Shown: piece by piece, positions 1-64,000 of the stretch
Layout: every line of letters begins with the position of its first letter
How positions within the stretch are numbered: position 1 is the stretch's first letter
Source: Kineothrix alysoides
GTDB taxonomy: Bacteria; Bacillota; Clostridia; Lachnospirales; Lachnospiraceae
NCBI RefSeq assembly: GCF_000732725.1
Contig: NZ_JPNB01000001.1
Location: 1,922,001-1,986,000, forward strand
Direction: 5' to 3'
DNA length: 64,000 nt
Position numbers and translations under genes: made by a program
Notes under the pieces: generated by a model
Seen by the model: the letters and a program-made list of their open reading frames with translations, nothing else
Told to the model about the DNA's origin: nothing
The model's database searches: none

Positions 1-168
1 CTCAGTTCCGAATACCTCAATAACATCCGGATATGTTCTCGCATAATACTCAGGGTCAAACATGGTTCCATCTTTCATTTTTTGAGGAGATGCCTGAGCG
101 GTTAACGAAACGGTAAAGCTGAGTGCAAGCGCTAAAGTCATTAATAATAAAGTTTTTTGTTTTTTCAT
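1..168 (-). CDS. Secreted surface protein, N-terminal fragment
   Basis: Only the first 56 codons are inside the window; the gene continues past base 1. The start is ATG at 168 with a GGAAAGGAAG-type ribosome site upstream. The first about 26 residues (MKKQKTLLLMTLALALSF...) form a Sec signal peptide ending near AQA. The next residues read FDPEYYARTYPDVIEVFGTE, which resembles the repeat found at the start of many Lachnospiraceae cell-surface proteins, where a DP-x-YYA...PDV...G motif precedes a variable domain. Function is unknown. Whether it belongs to the mobile element to its right or to the host cannot be told here. Confidence 0.75.
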   Translation of the reverse strand, partial: MKKQKTLLLMTLALALSFTVSLTAQASPQKMKDGTMFDPEYYARTYPDVIEVFGTE

Positions 169-492
169 AGTCTTTCTTCCTTTCCTACTAAGAATTTATC
201 ATGTACTTTCCGTACCATTGTTATAATATATCTTTGGATTTGTAACATATCCGGTAATTATGGAATGACTATGCGGCATATGAATAACGTAATTAAAGTT
301 GTTATTTATGATATATCCCCTTGCTTATAATTGATTATATTTCCAGTAAATCAGATAAATAAAACCATATGATTTATTATTTATTATAATAAATATATCG
401 CAAACACTTCTTATAGTCAACAATATATCATATAGACCGTTAAATCTTTTATTCAGTTCGCTTATCCTTTATTTAGTAAAGGAGATGAAATA
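169..492. other. AT-rich divergent intergenic region
   Basis: It separates the minus-strand surface protein from the plus-strand XRE regulator, so both promoters must lie here. It contains a perfect 18-bp palindrome, TATTTATTATAATAAATA (378-395), which could be an operator for the regulator, although in such AT-rich DNA it could be chance. No other gene is visible. Confidence 0.4.
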
Positions 493-837
493 ATGTATAC
501 GATTGATTATAAGGAACTTGGAAAACGCATTCGCTCAGAACGTCGAAAACAAGATTTGACACAAGAAAAGTTAGCGGAGATGGCAGACATAAGCGAATCC
601 TTCATGGGACATATTGAGCGGGGCGGACGAACATTAAGCATAGAAACATTGGCTAAAATAGCCAATGCTCTGAATCTGAGTATTGAGTATATTATTTGTG
701 GAGAATTTAATTATCGGCCGGATATGCTCCCGTCGGAAATAAATGATGCTTTAAATCAAATGAGCAGCAGTCAGCGTAAAGTATTTTTGAATATAATGAA
801 GACATTGGCTGCATCCTCTGATATGTGGCCTGTATAA
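493..837 (+). CDS. XRE-family transcriptional regulator
   Basis: A 114-aa protein with a helix-turn-helix_3 domain at residues about 8-62 (KELGKRIRSERRKQDLTQEK..., SESFMGHIERGGRTLSIETL, IANALNLSIEYII), typical of Cro/C1/SinR-type DNA-binding repressors. The short C-terminal part (residues 70-114) is helical and could dimerise. The start has a clear AAAGGAG site at 478-484. It is the only DNA-binding regulator visible in the mobile element and is the best candidate to control the element's promoters, but that is inference. Function by family is well supported; target is unknown. Confidence 0.85.
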   Translation: MYTIDYKELGKRIRSERRKQDLTQEKLAEMADISESFMGHIERGGRTLSIETLAKIANALNLSIEYIICGEFNYRPDMLPSEINDALNQMSSSQRKVFLNIMKTLAASSDMWPV

Positions 838-842
838 AAATA

Positions 843-1220
843 CTAATGCTTTAGATTTATAATGTTTATTTTTGCATAAGGACGATAATAAAAAGCAATT
901 CGTAAGTCCTGGAACAGAAAATGATGTTGGAACTCCATATATATGAGGCCATCTGGTTTGCGTACCGGCTCATCGTCTTCCTGCATATCTTTTAAGTATT
1001 GCGAAACCTTGGCATTATACAAATGATTGAATTCATCCATAACATAGAAAGTGAAATCTTCTATTCCGACCATCGTTGATGTGCCACTTTTTTCTTTCAC
1101 TGTAATGCTAAATGTCAGCATCAGTGCGTCAAGGTCATGTTCCAATGGACTTTCCAACAATACGCTGACAGAAATATTTTCATCGTTGTAGGCTCCGTCA
1201 TACCCTAAGTTTTTTAACAT
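843..1220 (-). CDS. Hypothetical protein, 125 aa
   Basis: Not recognised. The start at 1220 has an AAAGGAGG site at a good distance. The protein is acidic in its first half and predicted to be soluble, with no signal peptide, membrane segment or obvious motif. The amino-acid pattern (alternating hydrophobic/polar stretches such as ALMLTFSITVKEKSGTS and FTFYVMDEFNHLYN) suggests a mainly beta fold. It is convergent with the XRE gene, with only five bases between the two stop codons, which is compact packing typical of a mobile element. Confidence 0.6.
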   Translation of the reverse strand: MLKNLGYDGAYNDENISVSVLLESPLEHDLDALMLTFSITVKEKSGTSTMVGIEDFTFYVMDEFNHLYNAKVSQYLKDMQEDDEPVRKPDGLIYMEFQHHFLFQDLRIAFYYRPYAKINIINLKH

Positions 1221-1612
1221 AGCTTAATTCCTCCTTTAAGTAGAAAAATCACTCTGACATATATGCAGAATGATTTGTTATTATATAACTTATAATATAT
1301 AAAAAAGTTTACTCAAAATCCTTTTATCTTGATATATTCATCTCAAGGGGGATATGGCGAACTCAAATAAAAGAATTTCCATCGTGAGCAGGACATTTCA
1401 AAGCGAACGATTGGCGTGCCGTCAGACAAAAGGCATCTGATATCTGGTAAACAACAAGGGGTTAATGCAAAACTTCGCTAGGGCAGATTTCCCGCTCTGT
1501 TCCCGTTAGTGATAGCCATTTCATGAACGATATCAGACAGGAATATTCAGTTACTAACGACTAAATAAACAATGACTCTCCGAAATTTGGAGGGTCATTG
1601 TTCTAAAGATAT
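1221..1612. other. Intergenic stretch, no recognised gene
   Basis: Nearly 400 bases between two minus-strand genes. Downstream of 1310 the base composition is less AT-rich than the flanks, as if it were a remnant of something else. A 28-codon plus-strand ORF starts at 1354 behind an AAGGGGG site (MANSNKRISIV...), ending at 1440; it matches nothing I recognise. The only clear element is the terminator at 1568-1603. Confidence 0.4.
1568..1603 (-). terminator. Rho-independent terminator of the DUF6076-like gene
   Basis: Stem AACAATGACCCTCC / GGAGAGTCATTGTT with one mismatch and a seven-base loop, followed on the minus strand by TTATTTAG. It begins ten bases after the stop codon of the gene at 1613-2911. 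Confidence 0.85.
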
Positions 1613-2911
1613 TTACTTTTTGAGCCATTTTTCAAATTCGGAACTTTCCAGTATACCAGCTCTGGCTTCATCTAACTTTTCCTTTGCCTCCTTTTTCCAT
1701 TTCGAAAAGGCATCTCTAGTAAAAGTATCGTTGTTAATCCGCTTATAATGGGTTTTATAGGCTCTATTATATAGCTTTAATGGATAGTCGGTTTCAAGTT
1801 TATTATCAAACGTACTCTTTGATCCAATTATATTGCAAGCTTTTTCTTCCCCTTCGGCCACACGAAAACAATATCTCATATTCAGATTTGTTACAATAAA
1901 ATACCGGTCACAGTGTTTACACTTTCTTATAATAGTATTTGTTTCTATCATCTTTAATATTTCAAGGAATAAAAGCTGATATAAATCAGTAATTTTATAC
2001 TCTTTATGTATTTCATTGCTTGGAATCTGGCCTGCACATTCAATAGCTTTATCTAATGCAGCCAGAGCCTTTTGCGTAATATCACTTGGATTAGCATGAA
2101 AGTTAATAAGTTTACTGTCTAGCGAGGAAAATGCATTTTTCTTTTCTTCTATAAACTTCCATTGTTGGGTATATTCTAAGTCATCATCATATTTAGCAGG
2201 GGCAATTAGGGATAGCTTTTGAGTAACATGTATTTCTTTTCGATTGGATGAAGTATTAAATATAGTTGCATAGAGCCATACCCGTTGAGGTATTATTAAA
2301 TCCTGCATACCGGTAGCAGAGATGTCTAATACCCAATAAAGAATACGCATTACCATATCTTGTATCTTTAACTCACTGATAGATTCCTTAGCTGGAACGT
2401 TGAGTATGTGCGGAGGTTGAAGGCCAAAGCCTTCCTCTCCATCATCGCCGACAATTTTTCTATATTCATCATAATAAACATCTGCAGATACATCATGTCT
2501 ATTAGTCAGTTCCTCAAACCTTTTTGTATACCAGACTCTGTCATATATAGGATCAAAGATAGGCGTTTGTCCCTCTCTATAACTCGACTTAATCAAAAGA
2601 GCATTTAAATATTCTCCTATCATCCTAACAAATACTTCTTTCTTGTTATACCTGTAATAGGGATGGATACTAGCCAAAAATTCGCTGATCACTTCACTAT
2701 CCGTATCTGTGTATTGATAATTATTCAATATAAATGTAGTAATATCCATTTTTTTAACAACGTATTGCTCCAGTAATTCAGGCAATTCAGATAATCTTTT
2801 ATTAGAAACATAGTTAAATAAAAGATTGTGCTGCTTATCTTCAGCAAATCGGAGAATTCCCCTATCATCAATAAATTTATACCCGTCATCTGTAAATCTA
2901 ACTAAAGCCAT
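1613..2911 (-). CDS. DUF6076-like protein with C-terminal zinc-binding motif
   Basis: A 432-aa cytoplasmic protein. The first about 300 residues show no motif I can name. The C-terminal part carries CKHCDRYF (about residue 330), then YCF and a further Cys (EKACN), a CxxC...C...C layout seen in DUF6076 proteins and in related integrase-type zinc ribbons. The last about 80 residues are basic and helical. The start ATG at 2911 has AAAGGAGG seven bases upstream. It is transcribed divergently from the helicase gene, from a promoter whose -35 box overlaps that of the helicase. Role unknown; assignment to DUF6076 is from memory of the family pattern and is moderate. Confidence 0.6.
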   Translation of the reverse strand: MALVRFTDDGYKFIDDRGILRFAEDKQHNLLFNYVSNKRLSELPELLEQYVVKKMDITTFILNNYQYTDTDSEVISEFLASIHPYYRYNKKEVFVRMIGEYLNALLIKSSYREGQTPIFDPIYDRVWYTKRFEELTNRHDVSADVYYDEYRKIVGDDGEEGFGLQPPHILNVPAKESISELKIQDMVMRILYWVLDISATGMQDLIIPQRVWLYATIFNTSSNRKEIHVTQKLSLIAPAKYDDDLEYTQQWKFIEEKKNAFSSLDSKLINFHANPSDITQKALAALDKAIECAGQIPSNEIHKEYKITDLYQLLFLEILKMIETNTIIRKCKHCDRYFIVTNLNMRYCFRVAEGEEKACNIIGSKSTFDNKLETDYPLKLYNRAYKTHYKRINNDTFTRDAFSKWKKEAKEKLDEARAGILESSEFEKWLKK

Positions 2912-2930
2912 AAAATAATCCTCCTTTAAA

Positions 2931-2964
2931 AGTAGAATGTGGTATTAACCCAAAAGTAGAATGT
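2931..2964 (-). repeat. Direct repeat ACATTCTACTTTT in the 5' leader
   Basis: Read on the minus strand, ACATTCTACTTTT occurs twice in the leader of the DUF6076-like gene, 24 bases apart; the second copy abuts the ribosome site. The ten-base core occurs again in the same sense in the recombinase promoter (5605-5614). It could be a shared operator or RNA-level control site of the element. Confidence 0.5.
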
Positions 2965-2984
2965 AGCTACTTACTATTAATTAC

Positions 2985-3024
2985 AATATAAGTTATTGAC
3001 AATGACTTGTCAAGAAAATATAAT
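2985..3024. promoter_or_regulatory. Overlapping divergent promoters on one palindrome
   Basis: Plus strand: TTGACA (2996-3001), 17 bp, TATAAT (3019-3024), for the helicase. Minus strand: TTGACA (3013-3008), 17 bp, TATATT (2990-2985), for the DUF6076-like gene. The two -35 boxes are the ends of the inverted repeat TTGACAATGACTTGTCAA (2996-3013). Both are near consensus, so both should be strong unless repressed, and RNA polymerase cannot occupy both at once. Confidence 0.8.
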
Positions 3025-3162
3025 GAGGGAATCCTATAAAATGTTGTTATATTCTGCTATATGATAAGTACAATAAAAAAGAAGCTCGTATCCTTATTGA
3101 TGCCTTTAAATCCACCATTGGCTAACGGATTAATTGCTAATTGATAGAGGATTTTTGCTTTA

Positions 3163-3206
3163 TGTACATTGCACTTATTTATATATAGGGATATGTACAA
3201 TGTACA
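3163..3206. promoter_or_regulatory. Paired TGTACA operator-like sites
   Basis: A 13-bp palindrome TGTACAATGTACA (3194-3206) and a half-matching site TGTACATTGCACT (3163-3175) have centres 31 bp apart, about three helical turns. They sit in the helicase leader, just before its ribosome site. This is the usual geometry of a repressor pair, but no binding protein is known. Confidence 0.45.
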
Positions 3207-3228
3207 AATCAAGGAAGGAGAAAAAATA

Positions 3229-5244
3229 ATGATTTGTATTGATAATTTTCGTAATCTTACCAAAGAGGAAGAAAAGGATTATCCTTTTAAAATATGTGAA
3301 CAGTGCTGCTTCTGTAAGGAGTGCGAACTTATTAACGATCATATGGTTAGTCTAATTCAAGCTTGCACCTTATGCTTGGACGAAACAGCTAAATCGCTTC
3401 GTTCTACGGTACACCTTCCGGTTCATATACGGGATGTATGGGAAGATGGAATATGTCCTATGAAAAAGTTCAACCAGATTGCATGTGGTGATCAGTGGGT
3501 TGCTAAGGGTATTGGAGATGATTTCAAGGCAGACATCAAGTACGATTATAAAAAAGAGCAATTTAAGGTAATTCAATCGTCTGATAAGAAAAATTGTGTG
3601 ACCGATAAATGGGAACCAAACCAACCCATTATCATATCAGCACCTACAGGAGGTGGTAAAAATACCTTCATTGAGCATGAATCGTTTGAATATGTTAGAA
3701 AGCTGAATCATCAAAACAAAACTGAATATAAAATTTTACTTTTAAGCAATCGCAGAGCGCTTACAGAACAAACAAAAAACCGGATTAAAAAAGGTGAGGC
3801 AAAAGAGGACAAAATCAATTTTGACTACAGAGAATATATTAACGTTATGTCATATCAGAGTCTTCTGAATCAAGTCGAACATTTGAAAAATGTGCAGGCT
3901 TGTAGTAGATCAAAATATCTCTTTGTAGTCTGTGATGAAGCACACTTTTTTACTTCGGATGCTTCCTTTAATCCGGATACCGAGAAAATTTTAGAAGCTA
4001 TTGTTGATATATTTCAAGATGCAATAAGAATATATATGACAGCTACCCCTTATGAGTGTTTGAAATATATTGAGGAAAAAGAATCCCGTAATGATAAATA
4101 TATACCGGGAATATTGTATCATTTCAAACGCGATTACAGCTATCTCGATGCCAAATATTTCTCAGATGAGAATACGGAGCTTAAAGATATTATTAAAAAA
4201 AGTGTTATTAACAAGAACGAAAGATGGCTGGTTTTTATTGACAGCAGGAAGCAGGGAGCTGCCTTCAAAAAGCTATTGGAGAAGGATGACAAGATATCCT
4301 CTTTAAAAGGACGGGTAATCACTATTGATGCAGACAGCAAATATAATGATGAGAAGTATCAGGAGATGATTGTTAGTGAATGCTTCGGTAAAGACATAAA
4401 CGTGGTGATTGCCACATCTGTTATTGATAACGGAGTCAATTTCAGAAACATACAAAATGTTGTTATTACAGATACAGATCGCACCAAATGCCTTCAAATG
4501 GTCGGCAGGATCCGAATAGAAAAGGACCTTGTTACAAAAAGCCCCTGCAGTAAGGTCACTATGTATATTAAGAGACATGATGAGATTTTTATTTCAAGAC
4601 GTCTAAATGCAATCGGTATTCAGCAGGATGCCTATCATGATTATGATATGGCAGCCGAATCAAAAAATTATAAATGGCAGTTCTTTAATAAATATAAAGA
4701 CAATGATCTAGAAGATTGGAAAAATTCTAAGCATTGGTTCGGCAGGGATAAAATGGAGCCAGATCGATTATATCAAAATAAGATTGCCCGTTCGCTGGCA
4801 GATAAGCGAGAGCGTATATATAAGTCAATTTTAGAAGAAATGGAAGAAACAGGTAAAGAGAATATGGTTACTGGACAGAGGTATCTGGAATTTCAGCTCA
4901 GCTGGTTTGGCAAAGAGTACATCCAAGAGAATGATATAACATTGAGCGGGCAAAAGCATGATGGTCAAATAGAATTTGAGCAGTGGATAAAAGAAGAATG
5001 GGGAAATAAGAAAATAACGAAAGAAGAACACAAGAACTTCGGAAAAGAATTCTTTGAAAGATATCATCCCATATTTGGTATATGTACTAAAAAACAAGGA
5101 TTTAGTTCTGACGACAACAGGGGGGAAAACGGTCCAAAAACGGCAGGCTATAGCCTCAAAAGAATTAATGAAATCTTTCAAGTCATGAATATGCCTTTTC
5201 GCATAAATGAAGAGGACGGTTACTGCACTATCTCCATGGTGTGA
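3229..5244 (+). CDS. SF2 DEAH-type helicase with N-terminal Cys cluster
   Basis: A 671-aa protein. I choose ATG 3229 because AAGGAAGGAG lies just upstream; an ATG at 3169 would add 20 residues without a site. Residues 23-49 hold a cysteine cluster (C23, C26, C27, C29, C32, C46, C49), probably metal binding. The helicase core follows: motif I TGGGKN (Lys144), motif II DEAH (236-239), motif III TATP (about 271), a late ATSVIDNGVNF motif and motif VI QMVGRIR (about 425). The residue after the Walker A lysine is Asn where Thr or Ser is usual. The C-terminal 200 residues are unassigned. It lies in a mobile element next to an integrase, so a role in element replication, transfer or defence is possible but not shown. 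Confidence 0.85.
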   Translation: MICIDNFRNLTKEEEKDYPFKICEQCCFCKECELINDHMVSLIQACTLCLDETAKSLRSTVHLPVHIRDVWEDGICPMKKFNQIACGDQWVAKGIGDDFKADIKYDYKKEQFKVIQSSDKKNCVTDKWEPNQPIIISAPTGGGKNTFIEHESFEYVRKLNHQNKTEYKILLLSNRRALTEQTKNRIKKGEAKEDKINFDYREYINVMSYQSLLNQVEHLKNVQACSRSKYLFVVCDEAHFFTSDASFNPDTEKILEAIVDIFQDAIRIYMTATPYECLKYIEEKESRNDKYIPGILYHFKRDYSYLDAKYFSDENTELKDIIKKSVINKNERWLVFIDSRKQGAAFKKLLEKDDKISSLKGRVITIDADSKYNDEKYQEMIVSECFGKDINVVIATSVIDNGVNFRNIQNVVITDTDRTKCLQMVGRIRIEKDLVTKSPCSKVTMYIKRHDEIFISRRLNAIGIQQDAYHDYDMAAESKNYKWQFFNKYKDNDLEDWKNSKHWFGRDKMEPDRLYQNKIARSLADKRERIYKSILEEMEETGKENMVTGQRYLEFQLSWFGKEYIQENDITLSGQKHDGQIEFEQWIKEEWGNKKITKEEHKNFGKEFFERYHPIFGICTKKQGFSSDDNRGENGPKTAGYSLKRINEIFQVMNMPFRINEEDGYCTISMV

Positions 5245-5387
5245 GATAAAAAAGTATATATTCATGCTGAGTATATCTATAGCCTGGCCGAATGTCCCTC
5301 AAATCAAATAATCTATGCAAAGTTATTTTCCGGACAAACAAATTTCATATTTTATCTCATATATTAACAACAAGATAGAGAAGGAGA

Positions 5388-5573
5388 ATGTGGCACGCAG
5401 TGGAAAAACCTACATATTATCTCTGGAAACAGAATTACAATACTGAAGAGGAACTCCAAAAGGCAAAAGATAAATATATCAAAAATGGTTTTCGTGTAGT
5501 CATATATCGAGATGGTCAGAATGAAAAAAACATTCAGGAAGGTATTAAAGCATTAATTAAAAACCATATATAG
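5388..5573 (+). CDS. Small hypothetical protein upstream of recombinase
   Basis: A 61-aa basic, soluble protein with a Trp/Tyr-rich start (PTYYLWKQNYNTEEELQKAK) and the segment NGFRVVIYRDGQNEKN. The ATG at 5388 lies only three bases from AGAAGGAG, which is too close; GTG at 5400, 12 codon-bases on, has better spacing, so the true protein may be 57 aa. It sits between helicase and recombinase on the same strand and has its own gap to each. I do not recognise a function; small proteins of this type near serine integrases are sometimes directionality factors, but nothing here shows that. Confidence 0.6.
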   Translation: MWHAVEKPTYYLWKQNYNTEEELQKAKDKYIKNGFRVVIYRDGQNEKNIQEGIKALIKNHI

Positions 5574-5592
5574 AATATAATCGTTGATAAAA

Positions 5593-5621
5593 TTGACATT
5601 TTTTACATTCTACTATACTAT
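5593..5621 (+). promoter_or_regulatory. Recombinase promoter with embedded ACATTCTACT
   Basis: TTGACA (5593-5598) and TACTAT (5616-5621) are 17 bp apart (or TATACT with 15). The spacer holds ACATTCTACT (5605-5614), the same ten bases repeated in the DUF6076-like gene's leader, which suggests common control of integrase and that gene. Confidence 0.55.
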
Positions 5622-5672
5622 TTATTTACATGATAATTTATGATATTTTTTTAGAAAGGTACAACTAATTAT

Positions 5673-7610
5673 ATGAATGCTGGTTATGTTAGGCTGTCAC
5701 GGGATGATGATAAAAGGAACTATGTCTCGATTGAAAATCAAAAATTGATTATAAACCAATATGCCGCTTCGATAAATATGGTAATTGACCAATGGTATGA
5801 AGATGACGGGGTGTCAGGTTATAAATTTGACCGCCCCGGATTCAATCAGCTTATGGATGATTTAGATAAAGATATTGACGTTGTGTTCGTCAAAGATTTT
5901 TCCCGCTTAGGACGGCACAACGCAAAAGTACTGCTTCTCATAGATGAATTTCAAGAACGGGAAAAACGATTAATTGTAATTGATGATAATTATGATTCTT
6001 TAGATCCAGACGATGATGTTATCGGTATCAAAACATGGTACAATGAACGTTACGTAAAAGATGCCAGTAAAAAGATAAAAAGTGCATTAAATGCACGTCA
6101 AAAGGAAGGAACCCTGATGACACACGTACCTTTTGGATATAGACGAGATAATAAAAACAGAAAAAAGATTGAAATTGTCCCGAACGAAGCGGAATATATT
6201 AAAATGGTTTTCGAACTTTATATTCAAGGATCCGGATACCGTAAGATTGCTAATTATTTATCGGAACACAATATTCCCACCCCATCCATGATACGCCGTG
6301 AATGTGAACTGCTGGAAGGAAAGAATACAAAGCGTCATGTTGCGGATGAATGGTCCGATGGTATGGTAAAAGATATGCTGGGAAATGACTTCTACATAGG
6401 TACCTTGCGTTTGCACAAACGTGCAAGAGTTACCATTCATGGAAAAGATAAAAAGGTTCCCAGAGATGAACAATATATTTTCGAGAATAACCACCCTGCT
6501 ATTATTGATAAAATGACATTTGAACTCGTACAGGAAATAAAAGAAAAGCGTTTGAAGAGCAACTATAGGGGCAGCCATGGACAATGGATTGGGACAGAGA
6601 TTCCCAATCCCTTTGGCAGCTGCCTGTTCTGCAAAGACTGCGGAAGCCGTCTATCTCCCATTCTCCGTAAAACAGGAAAAGGCGAAAGGAAATATTACAT
6701 TTGCAGCAGATACAATACAAAAGGAAGGCAGCACTGCCCCAAAGCGCATCTCATTGTAGAATCAAATTTGATGGAAGATGTTATCCGATATATTCAGTTA
6801 TGCCGAAACTCATTATGTGAAATGATTTCAGCATATGATATGAAAGATTTTGAATCTGAGAAGAAGTCACTGGATGATAAACGAATGGATCTGCAAAATA
6901 GCATTGCAGAACAGAAAAATCAATTGAAGGCATTATTATCACAAAGAATAAGGGATATTTCCAATCATCCTGACAATGAAGATATCATTAATGAAAGCTA
7001 CGAAGCATTACAAAGCGATATTTTATCACGCATACACGGATTGGAATTAAAGTTCAGAGGATTGAATGAAACCTCACTGGAAACTCCTGAGGTGAAGAAA
7101 AAATTAAAAACTGCATTAGAGGTTGTTGACGAAATAATCCAAAAAGGCACTCTCCATCGGCCGGATATCGAAATATTAATTGAGCGTATAGAGGTTGATG
7201 AAAATGGATTGCCGGATATACAATTAAAATATGGACTCTCCGGGTTTATTAAATATAACCCCGCTCTCGAAGCAAACCGTATCGAGAACACGATCATATT
7301 AACTGCCATGAAATTAATCAGAGCGGATAACAGAGGATATACTTCTGCTAAATATCTATCTGCCAAACTAACGGAAGCCGGATTCAGCAAGTCAAAAAAG
7401 GCTGTGCTTCCTTATATTGGACTGCTGATAGATGAAGGCATCTTAGAACCCACAGATAACCCATTAAAGCCGTATACGGTCCTTGTAACGCAGGAAGAAC
7501 TGAATACACTTATCGTAAAGTTTCAAAAGGATATTTCATCTGTCAATCCTATTGATACTGTATGTGATTCGACTTTACATAAATATGAGGGCGACAGGCG
7601 GAATGCCTGA
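5673..7610 (+). CDS. Large serine recombinase (integrase)
   Basis: A 645-aa site-specific recombinase. The N-terminal resolvase domain has GYVRLSRDD with the nucleophile Ser9, then EDDGVSGYKFDRPGF and FVKDFSRLGR. The recombinase domain covers about 150-290, the zinc ribbon about 315-360 (CLFCKDCG ... YYICSRY ... HC), and a coiled coil about 390-430. Such enzymes insert and excise mobile elements between attP and attB. The gene ends inside the target gene: its last codons and TGA (7608-7610) are partly host sequence, as expected when the integrase gene lies beside attP. Start ATG 5673 follows AGAAAGG. No transfer (relaxase) genes are seen in this part of the element. Confidence 0.95.
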   Translation: MNAGYVRLSRDDDKRNYVSIENQKLIINQYAASINMVIDQWYEDDGVSGYKFDRPGFNQLMDDLDKDIDVVFVKDFSRLGRHNAKVLLLIDEFQEREKRLIVIDDNYDSLDPDDDVIGIKTWYNERYVKDASKKIKSALNARQKEGTLMTHVPFGYRRDNKNRKKIEIVPNEAEYIKMVFELYIQGSGYRKIANYLSEHNIPTPSMIRRECELLEGKNTKRHVADEWSDGMVKDMLGNDFYIGTLRLHKRARVTIHGKDKKVPRDEQYIFENNHPAIIDKMTFELVQEIKEKRLKSNYRGSHGQWIGTEIPNPFGSCLFCKDCGSRLSPILRKTGKGERKYYICSRYNTKGRQHCPKAHLIVESNLMEDVIRYIQLCRNSLCEMISAYDMKDFESEKKSLDDKRMDLQNSIAEQKNQLKALLSQRIRDISNHPDNEDIINESYEALQSDILSRIHGLELKFRGLNETSLETPEVKKKLKTALEVVDEIIQKGTLHRPDIEILIERIEVDENGLPDIQLKYGLSGFIKYNPALEANRIENTIILTAMKLIRADNRGYTSAKYLSAKLTEAGFSKSKKAVLPYIGLLIDEGILEPTDNPLKPYTVLVTQEELNTLIVKFQKDISSVNPIDTVCDSTLHKYEGDRRNA

Positions 7611-8166
7611 AATGGTTTTCGAATACATCCTGAAGAAAAATAATATCGATCCAAAAACCGACTTAAGCATCGACCAAAGCATTGACTTCGGTTCCACAGC
7701 TGCAGCTTTTTCCGGAGGGCAAGGTGATTTTACTATTGAATTCGAGCCTCACGCCACCGCTCTAGAAGCAAAGGGTGACGGCTATGTAGTGGCCTCTTTG
7801 GGCAAAGATTCCGGCTATGTTCCTTACACCGCTTTCAGCGCAAAGAAGAGCTATATCGACGCCAATCCCGAAATCCTCCAGTCCTTTACCAACGCCCTGC
7901 AAAAAGGAATGGACTATGTAAACAGCCATACGCCTGAGGAAATTGCCAAGTCGATAGCTCCGCAGTTCAAGGAAACAGATTTGGACACTATTACCGCCAT
8001 CGTTACCCGTTACTACGACCAGGATACGTGGAAAGATAATCTGATATTCGAAGAGGATTCCTTCACCCTGCTTCAAAACATTCTGGACGAAGCGGGTGAG
8101 TTATCGGAGCGAGTTCCTTATGATACGCTGGTTAACACCCAGTTCGCGAAAGAAGCGGCAAAATAA
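7594..8166 (+). pseudogene. 3' half of an NMT1/SsuA-like ABC substrate-binding protein gene, cut by the element
   Basis: From GGMPEM (about 7597) to the stop at 8166 the frame encodes about 190 residues of a NitT/TauT/thiamine-precursor-type binding protein: IDFGSTAAAFSGGQGDFTIE, FEPHATALEAKGDGYVVASL, SGYVPYTAFSAKKSY. In intact members GGMPEM follows about 150 residues of domain I and a signal peptide; here it is preceded directly by the recombinase gene. The upstream in-frame ATG at 7552 lies in recombinase DNA, so it is not a true start. The 5' half should lie at the other end of the element, outside the window. Excision of the element would restore the gene. Confidence 0.8.
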
Positions 8167-8193
8167 TCTCGCACAGCCGCAAAAAAAACAGGA

Positions 8194-8232
8194 GGGCACC
8201 CGATGTACATTTTCCCATCGGGTGCCCTTTCC
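8194..8232 (+). terminator. Bidirectional terminator
   Basis: Perfect 12-bp stem GGGCACCCGATG / CATCGGGTGCCC with a ten-base loop, followed by TTTCCTT on the plus strand. It separates the interrupted binding-protein gene from the convergent chemoreceptor gene. Confidence 0.85.
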
Positions 8233-8254
8233 TTCATAGCCGGAAATCTCATAT

Positions 8255-10294
8255 TTATTTTAATTTAAGCCACGCGATTTCTTCCTGCATCATCTGGGCC
8301 TGTGCCGCCAACTCCTCGCTGGAAGCAGAGCTTTCCTCCGCCGTGGCCGCGTTATTCTGCACTACCGATGCAACCTGCGACAAGCCCCTGTTAATATGCT
8401 CAATAGCTCTCGTCTGCTCTGCGGAAGCCACTTCCACCGCCTTAGTCGTCTGCTCCACAAATGCCGTGGTAGCCTCAACGCTTTCCAATACTTTAGCCGT
8501 TTCAGCGGAAATCCGTTTTCCATCCGCAATGGATTCTACTGCATGATTTATCAATTCGTTCGTCTGCTTTGCTGACTGAGAGGCCTTCTCCGCAAGGATG
8601 CGCACCTCATCGGCAACTACTGCAAAGCCTTTGCCCGCTTCTCCGGCCCGTGCTGCTTCGATTGCGGCGTTTAACGCCAGCAGATTCGTCTGGGATGCGA
8701 TATCCTGCAAGGATTTTGTGATACCTGATATTTTCTCGGAGTCCGCGCTGATCTGGTCCATAGCATCCTCCAGCTTCTTCATATGCGCATTACCTTCCTG
8801 TACGCCTTCTCCTGTCTGTTTTACGTACTCCGATGCTTTTTTCATATTTTCGATATTTTTCTCGGACTGTACTGCTACCGAAGCAACCGATTCGTTCAGT
8901 TCCTCCACCGATGCCGCCTGATCGGACGCACCGACAGCCAACTCCTGCGCCGCCGCTGCCAACTGCTGCACTCCGCCGGACATCTGGTCTATTGAGTTTC
9001 TAAAGTTCGCAAAAATCTGGTTTAAGTTAGTAATAATACCCTCAAGTGCCGTTTTTATCTCGATGAAATCACCATGATACTCCAGATTCGATACGACAGT
9101 ACAATCTCCCTTTTCTAAGGAGCTGAGCACGGAAGAAGTCTCACTGATGATTTCACTCAAGGAATTTACCGTAAGTGTCAGCGAATGGGACAAGGTTCCT
9201 ATTTCGTCCTCACTATTATACTGAGGGACTTCCGAATGCAAATCGCCCTGTGCCAGAAGCTCTAAACGCTTCACCATACTGATAATAGGATTTACAATTG
9301 GATTGGCAATCTTCTTCATAAGGGATGCTGCAACGAATACCGAACATACAAAGAGAATCAGGGTAATTACAAGGGAGATATATAAATTTTTCATAAGTTC
9401 CGATGTCTTTACCGCAACACCCATGGACCAGCCGTCAGTACCGGGAATTGCCGTATAACCTATCGTCATCATCGCTCCGTTCAATCTGGCCGTACTCGTT
9501 CCGGTTTCACCCGCCGTCATCTTCTGAATTACCGATGCCACATTTGCATAAGAGGAATCAGTCTTCGCCAACTCGATATAGTTGGTCTGACTTTCTACGA
9601 CCTCCTGATTTCCGTGAGCTATAATCTTGCCGTTCTTATCCGTAATGAAGCCATAGCCGGACTTTCCAATTGCAATGTTCTCCACCATCCCGCTGAAAAT
9701 ATTGCTGTCCAGCGTAGCAATTGCGATGCCGTCAAAACCGGTATGAAGCTTTGCGGACACGATAAGCACCGTTTTTCCGGTGGCATTGTTGACCTGCGTG
9801 GTAGATATGTAGGTATGTCCTGCCATGGACATCGCAAAGTATTCCTGATCAGCCACATTCGTTCCATCCGTGGTTTCTCCCGTGGTATCCGCTATCGAAA
9901 GGGTATCGAAGCCGTATTCATTAGCCAGACGTCCCATAAGGTCAATTCTGCGTTCCAGAGATTTCTTTTGATCCACTATGGAAGTGTCATCTATCATCAC
10001 GGCCATCCTGGTCGTATAGACCCGGATCGCATTTTGCACGGATTGACTATAGGCCGCCGTCGTTTCCTGAATACGCATATTCATATTGCTTACTGCATCG
10101 CTATATAAGAGCACTCCGCAGACCACTCCCCATATGAGCGACAGCGCAGTTACCACCATTGCACTGGTCACCTGCAGCCTCATTTTAATTGACTTTTTTC
10201 CTGAAAGTTTCTGAAATAACTGAATTTTCCCCGTTCTTTCCATCTTCTCGATTTTTTTAGTCTTCCTAAGTTTCCATTCAGTTTGCTTCCGCAT
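8255..10294 (-). CDS. Methyl-accepting chemotaxis protein
   Basis: A 679-aa membrane receptor. Order: basic cytoplasmic start, TM1 (about 40-62), an extracellular Cache-type sensor (about 65-298), TM2 (about 300-322), HAMP, and a cytoplasmic signalling domain from about 430 with the conserved hairpin tip [20 protein letters not shown] (about 530). This tip binds CheW/CheA and controls flagellar rotation. The ligand is unknown. Start 10294 has AAGGAGGAGAG upstream. No chemotaxis or flagellar genes lie nearby, so it is an orphan receptor. It is preceded by a long leader with a terminator hairpin, suggesting conditional expression. Confidence 0.95.
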
Positions 10295-10383
10295 CCCACT
10301 CTCCTCCTTGGCTATCTTTTATTTTATAAAGCATATGGACAAAGCTTTGCCCTCTGCCAATACTTTCCAACTTTCTTTTCCAC

Positions 10384-10445
10384 AAAAAAAGTTATGCCTC
10401 GGTAGCGGCAGGTGTATCGTGCGAACACCTCCCTATCGGGCATAA
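10384..10445 (-). terminator. Terminator/attenuator hairpin in the chemoreceptor leader
   Basis: On the minus strand TTATGCC (10445-10439) pairs with GGCATAA (10398-10392), and AGGTGT pairs with ACACCT inside; the stem is followed by CTTTTTTT (10391-10384). It lies about 90 bases before the chemoreceptor start. It either attenuates that gene or ends a separate RNA starting near 10757. Confidence 0.7.
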
Positions 10446-10760
10446 ATCTCAATACCTATTGTCTGTAAATATCCCCTAATTCTGTTTTCATAATAAAACG
10501 TCCAATCCTCGTTCGTCTCGCCGATTTATTAAAAGCTTAAGCTTACCGCTTCCGTCTCTTCTTTAAAATCATTTCTAAGATTATTATATGTAAGAAATTT
10601 TTTTACTTGCTGTCGAAACACTTACATAAAAGTCGTCAAAATTTAAAAATCCATAATTTTTTTCTTTTATTGCGTATTTTTCATGTCTTCTAAATTCAAA
10701 ATTGAATAATTCTACGGCTTTTTTTGATTTTTTTTGAAATTTTTTAGCAATTTCTTTATT
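10446..10760 (-). ncRNA. Candidate structured leader or ncRNA upstream of chemoreceptor
   Basis: The minus strand from a near-consensus promoter (10792-10764) to the terminator at 10445-10384 has no ORF of note. The promoter-proximal half is A/U rich, but 10440-10560 is mixed in composition (GACGGAAGCGGTAAGC, ATCGGCGAGACGAACGAGG), as in a folded RNA. I compared it by eye with c-di-GMP, lysine, T-box and M-box patterns and found no match. A second possible -10 (TATAAT, 10588-10583) could start a shorter RNA. Confidence 0.35.
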
Positions 10761-10763
10761 ATT

Positions 10764-10792
10764 AATTTAATACGCCAACATAAAAAAGTCAA
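10764..10792 (-). promoter_or_regulatory. Candidate promoter for the chemoreceptor leader
   Basis: TTGACT (10792-10787), 17 bp, TAAATT (10769-10764) on the minus strand. Transcription from here would give a leader of more than 450 bases before the chemoreceptor. Confidence 0.45.
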
Positions 10793-10914
10793 TCCCTATC
10801 CTGCAACTTTGTAAAATAATTTTATTAAAGTTTCCATTGGCAAGGATTACAAAAGCTTTTTTCAAACCTTTTCTTCTTTTAATATCTTTATTTTTATTAA
10901 ATTTTATTCAAAAA

Positions 10915-10958
10915 AACACTTGCATAAAAGCCGCTGAATATGGCCTTTTGCAAGTGTT
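10915..10958 (-). terminator. Terminator of the ECF sigma operon
   Basis: Minus strand AACACTTGCAAAAGGCC / GGCTTTTATGCAAGTGTT with small mismatches, then TTTTTTG. It lies 110 bases after the last gene of the operon (11067). Confidence 0.85.
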
Positions 10959-11066
10959 GACTCGCTAATTTATATGGTTTGAAGTTAGTCCTTCAAAAAT
11001 CTGCCGTTTATTTTCCACTATGATCCAAAGCAGGAAATGAATTTTCTTTACAGCAATGATTCTCAT

Positions 11067-11399
11067 TTACATGATGTATCCAAACTGTATAAAATAATCC
11101 ACCGAAGCCATGAGCATTGCGAAGAAGCTCAGGCAAATCATCAAAAATATTGCTGCTTTATCATAGATGAACTGAATGCTGCCTTCCTTAGCGGCCTCCG
11201 CTCTGGATGCCTTGTAATTGCCTGCCAGCACCTCCAGACCTAAAAATATGAAAATGAAGGGCCACAACTTGAATATCATATGGTAATTCAATTGGGGAAT
11301 AAAAATATTGATTAAAAACAATATCCCGAACATCACTAACAAAATACCGCAGGTCATCGTGCCGACCCTATGTGTTTGGGTTATCTGATTTTGTTCCAT
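11067..11399 (-). CDS. Small membrane protein with LiaI/LiaF-like transmembrane region
   Basis: A 110-aa protein starting at ATG 11399, where GGAAGGGAG precedes it; the longer frame from 11450 lacks a site. Three hydrophobic segments are visible: GILLVMFGILFLINIFIP, MIFKLWPFIFIFLGLEVLAG and a C-terminal one (AAIFLMICLSFFAMLM). The first two match the LiaF/DUF5668-type transmembrane pair (G-x-x-F-x-GxxxLL...LWPxxLIxxGxxxL) of envelope-stress proteins. It overlaps the upstream gene by 32 bases, so it is translationally coupled as the last gene of the ECF operon. Probable role: membrane or envelope stress partner of the sigma factor (inference). Confidence 0.8.
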   Translation of the reverse strand: MEQNQITQTHRVGTMTCGILLVMFGILFLINIFIPQLNYHMIFKLWPFIFIFLGLEVLAGNYKASRAEAAKEGSIQFIYDKAAIFLMICLSFFAMLMASVDYFIQFGYIM

Positions 11400-12015
11400 C
11401 CTGACTCCCTTCCGATATTTCTTCCGGCTCAGCTGTCTGTACAGTTTCACCTTCCGCCATATCCTTCTGTGTGCTTTTACTTTCCTCCGATTCGATATCT
11501 ATGATAATTTCATTTAAAGTTTCCTTTTTTCCTTTGATCATATAAAAACCCGCTATAATAATTCCTATTCCGACAGCTATGCGGGGGAGCGTATAGGCCA
11601 CTGCATATGCAGCTCCCGGCAGATAAGAATAGCAAATATCCATGAACTCGTTCCACAAAAGGATGACACCTATCGCTATAAGCACCGCGGCAATTATCTT
11701 CCTATGCTTTCTGGCACTTTCTTTATCTATCTTAAAAAATTTATCCAAATTAAATAAATATTCATCCTTTGTCCCCGCAAGCTCTGCTTCGGAAAGCCCT
11801 GCCAGATTATTCACGTGGAAGAAGCTGTAAAACCATATGATACCTGCAATACATAAAATAAATCCCAGCTCAAGAATCTGCATAAGCGCCATCGCTCCAA
11901 AAAACAGCGCCATAAGACTTACTCCCATCTTCATAAATCCTAAATACATCTCACCCGCTCCCGGAATGAGCGAAAAACAAAATGTCCAAAATCTGCTCTT
12001 TTTTCTTCTAATCAT
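11368..12015 (-). CDS. TM2-like multi-pass membrane protein
   Basis: A 215-aa protein with an N-terminal segment like the TM2 domain (FCFSLIPGAGEMYLGFMKMG, then two helices), a linker (residues 80-105), two further helices (about 107-125, 145-162) and an acidic, low-complexity cytoplasmic tail (EESKSTQKDMAEGETVQTAE). It overlaps the anti-sigma gene by four bases (ATGA-type) and the last gene by 32. The TM2 fold is known from many membrane proteins but gives no clear function. Context suggests it works with the sigma/anti-sigma pair in sensing envelope state. Confidence 0.8.
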   Translation of the reverse strand: MIRRKKSRFWTFCFSLIPGAGEMYLGFMKMGVSLMALFFGAMALMQILELGFILCIAGIIWFYSFFHVNNLAGLSEAELAGTKDEYLFNLDKFFKIDKESARKHRKIIAAVLIAIGVILLWNEFMDICYSYLPGAAYAVAYTLPRIAVGIGIIIAGFYMIKGKKETLNEIIIDIESEESKSTQKDMAEGETVQTAEPEEISEGSQDGTKSDNPNT

Positions 12016-12470
12016 CCTATTTTACCTCCATCTTTTAATTTCAGGCCGTTCCATATACGGAAAAGCTCTTCCGATTTCGTATCGATTACTTCCTTCCAAT
12101 CGTTTTTTTGAGTTCTCTCAAGCAGCTTTTTATTTCTTTCCTCATGCCTTTCCATGTTCTCATCTATCCTGCGCTCAACCTTGCTTCTATCTGCCAGGGC
12201 GGAACCTGCGGAGAAGTCCATGGGCACTACCGTCAGACAGAATACTGCTACCGCCGCTGCCGTGCAAATTTTTAAGCTGTACGCTATGAACTGCAGCTTT
12301 GCCGCCCGCTTCCGCTTTTCGGCATCCAGAGAAATCACTTGGATTCCCCGCACAACATCCATGATGTGGTCTTTTAAATATACCGGAGGCGCGACCAGCC
12401 CGCCGCTTTCCACCTCTGCAATCAAGTCGTTTAACTCTTCCTCGCTCAAATATCCACGCTCTTCCTTCAT
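12012..12470 (-). CDS. Probable membrane-anchored anti-sigma factor
   Basis: A 152-aa protein: cytoplasmic helical N-terminus (YLSEEELNDLIAEVESG, APPVYLKDHIMDVVRG), one membrane helix (about 73-92, ICTAAAVAVFCLTVVPM) and a charged extracellular part with a coiled-coil stretch (RRIDENMERHEERNKKLLER). This is the layout of ECF anti-sigma factors, although the HxxxCxxC zinc motif is absent. It overlaps the sigma gene by four bases, which ties expression of the two proteins. It should hold the ECF sigma factor inactive at the membrane. Confidence 0.75.
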   Translation of the reverse strand: MKEERGYLSEEELNDLIAEVESGGLVAPPVYLKDHIMDVVRGIQVISLDAEKRKRAAKLQFIAYSLKICTAAAVAVFCLTVVPMDFSAGSALADRSKVERRIDENMERHEERNKKLLERTQKNDWKEVIDTKSEELFRIWNGLKLKDGGKIG

Positions 12471-12976
12471 GCGCTCTTCTCCTTTCCATACAGTTTTCTT
12501 AACATATCCCGCGCCCTGTAAATCTGTGTCTGCACAGTTTTTATATTCTCGTTCCTCTTTCTTGCGATTTCCTCCGCTTTCATCTCGTCATAATAGACAG
12601 CTTTAGCGATTTCATCGTAGGGAGGTTTTAACTTACTGCAATATTTAAGCAGCCGCTCCCGCACTTCTTCCTCCAGACATAATTCCTCGGGAGAGCCTCT
12701 TGTCTCGCTTTGCTGCTCGAAAAATGCGTCCTCTGTGGGCACCGCTTTTCTGCCGGCGCTTCTTAAATAGTCGATGCTTTTATTGGTCGCAATTCTGCAC
12801 AGCCAAGCCTTTTCATTGGTACCTTCAAAGCCATCCAAGCCTTTGTATGCAGCCAGAAATGACTCTTGCGTTAAATCCTCGGCAGCGAAATAATCCGCCG
12901 TCACTTTATAACAGATAGAAAAAACAAGGTTCTGATAAGTATCAATCATCGCCGACAGCCGTTCTTCTTTATTCAT
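12467..12976 (-). CDS. ECF-type RNA polymerase sigma factor
   Basis: A 169-aa sigma-70 family factor with only regions 2 and 4: region 2 NLVFSICYKVTADYFAAEDL ... TQESFLAAYKGLDGF, and AWLCRIATNKSIDYLR; region 4 PPYDEIAKAVYYDEMKAEEIA...NIKTVQTQIYRARDMLRK. I choose ATG 12976 because GAGGAGT lies ten bases upstream; GTG 12994 sits directly on its own G-rich site. First gene of a four-gene operon (sigma, anti-sigma, TM2-like, LiaF-like). ECF operons are usually autoregulated; the target promoter is not evident. Confidence 0.92.
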   Translation of the reverse strand: MNKEERLSAMIDTYQNLVFSICYKVTADYFAAEDLTQESFLAAYKGLDGFEGTNEKAWLCRIATNKSIDYLRSAGRKAVPTEDAFFEQQSETRGSPEELCLEEEVRERLLKYCSKLKPPYDEIAKAVYYDEMKAEEIARKRNENIKTVQTQIYRARDMLRKLYGKEKSA

Positions 12977-13405
12977 CTGATTAATACTCCTCACCCCTTC
13001 CTTTTTCCTCTTTCATTTATTATAACGCAGCATCACTTACAAAATCTTCAACTATTTTCTTTTATTTTTATGTCATGTGGAAGGCAGCGCTCTCACGCGT
13101 TATCCTGGTAAGGGGCTTCATATGATAGAGCAAAAGTATGCTTCACACACTCCTCGCGGCCAAATACTTTGGCAGCACAGCTTTTGTTCCGCGCACGTAG
13201 CTGCGCACCCATTTTTAATGTAATAGAAGCACTTTCCTATTACACAAAAAAAGAATTGCCGAAAATACTGACAATTCCAATACTCATCTTATTCTATTTC
13301 TATACGCCATATATTCCGATTCTATTCCTAGTCTGTCTCCAATTTCTGATCACCTTCTATACCGTTCCACTTTCGCGTCCAATCAATTCTTATTCTATAT
13401 TTATT
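12977..13405. other. Intergenic region with repeat R1a
   Basis: Between the ECF operon promoter and the 3' end of the Hpt gene. Its centre holds repeat R1a. The rest is AT-rich with no coding potential I can support. The promoter of the ECF operon should be in the first 100 bases. Confidence 0.5.
13126..13246 (+). repeat. Structured intergenic repeat R1, copy a
   Basis: About 120 bp. Features shared by all copies: an (A)GCAAAAGT-TGCTTCRCACAC start, GGCCAAATACTTTGGCAG, CAGCTTTTGTTCCGCGC, GTAGCTGCGCA and an end GTAATAGAAGCACTTTCCTATTAC. Several parts are self-complementary (GCGCACGTAGCTGCGC; TGTAATAG/CTATTACA), so an RNA copy would fold. Confidence 0.75.
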
Positions 13406-13792
13406 TCAGGACTCGAAAATGCTCTGTAGAAAAGCTACTAACTCCTCATACTTCACAATGAGGACTTCATAACCTGCGCTTACCCTCTCCGCATCACCTT
13501 CCTTCACAGCTATTTCCTGCTCTGCGGACAATGCCGAAAGCTCCATCGCTCCGATTGCGAGCATCGCATGTTTAAGCCCGTGTACCTCGATATGATACCT
13601 CTTGTAATCTCTTTTTTCCATGCTGCTTCTGATGATTGGAATCTTTCTTCTGCCTTCCTCCATAGCTGTTTTTAATACCTCAATATACAAATCCATATCA
13701 TCCGCGCATATTTCCATCGCCTGCTCAATATCGAATTCCTTTTCCTCAAGCAGTCTCGCGAGTTCTTTCCAATCCCTCGTTTTATCCCCCAT
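13406..13792 (-). CDS. Histidine phosphotransfer (Hpt) domain protein
   Basis: A 128-aa, all-helical protein. The sequence HIEVHGLKHAMLAIGAMELS carries the Hpt signature HxLKxA with the phospho-accepting His at about residue 72. The last 35 residues form further helices. Hpt proteins shuttle phosphate between hybrid histidine kinases and response regulators; no kinase or receiver gene is nearby, so it is a stand-alone phosphotransfer or a decoy. It follows DUF1836 on the same strand by 26 bases and is likely co-transcribed. Start ATG 13792. Confidence 0.85.
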   Translation of the reverse strand: MGDKTRDWKELARLLEEKEFDIEQAMEICADDMDLYIEVLKTAMEEGRRKIPIIRSSMEKRDYKRYHIEVHGLKHAMLAIGAMELSALSAEQEIAVKEGDAERVSAGYEVLIVKYEELVAFLQSIFES

Positions 13793-13818
13793 AAAAATCT
13801 CCGTATATTCAAGTCTTT

Positions 13819-14463
13819 TTATTTTTGTTCCGGTTCTGTCTTTTCTCTCTTCGTATCCTTTTTCTTGCCGTCCGCTGCTTTTCCGAAACTGTCTACCATC
13901 TTCTCGATTAACAGCTTTTTTACGTATACGTCAAAGCTCAGCATACAGATAAAAGAAAACAACTGTAAAAATTCCCTGCTTTCCTCAGGCGCATCTGCGA
14001 AGGTATCTTTCGACACATGAAATTTGCCAATCACGTCTTCCTTCAGAGTATCCACCTGATCCTTTTCCAAGCTGAATACTTCCTTGTATATATTCGAAAG
14101 CCCAAACTCTTCATTGCCAAAAAAGCGCCGGCTCAGAGGGTTCAACAATGTCTGAATATCGCTGATTGTCAATATTCCTTTATAATAATAAATAAAAATT
14201 AAAAGCAGTATGTGCTCCTTCGAATATTTTTTCTTTTCCGGAGGCGGCAGCAAATCATTTTTGGCATAATTATTAATCATCGTCTTTGTTAAGATCTTAT
14301 CATCTTCCGGGTTTCTCGTCGCACTCTTTAACTTCTTATCCATGAACGTCGTAACCTGATCCATATATAAGTCTATGTTGGGAATATCCTCCAGCTTTAT
14401 ATACTGTATACGATCCAGACTTTCTATTATGCTATTTAACAAATCATCCTTATCAATCGTCAT
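13819..14463 (-). CDS. DUF1836 protein
   Basis: A 214-aa protein matching DUF1836: DDKILTKTMINNYAKNDLLP, PPEKKKYSKEHILLLIFIYY and ILTISDIQTLLNPL, a helical MerR-like arrangement thought to bind DNA. Common in Firmicutes, function unknown, sometimes near secondary-metabolism or sporulation genes. The C-terminus (KKKDTKREKTEPEQK) is a charged tail. Start ATG 14463. The gene reads away from YerC and the composite R1b/R2a repeat lies in the shared upstream region, so the repeat may hold or separate its promoter. Confidence 0.85.
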   Translation of the reverse strand: MTIDKDDLLNSIIESLDRIQYIKLEDIPNIDLYMDQVTTFMDKKLKSATRNPEDDKILTKTMINNYAKNDLLPPPEKKKYSKEHILLLIFIYYYKGILTISDIQTLLNPLSRRFFGNEEFGLSNIYKEVFSLEKDQVDTLKEDVIGKFHVSKDTFADAPEESREFLQLFSFICMLSFDVYVKKLLIEKMVDSFGKAADGKKKDTKREKTEPEQK

Positions 14464-14593
14464 AATAACACCTCTATGCTTTATTATATAGTATTAAAAA
14501 CCACATGGCAAGCATAAACTTCGATTCCTACTTAGCACCACAATACTTTTGTTATTGTTTACACAGTAGCTTAACACTTGCTGTCAAGCTACG

Positions 14594-14836
14594 TAAGAAC
14601 GTGATTGAACAAAAAGTGTGCTCGTGTACTTCCGCAGACAAATACTTTAACAGCGCAGCTTTTGTTCTGCGCGCGTAGCTGTATATTTATCTTTCTTTAA
14701 TAGGGGCACTTTACTATTAAAGAAATGATTTCTGCTTCGCAGAGCGAATTTACATGCAAAAAATTTTGCATTGTAAAAATTCTGCAATGCAGAAATCATG
14801 CGTTGCTGAAAGCGGAATGACCCGTAACGTACTTTT
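14594..14836. repeat. Composite: repeat R2a interrupted by repeat R1b
   Basis: R2 (copy b at 23570-23670, opposite orientation) reads TAAGAACGTGATT...ATGATTTCTGC...GCAGAAATCATGCGTT...GTAACGTA. Here TAAGAACGTGATT (14594-14606) is separated from AATGATTTCTGC (14723 on) by a 116-bp R1 copy (14607-14722). R2a also has an extra A/T-rich insertion in its hairpin loop (about 14755-14790). Confidence 0.65.
14607..14722 (+). repeat. Structured intergenic repeat R1, copy b
   Basis: Aligns over its whole length with copies a and c: GAACAAAAAGTGTGCTCGTG, CAAATACTTTAACAGCGCAG, CTTTTGTTCTGCGCGCGTAG, and the end AATAGGGGCACTTTACTATT. More diverged than a and c. The changes keep the inverted arms at the end paired (TTTAATAG / CTATTAAA), which hints at selection for structure. 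Confidence 0.7.
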
Positions 14837-14932
14837 TAAGTCTCTTCTTTACTTTACGACTTTAATATGATAAAATAAATTATATTTAGCTGTAAAACTT
14901 TAAAGCAGAAAAGTATTCGGAGGTACTGCAAC

Positions 14933-15223
14933 ATGAATAAAAAAATAAGGACGGACGCTGTCGACCATTTATTTGATGGCTTTCTTAGTTTGAAGGATAA
15001 GGAAGAATGCTATAGCTTTTTCGAAGATTTATGTACAGTCAACGAATTGTTGTCCCTTTCACAGAGATTCGAAGTGGCTGCCATGCTCCGCGACCATAAA
15101 ACCTATCTGGAAATCGCGGAAAAAACCGGCGCTTCTACTGCTACCATCAGCCGGGTTAACCGTTCGCTTAACTATGGTAACGACGGCTATGAATTAGTAT
15201 TTGGAAGAATGGATGCAAAATAA
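14933..15223 (+). CDS. yerC: YerC/YecD family TrpR-like regulator
   Basis: A 96-aa protein of the TrpR-like YerC/YecD family: LCTVNELLSLSQRFEVAAML, then a helix-turn-helix TYLEIAEKTGASTATISRVNR. Relatives include TrpR; the ligand and targets of YerC proteins are largely unknown. GGAGG lies upstream of ATG 14933. A clear terminator follows, so it is a single-gene unit. Family assignment is firm; function is not. Confidence 0.9.
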   Translation: MNKKIRTDAVDHLFDGFLSLKDKEECYSFFEDLCTVNELLSLSQRFEVAAMLRDHKTYLEIAEKTGASTATISRVNRSLNYGNDGYELVFGRMDAK

Positions 15224-15224
15224 C

Positions 15225-15263
15225 AAAAAATCACTTCAGCAATATCGCCGAAGTGATTTTTTT
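15225..15263 (+). terminator. Terminator of yerC
   Basis: Stem AATCACTTC / GAAGTGATT with an inner GGC/GCC-type extension and loop, followed by TTTTTTATAT. It starts one base after the yerC stop codon. Confidence 0.9.
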
Positions 15264-15266
15264 ATA

Positions 15267-15380
15267 TAATAGGAAAGTGCTCCTATTACATAAACCATAG
15301 ATGCGCAGCTACGCTCGCGGAACAAAAGTTGTGCTGCCAAAGAGCTTGGTCACGAGAGTGTGCGAAGCACACTTTTGTTC
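15267..15380 (-). repeat. Structured intergenic repeat R1, copy c
   Basis: Inverted relative to copies a and b. Minus strand: GAACAAAAGTGTGCTTCGCA, CTTTGGCAGCACAACTTTTG, TTCCGCGAGCGTAGCTGCGC, and TATGTAATAGGAGCACTTTC. It lies between the yerC terminator and the 3' end of the bactofilin gene. Confidence 0.75.
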
Positions 15381-15394
15381 TTTTCTGGTTCAGC

Positions 15395-15814
15395 TTATTT
15401 CTTTTCCGCCGTATCTTCTTTTCCGGCTTCTGTCTTAAGTGCAGCAGCCTTCAGGATGGGTTCCTGCGTATTCATCGTACACTGTCCCTGGAAAACGGCA
15501 TTCTCATCGATGATAAGGCTCTTCGTCTTGATGTTGCCATTAATCCTTCCGGTAGCAGACACTTCGATTCTTCCGTTTGAATCCATATCTCCTTCGATTG
15601 TACCGCTTACCATAATGCTGCTTCCCTTCACATTACCGATAATCTTACCGGGAGCGCTGACGATCAAGATTCCTTCCGAACTAACATCGCCCTTTACCGT
15701 TCCCTCGATGCGAATCGTTTCCTTTGAGGTAATATTTCCTTCCATTACCATATCCGCACCTATTACGCTGCTTATTTTTGCATTTAAATGTTCCGTAGTC
15801 TTTTTACCCAACAT
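15395..15814 (-). CDS. Bactofilin family cytoskeletal protein
   Basis: A 139-aa polymer-forming protein (bactofilin, DUF583): a short helix, then regular beta-helix turns VMEGNITSKETIRIEGTVKG, DVSSEGILIVSAPGKIIGNV, GRIEVSATGRINGNIKTKSL and a short charged tail (EAGKEDTAEKK). Bactofilins form filaments at the membrane and place cell-wall enzymes. The gene follows the LytM-like gene by nine bases, an arrangement widely seen for bactofilins and M23-type proteins, so the two probably act together in cell shape or sporulation. Confidence 0.92.
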   Translation of the reverse strand: MLGKKTTEHLNAKISSVIGADMVMEGNITSKETIRIEGTVKGDVSSEGILIVSAPGKIIGNVKGSSIMVSGTIEGDMDSNGRIEVSATGRINGNIKTKSLIIDENAVFQGQCTMNTQEPILKAAALKTEAGKEDTAEKK

Positions 15815-15823
15815 ATGTTCCTC

Positions 15824-16606
15824 CTAACCGTTGATTTCAATCATTTCCATTGGATCGATGTATGTGTCTTCCTTCTTAATGCTGTATGCCATATCCGCAT
15901 TTTCTTCCCCTATGACATATAGTATCGAGCCGCGCGTTACCTCGTCCCCAACCTTTACCATAGGATTACCCGCATTGCGGTAAATAGTGATATAGCCGTT
16001 TCCGTGGTCGATACTGATAGAATGATCATACTGCACATCCGTATCCACCGACGTTACTGTCCCTGCACCGGAGGCTATAACGTTAATACCTGCCGCCGCC
16101 GTAAATATTGCTTCCTTTGTATCTGCATTCACAATTGTATTTTCCTGCCCTGCATCCTGATTATCTTCCGCTGCCTCTTCACCTGCCGCCGTTTCCTCCA
16201 CCGTCTTTATCTGCGCGGAACCGCTGAGAGGAAAACCTTTCGGAATGTGGCTTTCTTCTTGCTGCGCCGCCAAAGCCTGCTCTGCCTTTACCTTTTGGTT
16301 GACAGTTTCGCTTAAGATGGAAACCTTCTCCGTCAACACTTCTTTAGAAGCTTCCAGTTGCTCCTTTTCTTCCCTCAGCTGTGTAATCTGTTCCATCTGC
16401 TTCTTACTCCGCTCCAGAGAATCGGATAAAGTGATAGAACTGTATACCACATAGCAGACGAGAACCACGATCGCTATAAAAGCAATTCCCGTTACGGCGC
16501 CCACCGCGCCAGCTCTCAGGTGAAACTGTTTTATATGTTTCTTGGTAGAATCGGAGATAATCATGACCGTATAGCTTATCTTACTCTTTCTCCTTTTGAG
16601 ATCCAT
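15824..16606 (-). CDS. LytM-like (M23) membrane protein, probably without catalytic activity
   Basis: A 260-aa protein. I choose ATG 16606, with GGAGGTGA eight bases upstream. Layout: basic start (MDLKRRKSK), TM (about 35-55), coiled coil (about 57-105), a linker, and a LytM-like beta domain (about 175-258). In active M23 enzymes the zinc is held by HxxxD and HxH; here the late part reads YITIYRNAG and MAYSIKKEDTYIDPM, so the HxH is missing and the first ligand pair is not visible. It is likely a non-enzymatic partner that binds the wall or an amidase. Operon with bactofilin. Confidence 0.85.
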   Translation of the reverse strand: MDLKRRKSKISYTVMIISDSTKKHIKQFHLRAGAVGAVTGIAFIAIVVLVCYVVYSSITLSDSLERSKKQMEQITQLREEKEQLEASKEVLTEKVSILSETVNQKVKAEQALAAQQEESHIPKGFPLSGSAQIKTVEETAAGEEAAEDNQDAGQENTIVNADTKEAIFTAAAGINVIASGAGTVTSVDTDVQYDHSISIDHGNGYITIYRNAGNPMVKVGDEVTRGSILYVIGEENADMAYSIKKEDTYIDPMEMIEING

Positions 16607-16708
16607 AATTAAAGTCACCTCCAGTAAACTCTCCATATTTTACCATAAGTGACCCTATAAACACAACTTTATTTAATGTTTTTGTTACATTCTTGTAATA
16701 TTTTCACG

Positions 16709-17227
16709 TTATTCCATCAAGTATCCTTTCCCTCGAAGCGCATCCTCTATCCTATCGAGTATCTCCTCCGAGTCCGCCTCCACTGTATGAAAATGGACCC
16801 CATAGGTTAAATTATTCAAGGGTTTCGTCTTATATTTCAAAGTCTGGTTTACGAAGGATTCCGCATCCGTTCTGCTATTAATAATCAAATCGGCTGCAAT
16901 CTGCCCGTAAATTTCATGCTCGATCACGACATCCAGAATCTTTCCGCCAAAATCTACAATCGTATTCAGTTCGTCCAAGATGGCTTCGTCCGCATGCTTT
17001 ACCTTATACGTTCTTCTTTTCCGATTGGATTTTTCCACGAACAGGATGTACCCCTTATTCGTAGACAATATATTCTTGTCGGTGGCGCGCAGAAGCGCAA
17101 TATCCTGAACGATTACCTGTCTGCTCACGCCAAGCCTTCCCGCCAGTTCTGTTCCTGACACCGGCAGAGATTCTTTATGTAATATTTCTAATATTGTTTT
17201 CCTTCTCGCATCGCCTTCCATCATCAT
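16709..17227 (-). CDS. niaR: Niacin-responsive repressor NiaR
   Basis: About 172 aa. An N-terminal HTH_11 (RRKTILEILHKESLPVSGTE, then RLGVSRQVIVQDIALLRA) is followed by a 3H domain with the three characteristic histidines (KHADEAILDEL, VIEHEIYGQ, GVHFHTVEAD). NiaR represses NAD-synthesis and niacin-uptake genes when niacin is present. Start is unsure: the frame is open to a TTG at 17275; ATG 17227 is placed best behind AGAAAGG, ATG 17233 is too close. No NAD gene is adjacent, so it acts in trans. Two hairpins lie just upstream. Confidence 0.88.
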   Translation of the reverse strand: MMMEGDARRKTILEILHKESLPVSGTELAGRLGVSRQVIVQDIALLRATDKNILSTNKGYILFVEKSNRKRRTYKVKHADEAILDELNTIVDFGGKILDVVIEHEIYGQIAADLIINSRTDAESFVNQTLKYKTKPLNNLTYGVHFHTVEADSEEILDRIEDALRGKGYLME

Positions 17228-17299
17228 AACCATGCCTTTCTCATCTATTGCCCTTAAATAAGGAAAAATGCGCAATACAGACTCATCTGCTTTTAATCA

Positions 17300-17330
17300 A
17301 AAAAGACACTTACCGAGGCAAGTGTCTTTT
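17300..17330 (-). terminator. Hairpin with U-tract upstream of niaR
   Basis: Perfect stem AAAGACACTT / AAGTGTCTTT with nine-base loop; on the minus strand it ends in TTTTTTG. It is placed in the leader of niaR rather than after a known gene, so it may attenuate niaR, or be an operator. Confidence 0.5.
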
Positions 17331-17332
17331 CC

Positions 17333-17354
17333 ATGTAAAAGGGGAATTTTACAT
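17333..17354. promoter_or_regulatory. Perfect 8-bp inverted repeat beside the niaR hairpin
   Basis: ATGTAAAA GGGGAA TTTTACAT, directly next to the 17300-17330 hairpin. It could be an operator for niaR autoregulation or the divergent cold-shock gene. Confidence 0.4.
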
Positions 17355-17562
17355 TTGGATTACTGATTAATCCTTTATTAGATTATCATACGTACATCGA
17401 AATGTATTTGCATTTTTTGCATAAATATTTGATAAATTTTATTTTTCTTTTTCTCCCATTTTTCTTAACATTTATATTTACTTTTTCGTTTACTTATGCT
17501 ATTCTATGGATGTCGTGTAATGGTATACGATATATTTATTTATTTTGTTGGAGGTATCTCAA

Positions 17563-17763
17563 ATGAACAAAGGTACAGTAAAATGGTTTAACAACCAAAA
17601 AGGTTACGGCTTCATCTCTGATGAGCAGGGCAATGATGTATTCGTACATTACTCAGGACTTAACATGGACGGCTTCAAATCTCTTGAAGAAGGCGCTGCT
17701 GTTGAATTCGAAGTAATTAATGGCGAAAAAGGTCCTCAGGCCGTTAACGTATCCAAGTTATAA
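17563..17763 (+). CDS. Cold-shock protein, CspA family
   Basis: A 66-aa single cold-shock domain: [20 protein letters not shown] with RNP1 (KGYGFI) and RNP2 (VFVHY). It binds single-stranded RNA and melts secondary structure. ATG 17563 is chosen because GGAGG is ten bases upstream; the longer frame begins inside the ribosome site. The AT-rich leader (17400-17560) could be the temperature-sensing 5' UTR that csp mRNAs usually have. A terminator shared with the convergent hisA-like gene follows. Confidence 0.95.
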
Positions 17764-17917
17764 TTAGCAATTCGCTATTATAACGAGCTTTAATCAGTAT
17801 CAACATGTGCCTTTTCATATATAAATAATGTACTTTATTATAATAATATATTATTATTAATAATGATTCTTATTTAGAATTTGTAATATGGTAACAGATT
17901 TGGTAACGGATTAAGGA

Positions 17918-17952
17918 AAGAACCTATCTTTGCATCAGATAGGTTCTTTTTT
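17918..17952 (+). terminator. Terminator between csp and hisA-like gene
   Basis: AAGAACCTATCT / AGATAGGTTCTT, 7-base loop, then TTTTTTG on the plus strand. The stem overlaps the last codons and stop of the hisA-like gene, so it probably serves the csp transcript and possibly both. Confidence 0.85.
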
Positions 17953-18726
17953 GTTTATAATATATTCTATAACCTCATCCCACTTCAACTCTCCTCCGAA
18001 CAAATCGAGGGCACTGCCTATCGTCACGTTTATTTTATCTTTCCCCAAAAGCTTTAGCTTTTCCAAATCTCCAAAACTGTGCACTCCTCCCGCATAAGTG
18101 ATGGGAATCTTATTCCAGCCTCCAAGAAGCGCTACAAGCTCCTCTTCGATTCCGTCTGCTTTTCCCTCTACATCAACCGCATGAATTAAAAATTCATCAC
18201 AGTATTCTGAAAATTGGTCGAGTGTCTTTTCCTCCAGCTTCACCTTTGTATAGTTCTGCCATCTATCGGTAACAATATAATAGCTTCCATCTTTTCTCCG
18301 GCAGCTTAGATCCAGAACTAATTTTTCTTTTCCGATTTTTTCGATTAATTTTTCCAGATTTTCATATTTTATACTGCCGTCGTTGAAAACATATGAAGTC
18401 ACGATGACATGGGATGCACCTTCTTCTATATATTCTCCGGCATTATCTGCTGTAATGCCACCGCCTATTTGCAATCCTCCGGGATAGGCCCTGAGGGCTT
18501 CTATCGCCTGCCTTTTCGTTTCATCGAAAAATGTGCTGGACAGAGCGTTGAGCAGAATGATATGTCCGCCTTTTAAATGGTACTTTTTATAAAAATTTGC
18601 ATAAAATGCCGCATCTTTTTCAGAAACAAAGTTTTCATTCGCTGCATTGCCTTCATCTCTTAAGGTTCCGCCTACAATCTGTTTCACTTTACCGTTATGA
18701 ATATCGATACAAGGTCTTAATTCCAT
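17935..18726 (-). CDS. hisA: Eukaryotic-type HisA (ProFAR isomerase)
   Basis: A 263-aa TIM-barrel enzyme of histidine synthesis (isomerises ProFAR to PRFAR). It begins LRPCIDIHNGKVKQIVGG, has the GGGI motif in PGGLQIGGGITADN, and ends YAGGVHSFGDLEKLKLLGKD. It is longer than ordinary bacterial HisA (about 240 aa) and has the SSTFFDETKRQAIEALRAYP and LSCRRKDGSYYIVTDRWQNY segments typical of the fungal/plant HIS6-type. It stands alone: no other his gene is near. Catalytic Asp residues are present (D8 in CIDIH). Function by family is well supported. Confidence 0.85.
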   Translation of the reverse strand: MELRPCIDIHNGKVKQIVGGTLRDEGNAANENFVSEKDAAFYANFYKKYHLKGGHIILLNALSSTFFDETKRQAIEALRAYPGGLQIGGGITADNAGEYIEEGASHVIVTSYVFNDGSIKYENLEKLIEKIGKEKLVLDLSCRRKDGSYYIVTDRWQNYTKVKLEEKTLDQFSEYCDEFLIHAVDVEGKADGIEEELVALLGGWNKIPITYAGGVHSFGDLEKLKLLGKDKINVTIGSALDLFGGELKWDEVIEYIINKKEPI

Positions 18727-18913
18727 TTTGTTTTCCTGCTTCCGTATATTTTTTTCCCTTCATGAGAACAATACTTAAGGAACACCTATCCGTTCCGGGC
18801 ATTAGTATGCTCGATATTCGCGGATTTTTATATATTCCTGGCATTTATGTGCTTCAGGCATTGATATATTCAGGGTGTGATATGTTATAAAAATGAAAAA
18901 TGGAGGGAATGTT

Positions 18914-19450
18914 ATGAAAAACGGTAAAAAACTAATATCGGTTTCTCTTATTGTCCTCATGCTTGGCTTCGTAGCCGCATGCGGTAATGTTAACACAACA
19001 GGCACTACTAACGATACCGCTACCGGTACCACTACAAAAGGTACTGATAACGGAACTGGCCTCGGTACGACCACAACTACCGGGGTCAACAACACAACAA
19101 CTGATACCGCAGGTACCACAGGAACTACAACGGGTACCACAGGCACCACTGATACCGCGAGCAACGTAAACAATAATGGAGTAACGGATACAAACGGTGT
19201 GAAAGATAACAACGCCAACGTTACCGATACTGCCAAAAATACCGGTGTTACCGACACCACAAAAAACGTAGCTAACGGCACTGATACCAAAACAGGTACA
19301 AAGACTGATACCAATGTTGATAACAATAATAATACCGGTTCGGCACTCAATGATGCTGGCAATGCAGTCGGTGATGTAGTGGATGATGTCGCGAACGGTG
19401 TATCCAATATTACCAGCGATGTCGTAGGTAACAGCAAGAAAAATCCTTAA
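18914..19450 (+). CDS. Low-complexity Thr/Asn/Gly/Asp-rich lipoprotein
   Basis: A 178-aa lipoprotein. ATG 18914 follows GGAGGGAATGTT; an ATG 21 bases upstream has no site. The signal peptide KKLISVSLIVLMLGFVAACG gives a lipobox ending in Cys. The mature part, about 150 residues, is almost only T, N, G, D, V and A in short irregular repeats (TGTT, TDTA, NNGVTD, TKTGTKTD), with no fold evident. The opposite strand is also open, but it is a shadow. Probable surface-exposed spacer or decoy; function unknown. Single-gene unit with its own terminator. Confidence 0.8.
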   Translation: MKNGKKLISVSLIVLMLGFVAACGNVNTTGTTNDTATGTTTKGTDNGTGLGTTTTTGVNNTTTDTAGTTGTTTGTTGTTDTASNVNNNGVTDTNGVKDNNANVTDTAKNTGVTDTTKNVANGTDTKTGTKTDTNVDNNNNTGSALNDAGNAVGDVVDDVANGVSNITSDVVGNSKKNP

Positions 19451-19473
19451 CAACTCATTTATCGTCTGTTCAA

Positions 19474-19506
19474 AATAGGGGGACTTATAGTCTCCCTATA
19501 ATTTTA
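19474..19506 (+). terminator. Terminator between the lipoprotein and fbp
   Basis: ATAGGGGGACT TAT AGTCTCCCTAT, one mismatch, followed by AATTTTAAATTT on the plus strand; can serve both convergent genes. Confidence 0.7.
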
Positions 19507-19509
19507 AAT

Positions 19510-21468
19510 TTATATTGCCTTTTCCACAATAGTTCCGTTCCGATATGCCTTTAGCAGTTCCTCCAGCTGATAAATACTTTCCCTAAGCTCCGCTCCCACA
19601 TCCGTATCCGCCACGCTTATTCTCGTGTTGCTCGTCTCCAATATCATGGAATCCGAAAAGATATCCGACTCGTGTAATATAGCGGCCTCCATCGACTCGA
19701 AAGGCTCATGGGCTACCAAACGCATTCCGTGAGAATTAGCAACCAGTGTATAGCCTGCGATTCCGGTTTTTCCTTGATAAGCTTTGGAAAATCCCCCGTC
19801 TATGATGAGCAGCTTGCCTTTGCAGCGAATTGGCGACTCTCCTTTTTTCAGTTCCACGGGCACATGTCCGTTTACGATATGGGAATTTTCCGTATCCAGC
19901 CCAAATTCTGTTAAAATCTTATTGATTGCATTTTCATCATCCAAAAGGCGATAATAACTGTTCTTCATCTCCGTATGCGCTTTTTTATCCTTTACAAAGT
20001 ATCTTTCAAAAGTCGCCATTTTATCCTTTCCGAATACGGGTGACGTAGGCCCGGCCCAAATATACCATATGATATCCTGCCCCTTTTGCATCTCTGCAGG
20101 ATTGTTTCTGGAATAATATCCCTTTCTCGCATAATGATCGAAAATGTTGTACAACGCTTTTCCGCTATACTTCACACCGTCAAAAGTAAGCTCGCTGAAA
20201 TTTCCGTTCTCGTCCATGGGCATACAGCCATGGTACAAAAGATTCGAATTATGCACCTTATATAATCCGCCTTGAGAATACAAGAATCTGACATGTGTCT
20301 GAAGCTTCTCACACTTCACAAACGCCTGTCTCAAGCGTTCCATAACCTGCTCCTCCTCCGGAGTCAGCTCATAAGGTTTCTCAGGATTCACCGTTGGAAA
20401 TTCCACATCGCTCATCTCATAGGCCTGTCCGTCTATGATAACCGTCTTGTTCTCGTAGTTAATCTTATCCAAAAGCAGCCTATCCTGCATAAGGAATTCC
20501 GGACGCCTCATAATGAGGTTCCCTTCTAATTTGAACTGCATAATGGAAATTGCCTTGTGCATTTTCATATCCAGACTCAAATCCTTCGTATTGTAATCCG
20601 TATTATACTTAATGGAAAAAGTATCGCAGTTCACATCCTTATAGGTCTCCAGTGCGAAAGCGGCTAAGGGTATGAGGTTGATACCATATCCCTCCTCCAA
20701 GGTATCCAGATTGCCATAGCGTGCCGACATACGGATAACATTGGCAATACACGCCAGATGTCCGGCTGCCGCTCCCATCCATACGATATCGTGGTTTCCC
20801 CACTGTATATCCACGGAATGGTATCTGCTCAAAGTATCCAATATGACATGGGGACCCGGCCCTCTGTCGAAGATGTCACCCACAATATGAAGGTGGTCTA
20901 CGACCATTCTCTGAATGAGGTTGCCCAGAGCAACGATGAACTCCTGTGCTCTGTCTATGCGGATAATGGCATTGATAATCTCGTTATAATAGGCTTCCTT
21001 ATCTTGTATGTCCGACTTTTCAGTTATCAGCTCTTCGATGATATATGCGAAATCTTTCGGAAGCGCCTTTCTCACTTTGGAACGGGTATATTTAGAAGAG
21101 ACCCGCTTTGTGATCTGGACAAGACGGTGCAGCGTTATCTTATACCAATCTTCGATATTTGTCTCTTCCTGTAATACGATGTCCAATTTCTCCTTAGGAT
21201 AATAAATCAAAGTAGCAAGGCTCTTTTTGTCCTTGCTGCTAAGCGTATTTCCAAATTCCTCATCAATTTTTCTTTTTACAGAGCCGGAACCGTTTTTGAG
21301 CACATGATTGAACTGCTCATATTCTCCGTGAATATCCGTCAGGAAATGCTCCGTACCCTTAGGCAGGTTAAGAATTGCCTGCAAATTAATAATCTCTGTG
21401 GAGGCCGACGCAATGGTCGGATATTGATGCGCCAGACTCCGCAAATACTTTAATTCCAAATCGTCCAT
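19510..21468 (-). CDS. fbp: Fructose-1,6-bisphosphatase, class III
   Basis: A 652-aa enzyme of the Firmicutes class III family (usual length 640-670). It converts fructose-1,6-bisphosphate to fructose-6-phosphate for gluconeogenesis. Metallophosphatase motifs are visible: FLTDIHGEYEQF (about 42-53), DIFDRGPGPHV (about 200), GNHD (about 223), and the C-terminal NGHVPVE and IIDGGFSKAY. Start ATG 21468 with AGAGG. It is 57 bases after dapB on the same strand with no terminator between, so it may be read from the lysine-riboswitch promoter as well as its own. Confidence 0.96.
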   Translation of the reverse strand: MDDLELKYLRSLAHQYPTIASASTEIINLQAILNLPKGTEHFLTDIHGEYEQFNHVLKNGSGSVKRKIDEEFGNTLSSKDKKSLATLIYYPKEKLDIVLQEETNIEDWYKITLHRLVQITKRVSSKYTRSKVRKALPKDFAYIIEELITEKSDIQDKEAYYNEIINAIIRIDRAQEFIVALGNLIQRMVVDHLHIVGDIFDRGPGPHVILDTLSRYHSVDIQWGNHDIVWMGAAAGHLACIANVIRMSARYGNLDTLEEGYGINLIPLAAFALETYKDVNCDTFSIKYNTDYNTKDLSLDMKMHKAISIMQFKLEGNLIMRRPEFLMQDRLLLDKINYENKTVIIDGQAYEMSDVEFPTVNPEKPYELTPEEEQVMERLRQAFVKCEKLQTHVRFLYSQGGLYKVHNSNLLYHGCMPMDENGNFSELTFDGVKYSGKALYNIFDHYARKGYYSRNNPAEMQKGQDIIWYIWAGPTSPVFGKDKMATFERYFVKDKKAHTEMKNSYYRLLDDENAINKILTEFGLDTENSHIVNGHVPVELKKGESPIRCKGKLLIIDGGFSKAYQGKTGIAGYTLVANSHGMRLVAHEPFESMEAAILHESDIFSDSMILETSNTRISVADTDVGAELRESIYQLEELLKAYRNGTIVEKAI

Positions 21469-21525
21469 GTAAACCTCTATCCGGTCAGCTTCCTTTTCCC
21501 GGCCGCCGTACCTTTCTCACATTTT

Positions 21526-22281
21526 CTAGCCGATGACGTGGCTCATGTCGTATAGACCGGCTGGTTTCCCAGCCAGGAACTTAGCCGCCTGAACCGCCCC
21601 TTTTGCAAATATCGCCTTAGTATACGCGGAGTGGGAAAAGGTAATCACTTCGTCCGTTCCCGCAAAAATCACATCGTGGTCACCCACAATCGTTCCTCCC
21701 CGCACAGCCGAAATCCCTATTTCCTTCCGGGGACGCTTCTCCCTGCGGGCACTTCTATCATAAACATATTCATATTCGTTCCCCAACTCTTCGTTGATGG
21801 AATCAGCAAGCGCAAGCGCTGTACCGCTGGGCGCATCCACCTTTAAGTTGTGATGCCTCTCAACAATCTCGATATCGAAGCCCGCCGGAGCCAATATTCC
21901 CGCCGCTTCTTTCAGAAGCTTGAGCAGCATATTGACTCCAAGGGACATATTTGCAGATTTTAACATTGCGGCTTCCTTCGCTACTTCCTTTATCCTATCT
22001 AGCTGTGCTTCAGAAAGCCCGGTGGTGCAGAGCACACAAGGTACCTTCCTCTGTTCGCAGTAGTCAAGAAGTCCGTCTATCGCCTTCGCATTGCTGAAAT
22101 CGATAATCACATCCGCCTCCACATCGCATAATTCGATATTGGAAAATACCGGATAGGAGTTAATCTCCTCGTCAAAAGAATCCACTCCTGCCACGATTTC
22201 TATTCCTTCATCCGCGGCAATTATTTCCGTAATGGTCCTTCCCATCTTGCCGTTACAGCCGTGCATAATTACTTTTGTCAT
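21526..22281 (-). CDS. dapB: 4-hydroxy-tetrahydrodipicolinate reductase
   Basis: A 251-aa enzyme of lysine/DAP synthesis. The nucleotide-binding loop GCNGKMGRTI lies at residues 8-17, and the substrate/catalytic segment ERHHNLKVDAPSGTALALA at about 143-160 (His-His and Lys of the family). It uses NAD(P)H to reduce the product of DapA and supplies DAP for peptidoglycan and dipicolinate for spores. It starts 17 bases after dapA, in the same transcript controlled by the lysine riboswitch. Start ATG 22281 with AGAAAGG. Confidence 0.96.
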   Translation of the reverse strand: MTKVIMHGCNGKMGRTITEIIAADEGIEIVAGVDSFDEEINSYPVFSNIELCDVEADVIIDFSNAKAIDGLLDYCEQRKVPCVLCTTGLSEAQLDRIKEVAKEAAMLKSANMSLGVNMLLKLLKEAAGILAPAGFDIEIVERHHNLKVDAPSGTALALADSINEELGNEYEYVYDRSARREKRPRKEIGISAVRGGTIVGDHDVIFAGTDEVITFSHSAYTKAIFAKGAVQAAKFLAGKPAGLYDMSHVIG

Positions 22282-22298
22282 ACCGTATGCCTTTCTTC

Positions 22299-23183
22299 TT
22301 ATAAGATGCCAAAGCCTTTCATCGCTTTTTCCAATTTAGGTAAATTCACTTCATCCATTTCCGATAAGGGCATTCGAAGCGGACCTGCTTCCATATTCAT
22401 CAGATTCATAGCTTTCTTAACCGGAATCGGATTCACTTCACAGAACAAAGCGTCGCACAGCTCGATGGCCCTAAGCTGCAAATCCCTGCTCCCTTCCACG
22501 TCTCCCTGGAAGTATTTCTGGCAAATATCGTGCGTTTCCCTCGGTGCCACATTGGATAAAACGGAAATAACGCCTTTTCCGCCCAGCGCAAGAAGAGGAA
22601 CTATCTGGTCGTCATTGCCGGAATACAAATCTACCCTGCCCTCCGCAAGAGACATCAGCTTCGTCACCTGGGAAATGTTTCCGCTTGCTTCCTTTACTCC
22701 TACGATATTCTCAACCTCCGTGCAAAGCTTAACCACGGTCTCCGGCAAGATATTGCATCCCGTCCGGCTAGGTACGTTATAGAGAATCACCGGAACCTTT
22801 ACGGAATCTGCAATCGCTTTGAAGTGATGAAAGAGCCCCTTCTGGGTTGCCTTGTTGTAATAAGGCGTAACAATAAGAAGGGCATCCACTCCATATTCCT
22901 CTGCCTCTGTGGAAAGAAAAATTGCCGTCTGCGTACAATTGGAACCAGTTCCGGCTATGACCGGAATTCTTCCGTTCACCTTTTCCACACAGTATTTTAT
23001 GACGTCTAAATGCTCCTCATGCGTGAGAGTCGATGCCTCTCCGGTAGTTCCGCATACGATAATCGCATCCGTTCCTCCCTTTATCTGGAACTCTAAAAGC
23101 TCCGCAAATTTTTCGTAGTTTACCTCTCCGTTTTCTTTAAATGGTGTGACAATCGCAACACCTGCTCCCGTAAAAACAGCCAT
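22299..23183 (-). CDS. dapA: 4-hydroxy-tetrahydrodipicolinate synthase
   Basis: A 294-aa TIM-barrel aldolase joining pyruvate and aspartate semialdehyde. Visible: GTTGEASTLTHEEH (substrate loop), YNVPSRTG (catalytic Tyr), and VGVKEASG with the Schiff-base lysine (about residue 163). First gene of dapA-dapB(-fbp), and placed directly behind a lysine riboswitch and terminator, so lysine should turn it off. Start ATG 23183 with AGGAGG. Confidence 0.97.
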   Translation of the reverse strand: MAVFTGAGVAIVTPFKENGEVNYEKFAELLEFQIKGGTDAIIVCGTTGEASTLTHEEHLDVIKYCVEKVNGRIPVIAGTGSNCTQTAIFLSTEAEEYGVDALLIVTPYYNKATQKGLFHHFKAIADSVKVPVILYNVPSRTGCNILPETVVKLCTEVENIVGVKEASGNISQVTKLMSLAEGRVDLYSGNDDQIVPLLALGGKGVISVLSNVAPRETHDICQKYFQGDVEGSRDLQLRAIELCDALFCEVNPIPVKKAMNLMNMEAGPLRMPLSEMDEVNLPKLEKAMKGFGIL

Positions 23184-23266
23184 TTCTTTTCCTCCTTAAA
23201 TGAAAAATATAACGGTAGGTCTGGCTTCCCTGCGCGTTCATCCTTAGAAATTAAAATTTCTAAAAA

Positions 23267-23299
23267 CATAAAAGCCGACACAAAATGCGCCGGCTTATG
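23267..23299 (-). terminator. Riboswitch expression-platform terminator
   Basis: Minus strand CATAAGCCGG / TCGGCTTTTATG stem with eight-base loop, followed by TTTTTAG. It lies between the lysine aptamer and dapA, where lysine binding should favour it. Confidence 0.8.
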
Positions 23300-23354
23300 A
23301 TTACTAAAATATCCGGAAAAGTACCTATTATCTTACTCTCCCTATTTCCATAAC

Positions 23355-23522
23355 CTCGGATAGCGCCCCATCTCATCGATGACAGTCATACAGTTATTCA
23401 CTGCATGCCCAAGCACAAGACTACATGGCATCCTGCTCTTTCGGCGTCTTTTCCTTTCATTTTTCTTCTCCTGTGCCTGCCACATCCAAAAAATTACTAA
23501 TAAAATACGCAACCTCTACCTC
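23355..23522 (-). ncRNA. Lysine riboswitch (L box)
   Basis: Minus strand begins GGTAGAGGTTGCG (from 23520) and ends GGGGCGCTATCC (23358), which pair as P1. Between them are the hallmark L-box segments: AGTA, GAAAGGAAAAGACGCCGAA, GCATGCAGTGAATAACTGTA and TGACTGTCATC. The order and sequences fit the known aptamer. A terminator and then dapA follow. Confidence 0.93.
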
Positions 23523-23538
23523 TTAATTTTATAAAATT

Positions 23539-23567
23539 ATCATATCACTGTATAGTTTAACTGTCAA
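23539..23567 (-). promoter_or_regulatory. Promoter of the dapA operon
   Basis: TTGACA (23567-23562), 17 bp, TATGAT (23544-23539), about ten bases before the start of the lysine aptamer. Confidence 0.85.
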
Positions 23568-23569
23568 CG

Positions 23570-23670
23570 CCCGTTTTACGTTACTGCTCACTCCGTTCTC
23601 AGTAACGCATGATTTCTGCATGCAAATTCGCTGCGCGAAGCAGAAATCATCTCTTGAATCACGTTCTTAC
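23570..23670 (-). repeat. Intergenic repeat R2, copy b
   Basis: Minus strand TAAGAACGTGATTCAAGAGA, then hairpin arms GATTTCTGC / GCAGAAATC enclosing TTCGCGCAGCGAATTTGCAT, then GCGTTACTGAG and AGTAACGTAAA. Matches R2a at 14594-14836 without the R1 insert. It touches the stop codon of the cobalamin adenosyltransferase gene and ends at the -35 box of the dapA promoter. Confidence 0.65.
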
Positions 23671-24167
23671 CATACTTTAAATTTAACGGTATCCATTCTG
23701 GTAACCTCATCCGCCAGAACACACACATCGTCATTCAGAGTGATTCCGGTTATAATGATGTCGGTCTCTTCGTTAGTTCTTGCTTCTAACAGATTTTTCA
23801 GTTCTTCCACCGTTATAATATTGTTATCGATAAGTCCAAGCACTTCGTCCAGAATGAGTAAGTCGCACTCTCCCGTAGACAGTACCTTCTTCGCGAAATT
23901 ATATCCATTCATAATATTGCCGATTTCTTCCGCTTTTTGTTCTTCGGTCAGCTCTGCAAAATTTTCATCTGACTTTTCAAAGCGGAATAATTTGATTTCG
24001 GGTTCCAGCCTCCTCAAAAAGTCGGAGTCCTCCAGCCCTTTACCTTTTAAAAACTGGATAATTACCACACTTTTTCCGTGACACGCCACCTGTACAGCCC
24101 TGCCTAGTGCGGCAGGCGATTTACCATGGCCGTCGCCGCTGTAAATATGTATTGTTCCCTTTTTCAT
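23667..24167 (-). CDS. Cob(I)alamin adenosyltransferase, CobO/BtuR type
   Basis: A 166-aa P-loop enzyme making adenosylcobalamin from a corrinoid and ATP. The unusual phosphate loop GDGHGKSPAALG (about 10-21) and LLILDEVLGLIDNN (about 102) define the CobA/CobO/BtuR family. Slightly shorter than the family's usual 175-195 aa. No other cobalamin gene is near, so it likely serves salvage of corrinoids. Its 3' end runs into repeat R2b: the stop TAA is inside the repeat edge. Start ATG 24167. Confidence 0.9.
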   Translation of the reverse strand: MKKGTIHIYSGDGHGKSPAALGRAVQVACHGKSVVIIQFLKGKGLEDSDFLRRLEPEIKLFRFEKSDENFAELTEEQKAEEIGNIMNGYNFAKKVLSTGECDLLILDEVLGLIDNNIITVEELKNLLEARTNEETDIIITGITLNDDVCVLADEVTRMDTVKFKVW

Positions 24168-24267
24168 ATCCGGCTCCTATCTCCAAATCTGGATATACAA
24201 CCTTTTCTTATGCAATAATTAACAATGTATGGCCTATAATATCACACAAACTTGTGAAAATCAACTA

Positions 24268-24897
24268 TTAATCTTCTATCAGCTCCAATTTACTTACCGA
24301 TACCTCGTAAGCAACCCTTCTTTCCAATTGCTCCTCCGTAAGCTTCTTCATATATTCCCTGCTCTGTATCCGTCCCCATACAGCGCATCTTGATCCTACC
24401 TCGAAACCGTTGGCAAATCTGGCATTCCTTCCCCAGCATATACAGGGAATGTAATCCGATTTCCCATAAGGTCTGTTTACTGCAAGCAATAAATCTGCGA
24501 TTTCCCGACCGAGAGGAGTCTTTCTATAGATAGGCTCTTTGCAAATATAGCCATCCAGATAAATTTGATTAGACTTCGTATTCTCACATATTTCATCTAC
24601 GAATTCAATTTCTCTTGCGAACACGGAAAGCACCAGCTTATTCTTCCTCTCTTCGTGCCTGTTGTAGGAGCGGAACTGTCCGTTCACCACTATGTACATC
24701 CCCTTGTAGTCTCCATTCACATCGATTAACCTTTCCGATACCATTAATGGAATGTTATCCATAGAATCGCTCAGTCTTTCTACCCGGACATCTACCATAT
24801 AAAAGCCTTCTCCGAATATTTCGTGGCTAAAGGTAAAATCGCTCACAATTTCACCCATAATTACCACCTGGTTGTTCTCAATTACTTTATCTGTCAT
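24268..24897 (-). CDS. SSB-like protein with two OB-fold halves
   Basis: A 209-aa protein with an N-terminal OB-like segment (NNQVVIMGEIVSDFTFSHEI ... DVNGDYKGMYIVVNGQFRSY) and a second one (QIYLDGYICKEPIYRKTPLG, DLLLAVNRPYGKSDYIPCIC, then FEVGSRCAVWGRIQSREYMK) that matches single-stranded DNA-binding proteins closely. It lacks the usual acidic C-terminal tail of replicative SSB, so it is more likely an accessory ssDNA-binding protein than the main SSB. Single-gene unit. Start ATG 24897, modest ribosome site (AAGGGAG). Confidence 0.8.
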   Translation of the reverse strand: MTDKVIENNQVVIMGEIVSDFTFSHEIFGEGFYMVDVRVERLSDSMDNIPLMVSERLIDVNGDYKGMYIVVNGQFRSYNRHEERKNKLVLSVFAREIEFVDEICENTKSNQIYLDGYICKEPIYRKTPLGREIADLLLAVNRPYGKSDYIPCICWGRNARFANGFEVGSRCAVWGRIQSREYMKKLTEEQLERRVAYEVSVSKLELIED

Positions 24898-25085
24898 TTT
24901 TTGTTCTCCCTTCTTACATCTTTAAGAATTTTTTCCCATAATGTAATACTAATATATCGCATTTTGGGCAAAAAAGAACTGTAAGGCACCGCGCAACCAT
25001 CCTGCTTCATCCTAAATTACCCTCCTCTTTCGCGCATTTATACGGCCTTTTGTTAAATTTTTCCCCGATTTTGCGCGATTATTTC

Positions 25086-25114
25086 TTGCAACTTATAAAA
25101 GACAATGCTATACT
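25086..25114 (+). promoter_or_regulatory. Promoter of bipA
   Basis: TTGCAA (25086-25091), 17 bp, TATACT (25109-25114), about 60 bases before the bipA start. Confidence 0.75.
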
Positions 25115-25177
25115 TAACAAGTTTATTAAACAAAAGTAGATAAACCGTATGAAAACGGTTAGATTGAGGAGTAACTT

Positions 25178-27007
25178 ATGAAACAGAACAGAGACGATGT
25201 AAGAAATGTTGCTATTATCGCTCACGTTGACCATGGTAAAACCACCTTGGTGGACGAGCTTTTAAAACAAAGCGGCGTCTTCCGCGAGAATCAGGCGGTA
25301 GCCGAACGCGTGATGGATTCTAACGATATCGAACGCGAGCGTGGCATTACTATTCTTTCCAAAAACACAGCTGTCACGTATAGGGATACAAAGATTAATA
25401 TCATCGACACCCCCGGACACGCCGATTTCGGCGGCGAAGTGGAACGCGTTCTTAAAATGGTGAACGGCGTCATCCTCGTCGTAGACGCCTTTGAAGGCGC
25501 TATGCCCCAGACGAAATTCGTTTTAAAAAAGGCGCTGGAACTTCAACTTCCCGTCATTGTCTGCATCAATAAAATCGACAGGCCCGAGGCAAGGCCCCGT
25601 GAAGTCATCGACGAAGTCTTGGAGCTTTTTATCGACTTAGACGCTAATGAAGATCAATTAGATTGTCCTTTCGTCTTCGCTTCCGCTAAAACAGGAATCG
25701 CCTCCATGGACATCGACCAAAAAGGTACCGACATGATTCCCCTTTTCGAGACGATCCTGAACTATATTCCGGCCCCCATAGGCGATCCTGATGCCGGCAC
25801 ACAGGTGCTTATCAGCACCATCGATTACAATGAATACGTTGGCAGAATCGGCGTAGGCAAGGTGGATAATGGAACTGTAAAAGTAAATCAGGAGGTCGTA
25901 ATCGTAAACCATCACGATCCCGACAAGCTGAAAAAAGTAAAAATCAGCAAGCTGTACGAATTCGATGGCCTGAGCAAGATAGAGATAAAAGAAGCCGGCA
26001 TAGGTTCTATCGTTGCCATTTCCGGCATTGCTGATATTCATATCGGCGATACCCTCTGCTCCCTCGAGGCCCCTGTCCCGATTGCCTTCCAGAAAATATC
26101 GGAACCTACCATCGCTATGCACTTTATCGTCAACGACTCCCCGCTTGCCGGAAAAGAGGGGAAATACATTACCAGCCGCCATCTGCGCGACCGCTTGTTC
26201 CGCGAGTTGAACACCGACGTTTCCCTTCGCGTAGAAGAAACTTCTACTACAGAGGCTTTTAAAGTATCCGGCCGCGGCGAGCTCCATTTATCCGTACTGA
26301 TAGAGAATATGCGGCGTGAGGGCTTTGAATTCGCAGTGAGCAAGGCGGAAGTTTTATACAAGACTGATGAAGCCGGCAAAAAGATGGAGCCCATGGAGTT
26401 AGCCTATATTGATGTTCCCGAAGAATTTTCAGGCACGGTCATCGAAAAACTGAGCCAGAGAAAAGGCGAACTAATTACTATGGGCGTTGCTTCCGGCGGC
26501 TATACCCGTCTGGAATTCTCCATCCCCGCAAGAGGATTGATCGGTTACCGTGGCGAATTCATGACCGATACCAAAGGAAACGGCATTATGAACAGCGTAT
26601 TTAACGGCTACGGTCCCTTTAAGGGCGATATCCAATATAGAAAGCAAGGCTCTCTCATCGCTTTCGAAACCGGAGAAGCGATTACCTATGGTCTTTTCAA
26701 CGCGCAGGAACGCGGGCTTCTGTTCATCGGTCCCGGCGAGAAGGTTTACGCGGGCATGGTCATCGGCCAAAACGGCCGTGGAGAGGACATAGAGCTTAAC
26801 GTGTGTAAGAAAAAGCAACTTACCAATACCCGTTCTTCCAGCGCCGACGAGGCATTAAGGCTTACGCCTCCCAAAATCCTCAGCTTGGAGCAGGCTCTGG
26901 AATTCATCGATACAGACGAGCTGTTGGAGGTCACTCCTTCTTCCTTGAGAATCCGAAAGAAAATATTGGATCCTACTATGAGAAAACGCGCTTCCATGAA
27001 GCAATAA
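25178..27007 (+). CDS. typA: Ribosome-associated GTPase BipA/TypA
   Basis: A 609-aa translational GTPase, full length. G1 AHVDHGKTT (15-23), G2 ERGITI, G3 DTPGHADF, G4 NKID; then domains II and III and the specific C-terminal domain ([20 protein letters not shown]). It binds 70S ribosomes and helps 50S assembly and growth at low temperature or stress. ATG 25178 follows TGAGGAG. Single-gene unit with own promoter and terminator. Confidence 0.97.
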
Positions 27008-27047
27008 CAATAGTGTTACTGTATATAGAAACATTTTCCTATTACAG
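27005..27047 (+). repeat. Possible R1 end fragment after typA
   Basis: TGTTACTGTATATAGAAACA and TTTTCCTATTACAG resemble the 3' end of R1 (GTAATAGAAGCACTTTCCTATTAC). Short and diverged, so low confidence. Confidence 0.3.
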
Positions 27048-27049
27048 AA

Positions 27050-27082
27050 GAAAAGGTGAGCTATGACCGCTCACCTTTTTTT
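27050..27082 (+). terminator. Terminator of typA
   Basis: AAAAGGTGAGC / GCTCACCTTTT with seven-base loop, then TTT. Also close to the end of the convergent gene. Confidence 0.9.
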
Positions 27083-27086
27083 GTGC

Positions 27087-27911
27087 TTATACAGTCTGTG
27101 TCGTTCCTACTCTCGCGTCGCTTTGATAAATGCGATATGCGAAATATGATGTTATGAGGGTTATAGCTATGATAATCACTTCCATAATTACTATATTTGT
27201 TATCACTCCCCTCTGATATAAAACAGCAAATACGTCAAGAAAAACATGCAGCAGGATTGCCACCGGATAAAAATACCACTTTCCCGGACGCTTTGCCGCC
27301 ATAAATACAAAAACGGATAAAGCGATATGGAAAGCAATCGTAGCTACCCTTTCTACCGCTCCCATCAAATACACATAGGGTGCCGTAGTGTATAGGCTCA
27401 TCAAACTGCTTCTCACCATATCCTGTGATTCTTCCGGAACAAGTGCCACATAATTGTCAATTCCGCCCATAGAATTCAACGTGGAAATCAGGAAAATAGA
27501 GCTTAGCATAGAAAAACCTACCACGAGAATGGACTCAATGCCTCCATGACCGATTCCATAAGTAACTGCTGATTCTTTGTCATCATTATTTTTCATGAAA
27601 AACTTAAAAGCGACAAAACGTCCCGTTTCTTCAAATAATCCTGCCGCCAGCGCTCCGTAAAGAACATATACCCATGTGTTTCCATTCACAAAGCGAGAAA
27701 GAGCCGAATCCCTGATAATAAAAAAGCTATGGCTGATATTCTCCAAAATAAGTGCAAAGATAATAAAGATAAGCGCGCCTACAAAAAATGGTGATATCTT
27801 CACCTTCTTCTTCTTTTTCCACATAATGAGAAGTACGATCGGCAAAAAGATAGAGACCAGCGCTGTAATCCACATATTCATCGTCGTAACCTGAGATACA
27901 TTATATACCAT
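27087..27911 (-). CDS. YhfC-family intramembrane protease-like protein
   Basis: A 274-aa protein with about seven membrane segments. ATG 27911 is used because AGGGGG is seven bases upstream; a GTG at 27932 is the frame's outer limit. It has the YhfC family motifs ALAAGLFEETGRFVAFKF and TYGIGHGGIESI, where EE, H and E resemble the metal ligands of CPBP/PrsW-type intramembrane proteases. Substrate is unknown. It follows mgtE by 48 bases, so it is probably in one transcript with it, although a functional link is not known. Confidence 0.85.
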   Translation of the reverse strand: MVYNVSQVTTMNMWITALVSIFLPIVLLIMWKKKKKVKISPFFVGALIFIIFALILENISHSFFIIRDSALSRFVNGNTWVYVLYGALAAGLFEETGRFVAFKFFMKNNDDKESAVTYGIGHGGIESILVVGFSMLSSIFLISTLNSMGGIDNYVALVPEESQDMVRSSLMSLYTTAPYVYLMGAVERVATIAFHIALSVFVFMAAKRPGKWYFYPVAILLHVFLDVFAVLYQRGVITNIVIMEVIIIAITLITSYFAYRIYQSDARVGTTQTV

Positions 27912-27959
27912 TTGATTTCCCCCTATTTTCACATATCTTAATAAAATAATGAAACCCTG

Positions 27960-29312
27960 TCAGCTCAAATGCAACACCTGTGTCGCAATTGAGAAATAAA
28001 TCATCAGCGTCAGCGCATCCAGTACTGTGCTGATAAACGGACTCGCCATAACCGCAGGGTCAATTCCCACACGCTTGGCAAATATCGGCAGCGTACAGCC
28101 GACCACCTTGGCAATGGACACCGCCGAAATAATCGTCAGACAGATTACTACAGCCACATCAATTCCCGACTTATCAAAAAGCATCAGCTTGACAAAATAT
28201 GCCGCTGCAAGGGTAACTCCACAAATAATGGCTACCCGCAATTCCTTCCATATAATTTTAAATATATCCCGATAACCGATTTCATTCGAGGACAAACCCC
28301 GGATGATTGTAGCGCTTACTTGTCCCCCGGCATTTCCGCTGGTGCTCATCAGCATCGGAATAAAAACGGTGAGCATCGGAACGGCACTGAGCGCATTCTC
28401 GAAAGAGGTGATAATGCTTCCCGTAAAGGTCGCGGAAATCATCAGTAATAAAAGCCAGGGAATCCTCTTTTTTGAAGTCTCAAAAATTCCCGTTTTCATG
28501 TACGGCCTGTCGCTGGGCACGATAGCCGCCATCTTCTCTATATCCTCCGTTGCCTCCTCCTGCAGAATATCTACAACGTCATCGACAGTAATGATACCTA
28601 CAAGCCTTCCCTCATTATCCGCTACCGGCATCGAGGTAAAGTCGTATTTCTGGAACTGCCTCGCAACCTCTTCCTGATCCATCAACGTATTGAGATATAT
28701 GACGTTCTCGTGCATAATATCCGCAATTACCGCATCCGGCGGGCTGATCAGCAGATAGCGCAAAGCCACTGTTCCTACTAACGTTCTCTTTGGGTCCAGA
28801 ACGTAGCAGATATTGATTGTCTCGCTGTCCACACCGATCTGACGGATTCTCTGTATGGCATCCTCTACGGTCATGTTTTCCTTCAGGTCCACATACTCTA
28901 CCGTCATGATACTTCCGGCAGAGGACTCGGGATAACGGAGCAAATGGTTAATATCCCTTCTCGTATCCGCACTGGCATGGGAAAGCAGCTTTTTTACGAT
29001 ATTGGCAGGCATTTCCTCCAAAAAGTCCGTAGCATCATCGGCCATAAGGTTGTTGATGATGTTCGCCGCTTCTCTGTCGGACAAGGATGTAATGATATAT
29101 TGCTGGTTCTCTACCTCCAGGTAAGAAAATACATCTGCCGCCATGCTCTTCGGAAGAATGCGGAAGGTCTTAAGTAACTCTTCCTCTTCTAGCTCCTCCA
29201 GAATAATTGCAATATCCGCAATATTGATGTCTGACAGCTTCTGGCGGAGTCTTGTGTACTGCTTGGTCTCCAATAGTTCTTCAATAACATCTAAATCTTT
29301 GATTTCTTCCAT
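27960..29312 (-). CDS. mgtE: Magnesium transporter MgtE
   Basis: A 450-aa Mg2+ channel: N domain (about 1-130, helical), two CBS domains (about 135-255; SAGSIMTVEYVDLKENMTVE, DFTSMPVADNEGRLVGIITV) and a five-helix membrane part with the pore motif FIPMLMSTSGNAGGQ. ATG 29312 is chosen because GGAGGAACATTGCT precedes it and the N domain begins there; the frame stays open for 40 codons upstream, but these match the leader instead. High cytosolic Mg2+ closes such channels. A short upstream ORF overlaps the start. Confidence 0.95.
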   Translation of the reverse strand: MEEIKDLDVIEELLETKQYTRLRQKLSDINIADIAIILEELEEEELLKTFRILPKSMAADVFSYLEVENQQYIITSLSDREAANIINNLMADDATDFLEEMPANIVKKLLSHASADTRRDINHLLRYPESSAGSIMTVEYVDLKENMTVEDAIQRIRQIGVDSETINICYVLDPKRTLVGTVALRYLLISPPDAVIADIMHENVIYLNTLMDQEEVARQFQKYDFTSMPVADNEGRLVGIITVDDVVDILQEEATEDIEKMAAIVPSDRPYMKTGIFETSKKRIPWLLLLMISATFTGSIITSFENALSAVPMLTVFIPMLMSTSGNAGGQVSATIIRGLSSNEIGYRDIFKIIWKELRVAIICGVTLAAAYFVKLMLFDKSGIDVAVVICLTIISAVSIAKVVGCTLPIFAKRVGIDPAVMASPFISTVLDALTLMIYFSIATQVLHLS

Positions 29313-29395
29313 AGCAATGTTCCTCCATATGTGATTTTTATGCTCCGCCCGGGGAGAGGTATATCCGAACCAGATGAACTTATACTCGACTTCAT
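29291..29395 (-). CDS. Candidate leader peptide overlapping mgtE
   Basis: A 34-codon ORF (begins MKSSISSSGSDIPLPGR) whose ATG at 29395 has a good site, AAAGGTGG, five bases upstream. It ends 22 bases inside mgtE in another frame. A translated upstream ORF that runs over the mgtE ribosome site could couple or block mgtE translation. Only position and ribosome site support it; no homolog recognised. Confidence 0.35.
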   Translation of the reverse strand: MKSSISSSGSDIPLPGRSIKITYGGTLLWKKSKI

Positions 29396-29465
29396 AAAAA
29401 CCACCACCTTTCATAACATTGCATCGATACAACTTTTTTTAGAAACTGAACAACTCACTACTTTG

Positions 29466-29493
29466 AGTATAATTGCAACTTTTCATTTGTCAA
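29466..29493 (-). promoter_or_regulatory. Promoter of mgtE
   Basis: TTGACA (29493-29488), 16 bp, TATACT (29471-29466). It gives a leader of about 145 bases before mgtE; the M-box (ykoK) riboswitch pattern is not seen in it. Confidence 0.75.
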
Positions 29494-30134
29494 CCAGTAA
29501 CAAAATAATATTTTTTAATTTTCTCTAATTTTACTTTTCCGGCCGTAGCTTCCGTCAAATCCTTGCAAAGCTGCTCCTCGTCCTCGCAAGGAACAACGAG
29601 CTTAATCCATACTGCGTCCGTATATTCCGCTTCCATCACAGGAAGTCCCTTCTGCCCTAATATGTACTGAATCTTGCCGATTCCGTTATAATCCGTGGTC
29701 ACAGAAAGCTCTGTACCATAACGCATAGTAACGATATCGGAGGCCTTAAGCCCTTCCTGAACCGCCTGCGTATATGCCCGTATCAGCCCTCCGGTTCCAA
29801 GAAGAGTCCCGCCAAAGTATCTGGTGACCACTGCTGCCGCGTTTCGCACCCCCGAGGCAAGCAGCACCTCCAGCATGGGCTTTCCTGCTGTTCCTGCGGG
29901 TTCTCCGTCGTCGCTGCATCTGGTAAGCTGCCCTCTTTCCCCGAGAACAAAAGCAGAGCAGTTATGTCTGGCATCCCAATATTTCTTCTTCATTTCTTCG
30001 ATAAAAGCAAAGGCTTCTTCTTCCGTTTCCACCGGAGAAAGCGTAGCTATAAATCTGGACTTTTTTTCTACAATCTCACCGCTTCCGCCTTTTTGCAATA
30101 CTTTATAAGGTAAAAAGCTCTGTTCTTTTTCCAT
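29490..30134 (-). CDS. YigZ/IMPACT family protein
   Basis: A 214-aa protein with the UPF0029/IMPACT N-terminal domain: VEKKSRFIATLSPV, the signature WDARHNCSAFVLG, and SDDGEPAGTAGKPMLEVLLA, then ARTVTRYFGG-like (AVVTRYFGGTLLGTGGLIRA), followed by the ferredoxin-fold C-terminal domain (EYTDAVWIKLVV). Probably modulates translation; exact role unknown. ATG 30134 is the family's normal start; the frame extends upstream without support. Its end overlaps the mgtE promoter by four bases. Confidence 0.9.
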   Translation of the reverse strand: MEKEQSFLPYKVLQKGGSGEIVEKKSRFIATLSPVETEEEAFAFIEEMKKKYWDARHNCSAFVLGERGQLTRCSDDGEPAGTAGKPMLEVLLASGVRNAAAVVTRYFGGTLLGTGGLIRAYTQAVQEGLKASDIVTMRYGTELSVTTDYNGIGKIQYILGQKGLPVMEAEYTDAVWIKLVVPCEDEEQLCKDLTEATAGKVKLEKIKKYYFVTG

Positions 30135-30262
30135 CACAATTACTTCGCTCCATCCTTGTCTAACGCGCCAAAAACATTCGTTACATTCTATCACAAAACG
30201 GAATAAAAGTGTATCTAATTGTGAACAATTCTTAATATAAAGGAATTAATTAGTAAAAAAAC

Positions 30263-30291
30263 TTTATTTAACATCTATACTTTGTTATAAT
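30263..30291 (+). promoter_or_regulatory. Probable promoter of the class A PBP gene
   Basis: A good -10 TATAAT (30286-30291) and a weak -35 TTTATT (30263-30268), 17 bp apart. Confidence 0.45.
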
Positions 30292-30340
30292 CGTAATGTT
30301 AGTTGTGCTTTATTATGCACACTTCAAGGAGGCAAAATTC

Positions 30341-33049
30341 ATGAATTATGGAAAAAAGGGTGTCCGTAACAAACAAAAGGCACTCCATTCTAAATCTGCG
30401 AAGTGGGGGAGAAAATTTGCACTTACGTTTTTTAATGTAATCATAATTGCTGTCGTTGCTGCTGCGGTTATCGGGGTAAGCGCAGGGCTGGGCGTTTTCC
30501 GGGGAATTATTGACAGTGCGCCCGATATCGGCAACATCAATGTGCAGCCAACCGGTTTTTCAACTTTCGTATATGATATTGACGGCAACCAAATCGCTAA
30601 GCTGGTTTCCGAGAACTCGAACCGTATTCCGGTCACTATGGATATGATTCCGGAATATCTGCCGCACGCTTTCGTGTCGGTGGAAGACGAACGTTTCTAT
30701 GAACATAACGGCATCGACATCCAGGGCATTATACGTGCGGGTGTCATAGGTATTACTTCAGGCACCTTTTCGGAAGGAGCCAGTACCATCACCCAGCAGC
30801 TGTTGAAAAATAACGTATTTACTGACTGGGTAACGGAGGATAGCTTCGTAGAAAAGGCGGAACGTAAGATTCAGGAGCAGTACCTCGCTTTGGAGTTAGA
30901 AAAGGTTTCCACTAAAGACGATATTATTTTAAACTATATGAACAGCATCAACCTGGGGCAGAATACGCTCGGGGTTCAAGCCGCTTCCCAGCGCTATTTC
31001 AATAAGTCGGTAAGCGATTTGTCCTTATCCGAATGTGCGGTCATCGCCAGCATTACTCAGAATCCAAGCCGTCTCAATCCCATTTCTCACCCGGACGCAA
31101 ATGCGGCAAGGCGCGAAAAGGTGCTGAACAACATGCTGAAGCAGGGATATATCGATCAACCGGAATATGATATTGCTTTGGCCGACGACGTATATTCACG
31201 CATCCAAAGCACCAATAAGGAAGTAGCGGACACTTCTGTCAATACATATTTTGTGGATGCTTTGACAGACGATGTGTTAGAAGACTTAGTAGCTGCCGGC
31301 TACAACGAAACACAGGCTTACACTTTGCTCTACACCGGCGGTTTAAAAATTTATTCCACGCAGGATCCTGAGATTCAGGAGATTTGCGATAATGTATTCA
31401 GCAACCCCGAGAATTATCCCGACAATGTCAGGTGGTATTTGAATTACGAACTGACTGTGGAAAAGAAGAACGGGGATATGGAAAATTACAGCACGGAAAT
31501 GTTCAAAGAATATTTCAAGGAATCAAACCTTAAATTCAATCTTATTTATTCCTCTCAGGAGGAAGCGATGACGGCAATTGAGGAATATAAGGCGGCGGTA
31601 ATGAATGAAGGCGATGAAGTATACGCGGAAAAAATCAACCTTACGCCCCAGCCTCAGGTATCCCTTACCGTAGAGGATCAAAGCTCCGGAGTCGTGGTAG
31701 CCTTGGTCGGCGGACGAGGTGCCAAAGAAGGAAGCCGTACTTTGAATAGGGCTACCGATACGGTAAGGCAGCCGGGCTCCACTTTTAAGGTCGTATCTAC
31801 TTATGCACCGGCGCTTGACAGTGCGGGCCTTACACTAGCCAACATACAAAACGATGCGCCCTTTAACTATGCGGACGGCACGCCTGTAAGAAACTGGTAC
31901 GGTGAAGCCTATCGCGGGCTTTGCTCCTTGCGTTTAGGTATTCAGGACTCGCTGAATATCGTCGCAGTAAAAACATTGACCCAGATCACTCCCCGACTGG
32001 GCTTCGATTATTTGCAGAACTTCGGCTTTACCACCCTTGTAGAGAATGAGGCCATCGGCGGCCAGATCAAAACTGATATCGTGCAGTCCATGGCTCTCGG
32101 CGGTATTACAAGAGGCGTTACAAACGAAGAACTGAATGCCGCTTACGCTACCATTGCAAATCATGGCGTTTATATCAAACCAAGACTGTATAATACAGTG
32201 GTAGACCATGATGGCAATGTCATTTTAGACAATACCCAGCCTGAAACAAAGCAGGTAATCAAAGAAACTACCGCATTCCTCTTAACAGATGCTATGGTAG
32301 ACGTTGTTACAAAAGGCACCGGCGGTTCTGTTAACTTCGGCGGTATGGCAATTGCCGGAAAGACCGGAACGACCTCCGATTACAACGATGTATGGTTTGC
32401 AGGCTATACCCCCTATTATACGACTACTACATGGGCCGGCTACGATAACAACACCAAGCTTACCGGCGAGGAAAAAAATCTTGCCAAGAAGCTTTGGAGA
32501 ACGGTTATGTCAGAAATTCATACCGATTTGCCCAATGAAGCTTTTTCGGTTCCTGCAGGCATTGTAACCGCAACCGTATGCTCCAAATCCGGCAAGTTGC
32601 CGATACCGGGATTGTGCGATGCTACTCTTTCCACGGAATACTTTGCAGAAGGCACAGTTCCCACGGAAAGCTGCAATGTTCACTATCAGGGCTCCATCTG
32701 CCAGTACAGCTCTTTACCGGCTACCGAGTTCTGTCCATTTAAGGTTGAGGGTGTTCTGGAGCTCACTCCGATAGAGGATGTATCCTTACAAAGCGGTTCG
32801 TCCGCTACTGCGCAGGTAACGAATCCCGACGGAAGCGTATCCACGGTGACCGTACCGCCCAACCAGACGAATCTCTGTCCTCACAATGCGGAATTCTTTG
32901 CTACGCCCGGCTACGAGGCCATTATAGAGCAGCAGCGGAACGAAATACAGCAACGTAACATCGCGGCCCAGCAAGCGGCTCTGGCGGCTCAACAAGCGGC
33001 TGCACAGCAGGCAGCGGAGCAACAGCAGGCGGAACAGCCACAGCAATAA
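30341..33049 (+). CDS. Class A penicillin-binding protein (PBP1a type)
   Basis: A 902-aa bifunctional peptidoglycan synthase. ATG 30341 follows AAGGAGG. One TM (about 26-52); GT51 glycosyltransferase with EDERFYEHNGID (about 114) and STITQQLLKN; transpeptidase with SxxK in QPGSTFK (Ser about 479), SLN in DSLNIV, and GKTGTT (about 672). Then a Cys-bearing tail domain (CSKSGKLPIPGLC, CNVHYQGSIC) and a final Gln/Ala-rich stretch (QQAALAAQQAAAQQAAEQQQ), probably unstructured. Single-gene unit with terminator. The Gln/Ala tail is longer than in most PBP1a. Confidence 0.95.
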   Translation: MNYGKKGVRNKQKALHSKSAKWGRKFALTFFNVIIIAVVAAAVIGVSAGLGVFRGIIDSAPDIGNINVQPTGFSTFVYDIDGNQIAKLVSENSNRIPVTMDMIPEYLPHAFVSVEDERFYEHNGIDIQGIIRAGVIGITSGTFSEGASTITQQLLKNNVFTDWVTEDSFVEKAERKIQEQYLALELEKVSTKDDIILNYMNSINLGQNTLGVQAASQRYFNKSVSDLSLSECAVIASITQNPSRLNPISHPDANAARREKVLNNMLKQGYIDQPEYDIALADDVYSRIQSTNKEVADTSVNTYFVDALTDDVLEDLVAAGYNETQAYTLLYTGGLKIYSTQDPEIQEICDNVFSNPENYPDNVRWYLNYELTVEKKNGDMENYSTEMFKEYFKESNLKFNLIYSSQEEAMTAIEEYKAAVMNEGDEVYAEKINLTPQPQVSLTVEDQSSGVVVALVGGRGAKEGSRTLNRATDTVRQPGSTFKVVSTYAPALDSAGLTLANIQNDAPFNYADGTPVRNWYGEAYRGLCSLRLGIQDSLNIVAVKTLTQITPRLGFDYLQNFGFTTLVENEAIGGQIKTDIVQSMALGGITRGVTNEELNAAYATIANHGVYIKPRLYNTVVDHDGNVILDNTQPETKQVIKETTAFLLTDAMVDVVTKGTGGSVNFGGMAIAGKTGTTSDYNDVWFAGYTPYYTTTTWAGYDNNTKLTGEEKNLAKKLWRTVMSEIHTDLPNEAFSVPAGIVTATVCSKSGKLPIPGLCDATLSTEYFAEGTVPTESCNVHYQGSICQYSSLPATEFCPFKVEGVLELTPIEDVSLQSGSSATAQVTNPDGSVSTVTVPPNQTNLCPHNAEFFATPGYEAIIEQQRNEIQQRNIAAQQAALAAQQAAAQQAAEQQQAEQPQQ

Positions 33050-33058
33050 CAGACGATT

Positions 33059-33106
33059 AAAAAAGCATCTTACATCGGTCGATTTGACCATGTAAGATGC
33101 TTTTCT
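33059..33106 (+). terminator. Terminator of the PBP gene
   Basis: AAAAGCATCTTACAT / ATGTAAGATGCTTTT, 14-base loop, then CTAT; strong stem. Confidence 0.85.
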
Positions 33107-33157
33107 ATCTGTTCTTTTAAATCTTGCGTATTCCCTGACAGGCCTTCCTGAACCTCT

Positions 33158-33436
33158 TTATACCCCTTTAATATCGCGAATCTTCTTTTCCAGAGCTTCC
33201 ACTCCATTTTTCGCATTGGAAATCGCTGTGCACTGCTCTGAGAATTCGTTGTACTCCGCTTCTTTAAACTGCTCGTAATACAGTCTGCCGATTTCTATAT
33301 AATTCTTCTTGATTACCTCTTCGCATGTACTGATCTGGCTTCTTAAATTGGCGATTTCTGCAAAGTCCTTCGCTTTATCCGCTACATCCTTTCCCGCTGT
33401 TACAACCGTTTCTCCTACTTTTTCAAAAAAATCCAT
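33158..33436 (-). CDS. Small helical protein, function unknown
   Basis: A 92-aa all-helical, coiled-coil protein (MDFFEKVGETVVTAGKDVAD, then IANLRSQISTCEEVIKKNY, EALEKKIRDIKG). The MDFFEKxGxT...GKDVxxKAKD start is common in clostridial small proteins, some of which carry a zinc ribbon after it; this one ends before any ribbon. No signal or membrane segment. It follows the gamma carbonic anhydrase by three bases, so the two are one operon. Function not known. Confidence 0.75.
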   Translation of the reverse strand: MDFFEKVGETVVTAGKDVADKAKDFAEIANLRSQISTCEEVIKKNYIEIGRLYYEQFKEAEYNEFSEQCTAISNAKNGVEALEKKIRDIKGV

Positions 33437-33439
33437 TTT

Positions 33440-33943
33440 TTAATCCTCCTTATTTTTGTCGTTTTTATAGCTTCTTCCTTCTTCTACATATTCTGCTGCA
33501 TTATGCAAATTAGTCTGTACTTCCTCTTCCGTCACCTTGCGCAATATTTTCCCCGGGCATCCTATAATTAGGGAATTGTCAGGAACGACCATACTCTGGG
33601 GCACTAAGGCTCCTGCCCCGATAATACAGTTTCTTCCTATTCTAGCTCCATTCAAAATAATGGCACCCATACCAATCAGCGTATTATCCCCTACTGTGCT
33701 TCCATGCACGATAGCACCATGACCGACTGTTACGTTCCTTCCTATATGTACAGGAAATCCGGTTTCCACATGTACTACGGCATTATCTTGTATATTGCTT
33801 CCGCTTTCGATTACAATCGATTCCCTATCAGCCCTGACGGTGGCATTAAACCAGATACTGCAGCCTTCCCCAACGATTATATCGCCAAGTACAACTGCAC
33901 CATCGGCGATAAAAGCGCTATCGTGAATCCTTGCGTCTTTCAT
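33440..33943 (-). CDS. Gamma carbonic anhydrase-like hexapeptide protein
   Basis: A 167-aa left-handed beta-helix protein, YrdA/CaiE type. The likely zinc histidines are in NAVVHVETG and VTVGHGAIVHG, as in gamma carbonic anhydrases; hexapeptide repeats run from DSAFIADGAVVLGDIIVGEG to GAGALVPQSMVVPDNSLIIG. ATG 33943 is favoured over GTG 33946, with GAGGATTGTG before it. Many relatives are inactive in assays, so enzyme activity is only likely. Operon with the small helical protein. Confidence 0.88.
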   Translation of the reverse strand: MKDARIHDSAFIADGAVVLGDIIVGEGCSIWFNATVRADRESIVIESGSNIQDNAVVHVETGFPVHIGRNVTVGHGAIVHGSTVGDNTLIGMGAIILNGARIGRNCIIGAGALVPQSMVVPDNSLIIGCPGKILRKVTEEEVQTNLHNAAEYVEEGRSYKNDKNKED

Positions 33944-34111
33944 CACAATCCTCTTTTCTTTTTCTGCATATCTCTTTTATCGTACTTCTATTCTACTACG
34001 ATTCCACTGTTCTTTTCAATACCAACCTGTTCTCTTTCGGCATGTTATTCCTCTTACTGCAGGCTGAAATTATCTGCCGATACTTTTTATAATAAAAGGA
34101 GAATTTTCACG

Positions 34112-34140
34112 TTGACAAACGTATTCCGAGATGATACAAT
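34112..34140 (+). promoter_or_regulatory. Promoter of tRNA-Thr
   Basis: TTGACA (34112-34117), 17 bp, TACAAT (34135-34140), 13 bases before the tRNA. Confidence 0.85.
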
Positions 34141-34153
34141 AGCCTTCGGTATT

Positions 34154-34226
34154 GCTGATGTGGCACAGTCGGTAGCGCACCTCATTGGTAGTGAGGAGGT
34201 CACGAGTTCGATTCTCGTCATCAGCT
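34154..34226 (+). tRNA. tRNA-Thr(GGT)
   Basis: Acceptor GCTGATG / CATCAGC, anticodon arm CCTCA-TTGGTAG-TGAGG with anticodon GGT (threonine ACC/ACU), T arm ACGAG-TTCGATT-CTCGT, discriminator T. CCA is not encoded. It marks the left edge of an AT-rich accessory stretch. Confidence 0.95.
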
Positions 34227-34231
34227 TTTGT

Positions 34232-34258
34232 AAAAGTCCTTGATTTCAGGGACTTTTT
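34232..34258 (+). terminator. Terminator of tRNA-Thr
   Basis: AAAAGTCC / GGGACTTTT with nine-base loop, then TTG, six bases after the tRNA. Confidence 0.9.
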
Positions 34259-34311
34259 TGTATTGTTAAAATTGACATCTTAGGAAGACGTTAGAAAAAT
34301 TATAACTTTTT

Positions 34312-34512
34312 CATAACCATTCCTCTTCTCTCATAATGGTCGGAACGGTAACCCTGTCATTCAGAAGAACGCTCATATTTATGGACATTCACAAACGTAT
34401 CATCCTCTTTGTCAAGCAGGTCATTTAACGTTTCTTCGACGCTGTTACATACAAGATTCTTTAAATCGTGCTTTATTAAGTCCTCGTTCAATTATATAAT
34501 ATTATCAGACAT
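34312..34512 (-). pseudogene. IS256-family (Mutator) transposase remnant 1
   Basis: Read from ATG 34512 the frame gives MSDNII, a stop (TAA, where Gln is expected), then LNEDLIKHDLKNLVCNSVEE, TLNDLLDKEDD, HKYERSSE, a stop (TGA, where Arg is expected), then QGYRSDHYERR. This is the N-terminus of an IS256-type transposase (normal: ...SVEETLNxLLDxEADxL...YERxxxRQGYRSGHYxRN). The rest of the gene is missing. Two in-frame stops and truncation show it is dead. Confidence 0.8.
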
Positions 34513-34707
34513 AGTGAATAGTCTCCTTTGTGAGTTTTTTTGTGTGGTAACTTAATTCTACCAAACCGCTATAGACCATGTCTGTTTTTATGAAATTAAA
34601 TTTGTTAGATTAATTATACGTCATCGGGTAACCATACTCGGAAAATATATGGAGAGACAAATATTATAGGATAGGAACTACATTCTCCCATACCATATGG
34701 ATAAAAG

Positions 34708-34953
34708 TCAAACAAAGTATTTGTCTATATATTTTTCATATGATTTAATTTTACTTATTATCATTTTATTTATATACTTTTTATTATAAGTAAACATATC
34801 GTCTCTGGCTTTTATATTTTTAATAATAAATCCAGCAATAAATATAAGAGCAAAAGATATAATGATAAATCCTATATTTTGAGCAAAAGAAGTATCTGCA
34901 TTTATACCTTTAATTATAGTTATAATAAAATCAATTACTGCAATGTTTATCAT
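34708..34953 (-). CDS. AT-rich membrane ORF, probable -1 frame extension of the upstream ORF
   Basis: From ATG 34953 it encodes 81 aa, but the frame is open without a stop from 35048, giving a further hydrophobic stretch (YIYILISFILVLFASYMINI) that forms one membrane helix with the ATG in its middle. There is no ribosome site before 34953. A second helix is IGFIIISFALIFIAGFIIKN, followed by a basic tail. I think it is the second half of one protein with the ORF at 35037-35351, joined by -1 shifting at an A7 run, or the gene is broken at that run. No family recognised. Confidence 0.5.
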   Translation of the reverse strand: MINIAVIDFIITIIKGINADTSFAQNIGFIIISFALIFIAGFIIKNIKARDDMFTYNKKYINKMIISKIKSYEKYIDKYFV

Positions 34954-35036
34954 ATAACTTGCAAAAAGTACAAGAATAAAAGAGATAAGAATATAAATGT
35001 ATTTGAGTACCTTAGTAATAAAATTATTTATATTAT

Positions 35037-35351
35037 TTATTTTTTTGAATCATTATTATACAAAAGTAAATAATCTAAAATTAATATTTTTTTTAATTTT
35101 TCCTCATCATTTGATTTTAATAAAAATAATAAATATTTAGGTATATATTCTGCGCTTACAGGTATTCCTAGTTTTTTATAAAATTTAACTGCATTAATAT
35201 TACTGTTGTAATAATAAATATTATAAAATGGAATAAGCACCTTTTCATAATATTCATCTTCTCTTTTATTGATATTTTTAAATACAAAATTATGTAAAAA
35301 TGTTGCTGTAGCTGTTATTGCGGATATTATGATTGATAATGATTTTTCCAT
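35037..35351 (-). CDS. AT-rich hypothetical membrane-associated protein ending on slippery A7
   Basis: A 104-aa protein with one N-terminal hydrophobic helix (SLSIIISAITATATFLHNFV) and a charged, Tyr/Asn-rich soluble part. It ends TCA AAA AAA TAA, so the last codons are a perfect A AAA AAA slippery heptamer (35046-35040) directly before the stop. The -1 frame continues into the membrane ORF at 34708. Codon use and base composition are far more AT-rich than the core genes, which suggests recent transfer. Function unknown. Confidence 0.6.
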   Translation of the reverse strand: MEKSLSIIISAITATATFLHNFVFKNINKREDEYYEKVLIPFYNIYYYNSNINAVKFYKKLGIPVSAEYIPKYLLFLLKSNDEEKLKKILILDYLLLYNNDSKK

Positions 35352-35467
35352 ATGTATTTCCCCTTTTTATTAATATTTATATTTTAGAACAACACCCATA
35401 ATTATTCAATATTTAATATAAAAGACAAGTCTTGCATTTGCCTATAAAAATATTTGGATGGCCGTAT

Positions 35468-35676
35468 TTAATATCGTTCTGGTTTGCCATAGCCAAAGTG
35501 GTCATCCATTTCGACTTGAATTAACTCTTTAACCGTGCCGTCAAGCAAATCCTTAAGTAAATCCTGAATGTCTTGGTCTGACTCAATATCATACTCTTCA
35601 ACTGCTGGCGGATGATGTTTCTTTTTCCATCTGTCATTTGTACTTTGTGTAACATTTTTTCTCTTACCATAATAAA
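35468..35676 (-). pseudogene. IS256-family transposase remnant 2
   Basis: In one frame the minus strand gives TQSTNDRWKKKHHPPAVEEY, DIESDQDIQDLLKDLLDGTV and KELIQVEMDDHFGYGKPERY, then TAA. This is the IS256-type N-terminal domain (family: xxxDIQxxLKDLLGxTIxEMLExEMxxHLGYxKxE). A shorter open frame over the same bases (to 35521) is only a shadow. No start codon in this frame and a stop after about 65 residues show a decayed copy, different from remnant 1. Confidence 0.8.
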
Positions 35677-35713
35677 AGGCCTCCTATGATTTAATATTTT
35701 ATCATAGAAGGCC
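35677..35713 (-). terminator. Terminator for the MORN lipoprotein transcript
   Basis: Minus strand GGCCTTCTATGAT / ATCATAGGAGGCC with ten-base loop, then TTTTATT. It lies about 290 bases after the MORN gene stop. Confidence 0.7.
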
Positions 35714-36003
35714 ATGTAAAACTTTATTTATAGAGAAATTTTCACAGGCTTACCTCAAATTTCGATTTCAAACAAACTTATCCCTTTGAATATTTCCCCA
35801 AATTAAACGTATATCTTTAATTTCTCAACATTTTCTTCTTAGCCAACCAACTTATCCTAATTTACAAATCCACTTCAAATCCAAAGATACACCATTGATA
35901 TAAAACATAGATAGCGGATATGTTTACAATTCAGAGCATATAAATACCTACTGCGACATGTAATACGCTCTAAAAATATAGCCTGTTTATATTATATTTT
36001 CTA

Positions 36004-37323
36004 TTATTTTATTTCAACATCTACGGCTAAAAATACAATACAATTTGTCGTCCCACCATATAAATTTTGATAACTTCCATTAGATATGGGCACCCCTATC
36101 ATTTTTATTTTTGTACCTTCATATACATCTGGAAGGCTTCCCATATAAATGATATAATATACTCGGTAGGCATCCATTAAATTAAGCAACGTTGTAATAG
36201 ATCCGCTTAAAGTTATTTCTGTATCTTCTTCCCATATTTGACTTACTTCTATAGTCTTGCTTTCCATAAAAGTTGTTTCATATGCCGAATTTTTCTTCAT
36301 ATATTTTTCATAGGTCAATTGGCTATCTATTAAATCACTATTTCCTTTTTCTTTCCAATTTAGTATAAGGTCTTTGTTTTTATCCAAGAAATCTTTCTTC
36401 TCATTACTTACACTAAATTTGAGATCAGAACCGGTGAAATATACCATCAATTCTCCCGGTGTAGGCAAATAATCACCGTTACTAAAATTCCCCTTTCTAT
36501 CAATCAACCTCTTTTCGTTCTCTTCAAAAATCTGTTCTCCATATCCATTCCATGTACCATCTTTCCATCCGCCCGAATAGGTATATGAAATATTTTCATC
36601 TGTAGCCGCTTCAAATGTACCTTCTCCATTTGCTACCCCATTTTCAGTTACTCCTTTAAAAGTCCCTATTCTTCTCACATGTGAAAAATTAATACAAAAA
36701 TTATTACTACTTAATTCACCTTTTCCTTCCATTTTTCCATCTTGCCAATTACCATTATATTCGATGGACATATCTTTTTCATCATTATACTTAAACGTTC
36801 CCTCTCCCCCTGGCTTACCGTTTAAAACATCTCCACTATAAGTACCGGCATATGTATTATCTTGTAGCTCAACAGAAAGCGGAAAATTTTCAATTTTTCC
36901 ATTACCAGAAATAATATTATTCACAAAATTTCCTTCATATTCCCAATTTAAATTTTCTGTATCACATATAAACTTACCATTTCCATTAGGTAATGCATCA
37001 CTCACATCTCCTGTATATATTCCAGTGTACTTATAACCATTATTTTCAATTACAGTAGGGAGATTTTCTAGCTTACCTTCCCCTTTTAAATCCCCATTTT
37101 TAAAGGCACCAAAATATTTCCAAATAATTTCATCAGAATCCTCGTCATACACTACAAATGTACCGTCTCCATCAGGCATACCATCGACCATATTTCCCGA
37201 ATAATTCCCAACAATTTCTACACCGTTTAAATTAATCGCTATCTCTTTATTTTCAACCTCTTTTGTACATCCAGTTAAAATAAATATTAATAAGGCAATA
37301 ACTACTATTCTCAATCTCCTCAT
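36004..37323 (-). CDS. MORN-repeat lipoprotein
   Basis: A 439-aa lipoprotein: RLRIVVIALLIFILTGC gives a signal peptide with lipobox LTGC (Cys about 19). Residues about 35-285 hold some seven MORN-like repeats of the type YxGxxxxGxxxGxGxF (YSGNMVDGMPDGDGTF, YTGDVSDALPNGNGKF, YSGDVLNGKPGGEGTF, WKDGTWNGYGEQIF). The last 150 residues form an unassigned domain (EDTEITLSGSITTLLNLMDA, IKMIGVPISNGSY) that looks OB-like. MORN repeats often bind lipids or act as spacers; role here unknown. ATG 37323 follows GGGGGAGTC. AT-rich region, single-gene unit. Confidence 0.85.
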   Translation of the reverse strand: MRRLRIVVIALLIFILTGCTKEVENKEIAINLNGVEIVGNYSGNMVDGMPDGDGTFVVYDEDSDEIIWKYFGAFKNGDLKGEGKLENLPTVIENNGYKYTGIYTGDVSDALPNGNGKFICDTENLNWEYEGNFVNNIISGNGKIENFPLSVELQDNTYAGTYSGDVLNGKPGGEGTFKYNDEKDMSIEYNGNWQDGKMEGKGELSSNNFCINFSHVRRIGTFKGVTENGVANGEGTFEAATDENISYTYSGGWKDGTWNGYGEQIFEENEKRLIDRKGNFSNGDYLPTPGELMVYFTGSDLKFSVSNEKKDFLDKNKDLILNWKEKGNSDLIDSQLTYEKYMKKNSAYETTFMESKTIEVSQIWEEDTEITLSGSITTLLNLMDAYRVYYIIYMGSLPDVYEGTKIKMIGVPISNGSYQNLYGGTTNCIVFLAVDVEIK

Positions 37324-37549
37324 TTTGACTCCCCCATATAAATTTTAATCTTATTTTATTATAAAATATTACATAAATCAACAGCATTCACATGTGTTTT
37401 ACTTTCATGTACTTTATCTTTTTAATCTGAAAATAGGGCATGCATTATTGCGCTGTCTTTATGCCTTAGCTATTCCTGTGCTGTTCATATTAGTGTCATT
37501 TTTATACCATGTGCATATATTAATACAACTACAGATTTAAGGTGTTATT

Positions 37550-38188
37550 ATGTTAAATGTATGTCGGAAACTTTTTGAGGATGCTATGTATTATGGCGAT
37601 ACGCTCGTGTTAAAATATAAAATCTATTATCCATGCATTATATCGGACTCAAAGTACGCAAACAGCATAAATAATTTTCATTACCTTGAGGCAAAAAATA
37701 GTGAAGACTATTGCCGTACTGTGCTATATCAAATGGCTCAAGAAGATGCAATGGATTCCACAGACAGACCATTTAATAACTATGAATTTATAGTTGATTT
37801 CACGGTAACATATAATCAGTGCTGTGTTATTAGCCTATACACGGATACTTACACTTATACCGGCGGTGCACACGGCAATACAATACGTAAATCATATACT
37901 TGGAATCTCACAACCGGAAAATTAATGCAGCTTGGCGATGTTTATCCTCTCACACCAGACTCATTGCTCGATCTACAAGAATGTATCCAACAGCAAATAT
38001 CGGAAAGGCTGCAAGAAAATCCAGGCATATACTTTGATAATTATAGATTTTTATTAAGAGATACTTTTAATGCAAATAGTTTTTACTTGTTGCCTTTGCA
38101 TGGTATTATTTATTATCAACAGTATGATATTGCTCCATATTCAACCGGTATGCCGGAATTTTGTTTTCCTACATGTAATATCTGTTGA
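37550..38188 (+). CDS. RsiV-like DUF3298 protein
   Basis: A 212-aa protein. The C-terminal half matches DUF3298/RsiV C-terminal domains: YTYTGGAHGNTIRKSYTWNL, TTGKLMQLGDVY, and the ending QQYDIAPYSTGMPEF. The first half is DUF4163-like (YYPCIISDSKYANSINNFHY). In RsiV this fold binds lysozyme outside the cell, but here there is no signal peptide or membrane helix, so the protein should be cytoplasmic. Start ATG 37550 with AAGGTG. A terminator at 38329 ends the unit. Function unknown. Confidence 0.8.
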   Translation: MLNVCRKLFEDAMYYGDTLVLKYKIYYPCIISDSKYANSINNFHYLEAKNSEDYCRTVLYQMAQEDAMDSTDRPFNNYEFIVDFTVTYNQCCVISLYTDTYTYTGGAHGNTIRKSYTWNLTTGKLMQLGDVYPLTPDSLLDLQECIQQQISERLQENPGIYFDNYRFLLRDTFNANSFYLLPLHGIIYYQQYDIAPYSTGMPEFCFPTCNIC

Positions 38189-38328
38189 ACGTTCCGGAAT
38201 TGCCCAAGACGTTCATTCTCATATAAATTCAACAATACAGCACTTTAAGTATATTCAAAATGACCATTCACATACTCACTCAGGTGATAGCGAAAACGTC
38301 ATTTACGGCAGAAACAAAGAATATTAAT

Positions 38329-38358
38329 AAAAAACGATATCCATTGATATCGTTTTTT
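38329..38358 (+). terminator. Terminator after the RsiV-like gene
   Basis: AAAAAACGATAT / ATATCGTTTTTT with six-base loop and T-tract on the plus strand. Confidence 0.85.
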
Positions 38359-38483
38359 ATTGTCTAATTATTGTCTCTGCTCTCTGAGCAAACTATATTT
38401 CTTAGCGATTGATGATTCCCAATAAAATTCACTAAAACCTCATTAATTTATCTTTTCGTCAGCAGCTTTTTACTCCCAATTGC

Positions 38484-39779
38484 TTAGCTAATTCCCAAAA
38501 GCTTCACTATATAATATTGAGTATTAATAATAAGCCATAATTGAGTATCGAATCTCATAATAGTCCAAAGCGACAGGCCTTGGAGATTATATTCCTCTGC
38601 CAGCTCTGCCCGTGCATCAAAACTTCTCGCATCCTTAAACCAAACCACATGCATAATTCCACTACTATCCACATAATAAAAATACGGCGACTGTGCTGCT
38701 TCATTAAATTGTATCGGTATGCCATTGTCCGCCGCCATTTGTATTGCATCATTATTGGATATTACGGTAGCCGCTGTGGCTCCGGGAACAAAGGGAAGCG
38801 TCCAATCATAACCTTGTGTCGTAATTCCCAGAAAAAATTTTTCAGAGGGAATAATACTGACCATGTAATCTAATAATTCTCTTAAAACATTAACAGGAAA
38901 AAGTGAGCTTGGATAACTGTAAGACCTTGCCCAATCGTAAGAAGCCAATATAATTCCATCGGCAAAATCAGATAATTTTGAATAATCTATTTTTTCAAAA
39001 CTGCTGCTGACAGTGTTAAGATTTGTAATAGGTGTTATAGTAATAACTATCCTGTAGCCTTCTGAATGGAATATTTCGGAAGCCTTTTTCAAATATTCAG
39101 TAATGCTGTCTATGTTATCATAGGTAATGTTGTCGAGATAGACATTAATACCATAATAACCTTTGGTTTTCACTATATGAAGCGCCTTATCAATCAGGCT
39201 ATCCTGTATAAAAGAATTATTTAAAATAGCGTAAGCTACTTCACTGCTAGGCACTCCCTCTCTCGTAATAGTTGAAACAAACATCATGGGAGCAACACCA
39301 TACGTCCTAGCCAACTGAATAATTTCCGTATCGTCATCATTGGCGATAATTTCGCCTTCAACTGTAGCTCTATAATTGAATATTGTCAGATAAGATAAAA
39401 AAGGAAGTGTTTTTATTAAAACAGATTTATCTATATAAGGAAAAGTATAACCACTGGTAGCAGTTGTATGTATTCTGTTTGTTTGATAACTTATAACAAT
39501 AGTTTCACCAGCATACAAAAATTCTCTATCCGAAAGATAGGGATTATTTCTTAATAACTCCATTGGCGAAACCCCGTATTGTTCTGCAATGCTCACTAAA
39601 GTATCACCGGGCTTAACTGTGTAGAGTATTTCCGGTTGAACAATCACAATGGTTTGTCCTATTGCTAAATTGTCAGGGTTTGTAATTCCGTTTTCCAATA
39701 TTAGTCTATCAGCGGGGATTTGGTAGAATTCCGAGATAGAATAGATCGTTTCACCTGATTGAACAACGTGTATAATCAT
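38484..39779 (-). CDS. LysM-GH18-like protein, probably non-catalytic
   Basis: A 431-aa protein with two N-terminal LysM domains (1-47 and about 50-97; HVVQSGETIYSISEFYQIPA, YTVKPGDTLVSIAEQYGVSP) and a GH18 TIM-barrel (about 113-425). LysM binds peptidoglycan; relatives such as YaaH/SleL act on spore cortex. In active GH18 enzymes strand 4 ends in DxxDxDxE; here it reads GYYGINVYLDNIT (about 200-212), so the Asp and Glu pair is lost. No signal peptide, as in spore-coat members. It probably binds cortex or wall without cutting it. ATG 39779. Upstream 39780-40186 holds no gene. Confidence 0.85.
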   Translation of the reverse strand: MIIHVVQSGETIYSISEFYQIPADRLILENGITNPDNLAIGQTIVIVQPEILYTVKPGDTLVSIAEQYGVSPMELLRNNPYLSDREFLYAGETIVISYQTNRIHTTATSGYTFPYIDKSVLIKTLPFLSYLTIFNYRATVEGEIIANDDDTEIIQLARTYGVAPMMFVSTITREGVPSSEVAYAILNNSFIQDSLIDKALHIVKTKGYYGINVYLDNITYDNIDSITEYLKKASEIFHSEGYRIVITITPITNLNTVSSSFEKIDYSKLSDFADGIILASYDWARSYSYPSSLFPVNVLRELLDYMVSIIPSEKFFLGITTQGYDWTLPFVPGATAATVISNNDAIQMAADNGIPIQFNEAAQSPYFYYVDSSGIMHVVWFKDARSFDARAELAEEYNLQGLSLWTIMRFDTQLWLIINTQYYIVKLLGIS

Positions 39780-40186
39780 AATTTCCCCTCAAAGGTCTCA
39801 TTCATTCTATTATATGCTGCTCTCATCTGTTCATGACATTATGGTATAAATTATTATATTCCAAAAAATATCCGCCTATAATAAGTCCCGGACCACAAGT
39901 TATTTCTGTAGCTTCTTCTTAATTTTAAGTCATAATTTACGTTTGTTACGCACAATTCCAACACGGACAAGTTTCAGAACCTATCGGAAAGAATACTATA
40001 GTATGGAGATGACACTCATATTTTAACTCCTAAATTTTATACGGACAGCATCATGTAATAACTGTTGTTTAATAAATAATCTCCATGTTTTCGACACCTA
40101 CGGATTTAGGTGCAAGCACAATATTTGCAAGCATAATAAATTATGCTGTGAAAAATTTATTTATCATAATAACCCCTCATACAATA
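39780..40186. other. Intergenic region without identified genes
   Basis: Between the LysM/GH18 gene start and the transketolase terminator. It has a small stem CACCT acggat TTAGGTG-like near 40098 and otherwise AT-rich DNA. No ORF with a ribosome site is seen. Confidence 0.4.
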
Positions 40187-40232
40187 AAAAAGGGCAGCGT
40201 AAAGGATATTCCTAAATTACACTGCCTTTTTA
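40187..40232 (-). terminator. Terminator of the transketolase operon
   Basis: Minus strand AAAGGCAG..GTAATTTA / TTTACGCTGCCCTTT, then TTTTATTG; about 240 bases after the operon's last stop. Confidence 0.75.
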
Positions 40233-40475
40233 TGCGAAAAAAATACTGCTAGATTATATCTTTCTATACCATCTGCATCAGCACGTTTGCATCGGCGGCA
40301 ACACAAGTGTTTTTCACTCATATTTATATCATAGGAGGCAATACCTTCACACATTAAAGCAGCAGGGTCTATCCTATGATGGAACAAAAGACGCAGCCTC
40401 CGCCGCGCCTTTCAGAACTTCTTCTCTTTCAAATATGATATTTTACTTTATCGCATATTGGATGTTGATTCGTAT
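40233..40475. other. 3' region of the transketolase operon
   Basis: No gene. It contains the inverted arms ATCATAGGA (40330-40338) and TCCTATGAT (40371-40379), separated by 32 bases, a possible long-loop hairpin in the transketolase mRNA tail. Confidence 0.35.
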
Positions 40476-41420
40476 TCACCGCTTCATGCCGATAGCCAGT
40501 CTCACCTTCTCAGCCAGCTTGTTTTTCGTCAGGCCGTATTTCTCCATAAGCGCTTGCGCGGTTCCCGAATGGCCAAATATATCCTCCACACCATGACGAA
40601 TCAGAGGAACCGGATACGTTTCGCCGAGCACTTCCGCTACCGCTGCTCCTAATCCTCCTATAATATTGTGTTCCTCCGTCGTTACAATAGCTCCTGTCTC
40701 TTTCGCCGCCTTTACGATAATATCTCTATCGATCGGCTTAATGGTATGCATGTCGATGACTCTCGCCGTGATTCCATTTTCTTCCAAAAGCTCCGTTGCC
40801 TCCAATGCAATTTGAACCATAAGTCCGGTGGCTATAATCGTTACATCATTGCCTTCTTTTAATGTAACACCCTTTCCTATCCGGAAATCATAGCCTTTGA
40901 AATCAGGTGTAACATTTTCCACGCCTGAACGTCCCAGTCTGAGATAACAGGGCCCTTGGTATTCAATCATGGCTTTTACCGCTGCTTCCGTCTCATTGGC
41001 ATCACAGGGGTTGATCACTACCATTCCGGGAATGGTGCGCATCAGGCTCAAATCTTCTATACATTGGTGAGTAGCCCCGTCCTCTCCCACCGAAAGTCCT
41101 GCGTGAGTACCGACTACTTTTACATTCAGCCTGGGATAAGCCACAGAATTCCTAATCTGGTCATAACCTCTTCCTGCAGCGAACATTGCAAATGTATGGC
41201 AGAAAACCGTTTTTCCCGTAGCCGCCACTCCTGCCGACATTCCTATCATATTTGCTTCCGCAATACCCGCATTGCGAAACCGCTCGGGATACTTCTTAGC
41301 AAAATAACACGACATCGTGCATATGGTCAAATCTGCGTCAAATGCCACAATATCAGGATTCTCTCCGTATTCACAAAGAGCACGCCCATAGGCTTCCCTC
41401 GTTGAAATTATTTCTCCCAT
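40476..41420 (-). CDS. Transketolase, C-terminal subunit
   Basis: A 314-aa subunit with the pyrimidine-binding domain (FRNAGIAEANMIGMSAGVAA, TVFCHTFAMFAAGRGYDQIR) and the C-terminal transketolase domain (VIDMHTIKPIDRDIIVKAAK). Together with the N-terminal subunit, it makes the pentose-phosphate enzyme that moves two-carbon units. Residues for TPP pyrimidine activation (Glu in AEAN) are present. The gene starts two bases after the N-terminal gene, so both are one transcript. The family is firm; a DXPS-like substrate is unlikely. Confidence 0.93.
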   Translation of the reverse strand: MGEIISTREAYGRALCEYGENPDIVAFDADLTICTMSCYFAKKYPERFRNAGIAEANMIGMSAGVAATGKTVFCHTFAMFAAGRGYDQIRNSVAYPRLNVKVVGTHAGLSVGEDGATHQCIEDLSLMRTIPGMVVINPCDANETEAAVKAMIEYQGPCYLRLGRSGVENVTPDFKGYDFRIGKGVTLKEGNDVTIIATGLMVQIALEATELLEENGITARVIDMHTIKPIDRDIIVKAAKETGAIVTTEEHNIIGGLGAAVAEVLGETYPVPLIRHGVEDIFGHSGTAQALMEKYGLTKNKLAEKVRLAIGMKR

Positions 41421-41422
41421 GC

Positions 41423-42265
41423 CTATACCTCCAGTTCTTCTATTTGTTCCCGGATTTCTTTAAAGGCCTGCTCGTATTGCTCCGGGGTAGGGGTTTTCCC
41501 ATGCCAGTTTACATTATTCTCCATGAAGGAAACGCCTTTGCCTTTTACAGTCTTTGCAATAGCCACAGTAGGCTTTCCTTTGCATGCCCCCGCCTGTTCC
41601 ACCGCGGCCGCAATCGCCTCCGGATCGTGTCCGTCTATGCAGATTACATTCCAGTTAAAGGCTTTAAATTTGTCGTCGATGGGATAGGGAGACATGACCT
41701 CTTCTACCGTTCCGTCAATCTGTAAATTATTGTTGTCTACGAACAGCATGAGGTTGTCCAACTTATAATTTCCTGCCGCCATTACGGCTTCCCATATCTG
41801 TCCTTCCTGAATCTCTCCGTCGCCGACCATCGCATATACCCTGTAATCCTTCTGGTATATCTGCCCGGAAACGGCCATTCCTACCGCAGCAGAAAGGCCC
41901 TGTCCCAAGGAACCGGCGGACATATCCACACCGCGCACCTTTGTCATCTCCACGTGACCGGAAAGGTCGCTGTCTGCATTCCGAAATGTTTTCAGTTCTT
42001 CCACCGGAAAGAACCCCCGCAGAGCCAAAGTCGCATACAGCGCCGGGCTGGCGTGACCCTTAGACAGCACAAAACGGTCTCTGTCTTGCATCCTCGGATT
42101 TTCAGGGTCGATATTCATCTTGTCAAAATAAAGTACTGCCAAAATATCCGCTTCCGAAAACGAACCCCCGATATGCCCGGAATTAGGCACCTGCACCGCC
42201 TTCAGCGCTTGTTCACGTATTTTCATTCCAAGCGACAGCATTTTCTTTTTTTGTTCTTGCTCCAT
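41423..42265 (-). CDS. Transketolase, N-terminal subunit
   Basis: A 280-aa subunit with the TPP diphosphate domain: FVLSKGHASPALYATLALRG (catalytic His), GSLGQGLSAAVGMAVSGQI, and the TPP motif GDGEIQEGQIWEA ... NNLQIDG. Split transketolases of this type are common in Clostridia and archaea. ATG 42265 has GGAGG upstream. A perfect inverted repeat about 110 bases upstream may be its operator. Confidence 0.94.
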   Translation of the reverse strand: MEQEQKKKMLSLGMKIREQALKAVQVPNSGHIGGSFSEADILAVLYFDKMNIDPENPRMQDRDRFVLSKGHASPALYATLALRGFFPVEELKTFRNADSDLSGHVEMTKVRGVDMSAGSLGQGLSAAVGMAVSGQIYQKDYRVYAMVGDGEIQEGQIWEAVMAAGNYKLDNLMLFVDNNNLQIDGTVEEVMSPYPIDDKFKAFNWNVICIDGHDPEAIAAAVEQAGACKGKPTVAIAKTVKGKGVSFMENNVNWHGKTPTPEQYEQAFKEIREQIEELEV

Positions 42266-42373
42266 GTTAGCCTCCTATCTGTAATCATACGTAATTCGAT
42301 GATTTCATCCTAGTTTTATAGTTCCCCATAATTTTAAAAACTCTCACGGTTCATAATATGTTTGAAATATTTT

Positions 42374-42399
42374 ATTTCACAAATTTATATTTGTGAAAT
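42374..42399 (-). promoter_or_regulatory. Perfect 11-bp inverted repeat upstream of transketolase
   Basis: ATTTCACAAAT TTAT ATTTGTGAAAT, 26 bp overall. Its size and position, about 110 bases before the transketolase start, fit an operator for a sugar or redox regulator. There is no U-tract, so it is not a terminator. Confidence 0.55.
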
Positions 42400-42936
42400 T
42401 TATTTTCATTCAGATACTATCATTATATCTTCCTATTGTCAACATTTATTGTTTTTTTGTTTAATAAAAAGATTATTTTATGCAATACGGACAGAATATG
42501 AGTCTCTCATTCAGTAAATTGTCGATATTCCACTTTAGATTAATAAACCATTTTATATTTCTTTTAGCAATTTGCCAATTTGCATGTTCTGCTTGAAAAT
42601 AACTATTTGTAATAAGAGTACTTTCCTAATTACAGAACAAAGATCGTCAAGGGATAAAATGATATTTTTGTAAAAAGGTGCATCCTTCCATTCTGTTCTT
42701 TGTTTGAGGTCGGGGGGTGGGGGCGCGTAGCCCCGCAAAAGCTAACGATAACCGCCGCAGTAGTGCAGACGTCTTTGCAGTATAAATGGAACAGGCGGAG
42801 AGGTTTTCGTTGTTTCGGATGAAAGAATCTGCTATAATTTTAGATGGCACAGGTTTCGTTTGTTCATTTGCTTTCGCCGCATAAGGTGAATGAACAGTAT
42901 TTATATAATGTGCAATTTAGATAAGGAGTAAGATAA
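42400..42936. other. Intergenic region with foreign-looking GC-rich patch
   Basis: 42400-42700 is AT-rich. At 42705-42770 a G-rich patch (GGTCGGGGGGTGGGGGCGCG, then TAGCCCCGC) differs sharply from its flanks and looks like a remnant of transferred DNA. TATAAT at 42833-42838 is a likely -10 box for the membrane protein gene at 42937. GTACTTTCCTAATTACAG at 42617 resembles the R1 end. Confidence 0.4.
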
Positions 42937-43425
42937 ATGGGAATTATGAAAAAGCAATCCTGCAAAGAGCTTTTCTTATTCTTTGAAGTTGGTTTTGCAG
43001 CATATTGGTTTGCAAACGCAGTCTTATGGATTCCGTGGAAAATCAATCAGGGATTAGGAATAACCGTTATGATTTTGCTCGTTCCCTTTTTATGGGGAGC
43101 GTCATCGGTATTTTGTCTAAGACATACACCCATTGAGAATTGGAAAAAAGCTAAGTATGTAATAGCGATGGTATTTTTATTTGTGGGCGTTATTTCAGAT
43201 GCTTTCTTTTTCGCTGTCTGGCGAGGTATCCCAGAAGAACTTTATCGCCCAACAACATTTGCCGCATATGCGCTTATTATTATTGTGCCTATCATTATCG
43301 GCATTGTATTTAGCAAAGCGAAGGAAAAAAAGGCGAAGTTAATTTCATCAAAGAGTTTATTTATAATCGGAGTATTGGGGATTTTGTTCTTAACAGCGAC
43401 ATTATACACTGTGCAGTATTGGTAA
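42937..43425 (+). CDS. Hypothetical four- to five-TM membrane protein
   Basis: A 162-aa protein with hydrophobic segments at about 10-30, 38-58, 70-92, 107-124 and 137-158 (for example ITVMILLVPFLWGASSVFCL, AAYALIIIVPIIIGIVF). It begins with a basic/polar stretch (MKKQSCKELFLF) and has no motif that I recognise. AAGGAG precedes ATG 42937 at a proper distance. The GC-rich patch upstream and no link to neighbours suggest it came by transfer. Function unknown. Confidence 0.7.
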   Translation: MGIMKKQSCKELFLFFEVGFAAYWFANAVLWIPWKINQGLGITVMILLVPFLWGASSVFCLRHTPIENWKKAKYVIAMVFLFVGVISDAFFFAVWRGIPEELYRPTTFAAYALIIIVPIIIGIVFSKAKEKKAKLISSKSLFIIGVLGILFLTATLYTVQYW

Positions 43426-43478
43426 AGACTTCACAGTGTATAAGCATTAGCTTCTTTTACTTCTTCTTCGAGGGAAAC

Positions 43479-43512
43479 ATACCTTTGATCCGCGCGCATA
43501 GCTGCACATCGA
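43479..43512 (+). repeat. Degenerate R1 fragment
   Basis: TTTGATCCGCGCGCATAGCT and the following GCACATCGATG match the R1 core TTTGTTCCGCGCGCGTAGCTGCGCA with a few changes. Confidence 0.4.
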
Positions 43513-43539
43513 TGCCATTAAACCGTTATCATATCTGTA

Positions 43540-44151
43540 TTAAGAAAAGGCCTGCATATCTATCCGCCGCGAACAGAGCTTATCCAAAAGCTCCCCGGAG
43601 TGGCTTACGACCAGCATACCGATATTTCTCTCCATACTTTCCGTCTTTAAGAAATTCCATATCTGAGCCTGCGTAATCAAGTCGAGCATAGTAGTGATCT
43701 CATCAGCAAGAATAAATCTTGTCCCCTCCCCCAATGCCCGTGCAATGCAGAATCGTTGAAGTTCCCCGCCGGAAAGTTCTATTGGATAACGGCTCATCCA
43801 CTCTGTTTCAATGCCGAGATTCGTTATCACATGCTCATCGATATCCCCCGCCTCGGCGAGCACCTGAGACATTTTAAGCCGTGGATTAATTACGAGTTCC
43901 GGATGCTGCCAAATCATTTGTACCGGACAATAGCCCCGATAACTCCTGATTGACTTTCCTTCCAAAGACGCCGTTCCCGAATCCGGTTCTGCGTATCCTC
44001 CAAGGATTTTGCATAGCGTAGTCTTCCCGAAGCCGCTGGGAGCGCACAAACCTACTATTTCGCCGCTTTCTATCGAAAGGGAAACATGGTTTAATATCTG
44101 TCTGCCGCCGCTTTGATAGCGAAAGGACAATTCCTCTCCTTTTAGTACCAT
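43540..44151 (-). CDS. Nickel/peptide ABC transporter ATPase (OppF/NikE-like)
   Basis: A 203-aa ATPase, short for its family (usually 250-330 aa). Walker A APSGFGKTTL (Phe where Ser or Cys is usual), signature LSGGELQRFCIARAL, Walker B FILADEITTMLD, H-loop VVSHSG. The C-terminal zinc-binding/oligopeptide domain of full OppF is missing. Last gene of the five-gene uptake operon, 83 bases after the partner ATPase. Probably pairs with it to power uptake. Confidence 0.88.
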   Translation of the reverse strand: MVLKGEELSFRYQSGGRQILNHVSLSIESGEIVGLCAPSGFGKTTLCKILGGYAEPDSGTASLEGKSIRSYRGYCPVQMIWQHPELVINPRLKMSQVLAEAGDIDEHVITNLGIETEWMSRYPIELSGGELQRFCIARALGEGTRFILADEITTMLDLITQAQIWNFLKTESMERNIGMLVVSHSGELLDKLCSRRIDMQAFS

Positions 44152-44234
44152 AATTTCGTCACCCCCAAACTCCCGGAACCCTTTTTCTCTGCTTTTTACG
44201 AATAGACACTATTACACACCTTTGCTTTTTCATG

Positions 44235-45029
44235 TTAAATGCCCTTAGGCACCTGCATCCCATTGCGGGGCATAGCCTGCCACAATGCCCTCGTATAAGG
44301 GTGATGCAGCTTCAATCCTTCCGCAAAATCCGAAGCCTGTACTTCCTCCAGGGTCGTTCCTGCATAAAATATTGCTATCCGGTCAGCCGTCTCTATCGCC
44401 AGCTCCAAATCATGAGTGATGAGCAGCACTGCTGCGCCCTCATCAGCGATTTCCCGAAAATGTTCCATCACGCGTTTTGCTGCCGCGGCATCCAGACCCG
44501 GGGTAGGCTCATCGGCAATTACCAGCTTCGGTTTTTCCAATACCGCCGTAGAAATTAAAACTCTTCGCGCCATACCGCCGGAAAGCTCAAAGGGATAGAG
44601 ATTTTCCGTTTCCGCCGCCAATCCGTAACGATTGAATATCTCAAGAGTCTTTTCCCTCGAAGGCTTATCCTTCGCGTTCTTGCGTATCTGGGGCCCCACC
44701 TTCATCAATGGATCCAGATAAGATACGCTTTGCGGCACCAAAACGATTTCTTTCCCGCGAAGCTCCTGAGCCTGCGCCGATGTCAGGGAATTTCCGCAGT
44801 AGCTTATCCTGCCTCCCATGGAGGCATTATATGGCAATATTCCTAAGATGGCGTGAGCGAGCAGACTCTTGCCGCTTCCGCTGGCACCCGCTACTGCTAC
44901 GATTTCTCCCGGATAGAGGGTAACATTTAAATCCTTTATCGCCTCTATCTGCTTTTTTCTAAGCACCCCCGCATATTGTGAAAATGAAACAGACAAATTC
45001 TCCACATTAAGAACCGGTATTCTCTCCAT
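44235..45029 (-). CDS. Nickel/peptide ABC transporter ATPase (OppD/NikD-like)
   Basis: A 264-aa ATPase. ATG 45029 is preferred because AGGAGGAAGAGT precedes it; an ATG at 45044 overlaps the permease stop. Walker A GASGSGKSLL, signature LSGGMARRVLIS, Walker B LVIADEPTPGLDA, H-loop LITHD. Ends AMPRNGMQVPKGI, lacking the long oligopeptide-specific tail of OppD, which is closer to NikD or CntD. Operon with permeases and binding protein. Confidence 0.9.
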   Translation of the reverse strand: MERIPVLNVENLSVSFSQYAGVLRKKQIEAIKDLNVTLYPGEIVAVAGASGSGKSLLAHAILGILPYNASMGGRISYCGNSLTSAQAQELRGKEIVLVPQSVSYLDPLMKVGPQIRKNAKDKPSREKTLEIFNRYGLAAETENLYPFELSGGMARRVLISTAVLEKPKLVIADEPTPGLDAAAAKRVMEHFREIADEGAAVLLITHDLELAIETADRIAIFYAGTTLEEVQASDFAEGLKLHHPYTRALWQAMPRNGMQVPKGI

Positions 45030-45040
45030 ACTCTTCCTCC

Positions 45041-45862
45041 TCATTCATGGACACTTGCAGGATCAAGAAGCCTTCTTGTCATACTGCCGATATAATCGAA
45101 TAAAATAACCACCAACACTAAAGAAACACCCGGAAAAACGGCAAGCCACCAACTCCCCGTAAGCAAATAACGTATACTTTCGGAAAGAATGACTCCGATT
45201 GCCGGCTGTTCCGGCGGCAGACCAAAGCCCAAAAAGGTGATACCTGCCTCATGCAATATGGCATGAGGAAACAATAAAATCAAGCCCGTCATAAACTGAG
45301 GTATTAAGTGAGGAAGCATATGTATGGTTATTATTTTACCTTTGCTTGTTCCCAGTTTAGCTGCCGCCTGCACATACCCGCTTTGCTTAAGCTGCAATAC
45401 CTCTCCCCGTATTACCCGGGCAAGGGACATCCAGTGAGTACATAATACTCCTATTACAACGCCCCGAACTCCTTTTCCGCAGGCAAAAGAAATGAGAATG
45501 AGCAGCAAAATATGAGGAATCCCCAGCATAAGGTCGATGAGCCACCCGATAAATGCATCCGCTGCTTTTCCCATAACTGCTGCTATAGAACCCAGCATAA
45601 AAGCGATCACAGCGCTTATAGTCGCTGTAAACAGACCGAGCCGTATGCTCATAGAAAGACCCGCTGCGGTACGTGCGAACATATCCCGTCCCATCCAATC
45701 GGTGCCGAAAGGATACCGAAAGGAAGGGGACTGATTTTTACGGACAAAATCGGTTTCCATAGCGGCATCTTTACATAAAAATCCTATGATAATGATTAAA
45801 AAAAGAAAGGTTGCCGCAAGTATAAGCAGCAAAAATGCGTGCTTTCGTCTATGGAGGTTCAT
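45041..45862 (-). CDS. Nickel/peptide ABC transporter permease (OppC/NikC-like)
   Basis: A 273-aa permease with an N-terminal helix, the OppC-type FGTDWMGRDMFARTAAGLSM, five more helices, and the EAA loop near RVIRGEVLQLKQSGYVQAAA ... LGTSKGKII. It overlaps the upstream permease gene by four bases. Forms the membrane channel with the OppB-like partner. Confidence 0.92.
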   Translation of the reverse strand: MNLHRRKHAFLLLILAATFLFLIIIIGFLCKDAAMETDFVRKNQSPSFRYPFGTDWMGRDMFARTAAGLSMSIRLGLFTATISAVIAFMLGSIAAVMGKAADAFIGWLIDLMLGIPHILLLILISFACGKGVRGVVIGVLCTHWMSLARVIRGEVLQLKQSGYVQAAAKLGTSKGKIITIHMLPHLIPQFMTGLILLFPHAILHEAGITFLGFGLPPEQPAIGVILSESIRYLLTGSWWLAVFPGVSLVLVVILFDYIGSMTRRLLDPASVHE

Positions 45863-46860
45863 GGCCTTCCCCCTTTTCTCATGCGGGGGTCAATCGCTCC
45901 ATAAAGAATGTCTGCAACAAAATTTCCGGAAAATACGATAGCTGCACTGATTACTGCAATTCCCAAAAGCAAAGGAGTATCGCCTCCAAGTCCCGCCGTT
46001 ACCACCGCCTGTCCAAGTCCCGGATAGGAAAAGACCTGCTCCACCAGAATTGAGCCTCCAAAGATTTCACTGACAGAAGCAAATTGAAGCGTAATCGCAG
46101 GCAAAAGCACATTGCGAAAACCATGGTTCTTAAATATTTCCCACTTTTTCTCCCCCCGGGCGGCAGCAAACAGTACATACTCACTCTCCATTACGTCAAT
46201 CATCTTTTCCCTCGTATGCAGAATGATATTTGATATCCCGGTAACGCTCAGCGTAAGTGCCGGAAGTGCCGCATGCCACAGCCTGTCCGAAAGCCTCACC
46301 GACGCCGCTTCCATTCCGATAGGCACGCTTAAGCCTATAGGAAACAGCTTAAACCAAACCGAAAATAGGAGCAAAAAGATAAGGGCAAGCCAAAAGGCAG
46401 GTGTACTCGCCGTCAACAATGCATAGCACTTGATCGCCTTATCGATTGTCCTTCCTCTGTTCATTCCTGACAAAACTCCAAGCACAAAACCGAACACACC
46501 TGAAATCACCCATGCGAAGGTCATAAGCAATAGGGAGTTTAGCAGCTTTTGCATGATTACTGATGAGACACTCTGCCTGTACAAAAGGGAAACACCCATA
46601 TCACCCCGCAGGAAATCCCCCGCCCACACCATATAACGTTCCATGAGGGGCTCGTTCACCCCCCAATACGTTTCCAACTTGGCGATTTGTTCCTGGCTGA
46701 GCGCACCGAGCGCTGTCTGGCCGATATTCGCCTGCAGGGGGTCTACCGGTGACAAGGATACCAGAAGGAATGCTCCAACACTGACAAACAGCAGCAACAG
46801 AAGCATCCGCATAATTTTTTTTAAAAAAAGCCGCATCCACTTTTTCATCTTATTGTTCAA
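45859..46860 (-). CDS. Nickel/peptide ABC transporter permease (OppB/NikB-like)
   Basis: A 333-aa permease: N-terminal helix (IMRLLLLLLFVSVGAFLLVS-like), SPVDPLQANIG typical of OppB/NikB, five further helices, and the EAA loop (MESEYVLFAAARGEKKWEIF). It overlaps the binding-protein gene by 11 bases. Works with the OppC-like permease. Confidence 0.92.
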   Translation of the reverse strand: MNNKMKKWMRLFLKKIMRMLLLLLFVSVGAFLLVSLSPVDPLQANIGQTALGALSQEQIAKLETYWGVNEPLMERYMVWAGDFLRGDMGVSLLYRQSVSSVIMQKLLNSLLLMTFAWVISGVFGFVLGVLSGMNRGRTIDKAIKCYALLTASTPAFWLALIFLLLFSVWFKLFPIGLSVPIGMEAASVRLSDRLWHAALPALTLSVTGISNIILHTREKMIDVMESEYVLFAAARGEKKWEIFKNHGFRNVLLPAITLQFASVSEIFGGSILVEQVFSYPGLGQAVVTAGLGGDTPLLLGIAVISAAIVFSGNFVADILYGAIDPRMRKGGRP

Positions 46861-48445
46861 AGCTCCACTGGTCTACATTATTTACAATCGACCAGCCATG
46901 TCCGTGAGGATGGATTTTCTGTTGCGCGACCTGAAGATTCTCCTTCACCCAGTAAAGGTGGTCTATATTTACCAGCCACACCCACGGCACATCCTCCGCC
47001 GTGCCGGTATTCCCATCCCACTGTGCTTTCTGCCACAGCCCGTATGACTCCTCCAGTTTCCCGCAAGCCAATGCCTGATCCATATAGGAGTCTGACGCCT
47101 CGTTGGAATAAGGTGAATATTCAGCCAAACCCGTTTCGGGCATGGTATGATAAATATTATAAAACTCCATAGGCGTATGAGCACCCCAACCCCATATCAT
47201 AGGTTCGCTCTGGGCCCTGTCATAGGCCACATCCCAGCCTACGCCTTCCATTGTTACGGCAATCCCCAATTCTTTCATTTGATTTGCCGCCTCCGCAGCC
47301 AATGCCTGCCGAACCGAATCGTTTGCCGGGTAAAGGAGATTTATCTTAGCCTTAAGGCCGTCCTTAGAGCGGATGCCGTCCTCTCCTGCAATCCAGCCGG
47401 CTTCCTCCAACAGCGTAACCGCCTGCTCAAAATCATATTCCACCATAGTATCGGCATTGAACCACGGCATTTTATCACATACGCTGTAGGCAGGCGTTCC
47501 GTATCCATTCAGCACGTTATCAATCATCCTTTGGCGGTCGATGCCGATGTTAATCGCCTTCCTGACTGCAATATCACTTGTCACATCATTTCCTATCCCT
47601 TCGCCGGAGGGAATCGCCGGCAAATTAAAGCCACGGTTATCCACGCTTTCCACGCGAAGCAGTTCATAGCCTTCTACCGTTTGGTCCGAATAAGAAGCCG
47701 CGGTATAGGCCAAATCCACCTGCCCCGCTTTGACTGCTGCAAAAGCTGCTTCCTCTTCCATAAACACGATAGTTACTTTTTTCATAAGGATTTTATCACC
47801 GTAGTAATCAGGATTAGCTTCCAGAATAACCTGCTGTCCCTTATCCCACTGCTTTAGCATATACCGGCCGGAACCTATGGGATTCAGACCATAATCAGGG
47901 CCATATGCATGTGATGGAACGATGCCTACAATCGCCATGGTATAGGGCCATATGGAATAAGGCTTAGCCATATGGAACTCCACCGTGTAATCATCTGTGG
48001 CTTCGGCTCTGTCGAGCATCGTAAAATCGTTAACGGAGCTCTCTTCTTTTACCGTATTATATGTAAATGCCACATCCTCAGCTGTCAGTTTTTCCCCATC
48101 GGTAAAAAAGACGTCCTCCCTGATTTTCACAGTCCACAGCAGCCCGTCATCACTTACAGAAATATCCGTTGCCAAATCATAGGCAATCTGCAAATCGTTG
48201 GTGGTAACGGTCAACGTGCTTTGTATCAAAGGTTCATGCACATGCTCACCCGCACCCCATCCGTATGCAGGATCGAATCCCGCTTCCGGCTCCGAGGTGA
48301 CACCCATAACGATAATAACTGAATCTTTAGAATTGTTCTGATTATTATTTGGTCCGGACACATCGGAATTCTCCGCCTGCTTGCCGCAGCCTGTCAAAGT
48401 AGTAAGCAGCATCAGACATGCCGCCAGCGCAAAATGCTTTTTCAT
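46850..48445 (-). CDS. Nickel/peptide ABC transporter substrate-binding lipoprotein
   Basis: A 531-aa lipoprotein (SBP_bac_5). ATG 48445 is used because GGAGGAAGAA precedes it. Lipobox LTTLTGC at about residue 19. Motifs: LWTVKIREDVFFTDGEKLTA EDVAFTYN and NPIGSGRYMLKQW. Domain I to III order is typical. The substrate (nickel or other metal chelate, or peptide) cannot be decided; the short ATPases favour the metal (Nik/Cnt) type. First gene of the operon (binding protein, OppB, OppC, OppD, OppF). No urease, hydrogenase or nicotianamine-type gene is near. Confidence 0.9.
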   Translation of the reverse strand: MKKHFALAACLMLLTTLTGCGKQAENSDVSGPNNNQNNSKDSVIIVMGVTSEPEAGFDPAYGWGAGEHVHEPLIQSTLTVTTNDLQIAYDLATDISVSDDGLLWTVKIREDVFFTDGEKLTAEDVAFTYNTVKEESSVNDFTMLDRAEATDDYTVEFHMAKPYSIWPYTMAIVGIVPSHAYGPDYGLNPIGSGRYMLKQWDKGQQVILEANPDYYGDKILMKKVTIVFMEEEAAFAAVKAGQVDLAYTAASYSDQTVEGYELLRVESVDNRGFNLPAIPSGEGIGNDVTSDIAVRKAINIGIDRQRMIDNVLNGYGTPAYSVCDKMPWFNADTMVEYDFEQAVTLLEEAGWIAGEDGIRSKDGLKAKINLLYPANDSVRQALAAEAANQMKELGIAVTMEGVGWDVAYDRAQSEPMIWGWGAHTPMEFYNIYHTMPETGLAEYSPYSNEASDSYMDQALACGKLEESYGLWQKAQWDGNTGTAEDVPWVWLVNIDHLYWVKENLQVAQQKIHPHGHGWSIVNNVDQWSFEQ

Positions 48446-48734
48446 TTCTTCCTCCGTAAAATTGCCTTCCACAAAAGCATGACACATCCTGCTGTGGCAT
48501 CATACCTTCGTTGCATATTTTTATTTATTAATAAATTTAAACAAAAAAATTGTAAGAAGTTGCTTCTGCAACCTATATTTCTTCGTGAAATGACATACAT
48601 GCGTTATTATACGTGAATTCAAAGAGACAGTCAACCGAACGTCCTTTATCCAAATCTTCCTCCATGTTTGCCCCCTATTTTCAGAGGCGAGGTATTGGCG
48701 AGGTCCTAATAAATAATTATAATAAAATTCAAAA
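48446..48734. other. Intergenic region between peptide array and ABC operon
   Basis: It should contain the ABC operon promoter. A small hairpin GGTTGC AGAA GCAACTT with a later U-run (minus strand, 48573-48542) may be a weak terminator. No gene is seen. Confidence 0.35.
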
Positions 48735-48739
48735 ATATA

Positions 48740-48759
48740 GCCCGGACATTCATCCGGGC
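48740..48759 (-). terminator. Terminator of peptide unit A
   Basis: GCCCGGA / TCCGGGC stem, six-base loop, followed on the minus strand by TATATTTTTG; just after the peptide stop. Confidence 0.8.
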
Positions 48760-48766
48760 CATGTTT

Positions 48767-48841
48767 TTATTGACAACCTAAGTTTAAATACTGACATATA
48801 GCGTTAAATAACTCGGAACAGCTACTGAAATTTAAACACAT
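48767..48841 (-). CDS. 24-residue four-Cys peptide, copy A
   Basis: Begins MCLNFSSCSELFNAICQ; Cys at positions 2, 8, 16 and 23. This copy has Asn at position 20, while B and C have Ser. AAGGAGG (48856-48850) is eight bases before ATG 48841. Promoter TTGCGT (48936-48931), 17 bp, TACAAT (48913-48908). The peptide is neutral to weakly acidic and amphipathic, with no classical signal peptide. I know no family for it. A secreted signal, toxin, metal-binding or leader peptide are all possible. Confidence 0.75.
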   Translation of the reverse strand: MCLNFSSCSELFNAICQYLNLGCQ

Positions 48842-48907
48842 AGTTTCGTCCTCCTTATTGTTTATTTTGTTTTCTTTTGTTTTTTTGTATTAGTTAACTA
48901 CAAATAT

Positions 48908-48936
48908 ATTGTAACAACTTTGTAACATTTACGCAA
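48908..48936 (-). promoter_or_regulatory. Promoter of peptide unit A
   Basis: TTGCGT, 17 bp, TACAAT on the minus strand, giving a leader of about 60 bases. Confidence 0.75.
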
Positions 48937-48973
48937 TAGGTGATAAATGGTAAAATCCTTTTGCGAAAAGATA

Positions 48974-48993
48974 GCCCGGGCATTCATCCGGGC
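48974..48993 (-). terminator. Terminator of peptide unit B
   Basis: GCCCGGG / TCCGGGC stem (one G-U type pair), six-base loop, then TATCTTTTCG on the minus strand. Confidence 0.7.
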
Positions 48994-48999
48994 CATATT

Positions 49000-49074
49000 T
49001 TATTGACAACCTAAGCTTAAATACTGACATATAGCGTTAAATAACTCGGAACAGCTACTGAAATTTAAACACAT
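49000..49074 (-). CDS. 24-residue four-Cys peptide, copy B
   Basis: Same as copy A except Ser at position 20 (one base change, AAC to AGC). Four Cys at 2, 8, 16, 23; the middle is SSCSELFNAICQYL. GGAGG is eight bases before ATG 49074, and the unit has promoter TTGCGA (49170-49165), 17 bp, TACAAT (49147-49142). Identical in protein sequence to copy C. Confidence 0.75.
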   Translation of the reverse strand: MCLNFSSCSELFNAICQYLSLGCQ

Positions 49075-49141
49075 AGTTTCGTCCTCCTTATTGTTTATTT
49101 TGTTTTCTTTTGTTTTATTTGTATTAGCTAACTACAAATGA

Positions 49142-49170
49142 ATTGTAACAACTTTGTAACATTTTCGCAA
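49142..49170 (-). promoter_or_regulatory. Promoter of peptide unit B
   Basis: TTGCGA, 17 bp, TACAAT on the minus strand; spacing is identical to units A and C. Confidence 0.75.
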
Positions 49171-49206
49171 TAGGAGATGATTGGTAAAATCCTTTTGCAA
49201 AAAGAT

Positions 49207-49226
49207 AGCCCGGACATTCATCCGGG
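49207..49226 (-). terminator. Terminator of peptide unit C
   Basis: GCCCGGA / TCCGGGC stem, six-base loop, then TATCTTTTTG on the minus strand. Confidence 0.75.
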
Positions 49227-49233
49227 CCATGTT

Positions 49234-49308
49234 TTATTGACAACCTAAGCTTAAATACTGACATATAGCGTTAAATAACTCGGAACAGCTACTGAAATTT
49301 AAACACAT
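49234..49308 (-). CDS. 24-residue four-Cys peptide, copy C
   Basis: Protein identical to copy B. The frame stays open for 62 codons upstream (to 49494), but that stretch is the unit's promoter and leader; the ATG at 49308 with AAGGAGG eight bases before it is the common start in all three units. Promoter TTGCGA (49404-49399), 17 bp, TACAAT (49381-49376). Confidence 0.75.
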   Translation of the reverse strand: MCLNFSSCSELFNAICQYLSLGCQ

Positions 49309-49375
49309 AGTTTCGTCCTCCTTATTGTTTATTTTGTTTTCTTTTGTTTTATTTGCATTAGCTAACCACAAATGA

Positions 49376-49404
49376 ATTGTAACAATTTTGTAATATTTTC
49401 GCAA
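49376..49404 (-). promoter_or_regulatory. Promoter of peptide unit C
   Basis: TTGCGA, 17 bp, TACAAT. Starts about 45 bases after the TetR stop codon. Confidence 0.75.
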
Positions 49405-49450
49405 TAGGAGATAAATGGTAAAATTTTTTTTAAAAAAAGTGAAAATGCGG

Positions 49451-50047
49451 CTATTCACCTGCGTACAAAAATGCAAAGCTTCCTCTCCTGGCACAAAGTC
49501 CTTTTTCCAATAAATCCGCCATTGCCTTCATTTTTAATATGTTTTCTTCGGCAGTCCACGGAAAGATACCGGGATCCAGCAGGAAAGTAAATACCGACAT
49601 AATGACTTCAGAATATTCTGCCGGATATTCACATATGAAACTGCCCTCTTCTACTCCCTGCGCAATAATGCAGGATATAATTTTCGATAAAGAAGATAAA
49701 ATCTTTGCCAAAGATTTTTGATGCAAAGCCGCATTTTGCGGCATATGCAAATATTCATCCAAAGAACTATCGACATATGAGCCCCGGTAGCTTCTTAACA
49801 AAAGGGCAAATTTTGAAACAGCATCTGCCTCGCTTTGTTCTATAAGCGCTTTGCACGCCTGGATAATATCCTCGTATTCCTGTTCCAGCAAAGCGTCCAT
49901 CACTTCTTCCTTCGAACGAAAATAATAGTATAGACCGCCTTTCGCTATTCCTGCTTTTCGGGCAATATCGCTTACAGACGCTGATCCAGCTTTCCCTTCT
50001 TTGAAAAGTTCGCGCATAGCATCTAAAATAATCTCTCTTTTTCCCAT
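49451..50047 (-). CDS. TetR-family repressor
   Basis: A 198-aa repressor: helix-turn-helix at about 20-45 (SVSDIARKAGIAKGGLYYYF) with the YYYFRSKEEVMDALL motif, and a helical ligand-binding C-terminal domain. ATG 50047 is used, with AGGTGG about nine bases before; a TTG at 50053 is possible. It is divergent from an alpha/beta hydrolase gene, and two matching operators lie between them, so it very likely represses that gene (and itself). The peptide array starts just after its stop. Confidence 0.92.
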   Translation of the reverse strand: MGKREIILDAMRELFKEGKAGSASVSDIARKAGIAKGGLYYYFRSKEEVMDALLEQEYEDIIQACKALIEQSEADAVSKFALLLRSYRGSYVDSSLDEYLHMPQNAALHQKSLAKILSSLSKIISCIIAQGVEEGSFICEYPAEYSEVIMSVFTFLLDPGIFPWTAEENILKMKAMADLLEKGLCARRGSFAFLYAGE

Positions 50048-50093
50048 ATACAATCACCACCTGATATTTTTAGTATATCATAAAAAAACTTTG

Positions 50094-50144
50094 TTGACCA
50101 CTGGTCAAATTTCTGTTATTCTAAATTTGTTGAACGGTGGTCAA
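50094..50144 (+). promoter_or_regulatory. TetR operators and hydrolase promoter
   Basis: O1 TTGACCACTGGTCAA (50094-50108) is a perfect 7-1-7 palindrome; O2 TTGAACGGTGGTCAA (50130-50144) is a weaker copy 36 bp on. The hydrolase promoter uses O1 as -35 (TTGACC 50094-50099), 17 bp, TATTCT (50117-50122); O2 is downstream of the expected start of transcription. Confidence 0.8.
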
Positions 50145-50164
50145 ATCTTAAAAAGGAGGTTTTT

Positions 50165-51358
50165 ATGATAAAATTTCTTATTTTTATTTCTCTTCTGCTT
50201 ATATCCGTAATTTCATTGTTCGTGCTTTTCATCAACATCATAAAGTTCATCGCGCGGTTCATAAAAAAGGAGGAAAGAAATCCGCATACCAGCCGGATTA
50301 AAAAAAATATGCTAATTCTAACGACAGCTATTGCTTTATGTGCAGGTTTTGCTTTGTTAACGCAGTTTACCGCCTCTACTCCATCCATCCATAATGAAAA
50401 GGGAAATAAAATGGAAGGCAGCATCTCTGAATTAAGACAGGTAACGCTGAACGGGCGAAAAGAATGGATCAGCATTCGCAGTGAAAATAGAGAAAATCCC
50501 GTCCTTCTTTTCCTTGCAGGCGGGCCGGGCGGTTCGCAGATGGCCGCTGTCAGATACGACCTCGGAGAGCTCGAAAAACACTTCGTCGTGGTAAACTGGG
50601 ACCAGGCTGGGTCAGGAAAATCATATGGTGCTGCGGATATCGGCAGCCTCACAGTCAATACCTATATTGAAGATGGCTATGCGCTGACAAAATACTTATG
50701 TGAAACTTTTAAACAGGATAAAATATATCTGGTCGGGGAATCGTGGGGCAGCGCACTTGGAATCTTCTTAATCGACAGAGCTCCTGAATTATTCCATGCG
50801 TTTATCGGCACCGGACAGATGATTTCCTTCCTTGAGACGGAAGTCACAGATTATCGGCTAGCCCTGGAAATTGCCCGTGAAAAAGATGATACCAAAACCG
50901 TTAATACTCTCAAGGCCAATGGACAGCCTCCTTATTACGGAAGAGATGTCACATGGAAAAGCGCCACATACCTGCAATATTTAAGCACGTACATGGCGGC
51001 AAATCCTGATATACATAACGGAGGATATAATACCCTGCGCGATCTGTTTTCGAGTGAATACGGCATACTCGATAAAATCAATTACTTTCGTGGGATTGTA
51101 TCAACATTTAACTCCGTATATCCACAGCTTTACAACGTTGATTTAAGAAAAAATTATAAAGAAATTGACGTGCCCGTTTACTTTTTTCTCGGACGGCATG
51201 ATATAAATGCACCTACTTCATTCGTTGAAGATTATTTCGAACTCTTGCATGCTCCGTCAAAAGAAATCGTTTGGTTCGAGCACTCCGGACATAGTCCGTG
51301 GATAAATGAAAGCGAACGCTTTGTATCTGAACTGTTACGGGTAACATATGTCCGATGA
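50165..51358 (+). CDS. Membrane-anchored alpha/beta hydrolase
   Basis: A 397-aa protein. Two N-terminal helices (FLIFISLLLISVISLFVLFI at 3-27 and NMLILTTAIALCAGFALLTQ at about 54-76), then an alpha/beta-hydrolase fold: oxyanion LAGGPGGSQ, WDQAGSGKSYG, nucleophile elbow GESWGSALG, acid GRHDINAPTSF, His in EHSGHSPW. Proline iminopeptidase-like enzymes have these motifs. GGAGG precedes ATG 50165. It is under TetR control, suggesting induction by a small molecule it degrades. Confidence 0.9.
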   Translation: MIKFLIFISLLLISVISLFVLFINIIKFIARFIKKEERNPHTSRIKKNMLILTTAIALCAGFALLTQFTASTPSIHNEKGNKMEGSISELRQVTLNGRKEWISIRSENRENPVLLFLAGGPGGSQMAAVRYDLGELEKHFVVVNWDQAGSGKSYGAADIGSLTVNTYIEDGYALTKYLCETFKQDKIYLVGESWGSALGIFLIDRAPELFHAFIGTGQMISFLETEVTDYRLALEIAREKDDTKTVNTLKANGQPPYYGRDVTWKSATYLQYLSTYMAANPDIHNGGYNTLRDLFSSEYGILDKINYFRGIVSTFNSVYPQLYNVDLRKNYKEIDVPVYFFLGRHDINAPTSFVEDYFELLHAPSKEIVWFEHSGHSPWINESERFVSELLRVTYVR

Positions 51359-51371
51359 GACGGGAATATCG

Positions 51372-51992
51372 TTATAGAATTGCCTTTCGCAGCTTTGATT
51401 TAATTCTTTGCAGGGCATTGTCCGTAGATTTTTCATCTTTTCCGAGCACTTTCGCTATCTGCACGTAACTCATTCCCGTAATGTAGAGATCCAGCACCTG
51501 CTTTTCAAAGGTGCTGAGCTCTCTTTCTATGGTTTTTTCCAAGTTTTCCACATTTTCCTTATCGATTACCATTTCCTCCGGGCTAAGCTCCGCCTTGGAG
51601 GCAAGGACGCTTAAAAGCTCGGCCTCCTCGCTTCCCGGCTCATCTTTCGAGGTAACACTGCTGTACAAAGAAATATAAGTATTTAAGGGCGAATGCTTCT
51701 GTCTTCCCGATGCCTGCACCGCCGTGTATATCTGCCTGGATATGCATAAATCAGCAAAGGTAAAAAAGCTGGCGTCTCTCCCGCTGTCATAGTCCCTTAT
51801 CGCTTTGAACAGCCCTATCATGCCCTCCTGAATCAGGTCGTCACTGTCGGCACCCAGTATATACATGGATTTCGCTTTGCTTTTTACCAAGTTTTTGTAC
51901 TTATCCATAATATAATCGGTAATATTCTCTTCGCCGTCCCTCAGACGCAAAATCAATTCTTCATCACTATTTTGCTCATAAGAATCCCGCAT
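51372..51992 (-). CDS. sigH: Sporulation sigma factor SigH
   Basis: A 206-aa sigma-70 family factor of the SigH type. ATG 51992 is used because AGGAGGGTGT precedes it (an ATG at 52007 overlaps that site). Region 2: NITDYIMDKYKNLVKSKAKS, LGADSDDLIQEGMIGLFKAI; FFTFADLCISRQIYTAVQAS. Region 4: STFEKQVLDLYITGMSYVQI. SigH starts the sporulation programme in Clostridia and Bacilli. Upstream an unusual long inverted repeat lies at 52039-52073. Confidence 0.94.
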   Translation of the reverse strand: MRDSYEQNSDEELILRLRDGEENITDYIMDKYKNLVKSKAKSMYILGADSDDLIQEGMIGLFKAIRDYDSGRDASFFTFADLCISRQIYTAVQASGRQKHSPLNTYISLYSSVTSKDEPGSEEAELLSVLASKAELSPEEMVIDKENVENLEKTIERELSTFEKQVLDLYITGMSYVQIAKVLGKDEKSTDNALQRIKSKLRKAIL

Positions 51993-52038
51993 ACACCCTC
52001 CTATCATAACAAGCTGTCTGCCCTTAGCTATATAATAT

Positions 52039-52073
52039 CAAGTACAACGGATCGTTACGATTCGTTGTACTTG
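52039..52073. promoter_or_regulatory. Long near-perfect inverted repeat upstream of sigH
   Basis: Arms CAAGTACAACG (52039-52049) and CGTTGTACTTG (52063-52073) are perfect; inside them ATCG TTA CGAT continues after one mismatch (15 of 16 pairs). There is no U-tract, so it is a poor terminator. It lies between the SGNH gene stop (52100) and the sigH start. Confidence 0.6.
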
Positions 52074-52099
52074 CAATCTCATCGCCGCCTGAAGTCTCA

Positions 52100-53959
52100 T
52101 CAATTTATAATAATCGCTTCGCCGCCGTATTCATAGTTGTTCTTCGTTTCCTGCGTCTTTTTGGTGTTATCCTCGCTGCCGGAAGAAGGAGGAGGCGTCT
52201 GAGGTGTGGATGCATCGCCTTGTGCCGGTAAGGTAGTGACGATTACCGCGCTGTCCGCTGCCTTCCTATTATTTTCTTCTATCTGCTGTAATTCTTCCGC
52301 ACTTATGGTTTCTTTCCCGCCAGGTACCTCTTCATTCCCCTGGCCCTTCACGTTCACATCATTTCCTGACACGGCGTTATCGCTCACCGTAGATTCGGCT
52401 GCGTTACCACTGATCGTTTCGCTCTCAGGGGAATTTCCGCTGACAGTCGTTCCATATAAAGCATCATTCTCCATAATCCGGATAATCTCACTTGCAAAAT
52501 GCTCTGCAAGAATCTGATAACCCGCCGGATTGCCATGTACTCCGTCCGGCATATAGGCGGAAATAATCTGAGAGTCATGAGTGTCCAAAATATTGGAATT
52601 ATATAAGTCAATCACATCGATACCGTATTCCGCTGCCAGCTCCTTAACCGCATTAGTAAAAACGTTTTGCGGAAGGAGATAGCCCCTCTGACTCATCAAG
52701 TAATCCTGCAAAATATTAGGTAACGGAGTTGCAAATATAATTTTTACATCGGGATAATTTTCTTTTAATCCCCGCATCAGTTCATCCACATCGCCATAAA
52801 ACGTCCGTGATTTCCGCTCATTTATATTTCCCAGCTCGTCGATTGAAGCCGCAAATCCATCGTTGGTGCCTCCCATAACGAGTATAATATCCGAATCCTC
52901 CGGAATCTCTTTATAGCGGTCAACAAAAGCCTCGTCCCAGTATCGTCCGTAGGAAGATCCTCCGATTCCTAAATTATAGACCTCTTCCGCATTTAATATG
53001 CTTTTCAGCACAGACGGATAAGCGTATTTTGAATAATCTTCAAGGTCATTCATATTGTCACCTGCCGTCAGGCTATCTCCGAGACAGGCGATCTTCATAT
53101 CCGAAAAATCAATTGTTCCATTAGAAATCGTCGCCTTATCCTCTCCGTTTGCCATTATGGTTTCCACGTAGGAGGAACGCACATTTCTTTTTTCTTCTAA
53201 GGTAGTCCCCGTTTCTTCATACCGGAAAGGAATCACCTGACCATCCACCACCGCATTTCCCGATATAGTCTCTTGCTTGCCGTCTGTCGTCATTCCATTT
53301 CCCGATATAGTTTCTCCGGCTCTCTCTTTCGGCGCATTTCCCGATATGGTTTCCGCCGGATCGGCATCTTTCGCCTCCGCTAAAGCCGCATTATTATTCA
53401 AAACGACAGCTGAAGAATCATTACCCTGCGGTTTTGCCTTTTCGGGTATATCTATGATAATTGCATCATCCTCACCGTACACCTCATCTGCAAGCTGTCC
53501 GTTTTCCGTTACTGACTGCCCTTGCCTCGATGCTTCTTCCGACTGCTGTCCATCCGCTTCCGCAGAATCTGATGCTGATTCCTGTACAGACTGTCCCTGC
53601 TCCGACGCACCTTCTGTCTTCTGCCTATCCGTTACTGCGGAATCCGACATTGCTTCCTGCACGGGCGGTCCTTGATCTCCCTGCTTCTGATCTGATTGGT
53701 CTTGCCCGGTCGCACCGTTTATTTTTTCATCCAGGAATTTCTGTAATGCCTCTCCATTCTCAGACAGTTCCTTAATCTGAGTCCGCATATCGTCTATTTC
53801 CGACTGCACTTCCTGATTCCGCACATTCAGCTCTTCCTGATGTATTCTTTCTTTATATAAAGCATAGCCCTTGTGAATCAGCAATGCCGCGAGGGTTACG
53901 GCCAATAGGCCCATAACCCAAAATAAAACTTTCTGAATATGATACGAATCCCTTTTCAT
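52100..53959 (-). CDS. SGNH/GDSL hydrolase with ETISGN repeats
   Basis: A 619-aa membrane-anchored esterase-like protein. TM at about 11-28, a coiled coil (35-75), a long Ser/Glu/Ala-rich linker, then the SGNH domain (about 285-480): CLGDSLTAGDN (nucleophile Ser), GGTND (Gly and Asn of the family), PDGVHGNPAGY (Asp and His). The hexapeptide ETISGN occurs three times before the domain and once after, with variants VSGN, so it brackets the catalytic part. Likely removes acyl groups from wall polymers. Same strand as sigH and rlmB. Confidence 0.9.
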   Translation of the reverse strand: MKRDSYHIQKVLFWVMGLLAVTLAALLIHKGYALYKERIHQEELNVRNQEVQSEIDDMRTQIKELSENGEALQKFLDEKINGATGQDQSDQKQGDQGPPVQEAMSDSAVTDRQKTEGASEQGQSVQESASDSAEADGQQSEEASRQGQSVTENGQLADEVYGEDDAIIIDIPEKAKPQGNDSSAVVLNNNAALAEAKDADPAETISGNAPKERAGETISGNGMTTDGKQETISGNAVVDGQVIPFRYEETGTTLEEKRNVRSSYVETIMANGEDKATISNGTIDFSDMKIACLGDSLTAGDNMNDLEDYSKYAYPSVLKSILNAEEVYNLGIGGSSYGRYWDEAFVDRYKEIPEDSDIILVMGGTNDGFAASIDELGNINERKSRTFYGDVDELMRGLKENYPDVKIIFATPLPNILQDYLMSQRGYLLPQNVFTNAVKELAAEYGIDVIDLYNSNILDTHDSQIISAYMPDGVHGNPAGYQILAEHFASEIIRIMENDALYGTTVSGNSPESETISGNAAESTVSDNAVSGNDVNVKGQGNEEVPGGKETISAEELQQIEENNRKAADSAVIVTTLPAQGDASTPQTPPPSSGSEDNTKKTQETKNNYEYGGEAIIIN

Positions 53960-54004
53960 AAATTACCCCTAATTATCATTTTACAACCTATGCATCCTGC
54001 AATG

Positions 54005-54745
54005 TTAAATCATACGCTGTCTCACTATTTCATAGGCGAGAACTCCTGCCGCCACCGATGCGTTCAAAGAGTCTATGTCGCCCTTCATGGGAATGGACGC
54101 GATGAAATCACACTTTTCTCTTACCAGTCTGCCTACGCCCTCTCCCTCATTTCCTATCACAAGGCCGATGGGCCCCTTCAAATCCAGCTTATACATAGAG
54201 GTACCCTCCATGTCCGCACAAACAAACCACAATCCGAGCTTCTTCAGATCCTCTATCGCCTTGGTCAGATTGGTCACCTTCGCCACCGGTGTATAATTCA
54301 GTGCCCCTGCCGAGGTGCGCGCCACCGTAGCGGTAAGTCCGACCGCACGGTTCTTCGGGATAATGACTCCGTGAGCGCCTGCCAAATTCGCCGTCCTGAT
54401 AATTGCCCCCAGATTATGAGGATCCTCAATGTTATCCAGCAAGAAAATAAAAGGAGGCTCTCCCTTTTTCTCTGCTGCCTTCAAGATATCCTCTACTTCC
54501 GCATACTCATATGCAGCGGCATAAGCGATGACCCCTTGGTGCTTTCCTGTTTCCGACATCTGATCCAGCCTGTCTCTCGTCACGAACTTAACGATGGAGT
54601 TCTGCTTTTTCGCCTCTCTCTTTATTGTCATAATAGGCCCGTCCTGACAGCCGTCCAATATAAATATTTTATCTATCGGCTTTCCGCAGCGGAATGCCTC
54701 TATGACCGCATTTCTTCCTTCAATAGTAAATTCTTCGTATCTCAT
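54005..54745 (-). CDS. rlmB: 23S rRNA 2'-O-ribose methyltransferase RlmB/TrmH family
   Basis: A 246-aa SPOUT enzyme. N-terminal substrate-binding domain (EGRNAVIEAFRCGKPIDKIF) and SpoU motifs LDNIEDPHNLGAIIRTA, VIGNEGEGVG and IPMKGDIDSLNASVAAGVLA. In Bacilli and Clostridia this gene follows mrnC and cysS, as here. Probably methylates G2251 of 23S rRNA. 170 bases separate it from mrnC. Confidence 0.94.
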   Translation of the reverse strand: MRYEEFTIEGRNAVIEAFRCGKPIDKIFILDGCQDGPIMTIKREAKKQNSIVKFVTRDRLDQMSETGKHQGVIAYAAAYEYAEVEDILKAAEKKGEPPFIFLLDNIEDPHNLGAIIRTANLAGAHGVIIPKNRAVGLTATVARTSAGALNYTPVAKVTNLTKAIEDLKKLGLWFVCADMEGTSMYKLDLKGPIGLVIGNEGEGVGRLVREKCDFIASIPMKGDIDSLNASVAAGVLAYEIVRQRMI

Positions 54746-54915
54746 ATTTTATCTATCCTGCCTCATCCGGTTATATAAACCTAATTTAATTATATCTCAT
54801 ACCTTTCCCAAACATCCATAGCTTTTGGGAAAATTAAGCTTTTCTTAAGCAAATATTCATACTATATTATAGTATAATATCTGCAATGATATATTCACCC
54901 TATCTATCATCATAT

Positions 54916-55350
54916 TTACAGCTCTATATTTATCTTATGTAAACTTAACTTCATCAATTCGATAATCCGATCCATATTATCCTGAAGATAGAGATAACCT
55001 AGCAGAGCCTCCATTCCCGTCGCCTTCCTATAATCGTTCAGCGTGGCATTCTTCGCCTTCGCATAAGACTTTGCATTTCTGCCCCGTCTGTATACCGTCA
55101 GCTCGTCCTCCGTCAGCTCCTCCTGCAAGGCATCCGCCATAGCCGCCTGCGTAGCAGCATTCACATATTTTATCGCCATCTTATGCAGATTGTTGGCAGA
55201 GCGGTTCCCTCGCTCTACCACGACCGTCCTGACGATAACATCGTAAATGCTATCTCCGATATAAGCGAGCGTAAGAGGCGAATATTCATTAATATCCACC
55301 TCTTTACAGTTAAATTCCCTTTTTAGTTTTGCAATTAGACTCTCTTCCAT
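54916..55350 (-). CDS. mrnC: Mini-ribonuclease 3
   Basis: A 144-aa dimeric RNase III-like enzyme without a dsRNA-binding domain: LAYIGDSIYDVIVRTVVVE and NAKSYAKAKNATLNDYRKATG, with GDSIYD as metal-binding core. It matures the 23S rRNA ends. The start overlaps the end of cysS by 16 bases, as in many Firmicutes. Confidence 0.95.
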   Translation of the reverse strand: MEESLIAKLKREFNCKEVDINEYSPLTLAYIGDSIYDVIVRTVVVERGNRSANNLHKMAIKYVNAATQAAMADALQEELTEDELTVYRRGRNAKSYAKAKNATLNDYRKATGMEALLGYLYLQDNMDRIIELMKLSLHKINIEL

Positions 55351-56744
55351 TTAACACCTTCACGTGTATCTTCCAGAACAATACCCTGATTTAACAATTC
55401 GACGCGGATTTCATCCGCTCTCGCAAAGTTCTTCTCTCTTCTTGCCGTCTGCCTCTCCTCGATAAGCTTTTCAATATCAGCACCCGGAAGCTCTTCCTTC
55501 TTCTCCACGATAAGACCGCAGATATCGGACAACTTTGTGATTTCATCCTTAAGTGCCCTTATAAATTCTGCCGTATTCGATGCACTTACGTTGGTATTGA
55601 TGAACTTTACCAACTCAAAAATTATGGAAATTGCATCCGCTGTATTGAAGTCATCGTCCATCGCCTCATCGAACTTCACGGCGAAGCCCGCAGCCTCTTT
55701 TTGCCGCACCTCTTCCTCTGCACTCATAGGCTCTCCGGAGGCATTTTCCAGCAAATAGCTTAAGTTGCTTACACTGGTCACGATCCTTTCATATCCGCTC
55801 TTCGCCGCATTCATCAAATCCGCGCTGAAATTCAACGGACTTCTATAATGTGCCGACAGCATGAAGAATCGCAATACTTGTAAGTCATATTTTTCAGCGA
55901 TGTCCCTTACGGTAAAGAAATTACCCGCAGACTTGGACATCTTTCTATTATCGATGTTGAGAAAGGCATTGTGCATCCAATATCTGGCGAAAGTCTTGCC
56001 ATTAGCAGCCTCGGACTGAGCGATTTCATTTTCATGATGAGGGAAAACGAGATCCTCTCCACCTGCATGAATGTCGATTTCATCTCCAAGATATTTCTTA
56101 CTCATCACCGAGCACTCAATATGCCAGCCGGGACGTCCATTGCACCAGGGCGAAACCCAGTAAGGCTCGTTATCTTTCTTCGGCTTCCAAAGAACAAAAT
56201 CCAGGGAATCCTCTTTCTGGTTCTCTCCCGACACGAGAAGGGAACGGTTACCTCCTTGCAGATCGTCCAGATTCTTATGGGAAAGCTTTCCGTATTCTTT
56301 GAATTTACGGGTTCTGAAATAAACGGTCCCGTCCGCGGCCTTGTAGGCGAAGTCCTTCTCGATCAGACGAGCTATCATTTCCAGCATGCCGCCGATTTCG
56401 TTAGTTGCAAGAGGATGAGTGGTGGCAGGCCTTACATTCATCGCCTCCATATCCTTCTTGCATTCCGCAATATATCTTTGGGAAACTATCGCAGCTTCCA
56501 CGCCCTCTTCCAAAGCCTTTTTAATAATCTTGTCATCCACATCGGTGAAGTTGGAAACGAAATTGACCTCGTAACCCTTATGTTCCATATAGCGCCTTAC
56601 GGTATCAAACACGATCATCGGTCTGGCATTGCCTATATGAATCAGGTTGTAGACAGTGGGTCCGCAGACATACATCTTTACCTTTCCCTGCTCTATCGGT
56701 ACGAATTCTTCTTTTTTCTTGGATAACGTATTGTAAATTTTCAT
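55335..56744 (-). CDS. cysS: Cysteinyl-tRNA synthetase
   Basis: A 469-aa class I synthetase, full length: zinc Cys and HIGH motif in [25 protein letters not shown] and [10 protein letters not shown] (zinc ligands), KMSKS in [11 protein letters not shown]. Second gene of the Cys T-box operon, 44 bases after cysE, so both cysteine synthesis and charging respond to tRNA-Cys level. Ends in the family's C-terminal ARGxGK/R-type region ([20 protein letters not shown]). Confidence 0.97.
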
Positions 56745-56788
56745 TTCTCTTAACCTTTCTCATTTACTCATAAAACATTATTATTCAA

Positions 56789-57478
56789 TTATGATTTTTC
56801 CTGTTCTGTACGCATCTGCCGCCTTAGTTCTCTCAAAGAAGCTTCCAGCTCTAATACGCGGTTTGTCAGCTCGCTGTTCTCGCGCCGCAATCCGGCAATA
56901 TCCTCTTTTACCGGGTCCGGAAGATTTATTTGATCCATCTCTTCCTGAGGCAATGTCTGATTGTTTCTCTTTACCACCCGGCCCGGAACGCCTACTACCG
57001 TAGAGTTTGGAGGAACCTCCTCCAAGACCACGCTGCCTGCGCCTATTTTAGAATTATCTCCAATTTTAAAAGAGCCTAACACCTTGGCTCCGGCACTTAT
57101 CATTACATTATTTCCTACTGTAGGATGTCTCTTCCCGCATTCTTTTCCGGTGCCCCCCAGGGTAACTCCCTGATACAGCGTCACATTGTCCCCGATAATC
57201 GTCGTCTCTCCGATGATGACTCCGTGTCCATGATCGATGAAAAAGCCTTTGCCAATCTGCGCGCCCGGATGAATCTCGATTCCCGTCTTGCGAACACCTC
57301 TCTGAGATACCCATCTGGCAAAAAAATAATGTTTTTTCAAATACAATTTATGCGCCAGTCTGTAATGAAGCATTGCCTTAAAGCTGGGATATAAAAAAAC
57401 CTCCATCGCACTATGAATTGCCGGGTCACGTTCTCTGATTACGGCAATTTCTTCCCGCACTCTTTTTAGAAACCCCAT
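56789..57478 (-). CDS. cysE: Serine O-acetyltransferase
   Basis: A 229-aa hexapeptide acyltransferase making O-acetylserine for cysteine. ATG 57478 follows GGAGG; a TTG at 57496 lies before the site. Motifs: RDPAIHSAMEVFLYPSFKAM, IEIHPGAQIGKGFFIDHGHG, VIIGETTIIGDNVTLYQGVT. The C-terminus is a coiled coil. First gene of the operon, directly behind a T-box leader with specifier UGC (Cys). Confidence 0.95.
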   Translation of the reverse strand: MGFLKRVREEIAVIRERDPAIHSAMEVFLYPSFKAMLHYRLAHKLYLKKHYFFARWVSQRGVRKTGIEIHPGAQIGKGFFIDHGHGVIIGETTIIGDNVTLYQGVTLGGTGKECGKRHPTVGNNVMISAGAKVLGSFKIGDNSKIGAGSVVLEEVPPNSTVVGVPGRVVKRNNQTLPQEEMDQINLPDPVKEDIAGLRRENSELTNRVLELEASLRELRRQMRTEQEKS

Positions 57479-57489
57479 ATCATTCCTCC

Positions 57490-57792
57490 ATATCAAAAAA
57501 ACTCCGTCCTCCTAAGAATATAAATAATAAGAGACGAAGTTATCCGCGGTTCCACTCTAATTAAAGACGATTAAAAATCATCTTTCCCTTGTGTAGCGTA
57601 ACGTGCTTTTCCGTACCCGGATACTCAAAATCCTTCTTTCTCCGGATCAGCTCACAAATGCACTTGGGTTATCTTCGTATCGGGACTGCTTTCAGCCGAT
57701 GGCATTCCCTCTCTGGCATCGTCAGATAACTTACTCTTTTTGTTCGAAGCCTTTATCCTATTAAGACGAAGCATAGTTCTTACTTCAGCATA
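57490..57792 (-). ncRNA. T-box leader, tRNA-Cys responsive
   Basis: Minus strand. The T-box core TGGAACCGCG is at 57554-57545, and the terminator ACTTCGTC / GACGGAGT (57540-57533 with 57508-57501) followed by TTTTTTT lies before cysE. Stem I contains AGTGCATTTG with specifier TGC (57662-57660), cysteine. Promoter -35 TTGACA (57815-57810), 17 bp, TATGCT (57792-57787). Uncharged tRNA-Cys should stabilise the antiterminator. Confidence 0.93.
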
Positions 57793-57815
57793 TGCAAAAA
57801 CCCTTTATTTGTCAA
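57787..57815 (-). promoter_or_regulatory. Promoter of the cysE T-box operon
   Basis: TTGACA (57815-57810), 17 bp, TATGCT (57792-57787). The -35 box overlaps the last codons of hflX. Confidence 0.85.
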
Positions 57816-59110
57816 TACATTTTTGTATACTGCCCATATTTGCGGACGTCCGCAGCATGGCAGCTGACACTTAGCCGTATGCCTGCTTCCAAATATTCCT
57901 GCTCAAATACCTGCGCGTTTTCCATGAAATATGATACGACCTGCCCCTTATCATAAGGAATTAAAAATTCAGCCTGCACATAGTCCGCATAAACGGCCTG
58001 CAAAATCATCTCGGTCAGCTCTGAAAGTCCCTGTCCGCTCTTTGCCGATATATAAATTTTATTATCTCCTACCTGTTTGGGCAAGGAATCCATGCTGCAC
58101 AGATCGGCCTTATTATAAATATAGATGGCGGGAATATTTACAGCGCCTATTTCCTGCAAAGTCTCTTCTGTTACCTTTATCTGCTGCTTGTAATCCTTAT
58201 CCGAATAATCGATAACATATAAAAGCAAATCTGCGTTTTTAACCTCTTCGAGAGTAGACCGGAATGCCTTTACCAGTCCGTGGGGCAGCTTGTGAATGAA
58301 CCCTACTGTATCGGCCAAAAGGAATTCTTTGTTATTTCCTGTATTGATATTTCTTACCGTGGTATCCAGCGTGGCAAACAGCATATCTTTTTCCAGCACC
58401 TTCTTCTCCTCGTCCTGCAGATACCGCTCTACCATTGCGTTCATCAAAGTGGACTTTCCGGCGTTGGTATATCCTACCAGGGAAACCTTGGGAATTCTGG
58501 CCGACAGCCTGCGCTTGCTCTGGGTCTCTCTTTCTTTGGAGACCTCTTCCAGCTCTCGTCTAAGCTCCACGAGCCGCTTCTCAATCTTCCGTCTGTCCAA
58601 TTCCAGCTTCTTCTCACCGGCTCCCTTGCTGCTCATACTGCCGCTGGCTCCGCCCTGCCTCGTTAAAGCCTCATGCATTCCTACCAGACGGGACAGGAGA
58701 TATTGCAGCCTCGCCGTCTCCACCTGCAATTTGGCCTCTCTTGTTTTCGCCCGTTTGGAGAAAATATCCAGAATCAGGGTAGTTCTGTCTAACACCGGCG
58801 TCTCCAGTTCCCTTTGAAGATTGCGAAGCTGGGAGGGTGTTAACGAATCATCAAAAACAACGATATCCACCTCCAAGGCTTTCGCATATTCCTTGACCTC
58901 CTGCACCTTACCGGTTCCAATATAATGAGCCTTGTTCACCGCTTCCATCTTCTGCGTCACTACACCTGCTACCGACATATAGCACGCTTTCGCGAGTTCT
59001 CCAAGCTCATCCATGGAACGCTCAAAGTTCTCATCTGCTCCCGTATCCAATCCCACCAACAGAGCCTTTTCCCATTCCTGAGGCTCCGGTTTCAATATTT
59101 CTTCTTCCAT
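57812..59110 (-). CDS. hflX: GTPase HflX
   Basis: A 432-aa ribosome-binding GTPase. ATG 59110 has AGAAAGG before it; an ATG 21 bases upstream has none. N-terminal HflX domain (NKAHYIGTGKVQEVKEYAKA), coiled coil (RRKIEKRLVELRRELEEVSK), GTPase with G1 GYTNAGKSTL, G3 DTVGFI, G4 NKAD. Splits stalled ribosomes under stress. Minus strand, ahead of the cysE operon promoter. Confidence 0.95.
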   Translation of the reverse strand: MEEEILKPEPQEWEKALLVGLDTGADENFERSMDELGELAKACYMSVAGVVTQKMEAVNKAHYIGTGKVQEVKEYAKALEVDIVVFDDSLTPSQLRNLQRELETPVLDRTTLILDIFSKRAKTREAKLQVETARLQYLLSRLVGMHEALTRQGGASGSMSSKGAGEKKLELDRRKIEKRLVELRRELEEVSKERETQSKRRLSARIPKVSLVGYTNAGKSTLMNAMVERYLQDEEKKVLEKDMLFATLDTTVRNINTGNNKEFLLADTVGFIHKLPHGLVKAFRSTLEEVKNADLLLYVIDYSDKDYKQQIKVTEETLQEIGAVNIPAIYIYNKADLCSMDSLPKQVGDNKIYISAKSGQGLSELTEMILQAVYADYVQAEFLIPYDKGQVVSYFMENAQVFEQEYLEAGIRLSVSCHAADVRKYGQYTKMY

Positions 59111-59155
59111 ATTATGCCTTTCTTTTATCATACGGGTTTTTTTGATGTCCGTATT

Positions 59156-60436
59156 TTATACAATCTCATTAATAAATACGCGGGAAAATAATTTTATGCT
59201 ATTTAGTTTACATAAAACATCACCTTTTTGCTCGTTCTGAGGTATTTCAAAACACTCCTCCGGCGGGCGATAGCCAAATACCCATGAAGTCAGACTATCT
59301 ATCGTCGTAGAGCAAGATACTTCGGCTCCGACATTCCGATTTCTTTGTATATCGGCTTCCCGGTATCCCACAGAACATTGCCATATGCCATTGTTCCCTT
59401 CCAGCATCGGGTCAGCAATGCGAATATTCAAAATAATATCCTCCTTATCTCCTGCTTCGCTGCAAGCAGTCGATGTTTTTTTTCTAAGCAGGGACAGCAT
59501 TGCCTGCACGTTCAAGATTCTTGCCATGATGATGGGCTTATCCCCTGCTTCTTCCAAAAAACCGCTCTGTTGACAGAAATAGTCATCATCGAACAGAGCC
59601 TCCTGTATGTCCGTTTTCTGCCCTTCCTGCGTATATAGAAAATATCCGGTTATTTTTTCTCCTTGGGTTTCCGTTTCCCGCAAGCGGCATGATTCCCTCT
59701 TTTCCGATTCCCGCAGTAGAAATATGGCTCCGTTTTGCACTTCCAACTCCTTGATCAGCGTATCGTAATAAGCTTCGTCTCTGCGTATGAACACGTCATA
59801 GCTTTCCTTCAAACGAGAGCTTGCATAGTGCAGCAATTGAGGAATTTCCTCCCTTTGCAGTACCGCCGTTTCCCAAGGCCTTCGCGGATGGCCGGAGGAT
59901 GAATTTCTTATCGTTTCCTGGAGCGCTAATACTTTCACCTTATATTTCTTTTTATCATAAATATAAACAAACTGGAAAGGCTCATAAATTTTCGGACTGG
60001 CAGGCATCAAAAAAGCAAAAGGCTGGTTTCCCGCATACATGTAATCCATGGACGCCTTTAGCAGCTCTCTCATATACCCCCTATGCCGGTATTTCGCCTC
60101 CGTAGCCACCCCTACAATATAATTTATCTCCAATGAAGCAAAGGTATCACCCACTCGCAGTTCCATAACGTAAGGTGACAAATGCAGCATTGCTGCCGGG
60201 GCTTCCCGCTTTAAATCTGCCGTTATTAGTTCTTCTGTATCTCCCGTGTCAGAATATCGCTCTTTTTCTGCCTCGCCAGTATCCGGATATAGTACAAAGG
60301 CCCGGTTTCTCCCTGCCTTTTCTTCAAAATAATAGCCTGTAAACTCATGGGAGTCCTCGGAAAATACCCGCTCCCACAAAGTTCTGAGCGCAAGACATTC
60401 TTCTCCTATTATCTCTTTTATCATATTTCTGATCAT
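59156..60436 (-). CDS. Eis-like GNAT N-acetyltransferase
   Basis: A 426-aa protein with two GNAT-type halves and a C-terminal SCP2-like domain, as in Eis: VGVATEAKYRHRGYMRELLK (acetyl-CoA loop), FAFLMPASPKIYEPFQFVYI, and later DPMLEGNNGIWQCSVGYREA (SCP2 part). Eis enzymes acetylate lysine or aminoglycosides; substrate here is unknown. ATG 60436 is very close to its AAGGAG; ATG 60424 would be better spaced, so the start is uncertain by four residues. Confidence 0.85.
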   Translation of the reverse strand: MIRNMIKEIIGEECLALRTLWERVFSEDSHEFTGYYFEEKAGRNRAFVLYPDTGEAEKERYSDTGDTEELITADLKREAPAAMLHLSPYVMELRVGDTFASLEINYIVGVATEAKYRHRGYMRELLKASMDYMYAGNQPFAFLMPASPKIYEPFQFVYIYDKKKYKVKVLALQETIRNSSSGHPRRPWETAVLQREEIPQLLHYASSRLKESYDVFIRRDEAYYDTLIKELEVQNGAIFLLRESEKRESCRLRETETQGEKITGYFLYTQEGQKTDIQEALFDDDYFCQQSGFLEEAGDKPIIMARILNVQAMLSLLRKKTSTACSEAGDKEDIILNIRIADPMLEGNNGIWQCSVGYREADIQRNRNVGAEVSCSTTIDSLTSWVFGYRPPEECFEIPQNEQKGDVLCKLNSIKLFSRVFINEIV

Positions 60437-60452
60437 GCTCCTTCTAAAGCTC

Positions 60453-60995
60453 TCACCGATGGGGGCAACCGCCGCATCCTTCGCATTTGTTGGGGGAAGC
60501 CATATCCTCCGTGTAATAGTTCATTGGGCTTGTGAGCAGGCAGATAGCTTGTGAAGAAATCCCTTCTCCGGTCCCCGTAAAACCCAGGCCTTCTTCTGTC
60601 GTAGCCTTTACATTTACCTGTTCCGTCTCAATGCCCAGCGCATGTGCAATATTTTCCCTCATGCTATCGATATAGGGGCGCATCTTCGGGGCTTGTGCGA
60701 TAATAGTAGCGTCGATATTCTCTATCAAAAAGCAGTTTTCCTCCAGCCGCTTTCCTACCTCTTCTAACAGCTTTATGGAGGAAGCCCCTTCATAAGCCGG
60801 GTCAGTATCGGGAAACAGCTTTCCGATATCGCCTAAAGCAGAAGCACCGAGAAGGGCATCCATAATGGCATGCGTAAGGACGTCTGCGTCCGAATGGCCG
60901 AGAAGGCCTTTTTCATAAGGAATATTAACTCCCCCCACAATTAAGGGGCGGTTTTCTATTAATTTGTGTACGTCGTAACCCATTCCGATTCTCAT
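60453..60995 (-). CDS. ispF: 2-C-methyl-D-erythritol 2,4-cyclodiphosphate synthase with Cys-rich tail
   Basis: A 180-aa enzyme of the MEP isoprenoid pathway. Metal and active-site residues: GYDVHKL (Asp, His), [11 protein letters not shown] (His), and [14 protein letters not shown]. The core ends near residue 156, as in normal IspF (155-160 aa). It then has an unusual extension with CEGCGGC (Cys 171, 174 and 177) and ends in PHR. The tail looks like a metal-binding CxxCxxC. Single gene between GNAT and the intergenic region. Confidence 0.93.
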
Positions 60996-61247
60996 ATTTA
61001 TTTTATCCTTTCTTACCGCGTGTTTATTCAGGTTATGCGCGGTATCAAAATTACTGATTTCTGTTGAGCTTTAAGATGCCTTTTTATAGTTTCGTTTTTC
61101 TAGTTCCTGTTGCGGCGATAGAACCCAGGCTAGCACAGCATCGTGAAATGATTATAACATTCTTTCTATTAAATAGAAACGGATTTATTGAAGTATATTT
61201 TTCGATTACATAATATTTTAAGTTTTGACAAATTTATAAATATTATT
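60996..61247. other. Intergenic region upstream of the methyltransferase operon
   Basis: Contains the ispF promoter region and AT-rich DNA. No gene or clear repeat is seen; the operator and promoter of the next operon start at 61248. Confidence 0.4.
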
Positions 61248-61295
61248 AATGAATGAATATCATTCATTGACTTCAGAATTAATTGGTGATACACT
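61248..61295 (+). promoter_or_regulatory. Operator and promoter of the methyltransferase-tetR operon
   Basis: Inverted repeat AATGAATGA ATA TCATTCATT (61248-61268), perfect 9-bp arms. The promoter TTGACT (61267-61272), 17 bp, TACACT (61290-61295) overlaps its end, so binding there would block RNA polymerase. The TetR protein encoded in the operon is the likely repressor. Confidence 0.7.
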
Positions 61296-61319
61296 ATTCA
61301 CGAAAAGGAGAATATCACA

Positions 61320-61928
61320 ATGAATAATAAAAAGGAAAAATCAAAGACTGCTTTTAACCAACAGGCCCCCACTTACGATATAGATATGAAAGGAGCACAT
61401 GCAAGAAATTTGTATCCTGCTCTGTTAAAAAAGCTGTCGAATATTGAATATCATACCGTTCTTGATTTAGGATGCGGTACAGGGGCTATCATTCAGGCGA
61501 TTCTTAGGGAAGCTCCCGATAAAGAAGTCTACGGAATCGATATATCCGAAAAAATGCTGCAAAAGGCCAAAGAAAAGCTGACAGGCAAAGCAACTCTTAC
61601 CTTAGGAGATTCCGAACATCTGCCTTATCAGGATTCATTGTTCGATGTCATCTATTGCAACGATTCCTTCCATCACTATCCGCATCCCGAAAAGGTGCTG
61701 GCAGAGGCCCATCGTGTTTTAAAACCGGGCGGAACCATTATTATAGGCGATTGCTGGCTGCCTTTTGTAAGCAGAATTATTATGAATGTTTTTATACGCT
61801 TTAGTAATGAAGGTGATGTCAAAATATATTCCGAACGCGAAATATGCGATATGTTAAATTTGCATTTTCATAATGTTACCTGGCAAAAAGCAAACCATTC
61901 TTCCTACATCGCTGCCGCAGCAAAATAA
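61320..61928 (+). CDS. SAM-dependent class I methyltransferase
   Basis: A 202-aa methyltransferase (Methyltransf_11/25 type): N-terminal FNQQAPTYDIDMKG, motif I VLDLGCGTGAI, post-I VYGIDISEKML, motif II-like FDVIYCNDSFHHY, then VLKPGGTIIIGDCWLPF. Substrate unknown. GGAG precedes ATG 61320. The TetR gene follows 19 bases on, so an autoregulated two-gene operon. Confidence 0.92.
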   Translation: MNNKKEKSKTAFNQQAPTYDIDMKGAHARNLYPALLKKLSNIEYHTVLDLGCGTGAIIQAILREAPDKEVYGIDISEKMLQKAKEKLTGKATLTLGDSEHLPYQDSLFDVIYCNDSFHHYPHPEKVLAEAHRVLKPGGTIIIGDCWLPFVSRIIMNVFIRFSNEGDVKIYSEREICDMLNLHFHNVTWQKANHSSYIAAAAK

Positions 61929-61947
61929 TAGAAACAGGAGGTACAAA

Positions 61948-62517
61948 ATGACTCGTATTTCAAAAGAACCTGAAGTGAGGAAGCGAGAGATATTAGATGC
62001 CGCTACAGTACTTTTTTACGAAAAGGGTTATGAAAAGACATCCATGACCGATATTGCAAATAAACTAGGCGTCGCTCAGGGACTATGCTACCGCTATTTC
62101 CCCTCCAAGGAAATCCTGTTTGATTGTTCGATTCAAGAATATGCACAAAAAATAGCGGATAAAATGAAAGTCGTTCTTTTCGACGACACGCTGACACTAA
62201 TGCAAAAATTAGAAAATATGCCATCTTTTATCGACTTTGAAAAAGATGACAGCGTCAATTACAAAATATTTCACAATGAGAACAGCAAAAAAATACACGA
62301 CCAATTGTCTATGAAGGTCTGTGAAATTATGGTTCCAGCCGTTTCCGAGCTGATCAGAAAGGCAAATGAAAGCGGGGCGCTAGACATGCCGGACTACGAA
62401 ACTGCCGCATCCTTTGTCGTATATGGTCAATTGGGAATTCTGCTTAATGAGAAAATGGATATCAAAGAAAGAATGGAAAAAATCAAAGCGTTCCTCAATC
62501 TTATCATGCGGGGGTAA
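61948..62517 (+). CDS. TetR-family repressor
   Basis: A 189-aa repressor: HTH DIANKLGVAQGLCYRYFPSK (about 35-54), C-terminal helical domain. ATG 61948 has AGGAGG eight bases upstream; the frame runs further back into the methyltransferase gene but that is not real. Probably represses its own operon through the inverted repeat at 61248. Inducer unknown. Confidence 0.92.
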   Translation: MTRISKEPEVRKREILDAATVLFYEKGYEKTSMTDIANKLGVAQGLCYRYFPSKEILFDCSIQEYAQKIADKMKVVLFDDTLTLMQKLENMPSFIDFEKDDSVNYKIFHNENSKKIHDQLSMKVCEIMVPAVSELIRKANESGALDMPDYETAASFVVYGQLGILLNEKMDIKERMEKIKAFLNLIMRG

Positions 62518-62523
62518 CATAAT

Positions 62524-62570
62524 AGCCGGAAAGAAATAGTAAAAGTACCACTTCCTTCCGGCTGTTTTCC
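62524..62570 (+). terminator. Terminator of the methyltransferase-tetR operon
   Basis: AGCCGGAAAGAA / TTCCTTCCGGCT stem with one bulge, then GTTTTCC; also close to the end of the convergent gene. Confidence 0.8.
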
Positions 62571-62576
62571 TTAATA

Positions 62577-63725
62577 TTATATTCCAAAAACCAACGCAGC
62601 ATTTTTCATGTTCTCTATTACCGGAACCGAAAACGGGCATTTCTCTTCACAGCTCCCGCATTCAATACAATCAGAAGCGTGTGCGGATAGTTCTCTGTAA
62701 TGCTGCCCTACTCCTTTATCTGCCGCGCTCTTATCCATAACCGCTATATCCAGATATTTGGTGACCGCTGCGATATCTATTCCCGCAGGACAGGGCTGAC
62801 AGTGATTGCAATAAACGCAGCTTCCCTTGAAATCGCTGTTCATCCCACGAATCACCTCGGTGTAATCAAGACCAGCCGGGTCCGCATTCAAGTAAGAGAC
62901 CGCCTCTTCTATTTGTTTCCTGCTCTGACAGCCTACCATAACGCTGGCCACCGCCGGCCTTGTAAGTGCATAATGAATACACTGGTTCACAGTAAGCGAC
63001 TTTGAAAAGGGAGTCTGTTCCTTAGAAAGCAGCTTTCCGCCGCCCAGCGTCTTCATTACGGTAATAGGAATATCAAGTGTCTCACATGTCTTATAAAGTT
63101 CCAGCCGCTTTTTATCGATTTCCAGCATCCTGCTTTTATCAAAGCCCTCGCTCAGTGTATTCAGGGCGTCCACATCGGCCGGAATCATATCGAAAGCAGG
63201 ATTAATGCTGAACATCAATAAATCCACAATTCCTGTTTCCACCACCTTCTTAGCGATAACGGGATTATGGGAGCTGGCACCGATTCCTCTTATTACCCCC
63301 TTTTGCTTCAAGCTTTCCGCGTAGCGCACGATATCGGAATGAAAGACCTCGTCGAAGTGCTGCTCGCTGTCGATAAAAAAAAGCATTCCAAAATCGATAT
63401 AGTCGGTGCCTAAATCAGTAAGCAGTCCTTCGAAATACTTTTTGCAGGTCGCTAGATCCCTTGAAATGTCATATTGATAATTTATATCTGTGGAACCGAT
63501 ATGTCCCTGAAGCATGAATTTATCCCGATTGCCCTTTATGGCTTTACCTATCTTCCGGCGGATGTCGCTGCCCGGCATAAACACGTCCATCATATTTATG
63601 CCATTTTCCATGGCTGCATCGAGGGTTTCTTTTACGACCTCATATTCCTTTCCATCCAGATGCTCGGTCCCCAGACCAATAATACCAGCCTCCATTCCCG
63701 TTTTTCCCAGCTTTCTATACCTCAT
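62577..63725 (-). CDS. Aldo/keto reductase with C-terminal ferredoxin domain
   Basis: A 382-aa protein. An aldo/keto reductase barrel (GKTGMEAGIIGLGTEHLDGK; GTDYIDFGMLFFID; GIGASSHNP) is followed by two 4Fe-4S clusters (CVYCNHCQPC..., CIECGSCEEKCPF). The normal AKR catalytic Tyr region DVFMPGSD (about 48) lacks the usual Tyr, so activity is unsure. Such fusions are common in anaerobes and probably use ferredoxin. ATG 63725 with AGGAG. Confidence 0.9.
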   Translation of the reverse strand: MRYRKLGKTGMEAGIIGLGTEHLDGKEYEVVKETLDAAMENGINMMDVFMPGSDIRRKIGKAIKGNRDKFMLQGHIGSTDINYQYDISRDLATCKKYFEGLLTDLGTDYIDFGMLFFIDSEQHFDEVFHSDIVRYAESLKQKGVIRGIGASSHNPVIAKKVVETGIVDLLMFSINPAFDMIPADVDALNTLSEGFDKSRMLEIDKKRLELYKTCETLDIPITVMKTLGGGKLLSKEQTPFSKSLTVNQCIHYALTRPAVASVMVGCQSRKQIEEAVSYLNADPAGLDYTEVIRGMNSDFKGSCVYCNHCQPCPAGIDIAAVTKYLDIAVMDKSAADKGVGQHYRELSAHASDCIECGSCEEKCPFSVPVIENMKNAALVFGI

Positions 63726-63846
63726 ACTTTTCCTTCTCCTTTCATTTCTCTTTTATTTTCTCTCCCATATAGACTGCCGCTTTCCAGCACATTACGGATA
63801 TGCCGAATGCGACTGAATGAGTGATACCCGAAAATCTGAAATTGGT

Positions 63847-64000
63847 TCACTTAACGCAAATATATTCAATCCAATTTCTGTTTTCATTATAATCAACAGC
63901 AGAGAATCCTGTCTGTTTCAACAGTTCGACCATCTTAAAACTGTTTTCATAATTCTGCAAATGATAAGCAATTTTATCCTTTTCACAAATTATATAAAAA
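63847..64000 (-). CDS. C-terminal end of a probable SAM methyltransferase
   Basis: The window ends inside this gene. On the minus strand the last 50 codons read FYIICEKDKIAYHLQNYENS, then a FKMVELLKQTGFSAVDYNEN segment and WIEYICVK, stop at 63849-63847. The GFSxVDYN...WIEYIC pattern at the end is like the C-terminus of class I methyltransferases, but the SAM-binding motifs are outside. Low certainty on family. Confidence 0.5.
   Translation of the reverse strand, partial: FYIICEKDKIAYHLQNYENSFKMVELLKQTGFSAVDYNENRNWIEYICVK

Follow-up and report, generated by a model that had tools for sequence, protein, structure and literature searches.

A family of selected, cysteine-rich microprotein genes with their own promoters in Lachnospiraceae

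Several groups of very short bacterial proteins have been described that are relevant to the locus presented here. Phenol-soluble modulins are leaderless amphipathic peptides of roughly 20-25 residues that have no signal peptide and are encoded by copies in tandem or in a row. The ldr/ibs and SOS-type small toxins of E. coli are tiny peptides expressed from stand-alone units with a control site, and the ldr and ibs units are arranged in tandem. SCIFF and other Cys-rich RiPP precursors are short Cys-rich peptides of Clostridia. SpoVM is a stand-alone, amphipathic microprotein of about 25 residues that is located at the membrane surface. Peptides of this size easily escape gene callers, and a lone 24-codon open reading frame (ORF) without relatives proves little. 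Comparison across genera reveals a product that appears to be under selection and to have a promoter pattern of its own, in bacteria of a family that is central to gut microbiology.

The window, i.e., the whole stretch of 64,000 nucleotides of Kineothrix alysoides that was analyzed, contains an array of three direct repeats on the minus strand with start-to-start spacings of 233 and 234. The repeat spacing, ORFs, promoters, ribosome sites and stems agree with the first-pass annotation, which had described three tandem, self-contained units of 233-234 bp without naming their strand. Each unit has the order CCA-N5-CTCCTA, -35 hexamer, 17 bases, TACAAT, dyad, A-rich leader, AAGGAGG, 8 bases, ATG, 24 codons, TAA and GC-rich stem. 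ORF 1 (49308-49234, stop included), which is established by translation and homologs, and ORF 2 (49074-49000, stop included), established by translation, encode the identical peptide MCLNFSSCSELFNAICQYLSLGCQ. Translation of ORF 3 (48841-48767, stop included) yields MCLNFSSCSELFNAICQYLNLGCQ, which ends in LNLGCQ and differs at residue 20 only. All three peptides have cysteines at positions 2, 8, 16 and 23, and in all three units AAGGAGG lies eight bases ahead of the ATG, both as originally read.

A terminator in each unit had also been proposed. A stem is indeed present in all three units (49205..49230, 48971..48996 and 48737..48762, all on the minus strand). However, the minus-strand scan lists only the first and third; the middle stem has a weaker T tail, is read from the sequence and is listed by the scan in its plus-strand reading. 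Counting both strands, the scan of the region gave five terminator-like sites, versus 0.4 in shuffles.

The proposed TTGCG(A/T)-17-TACAAT promoters are present in each unit. Promoter 1 (49376..49404, minus strand; TTGCGA, with TG before the -10) was found by the promoter scan and in a cross-genome alignment, and promoter 2 (49142..49170, minus strand; TTGCGA) was also found by the scan. Promoter 3 (48908..48936, minus strand; TTGCGT) lies under the scan threshold and was read from the sequence. The scan returned four promoter-like sites, two of them being promoters 1 and 2, versus 4.1 in shuffles, which alone is no better than chance; the assignment is convincing only through conservation in other genomes. 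The alignment shows a conserved upstream element, CCA-N5-CTCCTATTG, whose TTG begins the -35 hexamer (unit 1: 49402..49418, minus strand). In unit 3, CACCTA replaces the CTCCTA of this element. The distance from TCCTATTG to TTACAAT is 27 in nearly all alignment rows that have both.

The CTCCTA (window 49402-49410), upstream of the -35 hexamer, and the ribosome site of its gene are complementary, and RNAalifold paired the two. We dropped this pairing because the element is upstream of the expected start and because some relatives, L079 among them, carry changes on that side alone. A 5′-terminal RNA hairpin was likewise set aside, since the window leaders, folded from the expected start, are unstructured (0, 0 and -1.6 kcal/mol).

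An imperfect dyad lies over the expected start site. In the window it has the form TTTGTRnTTAGCTAAYRCAAA, represented by TTTGTGGTTAGCTAATGCAAA in unit 1 (49352..49372, minus strand), with a second copy in unit 2 (49118..49138, minus strand); in unit 3 it is TTTGTAGTTAACTAATACAAA (48884..48904, minus strand), off by one base and recovered by a pattern search that allows one mismatch. The dyads of units 1 and 2 come from the same pattern search together with counts of base pairs, and the support from these counts is mixed. Among 24 sequences, there are 11 doubly changed cells versus 4.3 in shuffles (reached in 0/500), and the covariation score was reached by 3 of the 500 shuffles. By contrast, pairs with a double change (3 versus 2.6; 255/500) and pair types (11 versus 11.0; 322/500), the measures less inflated by relatedness, exhibit no excess. 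The outermost pairs are the least conserved. The halves have a constant one-base asymmetry, one half having an extra base, which is odd for a simple dimer operator. We tentatively regard the dyad as a putative protein-binding site.

We searched for this promoter pattern elsewhere using a model, R1, that was built from 23 sequences and run on 18 carriers and on 397 genomes of the family; all three window promoters match it. There are eight matches with E < 1e-8 outside the training set and the window (G069, G077, G087, two in G203, G218, G260 and G280); a peptide gene follows seven of them, and a decayed copy follows the eighth (G260). Among the seven matches between 1e-5 and 9e-5 in the 397 genomes, three precede peptide genes (G383, G205, G183), and the other four (G140, G136, G138 and a second G280 site) have no peptide downstream. 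A match at G201:C35 also has no peptide behind it. When 14 carriers were searched for the dyad pattern with one mismatch allowed, 9 of them had matches, 13 in total, 12 of which are at peptide promoters; the reversed control gave one. The pattern matches nowhere in the other five carriers, whose dyads are more diverged. Thus, the promoter with its start-site dyad occurs almost only at these peptide genes.

Relatives of the peptide were sought with DNA and peptide searches of 61 genomes, with profile searches of 397 genomes of the same family, 392 of the order and 16 of the genus, with the promoter-model search of the 397 family genomes and with a pattern scan of genome contigs. Besides the window genome (G000), the 61-genome search found the family in G009, G012, G029, G032 and G037. 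Based on hits that were read as loci, at least 21 of the 397 family genomes sampled contain an intact relative. This number is a lower bound because the weak profile matches were only partly read: the search lists matches up to an E-value of 0.1 in 79 of the 397 genomes, and the weak ones were read only where the locus was returned or a later search led back to it (G087, G183, G383). The profile search found intact relatives in 3 of the 16 genus genomes. Together with G009, G012 and G037, the last of which belongs to another family of the same order and is the one carrier outside the family, the carriers total 24 genomes. The pattern scan retrieved 17 contigs, one of which (L069) was false and was dropped; 11 of the 16 true contigs are additional to the counted carrier genomes. 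Carriers among the scanned contigs include Kineothrix sp. MSJ-39, Muricomes intestini and Faecalicatena contorta, all three genera being Lachnospiraceae. The conservation across genomes that the first-pass annotation had proposed to look for is therefore present, with intact relatives in many genera.

Beyond this range, a search of 391 genomes from across the class yielded no convincing new member. Its matches include one without a start (G890) and a 22-codon ATG frame with one cysteine that lacks a ribosome site or array-type promoter (G1052), which we treat as chance. An order-wide match (G451) has no such ORF. Matches of the 61-genome search in G010, G022, G026, G034 and G059, and second matches in G012 and G037, were not this peptide when read. 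Two pattern scans of viral contigs and searches of plasmids found nothing. A record filed as Bacteriophage sp. (MT836467.1; L132) carries one copy of the peptide gene. Its ORFs resemble bacterial housekeeping genes by eye (DNA polymerase I-like and CoaE-like), so the record is probably a mislabeled bacterial chromosome.

A locus that keeps the DNA and loses the frame or cysteines, which had been named beforehand as counting against a peptide, was found once: a decayed copy in G260 (L139) retains the upstream element and dyad, and has lost the -10, the ATG and cysteines. At the array's site, all that G007 has is a relic, the 3′ end of the ORF plus the terminator, and G012 has no peptide gene there, so loss of the gene is tolerated. 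The gene is accessory: it was not found in most sampled genomes and is decayed in G260 and G007. This distribution suits a conditional effector as well as a regulator.

Copy number varies, as the first-pass annotation had proposed to check: at least 7 of the 24 genomes have multiple copies. In addition to the three tandem copies of the window genome, G009 has two copies, G063 has five (four ORFs listed by script and a fifth read from the printed sequence), G304 has three ORFs in a row and G205 has two in a row, and dispersed pairs occur in G203 and G383. In both G000 and G009, the last copy has Asn20 and the earlier copies have Ser20. Given this common distribution, the duplication probably predates the split of the two genomes.

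Divergence of the genes argues that the peptide is maintained by selection, as the first-pass annotation had proposed. In homologs, the DNA has diverged and the frame is kept. Among 25 ORFs of the C2-C8-C16 type, including the three of the window, mean pS is 0.65 versus a mean pN of 0.22. Of the 300 pairs, which are not independent, 286 have the smaller value for pN. Two paralogs about 142 kb apart on one contig of G203 encode the same 21 residues and have 10 base differences, all silent. The ORFs of G000 and G009 have three differences, all changing residues (F5L, F12Y, N13K), which are too few to weigh much. Together with the relatives in many genera, the silent-site excess and the silent-only paralogs provide good support for a selected, self-contained microprotein gene family.

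The genes around the array do not point to a dedicated partner. In the window, the array is followed on the same strand by genes for a family-5 solute-binding protein, two permeases and two ABC ATPases; upstream are a TetR regulator, an alpha/beta hydrolase on the opposite strand and a sigma-70-type factor (all by Pfam). The TetR gene had been reported to end 45 bases from the first promoter; the distance is 46 bases, from the ORF end at 49451 to the first -35 hexamer. It is a neighbor here, and not in the family at large: in G009, which lacks the TetR and hydrolase genes at this place, the array is flanked by the genes for the sigma factor and the solute-binding protein. We therefore dropped TetR as a candidate linked to the array, and regard it as a local neighbor only. 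By eye, TTGACCACTGGTCAA-like inverted repeats occur between the divergent TetR and hydrolase genes (window 50080-50150); they are unlike the peptide dyad and are possibly a TetR operator. Rfam matches in the window are a lysine riboswitch (23353-23526, minus strand), a T-box leader (57527-57756, minus strand) and a tRNA (34154-34226, plus strand).

We compared 30 distinct flanking stretches, 2.7 to 20 kb long; no protein cluster occurs in more than seven of them, consistent with the earlier observation that no dedicated enzyme or transporter is in view. The widest clusters, in seven stretches each, are two-component-like and ABC-type (by eye, with Pfam on examples), as expected of such common families. 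In a Faecalicatena/Muricomes group (L073, L076 and L090, which is the same as L074), a divergent pair of a response regulator and a histidine kinase adjoins the gene (Pfam on L076), which is not general. A gene pair for a cysteinyl-tRNA synthetase and an RNase III-domain protein lies about 4.4 kb from the peptide gene in G201 (L093 14326-17796). Relatives of this pair are also near the array in the window (54900-59500) and in G009, which could reflect a shared ancestral region or coincidence.

The peptide belongs to no family that we could recognize, as the first-pass annotation had said. When 17 members were scanned one by one, none matched NCBIfam at E-values up to 1, none matched PADLOC, the best Pfam E-value was 0.13 and one member matched PHROGs at 0.031, the latter two being at chance level. 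Combined into one profile, the 17 members had only chance-level matches among PDB sequences. In open-licence literature we found nothing recognizable as this peptide family, although small-ORF catalogues may hold such peptides unnamed; the one match to the literal peptide strings was an unrelated paper.

As to shape, in the commoner form, 33 of the 36 distinct peptides first tested exhibit helical amphipathicity over residues 8-20 (p<0.05 versus shuffles), and none exhibits strand periodicity; the peptides are related, so these tests are not independent. The average moment of 24 canonical peptides peaks at 100 degrees. In these 24, Cys8 is a median of 16 degrees off the apolar direction, and Cys16, with a median of 96 degrees, is at the edge. 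The predicted helical segment starts with S, N or D before a cysteine, often with E or D three positions on, as in a helix N-cap motif. Seven peptides found later mostly have a second form, MCFxF..C..LL..I...CFGC, whose promoter is common to both forms. By the same test, only two of these seven are helical, which brings the total to 35 of 43; the prediction of an amphipathic helix therefore holds for the first form only, and the second shows the pattern weakly.

Based on the sequences, the genes combine a sigma-A-like promoter that recurs across genera, a strong ribosome site, a selected frame, often a terminator and, in several lineages, several copies. The interpretation that we prefer, at somewhat less than even confidence, is that the units are self-contained genes, each for a leaderless microprotein of some 20-25 residues that acts in trans, with a dyad-binding regulator and copy number setting its supply. 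The peptide would be neither cleaved nor enzymatically modified and would fold on meeting a membrane or a partner protein. In the commoner form, roughly residues 8-20 would then make a short amphipathic helix whose apolar face includes Cys8 and is bordered by Cys16. It would act in trans by binding, and its supply would be set by a regulator that recognizes the start-site dyad, plus the number of gene copies. From the shape of the peptide and the architecture of the gene, we infer binding inside the cell or at the membrane surface as the first choice of mode of action and export as the second. A further-reaching proposal, which we consider possible and rather doubtful, is that the peptides form a new class of Cys-rich microproteins, each a one-gene regulon. 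A dedicated regulator would read both the dyad and the state of the target, and copy number would be tuned by tandem, in-a-row and dispersed duplications in separate Lachnospiraceae lineages. If the peptide acts on the membrane, a partner or neighboring cells, it would be a compact and testable control device.

Foremost among the alternatives, and in our view unlikely, is that the peptide leaves the cell through a general exporter as a signal or antagonistic amphipathic peptide, extra copies providing dose; a signal, a small secreted peptide or a toxin had been among the suggestions of the first-pass annotation. A length of 20-25 residues with no room for a signal sequence, the amphipathicity of the commoner form, tandem or in-a-row copies with near-identical products and the accessory distribution would all fit. 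LytTR-type response regulators, which serve some peptide-signaling systems, were found in 3 of the 30 stretches (L070 6374-7174, L098 4725-5483 and L087 1909-2664); that of L070 is 118 bases upstream of the peptide gene and the other two are farther off. However, the net charge is -1 to +2 and thus not cationic, and among linked genes no exporter, receptor or immunity gene generally recurs beside the loci. An adjacent receptor or processing gene of the Rgg/SHP, RRNPP or agr type is likewise not a general feature. In our judgement, an intracellular or membrane-surface target may be more likely than an exported effector.

The cysteines raise the idea that the peptide binds zinc, iron or an iron-sulfur cluster, or buffers redox, under a stress-responsive promoter. 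Four cysteines are present in 33 of 38 end-of-array peptides, and several second-form peptides end in CFGC, giving a C-x2-C pair. However, the four-cysteine pattern, which holds in the window, is not required in the family: the other five of the 38 have three, there are only two in the MFNF copies of G063, and the two most constant cysteines are not always the same distance apart in intact relatives. As no metal or thiol gene recurs in the flanks, which were read by eye, we consider this function distinctly improbable.

The tandem self-contained repeats encoding a tiny peptide also recall the ldr and ibs loci, in which case a membrane-damaging peptide would be restrained by an antisense RNA in a type I toxin-antitoxin system. 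We give this idea little credence: a consensus scan of the window shows no plus-strand promoter-like site in register across the three units, the leader is unstructured and the commoner form is amphipathic rather than a hydrophobic span.

A small regulatory RNA with an incidental short ORF would account for the leader, which is conserved among relatives, and for codons 7, 8 and 11, which have far less third-base variation than most other codons of the ORF. However, variation is overall highest at third positions, pN is much lower than pS and the G203 paralogs differ only silently. A hairpin inside the ORF exhibits no covariation and so does not account for the low variation at the three codons. 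A role as RNA only is contradicted by this codon evidence and appears very improbable.

A terminator-like stem lies within 80 nucleotides past the stop at 23 of 38 loci, versus 7% in base shuffles. At these 38 loci, the next downstream ORF of at least 80 amino acids is convergent in 23 cases, co-directional in 13 and absent in two, with ORFs called mechanically; the nearest one in G009 is a doubtful frame of about 90 codons. Least probable of all is therefore a cis-acting cysteine leader peptide on which stalled ribosomes would control the terminator and a gene farther downstream: a short Cys-rich ORF directly followed by a terminator, the same-strand ABC transporter operon of the window and the 13 co-directional loci would suit it, but it is largely contradicted for the family by the 23 convergent loci, by downstream genes that differ between loci and by the window copies each having their own promoter and terminator.

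The preferred reading, a trans-acting leaderless microprotein, resembles each of the systems described at the outset in part. The array peptide is like phenol-soluble modulins in having about 20-25 residues, no signal peptide, an amphipathic helix predicted for its commoner form and tandem or in-row copies. It is unlike them in being Cys-rich and near-neutral, in its single-gene units with their own promoter and dyad, and in having no generally linked exporter; the likeness is one of features, and we claim no sequence similarity. It is like the ldr/ibs and SOS-type toxins in that a small, independent unit with a control site encodes a tiny peptide, and like ldr and ibs also in the tandem arrangement. 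It differs from these toxins in that the consensus scan shows no antisense promoter in register, the leader is unstructured and the peptide is Cys-rich. Like SCIFF and other RiPP precursors, it is a short Cys-rich peptide in Clostridia, but it has no leader region, no generally recurring enzyme alongside among the 30 stretches and no NCBIfam match. SpoVM is similar as a stand-alone amphipathic peptide of about 25 residues without known processing, whereas the family found here is accessory, often multi-copy, Cys-rich and, in this array, preceded by sigma-A-like promoters.
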